Shown here in pieces: positions 1 through 34,034 of a stretch of 34,034 nt of DNA (position 1 is its first letter; the number at the start of each line of letters is the position of its first letter). The translations under genes and the position numbers were made by a program. Source of the DNA: Ectothiorhodospiraceae bacterium (GTDB taxonomy: Bacteria > Pseudomonadota > Gammaproteobacteria > Nitrococcales > Aquisalimonadaceae); the NCBI GenBank assembly GCA_007117515.1, contig SKGQ01000069.1, positions 1 to 34,034 on the forward strand, given 5' to 3'. The notes beneath the pieces were generated by a model. That model was given only the letters and a program-made list of their open reading frames with translations, was not told the origin of the DNA and searched no databases.

Positions 1-386
1 GAGAACGGAAAGGCCAATCGTTCCGGGTGCAGCGCGGCCATGGTCTTCGGTGCCACCTCGGCGAAGATCAGAATAACCAGTGTCAGCAGCAGCGAGGCCG
101 CACCGATGGCGCCTTCGCCATACAGGCGCAGGGCGATCAGCGTGGCCAGTGAGGCGGCCAGGATGTTGACGAAGTTGTTACCCAGCAGGATGACGCCGAT
201 CAGCCGGTCCGGCCGTTCCAGCAGCTGCGCCGCCAGACGGGCCGAGCGATGTCCGGCCTTGGCCAGGTGTTTCAACCGGTAACGGTTGAGCGTCATCAGC
301 GCCGTTTCAGAACTGGAGAAAAACGCGGACAGCACGATCAGCAGGCCGAGCAGGCCAAACATCGCGCCGATGGGCAGATTGCTCAC
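1..386 (-). CDS. HlyC/CorC (CNNM/DUF21) family membrane protein, N-terminal part
   Basis: The gene runs off the left edge, so only the first 128 codons are visible. They read as the DUF21/CNNM transmembrane domain found in CorB/YfjD-type proteins, which are linked to magnesium or cobalt homeostasis. Visible hallmarks are a first membrane helix followed by FFSSSETALMTLNRYRLKHL, then the LLGNNFVNILAAS segment and an AEVAPKT motif. The start is GTG at 386, six bases after GGGAGA. The CBS and CorC/HlyC domains would lie outside the window. Adjacency to a YpjD-like gene and ffh matches the usual gammaproteobacterial order and supports the assignment. The transported ion is not determinable from this part. 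Confidence 0.85.
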   Translation of the reverse strand, partial: MSNLPIGAMFGLLGLLIVLSAFFSSSETALMTLNRYRLKHLAKAGHRSARLAAQLLERPDRLIGVILLGNNFVNILAASLATLIALRLYGEGAIGAASLLLTLVILIFAEVAPKTMAALHPERLAFPF

Positions 387-435
387 GGCCGGTCTCCCCG
401 GGTCTGTGGAACAGCAGTAAGCATGGCAGGTGAAA

Positions 436-1245
436 TCAGCGGAAGAGGATCATTTCCAGCACCAGCTTGGTGCCAAAATAGGCGAGCATCAGCGCAATGA
501 AGCCGCCCAGGGTCCAGCGGATTGCGACGCGACCGCGCCAGCCATAGCGCCAGCGTCCGAACAGCAGGATCGCGAAAACCAGCCATGCGGCAATGGACAG
601 CGTGGTCTTGTGCACCAGGTGCTGGCTGAAAATATCGTCCAGAAAGATCGCGCCGGTTACCAGCGACAGGCTGAGCAGGCCGAAGCCCAGCCAGAGCATC
701 TGGAACAGGATGCTCTCCATGACTCTCAGGGGCGGCAACAGGCGAACCAGGCCTTCGGGGTGGCGGTTATGCAGATGGTGGTCCTGGTACGCCAGCACCA
801 CCGCTTGCAGCGCCGCGATGCTGAGCAGGCTGTAGGCCAGGATTGAACTGAGAATGTGTGCTTCCAGCCCGAGTGGCACGTTGCCCCCGGTGGGCGCGGC
901 CGGTGCAAACAGGGTCGACAGGATCAGAGCCACTGCGCTGACGGGCAGGATCACGATCGCCAGGTTCTCCACCGGCTTGCGCAGCGCGGCCAGCAGGATC
1001 AGCGCCGCCATGAACCAGGTCACCAGTGAGACCGCGTTGAAGAAGCCCAGGTTGAGTCCCTGCGGCAGTACTGTCTGGCCCCAGAGCAACACGGCGTGGA
1101 CCGCGATCGCCAGCAAACCCAGCGCCAATGCCGCCGAGCGGCCGACCGGGGGTGCATCACCCTGGCGTGCCAGGCGCAGTGAAAAAACGCCGCTGGCGGA
1201 CAGATACAGGGCAATGGCAAGTATGATGAGTGCGGCGTGTTCCAT
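436..1245 (-). CDS. ypjD: YpjD/CcsA-like cytochrome c assembly-family inner-membrane protein
   Basis: A 269-residue polytopic protein with about eight hydrophobic segments, close in length to E. coli YpjD (about 263). Conserved-looking features are LNLGFFNAVSLVTW (residues 64-77), EAHILSSILAYSLLSIAAL around residue 129 with a histidine in the helix, HLVHKTTLSIAAW, and a C-terminal LAYFGTKLV. The family is related to the CcsA haem-handling proteins, but the function of YpjD itself is poorly defined. The ATG at 1245 was chosen because it starts directly at the first hydrophobic helix. An in-frame ATG at 1290 and further upstream codons would add a non-conserved tail. The gene is divergent from ffh and lies 49 bp upstream of the HlyC/CorC-type gene on the same strand, so the two probably share a transcript. 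Confidence 0.85.
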   Translation of the reverse strand: MEHAALIILAIALYLSASGVFSLRLARQGDAPPVGRSAALALGLLAIAVHAVLLWGQTVLPQGLNLGFFNAVSLVTWFMAALILLAALRKPVENLAIVILPVSAVALILSTLFAPAAPTGGNVPLGLEAHILSSILAYSLLSIAALQAVVLAYQDHHLHNRHPEGLVRLLPPLRVMESILFQMLWLGFGLLSLSLVTGAIFLDDIFSQHLVHKTTLSIAAWLVFAILLFGRWRYGWRGRVAIRWTLGGFIALMLAYFGTKLVLEMILFR

Positions 1246-1396
1246 GGGCGGAATCAAGTCGTCGGGAGCCCCCAACAGACGACGAATCATGGCATAGATA
1301 CCTGGGCGGTCAAAGCTGGGGGCCATTTCGGCGTCGCGCCGGCTGAGGTACCCTTGCCCACCTTGTTACTGCAGTTGCGTTGAGGTCCGCGGATCC

Positions 1397-2791
1397 ATGT
1401 TCAACAACCTGAGCGAACGTCTTGATGGTGTCGTCCGCCGCCTGCGCGGCCAGGGCCGGCTGACTGAGGAGAATATTCAGGACAGTCTGCGTGAAGTGCG
1501 CATGGCGCTGCTCGAAGCCGATGTCGCGCTGCCGGTGGTCCGGACCTTCATAAACGACGTGAAGGAACGCGCCCTTGGTGAAGAAGTCAGCAAGTCGCTG
1601 ACGCCGGGCCAGGCCTTCGTCAAGATCGTCAAGGATGAACTGGTCCGCATGATGGGCGAGGAGAACGACGCCCTGGACCTGGCCGTGCGGCCGCCGGCGG
1701 TGGTGATGGTTGCCGGTCTGCAGGGCGCGGGCAAGACCACCAGCATTGCCAAGCTGGCGCTTTACCTGCGTGAGCGCGAAAAGAAGAAGGTTCTGGTGGT
1801 GAGCTGTGACGTCTACCGTCCGGCCGCCATTGATCAGTTGAAGACGCTGGCGGCAGAGGTCGGGGTGGATTTCTTCCCCTCCAGCGGCGAGCAGAAGCCG
1901 CTGGACATCGCGCGCGCCGCGCTCGAACACGCCAGGTTGCAGTACCATGACGTCTTGCTGGTGGATACCGCCGGTCGGCTGCACGTCGACGAGGCGATGA
2001 TGGACGAGGTCAAGGCGCTGCACGCCGGGATCACGCCCGCCGAGACCCTGTTCGTGGTCGACAGCATGACCGGTCAGGATGCGGTGAATACGGCTGCTGC
2101 CTTCAATGACGCGCTGCCGCTGACCGGTGTGATCCTGACCAAGACTGATGGTGACGCCCGCGGCGGTGCGGCGCTGTCGATTCGCCACGTCACCGGCAAG
2201 CCGATCAAGTTTCTCGGTGTTGGCGAGAAGACCAGGGCGCTGGAGCCGTTTCACCCGGAACGGGTCGCCTCGCGGATCCTTGGCATGGGCGATGTGCTCA
2301 GCCTGGTGGAGGAGGTCGAGCGTGGCGTCGACAAGGACCAGGCCGACAAGCTCGCCAGGAAGCTCAAGAGCGGCAAGGGCTTCGATCTTGAGGATTTCCG
2401 CGACCAGATGAGCCAGATCGGCGGCATGGGCGGCATCGGTGGCCTGATCGACAAGATGCCCGGCATGGGTCAGATGTCTGAAAAGGTCAAGGGTCAGGTC
2501 AACGACAAGGAGGTGGCCCGCCTGGTCGCGATGATCAATTCCATGACTCCAGCCGAGCGGCGCAAGCCGGATCTGATCAACGGCTCGCGCAAGCGGCGCA
2601 TCGCCATGGGCTCGGGTGCTCAGGTGCAGGACGTCAATCGGCTGCTGAAGCAGTTCAAGCAGATGCAGAAGATGATGAAGCAGTTCAAGAAGGGCGGCAT
2701 GAAGAAGATGATGCGCCAGCTTGGCGGCATGGGTGGCCCCGGTGGCATGGGCGGTCCGGGCGGCGGTCTGCCGCCGGGCATGAAGTTCTAG
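1397..2791 (+). CDS. ffh: Signal recognition particle GTPase Ffh
   Basis: The 464-residue protein subunit of the bacterial SRP binds 4.5S RNA and signal sequences of nascent membrane proteins and docks with FtsY. The N domain (about 1-85) is followed by the G domain with P-loop GLQGAGKTTSIAKLA (about residues 104-118), SCDVYRPAAIDQL, DTAGRLHVDEAMM and TKTDGDARGGAALS. The methionine-rich M domain includes RKPDLINGSRKRRIAMGSG, the RNA-binding helix-turn-helix segment, and ends in a Gly-Met-Pro-rich tail. The start ATG follows GAGG with an 11-base spacing. The gene stands first in the order ffh-rpsP-rimM-trmD-rplS. A 144-bp gap containing a promoter separates it from rpsP. Confidence 0.98.
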   Translation: MFNNLSERLDGVVRRLRGQGRLTEENIQDSLREVRMALLEADVALPVVRTFINDVKERALGEEVSKSLTPGQAFVKIVKDELVRMMGEENDALDLAVRPPAVVMVAGLQGAGKTTSIAKLALYLREREKKKVLVVSCDVYRPAAIDQLKTLAAEVGVDFFPSSGEQKPLDIARAALEHARLQYHDVLLVDTAGRLHVDEAMMDEVKALHAGITPAETLFVVDSMTGQDAVNTAAAFNDALPLTGVILTKTDGDARGGAALSIRHVTGKPIKFLGVGEKTRALEPFHPERVASRILGMGDVLSLVEEVERGVDKDQADKLARKLKSGKGFDLEDFRDQMSQIGGMGGIGGLIDKMPGMGQMSEKVKGQVNDKEVARLVAMINSMTPAERRKPDLINGSRKRRIAMGSGAQVQDVNRLLKQFKQMQKMMKQFKKGGMKKMMRQLGGMGGPGGMGGPGGGLPPGMKF

Positions 2792-2843
2792 GCCGTCGTT
2801 GATCCATGGAAGTCCAGGTCGCTCAGCGGTTATCCAGTAAACG

Positions 2844-2871
2844 TTGAACGTTTGGCGGTTTTCCGTACAAT
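2844..2871 (+). promoter_or_regulatory. sigma70-type promoter for the rpsP operon
   Basis: TTGAAC at 2844-2849 and TACAAT at 2866-2871 are separated by 16 bases, a good match to a sigma70 promoter. The predicted transcript would start near 2878 and carry a leader of about 58 nt before rpsP. Seen by eye only. Confidence 0.6.
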
Positions 2872-2888
2872 GCGCGATTCACTAAATC

Positions 2889-2907
2889 GCCCGCATTTTC
2901 CGCGGGC
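2889..2907 (+). promoter_or_regulatory. Leader hairpin upstream of rpsP
   Basis: GCCCGC (2889-2894) and GCGGGC (2902-2907) form a perfect 6-bp stem with a 7-base loop inside the predicted rpsP leader. There is no U-tract, so it is not an ordinary terminator. It could be an mRNA-stability or autoregulatory element, but no function can be assigned. Confidence 0.4.
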
Positions 2908-2935
2908 TGCGGATCGTCAAGAGGTTAGCAATAGC

Positions 2936-3202
2936 ATGGTTACCATTCGTCTGGCTCGAGGCGGCGCCAAGAAGCGTCCTTTTTATCACGTGGTCGTGAC
3001 GGACAGCCGCAATGCGCGCAACGGTCGTTTCATCGAACGACTGGGCTTCTTCAACCCGGTGCCGGGTGGTCAGGCCAAGAATGAACCGCTGCGTCTGGAC
3101 ATGGAACGCGTGAATTACTGGATCGCCAACGGTGCCCAGCCGTCCGAGCGTGTCGCGCACCTGGTCAAGCAGTATGCCAAGCAGCAGGAAGCTGCTGCCT
3201 GA
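2936..3202 (+). CDS. rpsP: 30S ribosomal protein S16
   Basis: An 88-residue protein starting [20 protein letters not shown], the diagnostic S16 N-terminus, followed by [20 protein letters not shown] and the [15 protein letters not shown] segment. S16 is a structural protein of the 30S body. The ATG at 2936 is chosen because homology begins exactly there. In-frame codons upstream (from 2852) lie in the promoter and leader. It is followed after 13 bp by rimM, as in most gammaproteobacteria. Confidence 0.98.
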
Positions 3203-3215
3203 GGCAGGTATTGAC

Positions 3216-3728
3216 GTGAGCGCGTCCGCTGATCGACGAATCGTCATCGGGCGCATCATGGGCGTGTTTGGTGTGCAGGGCTGGGTCCGCGTCATGTCGC
3301 ACACCGAGCCGCGCAAGAATATCCTGGCTTACTCGAACTGGCAGATCCGGCGCGGGGAAAGCTGGCAGACCCTGAAACTGCTGGAAGGTCGACTGCAGGG
3401 CAAGGGTGTCGTCGTCAGGCTGGAAGGTCTGGACGACAGGGATGTGGCCCGCGGTCTGGTGGGTTGCGATATCGCGATCAACCGCGACGAACTGCCGCCG
3501 CTGGCCGACGATGAATACTACTGGTCAGACCTGCAGGGGTTTGACGTGGTCACGACCGACGGCGTCGTACTGGGGCAGGTCGACCATCTGTTCGAGACCG
3601 GCGCCAACGACGTTCTCGTTGTGCGCGGCGATCGGGAGCACTTGATCCCGATGGTGTTCGAGCAGTACGTGAAAGATGTGGATCTCGACGCCGGACGTAT
3701 CGAGGTGGACTGGGATCCGGAGTTCTGA
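3216..3728 (+). CDS. rimM: Ribosome maturation factor RimM
   Basis: A 170-residue protein (E. coli about 182) with the N-terminal RimM barrel, [18 protein letters not shown] near the start and [20 protein letters not shown]. The PRC-barrel-type C-terminal half contains [12 protein letters not shown] and [16 protein letters not shown]. RimM assists 30S 3'-domain assembly. The start is taken as GTG at 3216, seven bases after AGG. An in-frame extension overlapping rpsP has no conserved sequence. The stop is 2 bp from the trmD start, so coupling is likely. Confidence 0.95.
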
Positions 3729-3730
3729 CC

Positions 3731-4480
3731 ATGCGCATCGATGTCGTCAGCCTGTTCCCGGAACTGGTGGAACAGGTGGCACAGGTCGGCGTCGTGGGTC
3801 GGGCAGTGGATCAGGGTCTGGTGCAGTTGGTGCATTGGAACCCGCGGGATGATGCCACCGACCGGCATCGGACCGTGGATGATCGTGCCTACGGCGGCGG
3901 GCCGGGCATGGTGATGCGGGTCGAGCCATTGCGCAGCACCATTAAGCGCGCGACGGCCGCAGTGGCGGAACCCGTCAGGGTGTCGTACCTGAGCCCGCAG
4001 GGTCGGCGGCTGGATCAGTCGCTGGTGCAGGAACTGGCAGAACGGCAACGCTTGTTGCTGGTCTGCGGTCGCTACGAGGGTATCGACGAGCGGCTGATAT
4101 CCACCGTGGTGGATGAAGAGATTTCGGTGGGGGATTACGTCCTCAGTGGCGGTGAACTGCCCGCCATGACGCTGATTGACGCGGTAACGCGGCTGTTGCC
4201 CGGGGCACTCGGGCACCAGGATTCAGCGGAGTGTGATTCCTTCACCGACGGGTTGCTGGATTATCCGCATTACACGCGGCCCGAAACGATCGATGGAATG
4301 ACCGTGCCGGCAGTGCTGCTCAGTGGCGATCATCAGGCCATTGCGCGCTGGCGGCGGAAACAGGCCCTGGGGCGCACCTGGTTGCGCCGCCCGGAGCTGA
4401 TGGCGCAACGGCAACTGGACCCGTCGGACCAGGCGCTGTTGCGGGACTTTATCAACGAACATCGTGACGGCGGGCATTGA
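3731..4480 (+). CDS. trmD: tRNA (guanine-N1-)-methyltransferase TrmD
   Basis: A 249-residue SPOUT methyltransferase that makes m1G37 in tRNAs reading CNN codons and prevents frameshifting. It starts [14 protein letters not shown]. It contains [14 protein letters not shown], the SAM-binding trefoil-knot segments [14 protein letters not shown] and [17 protein letters not shown], and then [15 protein letters not shown]. The length agrees with the family (E. coli 255). It sits between rimM and rplS in the standard operon. Confidence 0.98.
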
Positions 4481-4510
4481 CCCGCTCGCGCCGGCAGGGG
4501 ATTGAGAGCA

Positions 4511-4864
4511 ATGAGCAACATCATCGACGAACTGAATCAGGAACAGATGGCGGCCGCTGGCCGGGAAATCCCCGAATTCGGTGCCGGCGACAGCGTGGTC
4601 GTGCAGGTTCGAGTACGTGAAGGGACCCGCGAACGTTTGCAGGCCTTTGAAGGCGTAGTGATTGCCAAGCGCAACCGCGGCCTGGATTCGGCCTTTACCG
4701 TGCGCAAGATCTCTCATGGTGAGGGTGTGGAGCGTGTGTTTCAGACCTACAGCCCGCTGATCGAGAGCATCACGGTCAAGCGCCGCGGTGACGTGCGCAA
4801 GGCCAAGCTCTACTACCTGCGCGATCGCCAGGGCAAGGCGGCACGCATCAAGGAACGGGTGTAA
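4511..4864 (+). CDS. rplS: 50S ribosomal protein L19
   Basis: A 117-residue L19 (E. coli 115). Conserved regions are [49 protein letters not shown] and [16 protein letters not shown], with [15 protein letters not shown] at the C-terminus. L19 lies at the 30S-50S interface. The ATG at 4511 is preferred over an ATG three codons upstream because homology begins there. It is the last gene of the operon, and a terminator follows 130 bp later. Confidence 0.98.
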
Positions 4865-4994
4865 GCGGTAGCGCACGCCTGAACTGACCGGTCAGGGCAA
4901 AACGCGCCTTGATGGAGCAACCGGTAGGAACGGTCAAAAGTCATTCCTGTCGCTTGCCCCACCTTTTAGGTAGCTTGCGTTTGCGCCAGAACAG

Positions 4995-5030
4995 AACCCC
5001 GCCGACTGTCGGTCGCGCGGGGTTTTCGTT
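4995..5030. terminator. Bidirectional rho-independent terminator between rplS and serB
   Basis: AACCCCGC (4995-5002) pairs with GCGGGGTT (5017-5024) and is followed by a T-rich run on the plus strand. The A/G-rich flank gives a weaker T-rich tail on the other strand. It lies between convergent rplS and serB and plausibly serves both. Confidence 0.8.
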
Positions 5031-5075
5031 TGTTAAGCGGTGGGAGCCTTCTCGGCCGGGCGGTGAATTTCTCGT

Positions 5076-6329
5076 TCAGTCCTGCGCCGATGCGTCGGTC
5101 TGGCGAACCACCTCGTCGGCGGCCTCGGCGTCCTTGATGCCGATCAGGTAAAGGATACCGTCCAGGCCCAGGGCCGACAGGCTCTGGCGGGCGTTCTGCT
5201 TGACCACCGGTTTGGCGCGAAAGGCGATACCGAGCCCGGCCAGACGCAGCATCGGCAGGTCATTGGCGCCATCGCCGACGGCAATGGTCTGGTCCAGGGC
5301 CAGGTTCTCGGCGGCGGCGATTTCCCGCAACAGTTGCGCCTTGCGTTCGCCGTCTACGATCTGCCCGGTCACTCGTCCCGTGACCTTGCCGTCTTTCACT
5401 TCCAGCGCGTTGGCGTGCACGTAATCCACGCCCAGCTTGCGTTGCAGGTACTGGCCGAAATAACTGAAACCGCCGGAGATGATGGCGGTGCGGTAGCCGA
5501 AGGTCTTGAGCGTGCGAATCAGTCGCTCAGCGCCCTCGGTCAGCGACAGGTTCTCGGCCACGTCCTCCAGGACCGAGGCGTCCAGGCCTTCCAGCAGCGC
5601 GACGCGGCGACGCAGGCTTTCACGGAAGTCCAGTTCCCCCTGCATCGCCAGTTCGGTGATGCCACTGACTTCCTCTCCGACGCCGGCGCGCTCGGCCAGT
5701 TCGTCGATCACCTCCTGCTGGATCAGCGTGGAATCCATGTCGAACACCACCAGCCGCCGGTTGCGGCGCCAGATGCTGTCTTCCTGGAAGGCGATATCGA
5801 CGTCGAACTGCTGCGAGATCTCCAGAAACCGCAGTTTCATGGCGTCGAGATCCACCGGCTGGCCGCGCACGGTCAATTCGATGCAGGCCCGGCTCTGCTG
5901 GCCGCTGCTCTTGTACAGCGGTTCCCGGCCCGACAGGCGGACGATGTCCTCGATGTTCAGATCGTTCTCGGTGATCACGCTGGCCATGCGGCCGATGTGG
6001 TCTGCGGTGATCCGTCGGCCGAGCAGGGTGAAGATGTAGCGCGGCCGACCGGCACCCTCGACCCAGTGCGCGTAATGCTCCTCGCTGACCGGCGTGAAGC
6101 GCACCTGCATGCCCTTGTCGTGGATGTGGAACAGCACGTCCTTCAATACCGGAGACATGCTGGCCGCCTGCGGGACCTTGACCAGCATTCCCAGGGAGAG
6201 CGTGTCGTGAATCATCGCCTGGCCGATGTCCAGAATGTCCACCTCGTATTCCGCCAGAATCCCCATCAGTGAGGAGGTCAGGCCTGGCTGATCCTGGCCG
6301 GAGACATTGATCAGGATGATTTCACTCAT
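5076..6329 (-). CDS. serB: Phosphoserine phosphatase SerB with N-terminal ACT domains
   Basis: This 417-residue protein catalyses the last step of serine synthesis, O-phosphoserine to serine. The N-terminal half (about 1-180) contains two ACT-like regulatory domains, starting [20 protein letters not shown] and, near residue 97, [15 protein letters not shown]. The HAD phosphatase follows with [13 protein letters not shown], where Asp197 is the nucleophile and Asp199 the acid/base. It continues with IISGGFSYF and [19 protein letters not shown], the metal-binding loop. Length and layout fit the long ACT-containing SerB. It stands alone, convergent with rplS and divergent from msrB. Confidence 0.97.
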
Positions 6330-6538
6330 GTTGCACCATCTTGCGTGGATTCGGCCCGCATTGTATGCGATTCCGGCGCCCGAGTTTCGCTGCGGCGGCA
6401 GGTGCGCAATACTTTCGGCTCAACGGTAAAAACAATCGCGCCGACCAGACGCTGAACACAGCGCGACGGCAGCGGTCCGTTTACTACGGAATCGCGGCGC
6501 CTGTTCCGGCGCCGAAACCGGGTTGGAGGAGAACAACC

Positions 6539-6925
6539 ATGGCCAGAAATGCCGGTGATCACACCGCACACCTGACGCGCGAGCAGTACCGTGTGACCCA
6601 GCAGCATGGCACCGAGCCGCCGTTTTCAGGTGAATATAACGGCTTCAAGGGGAACGGCATCTTTGCCTGCGTGTGTTGCGGGCAACCGCTGTTCAGCTCA
6701 GAGACCAAATACGACTCAGGCTCCGGCTGGCCCAGTTTTTACCGGCCGATCGATGAGCAGGCCGTGGGCGTGCAGGCTGATTGTTCCATGGGCATGCGCC
6801 GGGAAGAAGTGCATTGCAGCCAGTGCGAGGCGCACCTTGGCCATGTCTTTCCCGATGGGCCGGATCCCACGGGCCTGCGTTTCTGCATCAATTCCGTATC
6901 GCTGGACTTCAAGCCGACGGAATAG
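6539..6925 (+). CDS. msrB: Peptide-methionine (R)-S-oxide reductase MsrB
   Basis: A 128-residue SelR-domain enzyme that repairs methionine-R-sulfoxide in proteins. Zinc-binding cysteine pairs are visible in [11 protein letters not shown] and [25 protein letters not shown] is typical, and the catalytic cysteine lies in [12 protein letters not shown] near the C-terminus. The ATG at 6539 follows a strong GGAGGAG, so a longer in-frame extension is rejected. The protein is standalone, with no MsrA domain. It is divergent from serB across a 209-bp intergenic region. Confidence 0.97.
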
Positions 6926-6980
6926 GTCGTGCCCTCGGTCGGAATACGGCATATCCGGTAACGCCGCGATGCGCCCCGGC

Positions 6981-7051
6981 CGGATCACACCGCGCGGATC
7001 CGCTGCGCTTGATCCGCCCTACGGTCGCCGACCGTTGCCGTTCGGGCGTAG
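6981..7051. repeat. Left part of interrupted intergenic repeat (copy A)
   Basis: These 71 bp match 8425-8495 almost perfectly, with only a few substitutions. At 7051 the match stops abruptly where the IS110 element begins, and the rest of the repeat resumes at 8246. Copies A and B therefore document an insertion site and its empty counterpart. The DNA is GC-rich and contains several short inverted repeats. Confidence 0.85.
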
Positions 7052-7073
7052 ATACCGTCTTGATCCATCCGGT

Positions 7074-8057
7074 TCAAGCGCTCTGGTGCAGTGGCTGATA
7101 GGGCGTCTGCGACTTGAGTACACCAAAGGCGATATGCAGGAGCTTTCGCATGGCCGCGCCGATGGCGGCCATCTTGGCCTTGCCGCGATTGAGCAGACGC
7201 TGGTACTGATGGCGGACGTCCGGATTGCGCCGGGTGGCCACTACGGCGGCCATGTAGAGCGTTTGACGGAAGCGTGCCGAGCCGGCCTTGGACAGCCGGG
7301 GTTGTGCGTGGACCGAGCTGCCGGACTCCCGGTGCACCGGCACCAGGCCATGGAACGCGGCCGCTTGCCGTGCAGTGCGGAAGGCACGGCTGCGCAGGGT
7401 GGCAGTCATCGACGCCGATAAGACGCGACCAACGCCCGGGATACTCTCGAGCAGCGCCCGGTCCTGCTTCAGGTGTGCGTTCGCGTCGAAGTGATCGTCG
7501 ATCTGGCGCTGCAGCCGGCGATGTTCCTCGTGCAGCGCACCGAGCACATTGCTGATCGACTCCTGGGCCAGGGCATCACCATTGAACTGCGCCTTCTCCC
7601 GCCGGTTCTCCTCGCGCCGGATGTCCCGCTCCAGGGCTTCGAGCCGGTTGAGCCGGCGCTTGAGCTCGCGCACCTCCGGCGGCTCGGGCTGCCAGGGCGC
7701 TGGCGCGCGCTCGATGCCATAACGGGCCAGCATCATGCTGTCCTTGCGATCGGTCTTGTTGCGCACGCCCATGCCCTGAGCGTGATAGCGCACCTGGGCC
7801 GGGTTCAGTACATAGACCTGCACGCCGTGCTCATGCAGCCAGTACGCCAGCGGTTCGTGGTAAATGCCGGTCGCCTCCAGATACACATGCAGCGCGTCAG
7901 CCGGCTCACCGGTGTTGCGCTCCAGCCAATGCAGCAGGTCCGGATAGCGCGCTGGATCGTTGGTGAAGACCTTGGGCTTGACCTTGGCCGTTTCCAGATC
8001 GCGGACCCACATGCAGTCGAGTTTTCGCTTGCTGACATCAATCCCGATATGTGCCAT
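7074..8057 (-). CDS. IS110-family transposase (DEDD/Tnp_20 recombinase)
   Basis: A 327-residue RNA-guided recombinase. The N-terminal RuvC-like DEDD domain shows IGIDVSKRKLD (Asp7), YLEATGIY (Glu61) and NKTDRKDSMMLARY (Asp103, Asp106). A coiled-coil-like, Arg/Glu-rich stretch follows at about 125-190. The C-terminal Tnp_20 domain has LLESIPGVGRVLSA, FHGLVP, HRESGSSV with the catalytic serine candidates at 245-248, and RLSKAGSARFRQTLYMAA. The start is ATG at 8057, downstream of GAGG. An in-frame extension to 8153 would run through the predicted bridge RNA and is rejected. No frameshift or internal stop is present, so it is likely active or recently active. Confidence 0.95.
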   Translation of the reverse strand: MAHIGIDVSKRKLDCMWVRDLETAKVKPKVFTNDPARYPDLLHWLERNTGEPADALHVYLEATGIYHEPLAYWLHEHGVQVYVLNPAQVRYHAQGMGVRNKTDRKDSMMLARYGIERAPAPWQPEPPEVRELKRRLNRLEALERDIRREENRREKAQFNGDALAQESISNVLGALHEEHRRLQRQIDDHFDANAHLKQDRALLESIPGVGRVLSASMTATLRSRAFRTARQAAAFHGLVPVHRESGSSVHAQPRLSKAGSARFRQTLYMAAVVATRRNPDVRHQYQRLLNRGKAKMAAIGAAMRKLLHIAFGVLKSQTPYQPLHQSA

Positions 8058-8059
8058 CT

Positions 8060-8240
8060 CGTCCTCTCGCCTTGTCCGTACAGCCTCACCCGCCCACGGC
8101 AGGGGGCTTGGATACCGTTCAAACTTCGAGATGAGACGGCCCCGGGGACCCATCTACGCGACAGGCTCATGGCCTCAGGGTGCATTCGGGTTGCCCCGGA
8201 ACCGATGCGACTCATGGTAGCTAGTCATCAGCCGCAAGAC
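8060..8240 (-). ncRNA. Predicted bridge RNA of the IS110 element
   Basis: Read on the minus strand, two stem-bounded loops fit the IS621 bridge-RNA plan. Target loop: the stem GGTTCCGGGG (8203-8194) pairs with CCCCGGGGCC (8147-8138), with two G-U pairs. Inside it, AATGCACCCT (8186-8177) is identical to the target left half plus CT core (8253-8244). GCGTAG (8159-8154) is complementary to CTACGC, the core plus right target. Donor loop: it is bounded by 8138-8127 pairing with 8069-8060. ACGGTATC (8118-8111) repeats the element's right end plus the first core base. ACAAG (8075-8071) is complementary to core plus left end, CTTGT. The order (left target, right target, left donor, right donor guide) matches the known system. 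Exact RNA ends are inferred, and 8138 is claimed by both stems, so the junction is approximate. Confidence 0.85.
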
Positions 8241-8245
8241 ACAAG

Positions 8246-8287
8246 GGTGCATTAAGCGCAGCGAATGCACGGGGTGTCAGGCATTGG
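8246..8287. repeat. Right part of interrupted repeat (copy A), with target hairpin
   Basis: This segment continues the repeat interrupted at 7051 and matches 8496-8537 apart from a few substitutions. GTGCATT (8247-8253) and AATGCAC (8264-8270) form a 7-bp stem with a 10-base loop. The IS110 insertion point is immediately outside the stem, a site type known for IS110-family elements that target REP-like hairpins. Confidence 0.85.
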
Positions 8288-8424
8288 AACCACCGCACCG
8301 GCGCTGATCGCCTGACCGGGGCCGACCTGGGGCATGTCGGCAGGTTCGGTAGCCTCGGTTTTCCGCCAGGCGGCGTTATATCTGGAAGCCGAACCACTCC
8401 GCCAACGCCGGGGCGCTCCCGATA

Positions 8425-8537
8425 CGGATCACACCGCGAGGATCCGCTGTGCTTGATCCGCCCTACGGTCGCCGACCGTTGCCGTTCGGGCGTAGGGTGC
8501 ATTAAGCGAAGCGAATGCACGCGGTGTCAGGCGTTGG
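8425..8537. repeat. Intact intergenic repeat (copy B), unoccupied IS110 target
   Basis: A full-length copy of the repeat whose other copy is split by the IS. It retains the same 7-bp hairpin arms (8497-8503 and 8514-8520) and the same core AG at 8494-8495, flanked by the 10-base and 6-base guide matches. It is therefore a perfect but unused target. The 137 bp between the copies (8288-8424) hold no gene that I can see. Confidence 0.85.
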
Positions 8538-8644
8538 GTTGAGGCAACGCACCATTTCGCTTGTCCCGTATGCCCTCGCCCCGGTACCATATAAGGCTGT
8601 TTTCCGGCGTATTTGCCCTCAGTGAACCCACAGGTTTCCCAGCA

Positions 8645-10492
8645 ATGAACAAGCAGCAGAAGACCCAGCAGCACCCCTTGGCCGGCAAGACCATGAGTGG
8701 CGCCGAGATGATCATCCAGGTGCTGGCGGACGAGGGCGTCGACACGGTCTTTGGCTACAGCGGTGGCGCGATCCTGCCGTCCTATGATGCGATCTTCCGT
8801 TTCAATGCTGCGCACCGCGGTGATTCCGAGGACGATCCGGTCAAGTTGATCGTGCCGGCCAACGAGCAGGGTGCCGCCTTCATGGCTGCGGGTTATGCCC
8901 GCGCCAGCGGCAAGGTGGGTGTCTGCATGGTCACCTCCGGCCCCGGCGCAACCAACACGGTGACTCCGGTGCGTGACTGCATGGCCGACTCGACCCCGAT
9001 CGTGGTCATCACCGGCCAGGTGCCGACCGGCGCCATGGGTACCGATGCCTTCCAGGAAGCGCCCATCGTCAACATCATGGGCTCCTGCGCCAAGCACATC
9101 TTCCTGGTCACCAAGCCGGAGCGCGTCGAAGCCACGATCCGCACCGCGTTCGAGGTCGCCCGTTCCGGGCGTCCGGGGCCGGTGGTTGTGGACGTGCCCA
9201 AGGACATGCAGAACTGGGTCGGTGAATTCCTAGGTGAGGGCCTGCTGGAGATCCGTGGCTACCGCCAGCGGATGGACAGCCTGCGCGGTGCGCGCCTTTC
9301 CGATCGTAAGTGTCGGCAGTTCTTCGAACTGCTGGAACAGAGCAACCGGCCGTTGCTGTACGTCGGTGGCGGTGTGATCAATGGCAATGCCGCGGAAGAC
9401 CTCACCGCCTTCGCCAGGACCTTCAACATCCCGGTGGTCAGCACGCTGATGGGGCTCGGTTCCATCGACACCACCCATGCGCTGTCGCTGCACATGCTGG
9501 GCATGCACGGCACCGCCTACGCCAATTACGCGGTGGAAGACTGCGATTTCCTGATCGCGGTGGGTTCGCGCTTTGATGACCGCGTTGCCGCCAAGATCGA
9601 GGAGTTCGCACCGCTGGCGCAGCATGTGGCGCACATCGACATCGACGCCGCCGAGATCGGCAAGGTGCGGCTGGTGGACTGGGCCCATGTGGGCGAGGCT
9701 GGCAAGAGCCTGCAGCAGCTGCTCACCCACGGTCGCGACAATGGCTTCGACAAGGACTATGGCGCGTGGGTTAAGCACATCGGCCAGTTGCGCAAGAATC
9801 ACCCGATGAACTACGACCGTGACAGTGCGTTGATCCAGCCGCATTACGTGGTTGAGGAGCTGAACAGGCTCACTGGTGGTAAAGCCATCATCAGCACCGG
9901 CGTCGGTCAGCATCAGATGTGGGCTGCGCAGTACTGCGACTTCCGCGAACCCCGCCTGTGGCTGACTTCGGGCAGTATGGGCACCATGGGTTATGGTCTG
10001 CCGGCGGCCGTGGGCGCGGCCTTCGCCTGCCCGGACAAGATGGTCATCGATATCGATGGCGATGGCTCAATCCGCATGAACCTCGGCGAGATGGAGACCG
10101 TCACCAACTACAATCTGCCGGTGAAGATCCTGCTGCTGAACAACCTGGGTGACGGCATGGTGCGGCAGTGGCAGCGGCTGTACTTCAACGACAATTTCTC
10201 CGGCAGTGACAAATCGCTACACCGCAAGGACTTCATCAAGGCCGCGGAATCCGATGGCTTCGCGTTCGCCCGCCGCGTCGATCAAAAGGAGGATGTGGTT
10301 GATGCGCTGAAGGCGTTTGTCGAGTTCGAGGGTCCGGCCTTCCTGGAAGTAATGATCGATGGCGAGGCCAGCGTCTACCCGATGGTGGGCCCGGGCATGA
10401 ACTACAAGCAGATGGTCACAGGCGAATGGATCGCCTCCCGCGACGTAAACGCCACCAACCGGGAAGCGGCCGAGACGCCGGACCTCTTTTAG
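8645..10492 (+). CDS. ilvB: Acetolactate synthase, catalytic (large) subunit
   Basis: A 615-residue ThDP enzyme that condenses two pyruvates, or pyruvate plus 2-oxobutyrate, in the first common step of branched-chain amino acid synthesis. The N-terminal ThDP-pyrimidine domain has GVDTVFGYSGGAILPSYDA and ANEQGAAFMAAGYARASGK, which contains the activating glutamate. The middle domain has RPLLYVGGGVINGNA and GMHGTAYANYA. The C-terminal domain has TSGSMGTMGYGLPAAVGA and the ThDP-Mg motif IDIDGDGSIRMN to LLLNN. The ATG at 8645 is chosen because codons upstream fall in non-conserved DNA. The ribosome site is weak. No regulatory subunit gene (ilvH/ilvN) follows, and a terminator comes directly after the stop. 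Confidence 0.95.
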   Translation: MNKQQKTQQHPLAGKTMSGAEMIIQVLADEGVDTVFGYSGGAILPSYDAIFRFNAAHRGDSEDDPVKLIVPANEQGAAFMAAGYARASGKVGVCMVTSGPGATNTVTPVRDCMADSTPIVVITGQVPTGAMGTDAFQEAPIVNIMGSCAKHIFLVTKPERVEATIRTAFEVARSGRPGPVVVDVPKDMQNWVGEFLGEGLLEIRGYRQRMDSLRGARLSDRKCRQFFELLEQSNRPLLYVGGGVINGNAAEDLTAFARTFNIPVVSTLMGLGSIDTTHALSLHMLGMHGTAYANYAVEDCDFLIAVGSRFDDRVAAKIEEFAPLAQHVAHIDIDAAEIGKVRLVDWAHVGEAGKSLQQLLTHGRDNGFDKDYGAWVKHIGQLRKNHPMNYDRDSALIQPHYVVEELNRLTGGKAIISTGVGQHQMWAAQYCDFREPRLWLTSGSMGTMGYGLPAAVGAAFACPDKMVIDIDGDGSIRMNLGEMETVTNYNLPVKILLLNNLGDGMVRQWQRLYFNDNFSGSDKSLHRKDFIKAAESDGFAFARRVDQKEDVVDALKAFVEFEGPAFLEVMIDGEASVYPMVGPGMNYKQMVTGEWIASRDVNATNREAAETPDLF

Positions 10493-10503
10493 TCGCGCAT
10501 CGC

Positions 10504-10607
10504 GCGACGTTTAACGTTTCAAGTTTTAGGTTTGGGTTTAAAGGGCGCGCCGGAAGGCGCGCTTTTCTTGTTTCCTAAAACCTAAAACGTTACACCTAAA
10601 ACGTCGC
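10504..10607. repeat. Long imperfect inverted repeat with CCTAAAAC units
   Basis: Arms at 10504-10533 and 10578-10607 match at both ends (11 and 8 bases) with a divergent middle, and they enclose the ilvB terminator. CCTAAAA(C) occurs at 10574, 10581 and 10595, with GTTTTAGG on the other arm at 10523-10530. The A/T-rich composition stands out from the surrounding GC-rich DNA. It may be a dispersed repeat carrying a terminator; no identity is assigned. Confidence 0.6.
10545..10570 (+). terminator. Rho-independent terminator after ilvB
   Basis: GCGCGCC (10545-10551), GGAA loop, GGCGCGC (10556-10562), then TTTTCTTG. A strong short stem with a T-run, about 50 bp after the ilvB stop. Confidence 0.85.
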
Positions 10608-10610
10608 CTC

Positions 10611-10639
10611 CTTGAAATCCCCCGCAGCCATACCCATTC
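10611..10639 (+). promoter_or_regulatory. sigma32 (heat-shock) type promoter for htpG
   Basis: CTTGAAA (10611-10617) matches the sigma32 -35 consensus. ACCCATTC (10632-10639) is close to the CCCCATNT -10 element. The spacer is 14 bases, within the accepted range. A start near 10646 leaves a leader of about 40 nt to htpG, which is a sigma32 regulon member in E. coli. Confidence 0.65.
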
Positions 10640-10684
10640 CTCCCCCACCCCGGATTTCGTACCTGATTGTCACGAGGAACTGCC

Positions 10685-12595
10685 ATGTCCGCTACGACCG
10701 AGAACAAGGAAACCTTCGAGTTCCAGACCGAGGTGCGGCAGCTGCTGCATCTGATGATCAACTCCCTGTACAGCAACCGCGAGATCTTTCTCCGCGAGCT
10801 GATTTCCAATGCCTCGGATGCCGCCGACAAGCTGCGCTTCCAGGCGCTCCAGGACGAAAGCCTGCTGGAAGGGGACAGCGAGCTGGCCGTCCGGGTCACC
10901 TTAGACAAGGATGCCAACACGCTGACCATCTCCGATAACGGCGTCGGCATGAATCATGATGAAGTGATCGAGAATCTGGGCACCATCGCCCGTTCCGGCA
11001 CCCGCGCCTTTCTCGAAAACCTCACCGGTGACCAGGCCAAGGACGCGAATCTGATCGGCCAGTTCGGTGTCGGTTTCTATTCCGCCTTCATCGTTGCCGA
11101 CCGTGTCAGCGTGACCACCCGCAAGGCGGGCAGCGCGCCGGAGGACGCCGTGCGCTGGGAGTCGGCCGGAGACGGCAAGTACACGCTGGAGTCGGTGACC
11201 AAGGACAAGCACGGCACCGAAGTCGTATTGCACCTGAAGGACGATGCCACCGAATTCGCCGACGGCTACCGTCTGCGCAACATCATCCGTACCTATTCGG
11301 ATCACATCGACATTCCGATCCGCATGCCGGCCGAGAACGTCAGCGAGGATGACGAGGAAGCCGATAAGACGCCGGAAGACGAGACCGTCAACAAGGCCAA
11401 TGCGCTGTGGATGCGGGCCAAGAACGAGATCTCGGATGACGAGTACAAGGAGTTCTACAAGCACGTCGCCCACGACTTCGAAGAGCCGCTGACCTGGATG
11501 CACAACAAGGTGGAGGGCAACCAGTCCTACACCTCGCTGCTGTACATCCCCAAGCGTGCGCCGTTCGACCTCTGGGACCGCGACAGCGGCCACGGCGTGA
11601 AGCTCTACGTGAAGCGCGTGTTCATCATGGACGACGCCGAACAGCTCATGCCGCGCTATCTTCGCTTCGTCCGCGGGGTGATCGACTCCGACGACCTGCC
11701 GTTGAATGTGTCCCGCGAGATCCTGCAGCACAACAAGCAGATCGACCGCATTCGCAGTGCCTCGGTAAAGCGGGTTCTGGACGCCCTGGAAAAGCTGGCG
11801 AAAAACGAGCCCGACCAGTACCAGGAGTTCTGGAAGACCTTTGGCCGTTGCCTGAAGGAAGGTCCGGCCGAGGATTTCGCCAACCGGGAACGCGTCGCCA
11901 GGTTGCTGCGTTTCAGCTCCACGCATACCGACGCCACGGATGAAACCGTGACGCTGGAGGACTATGTCTCGCGGATGAAGGAAGGCCAGGAGGCCATCTA
12001 CTACGTCACCGCAGAGAGCTTCAGCGCGGCCAGGAACAGCCCGCATCTGGAGGTCTTCCGCAAGCACGGAGTGGAAGTGCTGCTGCTCACCGATCCGGTG
12101 GACGAATGGGCCATCAGCCATCTGAACGAATTCGACGGCAAGCGTCTGGTTTCCGCGGCCAAGGGCGAGCTGGATCTGGACAAGCTCGGCAGCGAAGAGA
12201 CCGACGAGCAGAAGGAACAGCAGGAAAAGGCCGAAACCGAACTCAAGCCGGTGGTTGAACGGCTCAAGGCGGCGCTGACAGACAAGGTGGACGACGTCCG
12301 GGTCAGCAAACGCCTGACCGACTCACCTGCCTGCCTGGTGGTCAGCGAACACGAGTTCGGCATCAGCATGCAGCGCATGCTCAAGGCCGCGGGTCATCCG
12401 TTCCCGGCGGGCAAGCCAGCCCTGGAAATCAACCCGGACCACGTGCTGATCAAGCGCCTGGAATCCGTCGATGACCAGGCCGGCACCGAGGAATGGGCCC
12501 AGGTCCTCTACGACCAGGCGCTGCTCATGGAAGGCGGCCAACTGGACGACCCGGCTACCTTCGTCAAGCGGGTGAACAAGCTGCTCGCCAGCTGA
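10685..12595 (+). CDS. htpG: Molecular chaperone HtpG (bacterial Hsp90)
   Basis: A 636-residue ATP-dependent chaperone (E. coli 624). The GHKL ATPase domain is clear: [38 protein letters not shown] and [18 protein letters not shown]. The middle domain has [14 protein letters not shown] and [16 protein letters not shown] with the conserved arginine. The C-terminal dimerisation domain follows, with [16 protein letters not shown] and a typical QRMLKAAG. There is an acidic linker at about residue 225, [13 protein letters not shown]. The ATG at 10685 follows GAGGA by six bases. It is monocistronic between its own promoter and terminator. Confidence 0.97.
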
Positions 12596-12618
12596 CAGGC
12601 GGCCGCCAGGCCGGATCG

Positions 12619-12656
12619 AACGCCCCGGTTGGCTGCCTGCCGCCGGGGCGTTTTCC
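12619..12656 (+). terminator. Rho-independent terminator after htpG
   Basis: AACGCCCCGG (12619-12628) pairs with CCGGGGCGTT (12643-12652), followed by more T. It lies 24 bp after the htpG stop. Confidence 0.85.
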
Positions 12657-12795
12657 TGTCTGGCTACTTCGTACTGTAGAGCTACAAAGGCGGATTCTTC
12701 GGCCCGATTGCCGGGAAGCGATGGTCCTTGAGGTCTGGTTAGTCGAGCGGCTGTGGGCCAATGCGGCGAAGAAGACAGCCTGCTCTGTCGGGGTG

Positions 12796-13038
12796 TCAGA
12801 GCTTTTCAGTCAGGTAATCCAGTAACTCGGCGATGCTTCGCATGCGGGCGTAGTCCTGATCGGGAATATTCACGCCCAGTCTCTTGTGTACCGCTTCGGC
12901 GAGGTTTAATGCGTCCATGGAATCCAGGTCGTACGCATCCTGCAGGTTGGCTGTATCGTCGAACGTTGTCATGTCGATATCCGGGGCGATACTGGATAGC
13001 TCCTCCAGCACCGCCTTGCGCAATTCATCCCGATTCAT
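12796..13038 (-). CDS. Acyl carrier protein-like protein, last gene of the 2-oxoacid dehydrogenase operon
   Basis: An acidic 80-residue protein with the PP-binding fold pattern. DLDSMDALNLAEAVHKRLG places the candidate phosphopantetheine serine at residue 40; DSM replaces the common DSL. It is too divergent to be the housekeeping AcpP and is not near fab genes. Its ATG overlaps the E2 stop as ATGA and follows GGAGG by five bases, so it is translated coupled to E2. This placement implies a role with the dehydrogenase or ligase, for example as an acyl acceptor. That role is inference. Post-translational activation would need a phosphopantetheinyl transferase encoded elsewhere. Confidence 0.88.
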   Translation of the reverse strand: MNRDELRKAVLEELSSIAPDIDMTTFDDTANLQDAYDLDSMDALNLAEAVHKRLGVNIPDQDYARMRSIAELLDYLTEKL

Positions 13039-14318
13039 AGTGCCTCCGGTTGCTGCAGCAATTGGTCCATTTCGTTGAGAAAAAGAGCGCCAAGGTGTCC
13101 GTCACAGACGCGATGATCTGCCGCCAGGCTCAGGTCGACGGCCAGCCGCACGGCGACGCCGTCATTCACCGCCAGGGGGCGTCGACGGGCACGGCCGATA
13201 CCGATCATGGCGACCTGCGGCGGGTAGATGACCCCATAGACGGTATCCACGCCGCGGTCGCCGAGAGCGGTCACGGTGGCGGTGCCACCACCCATCTCGG
13301 AGGCGCGCAGTCCGCCGCCGCGCGCGCGGCGCACCAGATCACGAAGCCGATGCATCAGTTCCGGCAGGGTCAAGGTGTCGGCATCGAGGATGGCCGGGGC
13401 GACCAGGCCACCGCCTCGCAGGTGAACCGCCATTCCCAGATTGATCTGGCCTGCCGCAACGAAGCCGTCTTCACCGTAATGGCCGTTGAGCTCAGGGTAG
13501 CGGGCCAGGGCCAGTGCAGTGGCTTTCATGAACAGCGCGGAGAGCAGCAGCCGGTTCTCCGGTGGCTGGTGCTGGTTGTAGTCCGCCAGCCATTGTTCGG
13601 CGGCATGCAGGTCCGCGGTGGTGGCCAGGTAGTAATGCGGTATTTCGCGCTTCGCGCGGCTCATGGCGGCGGCGATGGCGGCACGCATCTGTGGGCGGTC
13701 AAAACCGGTTCCGGGTCGGGTTTCTGTTGTCGTGGGTGGTGTGTCCTGCAGGTCCCTGAGCACAATGGCGTTATCCGGCCCAGTGCCGTGCAGGCCCGAT
13801 AGCGGAATACCTGCCTTCCGGGCCCTGCGGCGGGCGGCGGGAGAGGCCCATACCCGGCTCCGGAGGTCTGTCTTTTCTGCTGCCGGCGGTGATGGCGGCG
13901 GGGAAGGCGGTTTCGGCTCAGGCTGATCGTGCCTGGTCTCGCTTTTGATCGCCGTGCCGCTGGCTGTCGGTGCGGGCGTTTCTGTTACCGGTGGCTGTTC
14001 CACCGTGGGCGGCTTTTCTGCCTCTGGAGTTGCTGTGGGTTCTGCCTTTTCTGCGACTTCGGACGGCTGTTTGCCAACGCCTTTGCCATCGCCGATTCTG
14101 GCAAGCGGCGTGCCCACGTCCGCCTCAGTGTCTTCCGGTACGTAGATTTCTTCGACCACGCCGTCTTCAAAGACCTCCACGTCGAGCGCTCCCTTGGAGG
14201 TTTCCACCGCGGCGATCACCTGGCCCTTCTTGACCCGGTCGCCGGGTTTGACTTTCCACTCGACCAGCGTGGCGCTGTCCATGTCTGCGCCCATGGATGG
14301 CATGATGAAATCGCTCAC
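13035..14318 (-). CDS. 2-oxoacid dehydrogenase complex E2, dihydrolipoamide acyltransferase
   Basis: A 427-residue E2. The lipoyl domain (1-76) begins [20 protein letters not shown] and carries [15 protein letters not shown], with Lys42 the expected lipoylation site. An Ala/Pro/Glu-rich hinge (about 80-150) leads to the peripheral subunit-binding domain [20 protein letters not shown] (159-178). The catalytic domain ends with DHRVCDG (401-407), giving His402 and Asp406. The acyl group is unknown; pyruvate-, acetoin- and branched-chain-type complexes share this layout. The GTG start at 14318 overlaps the E1 stop by 4 nt and follows GGAGA. A presumed E3 partner is not encoded in the window, although the binding domain for it is present. 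Confidence 0.95.
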
Positions 14319-16327
14319 GGTGTTTCTCCGAGCGTGCGTTTCGCGGCGGCGACAATGTCCGCCACTTTCGGCAGGCTGGCCTGCTCCAGATGTTGCGGGT
14401 AGGGCACTGGCACCTCCGCGCTGCATACGCGTGCCGGCGGAGCGTCGAGTTCCCAGAACGCCTGCTCGTTGAGGATCGCCATCAGTTCGCCGGCCAGGCT
14501 GCCGGTTTTCCACCCTTCATCCACCATCACCGCGCGCCGGGTGCGACGCACGGATTCGATCAGCGTGTCGGTGTCCAAAGGCCGCAACACGCGCAGGTCA
14601 ATCACCTCTGCTTCGATACCCTCGTCGGCGAGTTGCTCTGCGGCCTGCAGGGCCTTGTACAGGCAGCCGCCATAGGTGATGAGACTGACATCCCTGCCTG
14701 GACGGCGGATGGCGGCTTTCTCGATGTCCACGCCGTTTGGTTGTGGTATCAGCTCCGCCTTGTGGTTGTAGAGCATCACGTGCTCGAAGATCACCACGGG
14801 GTTGGGATCCTGTAGTGCGGCCCAGAGCATGTAGCGGGCATCCTCCACCGTGGCCGGTGCCAACACCCGCAGGCCGGGGACGTGGGCATACCAGTTTTCC
14901 AGGCTGTGAGAGTGCTGTGCGGCAACCTGACGGCCGGCCCCGGTGGCCATGCGGATGACTACGGGTACGTTGAACTGGCCGCCGGACATGTGCAGCAGGG
15001 CGGCGGCACTGTTCACGATCTGGTCAATCGCCAACAGGCTGAAGTTCACCGTCATGATCTCAACCACCGGGCGCATGCCGCCCAGCGCCGCGCCCAGGCC
15101 GGCACCGGTGAAGCCGTTCTCCGCCAATGGCGTGTCAATGATGCGCTCGGCACCGAACTGCCCGAACAGGTCATGGGTCACGGCATAACAGCCACCGTAA
15201 CGACCGATATCCTCCCCCATCAGGAAAACCCGGTCATCATGCTCCAGGGCTTCCTCCAGTCCGCGGCGGAATGCTTCGCGCAAGGTGGTTTCCGCGGCTT
15301 CGGTTTCTGGCGCCGGGGGCGGGCTCAGCGGCGTTGGCAAAGGCCTGCTGACATGGTCAAGCAGGGTCTCTTCCGACTCCCATTCTCCCGCTTCGGCGAA
15401 CTCGACTGCGCGCTCCACCTCCTCGGTGATTTCCGCCTCCATGGCCTTGCGTTCGTCCTCGTGGATCAGGTTGGCCTGTGCCATCCAGTCGGCCAGCCGG
15501 TCGATGGGATCCTTTTTCTTCCATTCCTCGACCTCTGCCTGATCGCGGTAGAGCTGCGGGTCGAACATGGAATGGGCACGGAATCGATACGTATGACACT
15601 CGATCAGCCGGGGCCCGTCGCCCGCACGGGCAGTTTCCAGAGCCTTGCGGGCAGCAGCTTCCACCTGGACAACACTCATGCCGTCGACCTGCTCGGCGGG
15701 CACGCCAATGGCTTCGGCCTTGCGGTATATGTCCGGCTGGGCGTGTTCCACCTCAATGGGTGTGCCCATGGCGTAGTAATTGTTCTCGCAAACAAACACC
15801 ACCGGCAGTTGCCAGAGGGCTGCCAGGTTCATGGATTCGTAGAACACACCCTCTGAGGCAGCGCCGTCTCCGAAGAAGCACACCGTGGCGCGGTTGCCTC
15901 CGCGCATCTTTTCCGCCAGGGCCAGCCCCACGGCAAGGGGAATCCCGCCGCCGACGATGGCATTGCCGCCAAAAAAGCGGGTGTCGGCATCGAACAGATG
16001 CATGGACCCGCCTCGGCCCATGGCGCAACCGGACGACTTGCCGTACATCTCCGCCATTACCTGCTCCATGGTCATACCCTTGAGCAGGGCATGACCATGT
16101 TCCCGGTAGGCGGCGACAACCGTTTCGTCGTCAGCCATGTTGAACATGACACCGGCGGCCACCGCTTCCTGACCAATGCACACATGCAGGAAGCCGCGGA
16201 TTTTTTCCTGCGTATACAACTCCACGCAGCGCTCCTCGAAGCGACGCACACGCAGCATCCCGCGCAAGAGATTCAGTGCATGCTCCCTCGACAGCCGGGT
16301 TTTCCGGCAACTGGTTGTCTCGTTCAT
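14315..16327 (-). CDS. 2-oxoacid dehydrogenase E1, alpha and beta subunits fused
   Basis: A 670-residue ThDP enzyme with both E1 subunits in one chain. Alpha part (about 1-325): [40 protein letters not shown] and the ThDP motif [10 protein letters not shown] to ENN (153-183). A Pro-rich linker at about 328-345 leads into the beta part: [37 protein letters not shown] with the expected catalytic glutamate Glu403, and [24 protein letters not shown]1 decarboxylates a 2-oxoacid and reductively acylates the lipoyl group of E2. Such fusions occur in acetoin/pyruvate-type complexes, and the substrate is unresolved. The ATG at 16327 follows AGGA. It lies 25 bp downstream of the ligase gene. Confidence 0.95.
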
Positions 16328-16352
16328 TGACTGTTCCTCATGGCGGCGCCCG

Positions 16353-18071
16353 TCATTCAGCCGAACCTTCCAGGGTTGAGGTGTCGCCCTCCGGCAGGCC
16401 CAGTTCGCGGGCACGCAGCAGCCGCCGCATGATCTTGCCGCTGCGGGTGCGCGGCAGCTCATCGCGGAATTCAATATGGCGGGGTGCCACCGCGGGTCCC
16501 AGGCGCTTGCGGGCCAGTCCCATCAGTTCCCTGCGCAGGGCGTCGTCCGGTTGGTATTCCGACTTCAGGGAGACAAATGCCTTCACCGTCTCCCCCGCCA
16601 CCTGGTCCGGCACGCCAATCACGCCGACCTCGGCCACTGCCGGGTGCGAAAGCAGTACCGCCTCCACCTCAAAGGGCCCGATCAGGTGGCCGGAAGACTT
16701 GATCACGTCATCGTTGCGGCCGATAAACCAGAAATACCCGTCCGCATCCCGGCGTGCCAGGTCGCCGGTCAGATACCAGTCGCCAGCAAAGCAGCTGCGG
16801 TATTTCTCATCCTGATGGAGGTAGCCGCGGAACATCGAAGGCCAGCCCTTTTTCAGCACGAGCTCGCCCGTTTCATCGGCGTCTTCGATCAGTTCGATGC
16901 CGTCGTCAGTCTTGCGGGCGACGGCCGCCTCGACGCCGGGAATGGGTTTGCCCATGGATCCCGGCCGGATTTCCAGGGCCGCGAAGTTGCTGATCATGAT
17001 GCCGCCGGTCTCGCTCTGCCACCAGCTGTCATGGAAGGGAAGGCCCAGGACCTCACGCCCCCAGATGACCGCTTCCGGGTTGAGCGGCTCACCGGCGCTG
17101 GCCATGAATCGCAGCGAGGACAGGTCGTGTGCCCGGGGCATTTCCGGCCCCAGCTTGATCAGCATGCGGATAGCCGTGGGGGCGGTGTACCAGACCGCCA
17201 CCTTCTGGTTCTGGATGAGCCGGTACCAGCGCTCGGCGTCGAACTCAGCCTCGTCGACCACCATGGTCACGCCGTTGGTGAGCGGAGCGATGATGCCGTA
17301 GGAGGTGCCGGTTACCCAGCCCGGGTCCGCCGTGCACCAGTAGATGTCGCCGGGACGCATGTCCAGCACATAACGGCCGGTCATGTGGTGGGTGACCACC
17401 GCTTCATGCACATGCTGTGCGCCCTTGGGCTTGCCGGTGGTGCCGCTGGTGAAATGCAGCAGGGCAGGCGCTTCCGGATCCATGGCGCGGGTTGGGTAGT
17501 CGCCGCTGGCGGCGTCCATCAATGCCGTCGCATCAAGCGTGCCTTCGGGTATCTGGTCGTGTTGGTCGATCAGCAGCACATGACGTACCGAGGGTGTCTC
17601 CCGCACCCAGTCCGCCACCTTCCTTCGATACAAACGCTCGCTGGTGACCAGGACCGCCGGCTCGCCGATCTCCACCCGCTGACGGACCGGATCCGGGCCG
17701 AAGGCGGGGAACAGCGGCGTGAATACGCAACCATGCTTGAGTGTGCCGAGCACCGCCGCGTACAGGTCGGGAATTCGGTGGGACAGACCGAAAACGCGCT
17801 CGCCGGGTTTGACTCCCAGGTTCAGCAACACGCTGGCAAAGCGGTTTGCGCGCTCGTTCAATTCCCGGTAGCTGATGTCCGCCGGGGATTCGCTGTCCCG
17901 CGCCAGAAAGCGGATGGCGGTGCGGTCTGCCGCCTCGGTGTCCATGTGCTTGTCCAGCGCCTCGAAGGCGATATTGAGTCGGCCATTGCCCATCCCGGCC
18001 AACTCCCGTCGGGCCTGGTCCCAGGAAAACCCTGCACAGAACTGCTCGTAATCCGGGAGATTTGCCGACAT
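16353..18071 (-). CDS. AMP-forming acyl-CoA synthetase, acetyl-CoA synthetase-like
   Basis: A 572-residue adenylate-forming ligase, the size of the shorter AcsA-type enzymes. Motifs are [15 protein letters not shown] (P-loop 208-217), SWWQSETGG (349-357), YLTGD (433-437), [16 protein letters not shown] and the catalytic lysine in [10 protein letters not shown] (Lys546). Tryptophans 350-351 resemble the pocket-closing tryptophan of acetyl-CoA synthetase, so a small acid such as acetate or propionate is the likely substrate. The last lysine is a typical target for acetylation control. The gene follows the PLP enzyme and precedes E1. The ribosome site GGGGG is nine bases before ATG. Whether CoA or the operon ACP accepts the acyl group cannot be told. 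Confidence 0.92.
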
Positions 18072-18140
18072 TTTGTGCTGCCCCCTTGGTTTTCTGCTGC
18101 CGCGCTGAGCGACTCATGGAGCATGCCGGACTTGGCTTGC

Positions 18141-19322
18141 TCAGATTCCGGCCAGGCCGCTGGCGAGATCGGCGAGCAGATCCTCCACGTTCTCGATACC
18201 CACGGAATAACGCACCAGGCTTTCGGGTATCCCCATGGCGCGCCGCTCTTCCATACTCAGCTCCACATGACTGGTAACTCGGGGCGGGCCCACCAGAGTG
18301 GAAACCGAACCGAGACTGGCGGCGTTGTGGCTGTAGCGTAGCCGAGGCAACAACAGTTTGACCTGATCAAAATCGCCGCGCAGCGCGAAGCTGAGCATGC
18401 CGCCAAAGCCGTCCATCTGGCGGCATGCAATATCATGATTAGCGTGCTCCGGCAGGCCGGGGTAGAACACTGACTCGACCTTGTCGTGCTCGCGCAGGTA
18501 CTCGGCTACCTGTTGAGCATTCTCGTTATGCCGCTTGATCCGCAGCTCCAGGGTCTTCAGACCGCGCAGAATCATGTAAGCGGAATGGGCATGCAGCGCG
18601 GCACCATTGATTTCCCGGTAGTGAAACACCCGGTCAACGAGGTCCTTGGCCCCACTCAGAATGCCGCCCATGGCATCGGAGTGGCCATTCAGGTACTTGG
18701 TGGCGCTGTAGACGACCAGGTCTGCACCCAGCTCCAGTGGCCTCTGGTTCACCGGGGTCGCAAACGTGTTGTCGACGATAACGATCCCCCGATGCTCGTG
18801 GGCTACCCGGGCCAGGCGTGCAATATCGACAACTTTCAGGGTGGGGTTGGTTGGGGTCTCCAGGTAGAGGACCTTGCAACCTTTACGGATCTCGGCCTCG
18901 ATGGCCTCGAAATCCAGGGTGTCGCAGAGCGCCACATCGACGTTGTTCCGCGGCAGAAACTCGAGAAAGATCTTGTTGGTGCCGCCGTAGGTGTCCTTGA
19001 TGGCAACTGCCCGGTCACCGGGTCCCAGCAGGGCAAAGAGTGTATTGCTGATGGCGGCCATGCCCGTGGAAAAGCTGATGCACTCTTCGGCGCCGTCCAG
19101 CGCACGCATGGTCAACTCGAGCGGTCGTACCGTTGGATTGGTGTTGCGTGAATAGATATGTCCGGGCCGCTTGCCCACTGCCACGTCGAACCATTCGTCC
19201 ACGTCGTCGTAGGCGAAGCTGACGCTGTGGTGGATCGGCAGGGCGACGTCCTTTTCGGCTGCGGTTTCCCTGTGGGCTGCCCACAACGCGAGAGTTCCGA
19301 AACGCCTGGATTGCTCAGTCAT
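18141..19322 (-). CDS. Cystathionine gamma-synthase/gamma-lyase family PLP enzyme
   Basis: A 393-residue Cys/Met-metabolism PLP enzyme. It shows YSRNTNPTVRPLE, FSTGMAAISNTL, DTYGGTNKIFLEFLPR, LETPTNPTLKVVDI and the PLP-lysine motif YSATKYLNGHSD (Lys209). Near the C-terminus SLGSVSTLVGPPRVTSH is typical of the family. Members make cystathionine, cleave it to cysteine plus 2-oxobutyrate, or cleave methionine; sequence alone does not decide. It is probably the first gene of the minus-strand operon running to 12796, with a 69-bp gap to the ligase. If it acts as a lyase, its 2-oxobutyrate would suit the downstream dehydrogenase, which is inference. A good GAGGAG precedes the ATG. Confidence 0.93.
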   Translation of the reverse strand: MTEQSRRFGTLALWAAHRETAAEKDVALPIHHSVSFAYDDVDEWFDVAVGKRPGHIYSRNTNPTVRPLELTMRALDGAEECISFSTGMAAISNTLFALLGPGDRAVAIKDTYGGTNKIFLEFLPRNNVDVALCDTLDFEAIEAEIRKGCKVLYLETPTNPTLKVVDIARLARVAHEHRGIVIVDNTFATPVNQRPLELGADLVVYSATKYLNGHSDAMGGILSGAKDLVDRVFHYREINGAALHAHSAYMILRGLKTLELRIKRHNENAQQVAEYLREHDKVESVFYPGLPEHANHDIACRQMDGFGGMLSFALRGDFDQVKLLLPRLRYSHNAASLGSVSTLVGPPRVTSHVELSMEERRAMGIPESLVRYSVGIENVEDLLADLASGLAGI

Positions 19323-19556
19323 GACAATGCTCCTCGACCAACTTCGTCAGACATGTCGCTGACGTACGATTCGCCATTCCCTTGCAGGGGAGCATAAACA
19401 GAGGGCACCCACAAACCAGTGTAGGCCAGACTGGTCCGGTCCTGGTCGTGAACGGGATTAACCGCCCTGTTTTTCATTCCCGGACCTCCGTTGATAACCA
19501 CGACTCCGGCGAGCCTATCGTTGAGTTCGTTGAAGGACTGAACGTTGAACGGGCGC

Positions 19557-20126
19557 CTTCAGGGAAACTCTGCGGCGCGGGCGACCGATGCGGCGCGGGA
19601 GCAGCTTGCTCGTCGAGCTACGGTAATCGCGGCCAGCATTTTTTCACTTTTGCACTGCTCGGCGGCGTGATTTTCACACTGTTCGGTATCACGCTCGAGG
19701 CGTTCCGTATTGCCGGCGGGATCATCCTGTTCGGCATTGCGATGGGCATGATTCGCCGTGCCCAGGATGAAGGCGAGGACGTGGCCTCGGCCGAGGATCT
19801 ATCGGGTCATCGGACCGGCCGCCTGGCGCAGGACCTGGCGGTTATTCCGCTGGCAATCCCGTTCATGAGTGGGCCCGGCTCCATTGCCACGGTCATGATC
19901 ACTGACCAGTGAGGCGCCGACTCCCTGGCACCGGATTCTGGTTTTTGTCGCCATCGTGGCAACAACGGGCGCCTGCTATTTCAGCATGGTCTATTCCCGT
20001 TATCTGGTTCGCGTCATGGGCGAAACCGGCAAGGATATTGTCACTCGGCTGTTTGGTCTGATTCTGGCGGTGATTGCCGTGCAATTCGTGATCAACGGCG
20101 TTTCGGACGTAGTGGCCCGGTGGTGA
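19557..20126 (+). pseudogene. MarC-family membrane protein remnant with two frameshifts
   Basis: Three reading frames must be joined to recover a MarC-like protein. The first is QGNSAARATDAAREQLARR, reading on to TVIAASIF (about 19560-19645). The second is FALLGGVIFTLFGITLEAF, reading on to FRIAGGIILFGIAMGMIRR, MSGPGSIATVMIT (to about 19905). The third is TPWHRILVFVAIVATTGACY, ending NGVSDVVARW (19911-20126). The first shift is near a T6 run at about 19639-19644, the second just before 19911. The N-terminal 20-30 residues with the first helix are missing, and no start codon with a ribosome site is present. The remaining hydrophobic segments are well conserved, so inactivation is recent, or one of the shifts is a sequencing error. 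The truncated N-terminus argues for a true pseudogene. Confidence 0.8.
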
Positions 20127-20204
20127 TGCCGAGGTGGACCGCCTCGAAGCAAGGGGCGGCCCAACGGCACCGGCCGACGACGTTCCGGTTTGGTGCTTAC
20201 AGCA

Positions 20205-20618
20205 TCAGCGATGCAGGTCGCCGGCCCTCTCAGGTTGATAGATGACCTCCTCGATGCGCACATGCAGGGAACCGCCGCCGGGCTTCGGCCATTCGATGGT
20301 TTCCCCTTCCGAAAGCCCCAGCAACGCACTGCCGACCGGCGCGAGAATGGAAATCGTGCTGCCGTCCACTCCCTGATCCCTCGGGTAGACGAGCGTCAGC
20401 TGAAACTCGCGATCCGAGTCCACCTCCCGGAAGCGAACGGTAGAATTCATCGTCACAACATTCGGCGGTATCGCCGATGACGGAACAACATCTGCTCGAC
20501 TGAGTTCGTCTTCCAGTTCCTCCAGACCGGGAACCGGCGTGCTGGACAGTGATGCCACGAGTTTTTCCAGGCGTTCAAGATCCTGTTCAGAAACGACGAT
20601 GGGTGGTTGTTTGGTCAT
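20205..20618 (-). CDS. rnk: Nucleoside diphosphate kinase regulator Rnk
   Basis: A 137-residue protein the length of E. coli Rnk (136). An N-terminal helical part (PPIVVSEQDLERLEKLVASL) precedes a GreA/GreB C-terminal-like domain: VVTMNSTVRFREVDSDREFQ, LTLVYPRDQG, ISILAPVGSALLGLSEGETI. Rnk binds RNA polymerase near the secondary channel and influences nucleotide pools. The ATG at 20618 is chosen by homology; an in-frame extension upstream has none. It is a single gene, convergent with the marC remnant. Confidence 0.93.
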   Translation of the reverse strand: MTKQPPIVVSEQDLERLEKLVASLSSTPVPGLEELEDELSRADVVPSSAIPPNVVTMNSTVRFREVDSDREFQLTLVYPRDQGVDGSTISILAPVGSALLGLSEGETIEWPKPGGGSLHVRIEEVIYQPERAGDLHR

Positions 20619-20814
20619 AAGGAAACGCCTTGTGAGAGAACGAATACAGGAATCCAAGCGGCCATTATCCGCCAGTGGAATTTTTTAGCCAGACACGTCG
20701 CGGTTCAAGGGTAGGCCGCAAGAGTTCGTTCAGGCCGGTTGGCTCGGGCTCCGAATGTCGCCAGCGGTCCAAAGCCGTTTACCTACACTTCTCTGGACAG
20801 GAGGAACTCACCGG

Positions 20815-22563
20815 GTGGGTATCGGCATGGGTATGACGCGGCGAACATGGCTGCGCTTCACCGCATCGGGTGCCGTTCTGGCGACAGTGGGGCGAGTTTC
20901 GGGATCGGCGGCGGCGTGGCAGGAGCAAGGCGTGGCTCCGCCAGCAGCGGTCATTCCGGAGGTGAGGCACCCGGCCGTTGACGGCCTCTTCGCTCGGTAT
21001 CAGAAACCGGATGCGCCGGGCCTTGCGCTTGGCGTCCTGAAGAATGGCGAGGTCATCCATCTGGCCGGGTATGGGGCCGCGAATCTCGAGGCTCCGGTCC
21101 CGATTAACGGGCAAACCGTGTTTCATGCGGCGAGCCTGGCCAAGCAGTTCACGGCCTTTGCCATCGGATTGCTGGAACACGATGGCGCCCTCCGCTCCGA
21201 TGACGACGTCCGCCGATACCTGCCGGACGTGCCGGACTTCGGCGCGCCGATCACACTTCGACACCTGCTGCAGCACACCAGCGGTCTGCGTGACCAGTGG
21301 CCGATGCTGGTGCTGGCCGGCCACGGTCGCCGTGATGTCCTGACCCAAGCCCGCATCCGCAAACTGGTGGCCGCGCAGAGCGGGCTGAATTTCACACCGG
21401 GAACGGCCTATGAGTACTGCAACACCGGCTACACCCTGCTGGCCGAGGTGGTCGCCCACGTCAGTGGTCAATCGTTTCCGGCGTTCACGGAAGAACGGAT
21501 CTTCCGGCCACTGGATATGGCGCAGACCTTTTTCCGTGACGATCTGGGCCGAATCGTCCCGGCGTGCGCTGCGTCCTACCGCAGGCGGAGCAATGATTCC
21601 GGCGGGCAGCGTGTGCCGCTGAACTATGAAACGGTTGGTGCCACCGGGCTTTGCACCGCCGGCGCGGACATGTTGCGCTGGGTGGCCAATTTCAGCGAAC
21701 CGATGGTGGGCACCACCGACCTGGTCCGGCGCCTGGGCCGGCCGGGCCATCTGCGCGACAGTCGCCGGATCAACTGCGGCCATGGTCTGTATCGCCATCA
21801 TTTCGCCGGCCATGAGGCTGTTTACCATCGGGGTCGGGATGCCGGTTTCGTTGCTGCTTTCGGCTGGATCCCCGAGGAATCAATGGGTGTTGTCCTGTTG
21901 GCCAACACGCCGGTGGATCAGGACGAACTGATCGAGGCGGTGACGCTGTATTGTTGCGGTCAGGCAGGTGGCGGTGGTGCACCCTCGGAACCACTGCCGA
22001 CCCGTCCTTCCCCGCAGCAACTGTCGGTCCTTACCGGTCATTATCTGTCGGCGGATGGGCAGATGCTCAGTCTGCGCCGCAATGCCGGCGGGCTGCGCCT
22101 CAGCGACCGGGTCGGTGCCGAGGAGCCCGTGACCCGGCGCCATGGCGGTAGTTTTGATACTGGCGGCCGACGCCAGGGCTACTACCGCCCGCGCCACGAT
22201 ACGTCTGGAGAACTGATTGGAATTGAAGAGGTGCGGCCGGATCCGGTGGCGCCGCGGATCGTGTTCTACCGCAAGGTGCCGCGGGCCCGCCCCTCGGTGG
22301 AAACCCTGGCTGAATTGGTAGAAAGGACGAGTCGGGGATTAGACGAATCGGCGAGTCAGAGACGAGTCGGGACGAGTCGGGCGAGTCGCGAGGGGGGGCG
22401 AGTCGGGGACACCCACAAACTGACGGCTTTTTTGCCGAGAGTTCGTGGGCGCCTCGGGGCAGGTGCCCTTGGTGCGCCGGACGGAATTCACCGTGGTCCG
22501 TCCGCGGTGGAGCAGAGCGGTCCGGCTCAGTCGAGCCGTTCCAGCGCCAGGGCAACGCCCTGA
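20815..22563 (+). CDS. Tat-exported serine hydrolase (beta-lactamase/class C-like family)
   Basis: A 582-residue protein with a twin-arginine signal near the start (MTRRTWLRFTASGAVLATVG), so it is predicted periplasmic. The penicillin-binding-protein-like fold shows HAASLAKQFTAFAIG (SxxK, Ser107 and Lys110), YEYCNTGYTLLAEVV (YxN, Tyr201 and Asn203) and a later HRGRDAGFVAAFGW. Substrates of this family (peptides, esters, beta-lactams) cannot be predicted. The start is GTG at 20815, ten bases after AGGAGG; ATG at 20827 or 20833 is possible. The last 75 or so residues are Arg/Gly/Ser-rich and derive from a tandem repeat. The end overlaps the convergent thiolase gene by 37 bp, so the natural stop may have been lost. 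Confidence 0.85.
   Translation: MGIGMGMTRRTWLRFTASGAVLATVGRVSGSAAAWQEQGVAPPAAVIPEVRHPAVDGLFARYQKPDAPGLALGVLKNGEVIHLAGYGAANLEAPVPINGQTVFHAASLAKQFTAFAIGLLEHDGALRSDDDVRRYLPDVPDFGAPITLRHLLQHTSGLRDQWPMLVLAGHGRRDVLTQARIRKLVAAQSGLNFTPGTAYEYCNTGYTLLAEVVAHVSGQSFPAFTEERIFRPLDMAQTFFRDDLGRIVPACAASYRRRSNDSGGQRVPLNYETVGATGLCTAGADMLRWVANFSEPMVGTTDLVRRLGRPGHLRDSRRINCGHGLYRHHFAGHEAVYHRGRDAGFVAAFGWIPEESMGVVLLANTPVDQDELIEAVTLYCCGQAGGGGAPSEPLPTRPSPQQLSVLTGHYLSADGQMLSLRRNAGGLRLSDRVGAEEPVTRRHGGSFDTGGRRQGYYRPRHDTSGELIGIEEVRPDPVAPRIVFYRKVPRARPSVETLAELVERTSRGLDESASQRRVGTSRASREGGRVGDTHKLTAFLPRVRGRLGAGALGAPDGIHRGPSAVEQSGPAQSSRSSARATP
22325..22410. repeat. Degenerate tandem repeat, GACGAGTCGG-type units
   Basis: About six to eight copies of a unit near 10 bp long, core CGAGTCGG, with substitutions and small indels. 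It is read in frame as the low-complexity tail of the serine hydrolase. The last unit leads into GTCGGGGACACCCAC, a type of sequence I have seen near REP-associated transposase genes. That association is from memory and is not shown here. Confidence 0.75.
22412..22449. other. Imperfect hairpin with T6 loop next to the tandem repeat
   Basis: CCCAC-A-AACT and GGC on the left pair with GCC, AGTT-C-GTGGG on the right around TTTTTT, with small mismatches. It follows the tandem repeat directly. It could have been the original 3' hairpin of the hydrolase gene or a REP-like unit. Confidence 0.5.
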
Positions 22564-23711
22564 CCGCCGCCGATGCAAAGCGTCACCAGGCCGCGGTGTT
22601 CTCCGGAGCGCTGCATGGCGTGCAGCAGTCGGGTCGTGAGTACCGCGCCGCTGGCACCAATCGGGTGACCGTGGGCAACGGCCCCACCTTCCACATTGAC
22701 GATGTCCTCAGGCAGATCCAGTTCACGGAGAACGGCCAGGGCAATCGCGGCGAAGGCCTCGTTTATTTCCACGCGCTCCAGATCGCCGGTCGTCCAGCCG
22801 GCCCGCTCAAGCGCTTGATGCACTGCGGGCACCGGTCCGATGCCGAACATGCCCGGGTCCACCGCGCCGACACCCCAGGACACCACGCGCGCCATCGGCT
22901 GCAGCCCCTGGGTCTCGGCCCAGGCACGCTCTGCCAGTATCATGGCTGCGGCTCCGGAATTGAGGCCCGGCGCGTTCCCTGCGGTAATGGAGCCGTCTTC
23001 ACGGAACGCGGGACGCAGCTTGCCCAGGCCTTCCGCCGTGGCATCGCCACGGTTGTGTTCGTCCCGGTCGAACACGGTCGGCCCCTTGCGGCCCGGCACT
23101 TCCACCGGCGTGATTTCGGCATCGAACAGCCCGTCCGCCTGCGCCTTCGAGAAGCGCTGTTGTGAACGTGCCGCCCAGGCGTCCTGATCTTCGCGGCTGA
23201 CGCGGTATTCTTTCGCCAGATCTTCCGTGTGCCAGCCGGCATGCTTACCCGTAAAGGCATCATGGAGTCCGTCGCCAAGCATGGAGTCCACCATGCGGCC
23301 GTCACCCATCCGGTAGCCCCAGCGAGCTTTTTCCAGCAGGTACGGCGCCCGGTCCATGTTCTCCATGCCGCCTGCCACCGCGCAGTTGCCGTGGCCGAGC
23401 ATGATGTCCTGTGCGGCTGTTATTGCAGCCTGGACCCCGGATCCGCAGACGCGATTCACGGTCAACGCGGGTACCTGCACGGGAAGACCGCCGTTGATGG
23501 AGGCCTGGCGCGCGGGGTTCATGCGATTGCCGGCCTGGATGACATTGCCCAGCACCACGTTGTCCACCGTGTCGCCACTGATGCCAGCGCGCTTGAGCGT
23601 CTCACGAATGGCGATGGCGCCCAGATCCGTGGCCGGAACCTCCTTGAGGCTGCCGCCGTATGTACCAATCGCGGTGCGCACCGGCGCACAGATAACGACT
23701 TCCCTGGTCAT
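22527..23711 (-). CDS. Acetyl-CoA C-acetyltransferase (thiolase)
   Basis: A 394-residue thiolase of the AtoB/PhaA size class. The acylated cysteine is in NRVCGSGVQA (Cys89), the general-base histidine in AHGHPIGASGA (His349), and the second cysteine in LCIGGGQGVA (Cys379). EINEAFAAIALAV carries the NEAF motif. It may condense acetyl-CoA to acetoacetyl-CoA or cleave 3-ketoacyl-CoA; no partner genes adjoin to tell which. The ATG at 23711 lies eight bases after GGGGAGG; an in-frame GTG three codons upstream is less likely. It is divergent from ompW across 235 bp that contain an FNR-type site. Confidence 0.95.
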   Translation of the reverse strand: MTREVVICAPVRTAIGTYGGSLKEVPATDLGAIAIRETLKRAGISGDTVDNVVLGNVIQAGNRMNPARQASINGGLPVQVPALTVNRVCGSGVQAAITAAQDIMLGHGNCAVAGGMENMDRAPYLLEKARWGYRMGDGRMVDSMLGDGLHDAFTGKHAGWHTEDLAKEYRVSREDQDAWAARSQQRFSKAQADGLFDAEITPVEVPGRKGPTVFDRDEHNRGDATAEGLGKLRPAFREDGSITAGNAPGLNSGAAAMILAERAWAETQGLQPMARVVSWGVGAVDPGMFGIGPVPAVHQALERAGWTTGDLERVEINEAFAAIALAVLRELDLPEDIVNVEGGAVAHGHPIGASGAVLTTRLLHAMQRSGEHRGLVTLCIGGGQGVALALERLD

Positions 23712-23870
23712 GATTGTCACCTCCCCGATGACTTGCTTGTCAGTGGCCTTCAGTATGGAAGCCCGTTCCCATTTCGTCTTGGTCTCGAAGCGTGGCCCGA
23801 CTCCCCCGGACTCGTCACGTCTGACAGATTGCGTCTCTTCAGCGGCTCCCGTCGAACGATTAGCATGCGG

Positions 23871-23884
23871 TTGATCTGCATCAA
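23871..23884. promoter_or_regulatory. FNR/Anr-type binding site upstream of ompW
   Basis: TTGATCTGCATCAA is a perfect match to the FNR consensus TTGAT-N4-ATCAA. It lies 62 bp before the ompW start. If it sits at -41.5, transcription would begin near 23919, as in class II activated promoters. It also lies 160 bp upstream of the divergent thiolase, so that gene could be affected. Confidence 0.75.
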
Positions 23885-23946
23885 AAAGCGCGCATGTGGG
23901 TTCGGGAAAGATACGCGCAGGCTAACGATGACAGGACATCAATCCA

Positions 23947-24597
23947 ATGACACAACGCAACACTCGTACACTTGTCTCCGCTCTCGCCCTGAGCCTTGCC
24001 GCCACCGGGTGGAGTGGCGCCTCACTGGCCAACAATGCCTCGCTGGAAGCCGGCGACATTCTGGTCCGTGGTGGTCTGCACCACGTCAATCCGCGCTCCA
24101 GTAACGGCAAGATCATCGATGGAGCCGTAGAACTCGACGTCGGCAGCAACACCCGGCCAAGCGGCACCATCACCTATATGTTTACCGAATCACTGGGCGT
24201 GGAACTGCTGGTCGCGGTGCCGTTTCGACACAACATCCGGGCCGAGGGCCTGGGAACCGTAGCAACCACCAACCATCTGCCGCCGACGCTGAGCGTGCAA
24301 TACCACCTGAACGGCCTGGGCGATTTCCGGCCCTACGCCGGGGTGGGCTTCAATTACACGTTTGTCTACAACACCAAGACCCGAGGCGCGCTCAGCGACA
24401 GCAGCCTGAGCCTGAAAAATTCCGCCGGCCTTGCCGTACAGGTGGGCATGGATTACCACCTGACCCGGGAGTGGTTCGTCAATGCGGAAGTGCGCTACAT
24501 CGACATCGAATCCCGCGCACGACTGGACGGCGAACGGGTCGGCAACGTGAAGATTGATCCGGTAGTGGCAGGACTCGGTATCGGCTACCGATTCTGA
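23947..24597 (+). CDS. ompW: OmpW family outer-membrane protein
   Basis: A 216-residue protein with an N-terminal signal peptide (about 1-29, ending near GASLANNAS) and an OmpW/AlkL-type eight-strand barrel. It shows AGDILVRGGLHHVNPRSSNG, TYMFTESLGVELLVAVPF, LPPTLSVQYHLN, FRPYAGVGFNYTFVY and WFVNAEVRYIDIES. It ends in a C-terminal phenylalanine (GLGIGYRF), the usual outer-membrane sorting signal. OmpW forms a small hydrophobic channel linked to stress and oxygen response. A perfect FNR-type box upstream agrees with control by oxygen in related bacteria. Confidence 0.93.
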   Translation: MTQRNTRTLVSALALSLAATGWSGASLANNASLEAGDILVRGGLHHVNPRSSNGKIIDGAVELDVGSNTRPSGTITYMFTESLGVELLVAVPFRHNIRAEGLGTVATTNHLPPTLSVQYHLNGLGDFRPYAGVGFNYTFVYNTKTRGALSDSSLSLKNSAGLAVQVGMDYHLTREWFVNAEVRYIDIESRARLDGERVGNVKIDPVVAGLGIGYRF

Positions 24598-24641
24598 CCG
24601 ATTCGGGATACCCATCGGCGAGTGGGGCACCCATAGACCGA

Positions 24642-24661
24642 GCCCGGCGTGGTTGCCGGGC
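24642..24661. other. GC-rich hairpin downstream of ompW
   Basis: GCCCGGC (24642-24648) and GCCGGGC (24655-24661) form a perfect 7-bp stem with a 6-base loop, without a T-run. It might be the ompW mRNA 3' end, but this is not a canonical terminator. The rest of 24598-24790 shows no gene or recognisable riboswitch. Confidence 0.45.
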
Positions 24662-24790
24662 AGCGGGTGTCCCGGGCCGTTTCCCGATCATCGCAGGCAC
24701 GCAATGCTGGCCGACGCTTGACCTCGAGGGTACCGTTTCGGAAACAATGCGAATGACTCGCTGGAACGAGAACAAAACGAGGGTAGTGCA

Positions 24791-26068
24791 ATGCGGATCG
24801 AAACCAAGGCCATCCATAGCGGTTACAGCCCGGAGCCCACCACCAAGGCAGTGGCGGTGCCCATCTACCAGACCACCTCCTACGCCTTCGACAGCACCCA
24901 GCATGGTGCTGATCTGTTCGACCTGAAGGTCGAGGGCAACATCTATTCGCGGATCATGAACCCCACCAATGCGGTGCTCGAGCAGCGCGTGGCGGATATG
25001 GAGGGTGGGGTCGGCGGCCTGGCACTGGCCTCCGGGATGGCCGCGATCACCTACACGATCCAGACCATCAGCCGGGCCGGCGACAATATCGTCAGCACCA
25101 GCAAGCTTTATGGCGGCACCTACAATCTGTTCGCCCACAGCCTGCCGGCCCAGGGCATCGAGGTGCGCTTTGCCAGTCACGATGATTTCGCCGGCCTGGA
25201 AGCACACATCGATGAACATACCCGGCTGTTGTTCTGCGAAACCGTGGGCAATCCGTCCGGCGAGCTGGCGGACATCGAGAAGATGGCCGAGATCGCCCAT
25301 CGCCATGGCATCCCGCTGGTGGTGGACAACACGGTGCCCAGCCCCTACCTCTGGCGTCCCATCGAAAACGGGGCCGATATCGTGGTGCATTCGCTGACCA
25401 AGTTCATGGGTGGTCATGGCACCACGGTGGGCGGTGTCATTGTCGATTCCGGCAAGTTCCCCTGGGCCGAGCACGGCGACCGCTTCCCCATGATGGTGGA
25501 GCCGGATCCGTCCTACCACGGCGTGATCTACACCGAGGCACTGGGCCCCGCCGCTTTCATCGGCCGCGCGCGGGTCGTGCCTCTGCGCAATACCGGTGCG
25601 GCCCTCTCGGCTTTCGCCGCTTTCCAGTTGATGCAGGGCATCGAGACGCTGCCGCTGCGAATGGATCGTCACAGCGAGAACGCGCTGGCCGTCGCCCGCC
25701 ACCTGGAAGGGCATCCGCAGGTGACCTGGGTGAAATATGCCGGTCTGGAGTCCAACCCAGACTATCCGCTGGTGCAGAAGTACATGCACCGGGGAATGGC
25801 CTCAGGGATTCTGAGTTTCGGTATCAAGGGCGGTGCAGAGGCAGGAGCCCGATTTATCGATGCGTTGCAACTGATCACGCGCCTGGTGAACATCGGTGAC
25901 GCCAAGTCACTGGCATGCCATCCGGCGACGACTACCCACCGCCAGCTTAATGATGAGGAGCTGGAGAAGGCAGGGGTGCCGCGTGACATGGTGCGTCTGG
26001 CCATTGGCATCGAGCATATCGACGACATCCTCGAGGACGTGGATCAGGCACTGGCGGCTGCACGCTAG
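24791..26068 (+). CDS. metY: O-acetylhomoserine sulfhydrylase-type PLP enzyme
   Basis: A 425-residue member of the Cys/Met PLP family with the longer layout of O-acetylhomoserine (or succinyl-) sulfhydrylase, which makes homocysteine from sulfide. It has IETKAIHSGYSPEPTTKAVA, PIYQTTSYAFDST, YSRIMNPTNAVLEQRVADME, KLYGGTYNLF, the PLP-lysine HSLTKFMGGHGTT (Lys204) and LVNIGDAKSLACHPATTTHR. A GAGGG precedes the start by about seven bases. It is the second Cys/Met PLP enzyme in the window; the other, at 18141-19322, is shorter. Together they suggest that direct sulfhydrylation and transsulfuration coexist. Confidence 0.93.
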   Translation: MRIETKAIHSGYSPEPTTKAVAVPIYQTTSYAFDSTQHGADLFDLKVEGNIYSRIMNPTNAVLEQRVADMEGGVGGLALASGMAAITYTIQTISRAGDNIVSTSKLYGGTYNLFAHSLPAQGIEVRFASHDDFAGLEAHIDEHTRLLFCETVGNPSGELADIEKMAEIAHRHGIPLVVDNTVPSPYLWRPIENGADIVVHSLTKFMGGHGTTVGGVIVDSGKFPWAEHGDRFPMMVEPDPSYHGVIYTEALGPAAFIGRARVVPLRNTGAALSAFAAFQLMQGIETLPLRMDRHSENALAVARHLEGHPQVTWVKYAGLESNPDYPLVQKYMHRGMASGILSFGIKGGAEAGARFIDALQLITRLVNIGDAKSLACHPATTTHRQLNDEELEKAGVPRDMVRLAIGIEHIDDILEDVDQALAAAR

Positions 26069-26106
26069 TGGCACCGGCAGGCCAGCCAGTGAGAAAGGCC
26101 GGTGAC

Positions 26107-26475
26107 ATGAGTCCGAGGACGTCTCTGATCGGCGGATTCCTGCTGAGCTTTTTCGCGGCAGGGATTCCGTTCTGGCTGATTCCTTACCCGCAGCTCACCG
26201 TGCCCGATGGCTTTTTCAGCATCGGGCTTGCCGTGGTTTTCGCTGTCGCGGCACTGCTTTGCATGACATCAAGGGCCGGTTTCGGGATGAGCGTGCTGGT
26301 TCCGGCAGCGGCACTGCCGGCGGCGCTTATGGTCCGAGTCATTGTGGAGGGTTTGCTGGATCCGACGAGGCATAACCTTTGGCCGTTGGCTCTGGTTATC
26401 GCACTGTTTCTTGGTCTGCTGGTTTCCGCGGGCGGGGCGGTGATCGGGTATCCACTGGCGCGGGTCCGGCGTTAG
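26107..26475 (+). CDS. Small integral membrane protein of unknown function
   Basis: 122 residues with four hydrophobic segments at about 8-25, 36-54, 62-80 and 94-117, and an Arg-rich end (PLARVRR). I do not recognise a family. The ATG at 26107 follows AAGG; GTG at 26068, overlapping the metY stop, would add a hydrophilic stretch. It lies 38 bp after metY on the same strand and may be cotranscribed. The even helix number with charged ends suggests both termini in the cytoplasm. Confidence 0.7.
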   Translation: MSPRTSLIGGFLLSFFAAGIPFWLIPYPQLTVPDGFFSIGLAVVFAVAALLCMTSRAGFGMSVLVPAAALPAALMVRVIVEGLLDPTRHNLWPLALVIALFLGLLVSAGGAVIGYPLARVRR

Positions 26476-26612
26476 TTTTCAGGGCTCCTGGCAGGCCGCA
26501 GAGAGCAGCCGCTGCTGGCGGCTGGTGTCTGCGGTTCATGGTGCGCTGGATACGGGGCTGCCCCTTTACCCCTGGCGCCTGCAAACCGGGGATACGAGCC
26601 GCGGCATCTCTG

Positions 26613-28529
26613 TCATTTTCCCTCCTGGTCCGTCGCCGAATGGCCACCAATGATCGACCGGCGCAAAGCAATGACATCGGGAATGCTTCGCCCCAGCCGT
26701 GCCGCGAGAGCCCCATCACTGGAGTCAAGAAACTCGGCCAGCGTCAGGTCAGAAGGCAGATCGAGATCCCGATCCAGAGTGGCCATGATGGGTGCGTCCA
26801 GGGCGTCTTTTGGCAGTATCAGGCGCGCGGCCTTGCGGAAGGTCGTCGTGTCCAGGAAACCTCGATCCGCGGCGCCTCTCCGTATCACCGCGTTCTGGGA
26901 TGCGCAGAGCGCGGTTCTCAAGCTGTCGATGACGTTGGCAATGCTTTGCCCGATACCGGATGCTGCCTGACTGGTCGGTATATAGGCTTCGTCGATAATC
27001 GAAATGCCGGTATCCAACGAGGGAATTTCCGGGGGTGGCACGGCCTTCAGGCAATCGCCAAGCGGAATCTGGGTACACGATCGGCGTTGCGCGATGAGCA
27101 TCCTCGAAGAGTCGGCTGCCGCCTCTCCGACCACGTTCCGTTTCCGTCTTAGAAAGACTTCGTACTCGCGGGAAAAACGGTGCTCCTGGGTGCCGTCGAC
27201 GAGGAAAATTCGTGAATTGCATACGGCGATGTCGAGCAGCACATTCTCGGTACCCTCACGTTTGTAGACGTGTGGCGTAATCTGGATACCGGAAACCCCG
27301 TCGATATTGTCGATGGGGTGCTTGTGTTCGGTGATCGCAGCGTGTCCTGGATCTCCTTTCGATGTGTCGAATTCCCAACCCTCCGCGACGCCAGGCACGT
27401 CATAGAGTTGTGGCCCTTCCGTGATTTTCGTTTCCCGGTAACTCGGTTCGCTACCCGTAATACCGCTCAGGACGGCTCCCACTACCCCTGGGGCCGTTCC
27501 CTTCGCGAGCACCTTGCGATCAAAAGGCCCGATACGAAATGACTTCGTCTCGTATTGTTCCTCCGCCGTGACCGTGGGCAGGACTTCGGTTCCTTCCGGG
27601 AAGTGGCCAGTCTGGAGTCCGGCCTCGACCCGTAAGTCCTTGGTCGTCTTCAGCAGGCTTATCACGAGGAAAAAATCCTGGACGCCCTCGATGGCACGGA
27701 GGCCGTGCACAAACGTTCGATTCTCCGTCGGTTGCAGGACATGCGGCCGCGGTAGCATGAGAAAGCTGGCTCGGTTCGTACCGAGGTGATAACCGGTCAG
27801 CAGACTGTAAAGCTGGCTTATCTGCGTCGTTGTGGCGTATTTGCTTTTACGGTCCTCCACCGCCTCACTCTTGACGCCCCAGTTTGTTTGATCGGTTTCG
27901 GTCCGCGTGCTTCCCGTTTCTGCTTTCAGGCCCACATCCGCTTTTTCTGTCGGAATCTTGAGTTCGGAGCCGATTTTCCAGGCATTCTCCGTTTTTTCGG
28001 TGCTCGACAGGCTTTTGTCAGTTGCGACTTTGCTCGCGGAGGTGGAGAGGATTTCGCCTGTCTCGCTGGCTGCCTGGTAGAGATCACGTATCTTCGGTTC
28101 GAAATCGATGATGCGCGGGTAGTCCGCCACGGGCACGGCCGGGTCCGTTGGTTGTTGATATCCGGGAAACACGGAGATATTCAAAAGCACGCCATAGCAG
28201 GCGAGATAGAGGCGCGTGATCTGCTCGATATCGTTGAGGTCCACGCCGGGAAGCGTGGAAAGATATTCAACAATGCGACTTTGCTCGTCGCCGTCCGGCT
28301 GATAGCCGGTGATCGAGCAGCTGACTTTGAGAAACACGATTTTTCGGTCGCAACTTATCGCGACCGGGACTTCTTCAATCGGTGGCTCGTAGGCGAAAAG
28401 TGCCAGGGAAGAACGAAAGGGATTGGGCGTGGTGTCGTTGCAGAACGCCATATTCATCATGTCTGCGCTGGCATCAATCAAGCGCCAGGGAACGGCATTC
28501 GGTTCTTTGGCTTCGTTGCTAGCTGTCAT
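26613..28529 (-). CDS. Uncharacterised 638-residue protein
   Basis: No family recognised. No signal peptide or membrane helix is evident. The N-terminal 150 residues are mixed alpha/beta. From about 150 to 240 there is a polar, Ser/Thr/Lys-rich alternating stretch (NAWKIGSELKIP, KADVGLKAETGSTRTETD) that could form amphipathic beta-hairpins. It is followed by hydrophobic TTTQISQLYSLLTGYHLG and FLMLPRPHVLQPTENRTFVH. The C-terminal part contains several cysteines (RRSCTQIPLGDCLKAV) and ends in helices with LDRDLDLPSDLTLAEFLDSS. Codon use is visibly less GC-extreme than in its neighbours. It stands alone on the minus strand with 137 bp behind and 365 bp in front, consistent with an acquired single gene. 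Start ATG at 28529 after GGGGGAA. Confidence 0.8.
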   Translation of the reverse strand: MTASNEAKEPNAVPWRLIDASADMMNMAFCNDTTPNPFRSSLALFAYEPPIEEVPVAISCDRKIVFLKVSCSITGYQPDGDEQSRIVEYLSTLPGVDLNDIEQITRLYLACYGVLLNISVFPGYQQPTDPAVPVADYPRIIDFEPKIRDLYQAASETGEILSTSASKVATDKSLSSTEKTENAWKIGSELKIPTEKADVGLKAETGSTRTETDQTNWGVKSEAVEDRKSKYATTTQISQLYSLLTGYHLGTNRASFLMLPRPHVLQPTENRTFVHGLRAIEGVQDFFLVISLLKTTKDLRVEAGLQTGHFPEGTEVLPTVTAEEQYETKSFRIGPFDRKVLAKGTAPGVVGAVLSGITGSEPSYRETKITEGPQLYDVPGVAEGWEFDTSKGDPGHAAITEHKHPIDNIDGVSGIQITPHVYKREGTENVLLDIAVCNSRIFLVDGTQEHRFSREYEVFLRRKRNVVGEAAADSSRMLIAQRRSCTQIPLGDCLKAVPPPEIPSLDTGISIIDEAYIPTSQAASGIGQSIANVIDSLRTALCASQNAVIRRGAADRGFLDTTTFRKAARLILPKDALDAPIMATLDRDLDLPSDLTLAEFLDSSDGALAARLGRSIPDVIALRRSIIGGHSATDQEGK

Positions 28530-28894
28530 GGGAGTTCCCCCGATCCATCCATCGTGATGCAGAACGAGGTACCTGGCCCGAGGCGCTTCTCATTTAAGCG
28601 TAGCGGGCGGCATGACCAGTTTCGGTACCGGCTGCAGGCGTAAACCGAAGTCGAAAAGGCCGTACTTCACTGCACTGGATTATAGATCTGTTCTCGACCC
28701 CCACTGTGGGTTCCGGGGTCTGTGGGATCCGGTTTCTGCGAACGATTGCGGTCGTTCAATCGGCTTCTGCATGGTGTGATTCAAGTTTCGGCAGACCTGA
28801 CAGGGAAACAGTCAGTCCCGGTCACCGCACTTCGCCAGCGATACGCCACGGTGATCGCGGACTCGCAGTGCCGGCAACCTTTCTTTTCATGCGC
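28530..28894. other. 365-bp intergenic region, nothing assigned
   Basis: This separates the divergent side of the orphan gene from the end of pncA. Open frames here are short, lack ribosome sites and resemble no family. There are short inverted repeats (CGATTG with CAATCG near 28745; CCCCCAC with GTGGG near 28700) but no T-runs. Presumably it holds the promoter of the orphan gene near 28550-28620, although no clear -10/-35 pair was found. Confidence 0.6.
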
Positions 28895-29464
28895 TCAGTC
28901 GCTGCCGATGACCTGGACGCCGGCATTCTGCATGGCGTCCATCGACTCCTGACCGCCGGCCGGGGTTACGGGGCGTGTGCCGTCTTTCATCAGCAGCACT
29001 TCGAAGCCTTCGCGCCGCCCATCGAGCGCGGTTGCCGCCACGCACACATCCTGGGCGAGCCCCGCGATCCAGATACGCGAGATGCCGCGTCGCCGAAGTT
29101 CATCGGCGAGGCCGGTCTGGTCGAATGCGGAATTCTGATCCTGATCGAAGCGCGTGCCCTTGGTGACCTTGATGACCCCGTCAGGCAGACGCAGCCGCGG
29201 ATGGAACGCCGCCCCCCTGGAATCTTGCAGGCAGTGCGGCGGCCAGGTTCCCCCCTGAGCCTCGAAACTGATGTGTCCCTCCGGGTGCCAGTCCCGGGAG
29301 GCAAAGACCGGAATACCCGCCATGGTCGCCGCTTCGATCCACGGATTGACGGTTTCCACCACCTCATGACCGCCCTCGATGGGTAGCGCGCCACCGGGGC
29401 AGAAGTCGTTCTGCAGATCCACGAGAATCAGAGCGTCACCGTCCTGGAAGTCAATTTCCGGCAT
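28895..29464 (-). CDS. pncA: Nicotinamidase
   Basis: A 189-residue isochorismatase-fold hydrolase that converts nicotinamide to nicotinate for NAD salvage. The catalytic triad is readable: Asp16 in LVDLQNDFCPGG, Lys102 in KVTKGTRFDQDQ and Cys141 in GLAQDVCVAATALD. Metal ligands are Asp58 and His60 (SRDWHPEGHISF) and His77 (TWPPHCLQ), matching known nicotinamidases. The ATG at 29464 overlaps the 3' end of pncB by 14 nt, and upstream in-frame sequence has no homology. Being coupled to pncB, its expression may suffer from the pncB nonsense codon through polarity. Confidence 0.95.
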   Translation of the reverse strand: MPEIDFQDGDALILVDLQNDFCPGGALPIEGGHEVVETVNPWIEAATMAGIPVFASRDWHPEGHISFEAQGGTWPPHCLQDSRGAAFHPRLRLPDGVIKVTKGTRFDQDQNSAFDQTGLADELRRRGISRIWIAGLAQDVCVAATALDGRREGFEVLLMKDGTRPVTPAGGQESMDAMQNAGVQVIGSD

Positions 29465-30866
29465 GATCCTGCCTCTCTGTCGGATCGTCTGGCGACTCGA
29501 CGGCCACGGCGTCCCTGACTGTGCGTTGGTGCTCGGCCAGTGCGTCGCTGACGCGAACGGGGTAGTCGGGATCCGCCGATGGCAATGCACGGACGGCCTC
29601 GGGCAACCGGGCCAACGATGCGGACGCGTTGCCGCGCATGCGGTCGAGATCGCGTTCGTGAGAATCAAGCCGCCGTCCCCGCTCCATGACCTTTGACAGC
29701 AGCGGTTGACCTGGCAGCTCCTCGTGCCAGCGACCGATCACATCGCCCCTGAACACGCCGTCGTGTTGTTCGCGAAAGATCTGTTTTCTACCAGGCAGAA
29801 TGGGTTTTCCGGAGGACAGCTTCAAGCGTCCCTTGCCTGCGTATTCGGCAAGCTTGTAGGCGATATCGAGGTCCGGCGCGTCGCTGGAGATACCCATGCT
29901 TGTTCCCACGCCGAAGCCATTGATCGGCGCTTCGGCCGAGACAAGCTGATGAATGGCATCCTCATCCAGGCCGCCGCTGGCCAGGATGTCGACGTGTTCC
30001 AGACCGGCTGCATCCAGAATGCGGCGGGCCTCGCGGGACAGCGCGTCCAGGTCGCCTGAGTCCAGACGAACGGCTTTTACCCTGAAGTCGTCGCCAAGCC
30101 GCTTCGCGAGATCCACGACCCGCCGGACACCCTCCGGTGTGTCGTAGGTGTCGACCAGCAGCACCGTGTCGGGGTAAAGGCGGGCGAACGCCGCGAACGC
30201 CTCCGTTTCCGAATCATGCGCCTGGATATAGCTGTGTGCCATGGTGCCGCGGACTGGCACGCCGTAGTAGCGCCCCGCCAGAAGATTGGAGGTGCCGGCA
30301 ACGCCGGCGATGTGGAAGGCGCGGGCGCCCTTGATCGCGGCATCCAGACCATGGATGCGGCGCGCCCCGAAATCCAGAACCGGACGTCCGGCCGCCGCGA
30401 TCACGAGCCGCGCCGCCTTGGTGGCGAGTAATGTCTGCACGTGGATCTGGTTCATCACCAGCGTTTCCACGAGCTGCGCTTCGGGTAGCGGCGCAACAAC
30501 CTCAAGGATCGGTTCGTTGGCGAATACCGGCGTGCCTTCCCGCACAGCGTAAACATCCCCGGTGAACTGCAGTTAATCCAGCCAGCGCAGAAAGCGGTCG
30601 GAAAATGATCCCAGCGAGGCCAGGTAATCGAGGTCGCGCTGACCGAAGCTAAGGTCTTCCAGTTGGCCAAGCAGGGAATCGAGGCCGCAGGCGAGCAGGT
30701 AGTTGCGCCGCTGCGGCAGGCGGCGCACGAACAGGCTAAAGACGGCAGTATCATGCATACCCTCTTCGAAGTAGGCCTGCAGCATGGTGAGTTCATACAG
30801 GTCCGTGAACAGGGCCAGTTCCTGGTCGCATGCAGTGACCGGCGCCTGTGCGTTTTCGTGAACCAT
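29451..30866 (-). pseudogene. pncB: Nicotinate phosphoribosyltransferase interrupted by an in-frame TAA
   Basis: Residues 1-97 (TDLYELTMLQAYFEEGMHD, VFSLFVRRLPQRRNYLLACG) run into TAA at 30575-30573. The same frame then continues without interruption as LQFTGDVYAVREGTPVFANE, MNQIHVQTLLATKAAR, AGTSNLLAGRYYGVPVRGTM, AHSYIQAH, KAVRLDSGDLDALSREAR, and NGFGVGTSMGIS to the end at 29451. Joined, it is a complete enzyme of about 471 codons that makes nicotinate mononucleotide. Only the stop codon separates the halves, so GAA, AAA or CAA to TAA is the likely change. The downstream half has no credible own start. It is inactive unless read through, or the stop is a sequencing error. It precedes pncA in one operon. 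Confidence 0.88.
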
Positions 30867-30910
30867 GCCGTCATCCCCAGGTGTGGCGTCTCATGAGATC
30901 GGGAAAATCC

Positions 30911-31447
30911 CTATGCCCTCAGGTTTTCCAGAATGCGGGCATGGACCGCTTGATCCTCGGCCGTGTGCAGGACGAAACGCAGGTGGCGCACCGTTCGCAG
31001 ACCTGGGGCCTCATCTGCCACGGTCCTCAACGCGATGCGCGCGGCGGCCTCCATCGGAAACCCGAAAGCGCCGGCGGAGATGGCCGGGAAGGCAATGCTG
31101 CGGATCTCCGCCTGCTCGGCGAGGCGCAGGGCGTTTCGGTAGCAGGCGGCCAGCAGTTCGTCGGCTGGCTCATCCATGCCGTAGACCGGTCCCAGGCAGT
31201 GAATTAACAGGCGATTGCTCAGGTTGTGGCCGGAGGTGGATACCGCTTCGCCCGGCGCGATCGGTGCCAGGGGGCGGCATTCGGTTTCGAGCCCGGCGCC
31301 GGCAGCCCGATGGATTGCACCGGCCACGCCACCGCCTGTTCCCAATTCGGCATTGGCGGCGTTGACGATGGCATCCATGTCGGGCTGCTGCACGATGTCG
31401 CCCACCACGCATTCAATCAAGACATCGTGAAAGGTCGTTTCTGCCAT
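30911..31447 (-). CDS. Macro-domain protein (ADP-ribose/O-acetyl-ADP-ribose hydrolase-like)
   Basis: A 178-residue single macro domain. It has IECVVGDIVQQPDMDAIVNA, then AANAELGTGGGVAGAIHRAAG (the ADP-ribose distal ribose loop with Asn and the Gly-rich turn), and later AFPAISAGAFGFPMEAAARI, the diphosphate loop. This is the MacroD/YmdB pattern whose members deacetylate O-acetyl-ADP-ribose or remove ADP-ribose from proteins; the exact substrate is unknown. The ATG at 31447 follows AGGAGA by eight bases. It lies 44 bp upstream of pncB on the same strand, which fits a shared theme of NAD and its breakdown products. Confidence 0.92.
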   Translation of the reverse strand: MAETTFHDVLIECVVGDIVQQPDMDAIVNAANAELGTGGGVAGAIHRAAGAGLETECRPLAPIAPGEAVSTSGHNLSNRLLIHCLGPVYGMDEPADELLAACYRNALRLAEQAEIRSIAFPAISAGAFGFPMEAAARIALRTVADEAPGLRTVRHLRFVLHTAEDQAVHARILENLRA

Positions 31448-31996
31448 AGGACAGTCTCCTCGCGCTGGCTGCTTTGTTCCATGTCCAAGGATAGCCGGGC
31501 CCCAGATGTCACGAATTCGCCGGTTCGTCCCAGTCGGCGGAGCAGGGATCCATCCCGGGTGGTTTGCGGCGACCGGGGACGTGGCGTTCGCAATGATCCG
31601 TCCGCGCAAGGCCAAGGATCTCCTCAGGGGACGCTGTCACCGGGCAACAGGACCCGAGAGTCCGACAGACGGAAGCTGTGCGATTGAAAGACGGGACCGG
31701 CGGCGCCATACCCGGCTCGGGGAGAACCCCTGCGGATGGTGCCGCAGCCGGTGCCGGGGTCTCGGTTAGTCGGGCAGAGATTTGGACGTAAAATACTGCC
31801 TGATTCCCCAGTATCAATAGCACGATCATGCGGGCATCGAGGGTGCGAAATCCGACGCAAAGTCGTCGTTACGTTTCGTACGGTTGCTTGGCAATCAACC
31901 CGGAGCCGGTCATCCTCGTTGCCGTAGTCTGCTGGGCAGATGACTCTGCAGCGGATCGGTTGGACACCCTGTACGTCAACAAGGAGAAATCAATCC
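31448..31996. other. 549-bp divergent intergenic region
   Basis: This lies between the macro-domain gene (minus) and the CDGSH gene (plus). It must hold both promoters, but no convincing pair of hexamers was found. A 106-codon minus frame from 31829 begins with a hydrophobic stretch (IVLLILGNQAVFYVQ), but the rest is Pro/Ala-rich and unconserved-looking with no ribosome site. It is not called a gene. Confidence 0.5.
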
Positions 31997-32284
31997 ATGA
32001 GCAAGCCGATTGTCGCCGACAACAAGCCGGCCAAGGTATCCCTGGAAAAGGGTAAGCAGTATTTCTTTTGCGCCTGCGGCCGCTCGGCAGATCAGCCGTT
32101 TTGCGACGGTTCCCATACCGGTACCGAATTTTCTCCGAAAGCCCTAACTGCCGAGGAAAGCGGTATTGCCTTCCTCTGCCAGTGCAAGCACGCGGCAGAG
32201 CTGCCGTTCTGTGACGGCAGCCATAAGCAGTTCTCTGATGACCAGGTTGGCGCCGAGGGTCCGGGTGTCGAAGGACAGGCCTAG
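31997..32284 (+). CDS. Twin CDGSH-type iron-sulfur protein
   Basis: A 95-residue protein with two CDGSH iron-sulfur motifs: FCACGRSADQPFCDGSH and LCQCKHAAELPFCDGSH. Each offers three cysteines and one histidine for a 2Fe-2S cluster, the mitoNEET ligand set. Two tandem motifs in one short chain occur in bacterial and mitochondrial Miner2-like proteins. Its function is probably redox or cluster transfer, but no partner is adjacent. The ATG at 31997 follows AAGGAG with ten bases spacing; an in-frame ATG at 31940 lacks a ribosome site. The next gene starts 15 bp after the stop. Confidence 0.95.
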   Translation: MSKPIVADNKPAKVSLEKGKQYFFCACGRSADQPFCDGSHTGTEFSPKALTAEESGIAFLCQCKHAAELPFCDGSHKQFSDDQVGAEGPGVEGQA

Positions 32285-32299
32285 ACTGGGAGCGCGCAC

Positions 32300-32863
32300 G
32301 TGGCAACAGCTGTGGCTCAAACGGGCACGATCCGGAGCTTTCCGCCGGTGGTCGGTGAAGCGCCACGTGTGTTGATCCTGGGCAGTATGCCCGGTGCGCG
32401 GTCACTGGCAGCCGACGAGTACTATGCGCATCCGAGAAATGCTTTCTGGCCGATCATGGCGGCGTTGCTCGGTTTCGATGCGGCCCTGCCATATCGAGAT
32501 CGGCTGGCGACGTTGACCGCTGCCGGTGTCGCGCTCTGGGACGTGCTGCAATCCTGCGTCCGTCCCGGCAGCGCAGACAGTGCCATTCAGCGTGGCACGC
32601 GAACCGCCAATGATTTCCCGCTGTTGTTTCAAAGGTATCCGGAAATACGACTGGTTTGCTTCAATGGCGCCGAGGCGGAACGGAGTTTTCAGCGCGAAGT
32701 GCGGCCATCGCTTGCGCAGCCGCGTTTCGAGGCGGTCAGGCTGCCGTCCACCAGTCCAGCGTATGCAGCGCTGTCCCTGGAAAGGAAGCGGGCTCTCTGG
32801 GCAGAGGTGATTCGGCCGCAGTTGAAGGTATGGGAACGACCGCCCGGCGGCCCATCAGACTGA
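32300..32863 (+). CDS. DNA-deoxyinosine/uracil glycosylase (UDG superfamily, family 6-like)
   Basis: A 187-residue UDG-fold protein. VLILGSMPGARSLAADEYYA and HPRNAFWPIMAALLG match the family-6 (hypoxanthine-DNA glycosylase) motif 1, and VALWDVLQSCVRPGSAD follows. LVCFNGAEAERSF and LPSTSPAYA provide the later catalytic loops. It would excise deaminated bases, hypoxanthine or uracil, from DNA. The start is GTG at 32300, preceded by GGGAG. It lies 15 bp from the CDGSH gene and 18 bp before the cyclotransferase gene, so all three are probably cotranscribed. Confidence 0.9.
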   Translation: MATAVAQTGTIRSFPPVVGEAPRVLILGSMPGARSLAADEYYAHPRNAFWPIMAALLGFDAALPYRDRLATLTAAGVALWDVLQSCVRPGSADSAIQRGTRTANDFPLLFQRYPEIRLVCFNGAEAERSFQREVRPSLAQPRFEAVRLPSTSPAYAALSLERKRALWAEVIRPQLKVWERPPGGPSD

Positions 32864-32881
32864 TACCGGGAGCGGGATCGG

Positions 32882-33376
32882 ATGTATTGCTTTGCCTACG
32901 GCTCGAACATGTCTCTGCAGCGTTTGCGCGAGCGCACGCCATCGGCTCGGCCGCTTGCCGTTGCGACCCTGGGTGGTTATCGGCTCCGATTCCACAAGGC
33001 AAGCCGTGTCGATGGATCGGCGAAATGCGATGCCTTCCGAACGGACAACCCCGACGACCGGGTTCACGGCTTGCTGTTCGAACTGGCCGTGACCGAGAAA
33101 CCGCTGCTGGACGGCTTCGAAGGCCTGGGTTGTGGTTATGACGAAACCAGAGTGGGGCTGACGACGGCGGGTGGGCGGCCGGTTGAGGCACAGATGTATG
33201 TAGCAACGGATATCGATTCTGCTCTGCGGCCCTAGGCCTGGTACAAGACCCACGTGCTTGTGGGCGCCCGGGAAAATGGCCTGCCGGCCAGCTATCTGGC
33301 GCAGATCGAGGCGGTCGAGACCTGGGCAGATGCCGATGAATGGCGCGAGCGGCGGGAGCTTGCGATTTATCGTTAA
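32882..33376 (+). pseudogene. Gamma-glutamylcyclotransferase-family gene interrupted by an in-frame TAG
   Basis: The first 117 codons encode an AIG2/GGCT-like fold. MYCFAYGSNMSLQRLRERTP holds the YGSN substrate loop, and LLDGFEGLGCGYDETRV contains the expected catalytic glutamate. At 33233-33235 TAG ends this part (ALRP-stop). The same frame continues AWYKTHVLVGARENGLPASY, LAQIEAVETWADADEWRE, ending IYR-TAA at 33376, the normal family C-terminus (usual pattern PYxWYK, so TAG replaces a Tyr codon). The family cleaves gamma-glutamyl amino acids to 5-oxoproline. The truncated product lacks the last helix region and is probably inactive. The true TAA stop lies within the TTAA next to a MITE. Confidence 0.85.
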
Positions 33377-33525
33377 GGAGACGCTGATTTATTCGCATGC
33401 CGGGTTGAGCCCCTGGCGGTGTTGCGTCACCGGCGCGGTAGCTATGGCTACCGAACCGGCACCGCGCCTTGCCAGATGACCAAAACCGGTCTCGGGCGCA
33501 GACGTGGGAATAAATCAGCGTCTCC
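33377..33525. mobile_element. MITE with 18-bp perfect terminal inverted repeats
   Basis: GGAGACGCTGATTTATTC (33377-33394) is repeated in perfect inverted form at 33508-33525. TTAA lies on both sides (33373-33376 and 33526-33529), either a 4-bp target duplication or part of 22-bp inverted ends. The 149 bp between carry no open frame and contain inner palindromes such as GGTAGCTATGGCTACC. The element looks like a non-autonomous derivative of a DDE-type IS. The parent element is not in the window. It sits exactly behind the last sense codon of the cyclotransferase gene. Confidence 0.88.
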
Positions 33526-33547
33526 TTAAGGAATCGCTGATCCATTC
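33526..33547 (+). repeat. Degenerate second copy of the MITE end
   Basis: These 22 bases start TTAAGGAATCGCTGATCC and agree at 18 of 22 positions with the left MITE end (33373-33394), in the same orientation and immediately next to the right end. No inverted partner is found downstream, so this is probably the relic of an older related insertion. Confidence 0.6.
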
Positions 33548-33812
33548 ACAGGTCCGCGGCGGCCTGCTTGTCTCTCGAGGCACCCGGTGGTCCGTCGCAT
33601 CGCGGTGATTGCCGGAAAATTAAGGCTGGCATTCCCGAAAGAATGTGGGTAATCTCCGTTCTGCAGTGTGTTTTTTGTTGTCGTGTCCGGCAGTCACTCC
33701 CGCAAGGCAGTCCCTCCCGAGATCGTTCTTCAGAAGACCTGCACGAAGGAAGCGCCCCATAAGATGTGGCCAACTTCCGATATTATCTGAAACATCAAAG
33801 GAGCAGACGCCC

Positions 33813-34016
33813 ATGATGACTGGAACCGTGAAGTGGTTCGACGATGCCAAAGGTTTTGGCTTCATTTCCCCGGAAGATGGTGGCAAGGACGTTTTCGTCC
33901 ATCACAGCGCCATCGAAGGTAGCGGCTTCAAGAGCCTGGCCGAAGGCCAGCGCGTGCAGTTTGAAACCCAGCAGACCCAGAAGGGTGTTGCTGCGGCTGC
34001 CGTGACCGCGATCTGA
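33813..34016 (+). CDS. Cold-shock domain protein (CspA family)
   Basis: A 67-residue single cold-shock domain: [20 protein letters not shown] with RNP1 (KGFGFI) and [17 protein letters not shown] with RNP2 (VFVHH). It binds single-stranded RNA/DNA and acts as an RNA chaperone. ATG 33813 or the adjacent ATG 33816 may be used, with AAAGGAG upstream. The 265 bp before it (33548-33812) have no gene; TATTAT at 33781-33786 is a possible -10. A longer in-frame extension upstream is not conserved and is rejected. Several csp paralogues are usual, so no letter is assigned. Confidence 0.95.
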
Positions 34017-34034
34017 ATCGTCCGATTCGGGTCC

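What the first reader, a model, noticed from the sequence alone, without database searches (positions are those of the whole stretch)
7052..8243. IS110 element whose bridge RNA can be decoded: target and donor guides both match
In transposase orientation the 186-bp 5' region contains, in order, AATGCACCCT (identical to left target plus CT core, 10/10), GCGTAG (complementary to core plus right target, 6/6), ACGGTATC (identical to the element's right end plus first core base, 8/8) and ACAAG (complementary to core plus left end, 5/5). The first pair is enclosed by a 10-bp stem (8194-8203 with 8138-8147) and the second by a shorter stem. Order and strand logic equal those described for the IS621 bridge RNA. 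All four matches plus CT cores on both sides make chance unlikely. It appears to be an intact, programmable recombinase with a readable specificity, from a different host group than E. coli IS621.
Basis: partly seen in the sequence, partly recalled or inferred. Interest (0 to 1): 0.85.

Follow-up and report, generated by a model that had tools for sequence, protein, structure and literature searches.

The report
REP-targeting IS621-type bridge-RNA element
This is a complete-looking jumping gene of a recently described kind that carries its own RNA address label, and here the label reads exactly onto a short repeated hairpin of the host genome; the mechanism is already known, but the case is unusually clean and its relatives show the label changing together with the destination.

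Summary
Window 7052-8243 (minus strand) is a structurally intact IS110-family element of the IS621 subgroup. It has a 327-aa DEDD/Ser recombinase and a 186-nt 5' region that a covariance model built only from relatives finds at E ~4e-40. All four guide matches exist at the stated places; none of 20,000 shuffles reproduces all four. I add the 9:7 bulged right-donor pairing, handshake bases, a sigma-70-like promoter formed only in the circular form, and a near-empty site next door.

Relatives in Thioalkalivibrio, Halomonas, Alcanivorax and others carry different target guides, each matching its own insertion site (18 guides, permutation p about 2e-6). One Thioalkalivibrio genome holds nine copies of three guide lineages, each at its own sites.

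The core is the AG of the conserved GTAG next to the hairpin, the register deduced for IS621 in E. coli REPs. The host has 16 exact free sites.

So it is a new member of a known kind. Not shown: transcription, activity, the circle. The modest novelty is a natural series in which the guide's variable part follows the REP stem while GTAG stays fixed.

The parts
7052..8243 (-). IS110-family (IS621-type) element, 1192 bp without cores
   Evidence: ends defined by the uninterrupted neighbour copy
8244..8245 (-). core dinucleotide, left side (CT in transposase orientation)
7050..7051 (-). core dinucleotide, right side (CT in transposase orientation)
7074..8057 (-). recombinase gene, 327 aa; D7, E61, D103, D106, S245 align with IS621 D11, E60, D102, D105, S241
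   Evidence: NF033542 206 bits; phmmer to IS621 2.8e-56 and ISCro4; residue mapping
8058..8243 (-). region of the predicted bridge RNA
   Evidence: covariance model from relatives only: 162.5 bits, E 4e-40; covariation
8206..8236 (-). 5' stem-loop of the predicted bridge RNA
   Evidence: fold
8194..8204 (-). 5' arm of the target-loop stem, pairs with 8137-8147
   Evidence: compensatory changes in relatives
8137..8147 (-). 3' arm of the target-loop stem
8177..8186 (-). left target guide AATGCACC-CT
   Evidence: 10/10 to the left flank plus core
8154..8159 (-). right target guide GCGTAG
   Evidence: 6/6 complementary to core plus right flank
8152..8153 (-). handshake bases AT, complementary to the last two element bases AT before the right core
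   Evidence: sequence with the rule in PMC11208158
8111..8118 (-). left donor guide ACGGTATC
   Evidence: 8/8 to right element end plus first core base
8071..8079 (-). right donor guide ACGGACAAG, pairs with CTTGTGT around a GG bulge
   Evidence: same 9:7 discontiguous pairing as IS621
8070..8070 (-). handshake base G, complementary to target base C left of the core
   Evidence: sequence; compensatory C with target G in L053
7072..7077 (-). -35-like TTGAAC; 17 bases from -10-like TATCTT formed over the core only when the two element ends are joined
8246..8270 (-). left flank: REP-type hairpin GTGCATTCGCTGCGCTTAATGCAC plus C, ending at the core
7046..7049 (-). right flank ACGC; with the core it gives CTAC, the complement of the REP GTAG
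8398..8553 (.). uninterrupted copy of the same repeat unit (near-empty site)
   Evidence: 134/152 identical to the joined flanks, no gap at the junction

Best explanation
A mobile element of the IS110 family, IS621 subgroup. Excised as a circle, its joined ends form a promoter that transcribes a ~180-nt bridge RNA from the left end (inferred). The recombinase binds that RNA. [quoted passage not shown] the other pairs with the element's own joined ends. Ser/DEDD strand exchange at the CT core inserts the circle between the hairpin and its GTAG motif. Shown here by sequence: element ends, guides, RNA fold, catalytic residues, near-empty site, guide-target covariation in relatives. Inferred from IS621: transcription, circle, strand exchange.
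For: Full-length homology to IS621 and ISCro4 with all five catalytic residues. Four guides in IS621 order. RNA model from relatives hits 8058-8243 end to end; 29 of 41 pairs have two-sided changes, covariation score 0.357 against 0.156 shuffled and 0.05-0.19 slid. Joined flanks match an uninterrupted neighbour copy without a gap at the junction. 18 distinct guides match their own sites at 6.8 of 9 bases against 3.5 permuted, p about 2e-6. Nine copies with three guide lineages in one Thioalkalivibrio genome each sit at the site their guide names. Circle-junction promoter TTGAAC-N17-TATCTT. The handshake rule holds, including a compensated swap in L053.
Against: Only one copy in this genome, so no internal replicate. 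No transcript, circle or insertion data. No Rfam match (I did not check whether Rfam holds a bridge-RNA family). Right target guides of relatives often match only CTAC, so the 6/6 match here may exceed what is needed.
Confidence: 0.95

Rival explanations
1. The recombinase recognises the REP hairpin by shape or protein contacts, and the guide matches are a by-product of shared repeat sequence.
For: 20 of 24 insertion sites have a stem of 5 bp or more abutting the core against 20% of control CTAC sites.
Against: The identical H. beimenensis element also sits in what reads as coding sequence with no hairpin (stem 3) but a 7/9 guide match. In one genome different guides go to different REP stems. 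L056, whose flank shows no obvious hairpin by eye, has TTGCCACCT in both guide and flank.
Confidence: 0.04
2. A dead, decayed copy whose guides are only a fossil of the original insertion.
For: Single copy in the genome despite 16 exact free target sites.
Against: Open 327-aa frame, all catalytic residues, intact guides, stems and ends. The relative L047 shows what decay looks like: interrupted gene, broken stem, 4/9 guide match.
Confidence: 0.2
3. The matches are chance similarities.
For: The 5- and 6-base matches occur in 8% and 5% of shuffles.
Against: Joint product 1.7e-9, and independent replication with 17 other guide variants in relatives.
Confidence: 0.005

Closest known systems
IS621 (E. 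coli), bridge RNA-guided IS110 element (PMC11208160, PMC11208158)
   Same: Recombinase homology and catalytic residues, bridge RNA in the left end, order and strand of the four guides, CT core, bulged 9:7 right donor pairing, handshake bases, circle-junction promoter, REP target with the core next to the hairpin
   Different: Different host; target guide reads AATGCACC instead of the published IS621 target ATCAGGC; right target guide matches 6 bases against 4 in IS621; REP stem differs
ISCro4 (PDB 9t56)
   Same: Homologous recombinase, E 4.8e-55
   Different: Guides and targets not compared here
IS1111-group elements with seekRNA, such as ISPa11 in P. aeruginosa REPs (PMC11187229, PMC1525189)
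   Same: DEDD transposase, RNA-guided choice of a REP site
   Different: IS1111 has subterminal inverted repeats and the RNA usually downstream of the gene; here it is upstream
ISPpu9/ISPpu10 and other REP-inserting IS elements (PMC1525189)
   Same: Insertion into interspersed REP sequences
   Different: Other REP families; guide decoding was not part of that study

Membership tests
IS110 family, IS621 subgroup | DEDD RuvC domain plus Tnp domain with catalytic serine | tested here: met
   NF033542, phmmer to 8wt6, residues D7 E61 D103 D106 S245
IS110 family, IS621 subgroup | Long left non-coding end upstream of the gene holding the RNA | tested here: met
   186 nt upstream, about 22 nt downstream of the stop codon; covariance hit
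IS110 family, IS621 subgroup | 5' stem-loop, then two stem-loops with internal loops, conserved by covariation | tested here: met
   donor-loop outer helix less certain
IS110 family, IS621 subgroup | Left/right target and donor guides in order, on the described strands, including the core | tested here: met
   9:7 bulged right donor pairing
IS110 family, IS621 subgroup | Scarless insertion at a core dinucleotide | tested here: met
   near-empty site comparison
IS110 family, IS621 subgroup | Promoter rebuilt at the circular junction | tested here: met
   TTGAAC-N17-TATCTT, by consensus only (8 of 12 bases)
IS110 family, IS621 subgroup | Bridge RNA is transcribed and bound by the recombinase | not testable with these tools
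   needs small-RNA sequencing and a binding assay
IS110 family, IS621 subgroup | RNA-guided recombination activity | not testable with these tools
   needs a two-plasmid assay
IS1111 group | RNA in the downstream end, long subterminal inverted repeats | tested here: not met
   RNA region is upstream; downstream end is about 22 nt. Subterminal repeats were not scanned for
REP element (target) | Interspersed hairpin preceded by GTAG | tested here: met
   GTAG-GGTGCATT...AATGCAC; 16 exact guide-matching sites in the genome, 0 reversed controls; GTAG heads most REPs listed in PMC2817692
REP element (target) | RAYT (Y1 transposase) in the same genome | tested here: not met
   no PF01797 match in the host genome, nine in a Thioalkalivibrio with related elements; so 'REP-type' is used for layout, not for RAYT dependence

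The most novel reading that the evidence does not exclude
This clade of IS110 elements specialises in REP hairpins: the right target guide and core stay fixed on the GTAG motif, while the left guide is free to drift and follows whichever REP stem is abundant in the host, so that lineages with different guides coexist in one genome. That would be natural reprogramming of a bridge RNA caught in progress, with the element living on the substrate of another mobile family.
Probability: 0.5. Interest if true: 0.55.

Novelty: new member of a known kind. Interest (0 to 1): 0.38.

Why it matters
It gives a decodable bridge RNA with a new predicted target (AATGCACC-CT-ACGC) and a set of natural relatives whose guides and targets changed together over short distances, including within single genomes. 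That is useful for guide design rules and for asking how such elements change target in nature. The principle itself was published in 2024.

Tried and rejected
Rfam gave no match even at E up to 1. No close relatives in viral contigs or plasmids at the limits used. RNAalifold on the full 19-row alignment gave a weak consensus because the loop regions differ in length; counting pairs of the window's own structure was informative. The upstream-extended 359-aa frame from 8153 was rejected as the real gene start: it would run through the RNA, and relatives align from the ATG at 8057. First slices for L053 and L055 were corrected before the final statistic. Structure prediction was not run, since sequence homology to solved IS621 covers the whole protein.

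Full report
The sequence was checked first. In transposase orientation the left flank ends TTAATGCACC-CT and the element starts TGTGTCTTG; the element ends GACGGTAT-CT and the right flank continues ACGCCCG. Dinucleotide shuffles of the same 186 bases contain them at rates of 0.0002, 0.045, 0.0024 and 0.079, never all four in 20,000 shuffles.

The recombinase is a full-length relative of IS621 and ISCro4 and passes the NCBIfam cut-off for IS110 RNA-guided transposases. Its D7, E61, D103, D106 and S245 align with IS621 D11, E60, D102, D105 and S241, the residues whose mutation abolished recombination (PMC11208158).

The insertion is real and scarless. Joining the two flanks gives a sequence that aligns over 152 columns (134 identical, no gap at the junction) with an uninterrupted copy of the same repeat unit about 150 bp away, at 8398-8553. 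The disrupted sequence is a hairpin, GTGCATTCGCTGCGCTTAATGCAC, followed by CCTACG. Read on the other strand it is GTAG-G followed by the hairpin, the layout of REP sequences (PMC2817692) and of the E. coli REPs used as queries in PMC11208160. The core is the AG of GTAG. From the published IS621 target ATCAGGCCTAC and the listed E. coli REP GCCTGATGCGCTACGCTTATCAGGCCTACG, I deduce the same register for IS621. The host genome holds 16 exact unoccupied TAATGCACCCTACR sites and none of the reversed control, one copy of the element and no Y1/RAYT gene.

The RNA was tested without using the window. A covariance model built from eight relatives finds window 8058-8243 end to end with 162.5 bits and also finds distant relatives. 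On 19 sequences the window's structure keeps 76% of pairs against 64% shuffled, with 29 of 41 pairs changed on both sides; sliding the partner by 1-3 columns drops the score from 0.357 to 0.05-0.19. The target-loop stem is CGGTTCCGGGG/CCCCGGGGCCG here, GGCCAGAAGGG/CCCTTCTGGTT in Halomonas and TGCTGGCGGG/CCCGCCAGCA in Alcanivorax. The alignment of distant rows in the 5' stem-loop is imperfect, which lowers that helix to 57%.

Further details match IS621. The right donor guide is best read as ACGGACAAG, pairing with seven element bases around two extra bases, as described. The left donor guide is eight bases and pairs with only the first core base, as for IS621 A123-C130. The base after the right target guide (A) is complementary to the last element base (T), and the base after the right donor guide (G) to the last target base before the core (C): the handshake rule of PMC11208158. 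In L053 the target base is G and the RNA base is C, a compensated swap. The joined ends form TTGAAC-N17-TATCTT; the -10 half crosses the core and is lost on insertion. This is inference by consensus.

Relatives give the strongest evidence. Elements in Thioalkalivibrio, Halomonas/Vreelandella, Alcanivorax and unnamed Gammaproteobacteria carry different left target guides. Eighteen distinct guides match their own insertion sites at 6.8 of 9 bases on average, against 3.5 when guides are permuted (maximum 5.6 in 500,000 permutations). Related guides share ancestry, so the permutation p is an indication, not an exact probability. One Thioalkalivibrio genome holds nine copies of three guide lineages, whose recombinases are 85-92% identical between lineages: six with TCAGGCTC at GCAGGCTC (one at GCAGACTC), two with ATCGCATC at ACGCATC or CCGCATC, one with TTGGCCTC at CTGGCCTC; only one of 252 ways of assigning these guides to these sites is fully concordant. 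In Alcanivorax DG881 two copies whose RNA regions differ at four positions (98% identical) have two of those differences inside the guide, and both match their own flanks.

Most sites are hairpins (20 of 24 with a stem of at least 5 bp abutting the core, against 20% of control CTAC sites), but an identical Halomonas beimenensis element also sits in an open reading frame with no hairpin and a 7/9 guide match. That favours guide reading over hairpin recognition. Right target guides beyond CTAC match their sites poorly in most relatives, so the fixed anchor is CTAC and the variable part is the left guide.

The element is a new member of the published bridge-RNA family. What stays open is activity, and whether the clade really tracks REP families over evolution.

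Noticed in passing
window 6953-7049 and 8399-8495: The REP-type repeat unit flanking the element is duplicated (88% identical), in a cluster of at least two hairpin types (GGATC stem and GTGCATT stem) that share a similar loop (CGCTGCGCTT) and the tail CCTACG.
   Followed up: partly
window 8050-8070: The ribosome-binding-like GAGAGG and the ATG of the recombinase lie at the 3' edge of the predicted RNA; in several relatives CATCTCG and CGAGATG could pair in the donor-loop outer helix, so folding of the RNA might hide the start codon.
   Followed up: no
host genome: No Y1/RAYT transposase found although GTAG-headed hairpin repeats are common; Thioalkalivibrio G386 has nine matches.
   Followed up: partly
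L047: Decayed relative in T. versutus: interrupted recombinase frame, broken target-loop stem, right guide GCAG instead of GTAG, 4/9 match to its flank.
   Followed up: partly
L040 and L044: Truncated head-to-tail partial copies in Halomonas, with a second left end about 230-250 bp downstream of the first.
   Followed up: no
L087:94-290: Bridge-RNA-like hit (E 5e-5) over 1 kb upstream of a distant IS110 gene, with an unrelated stretch between them.
   Followed up: no
host genome against its family: None of 13 other genomes of the family has this element at E 1e-60, while copies about 80% identical in DNA occur in Thioalkalivibrio of the same class; horizontal transfer is likely but was not tested.
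   Followed up: partly
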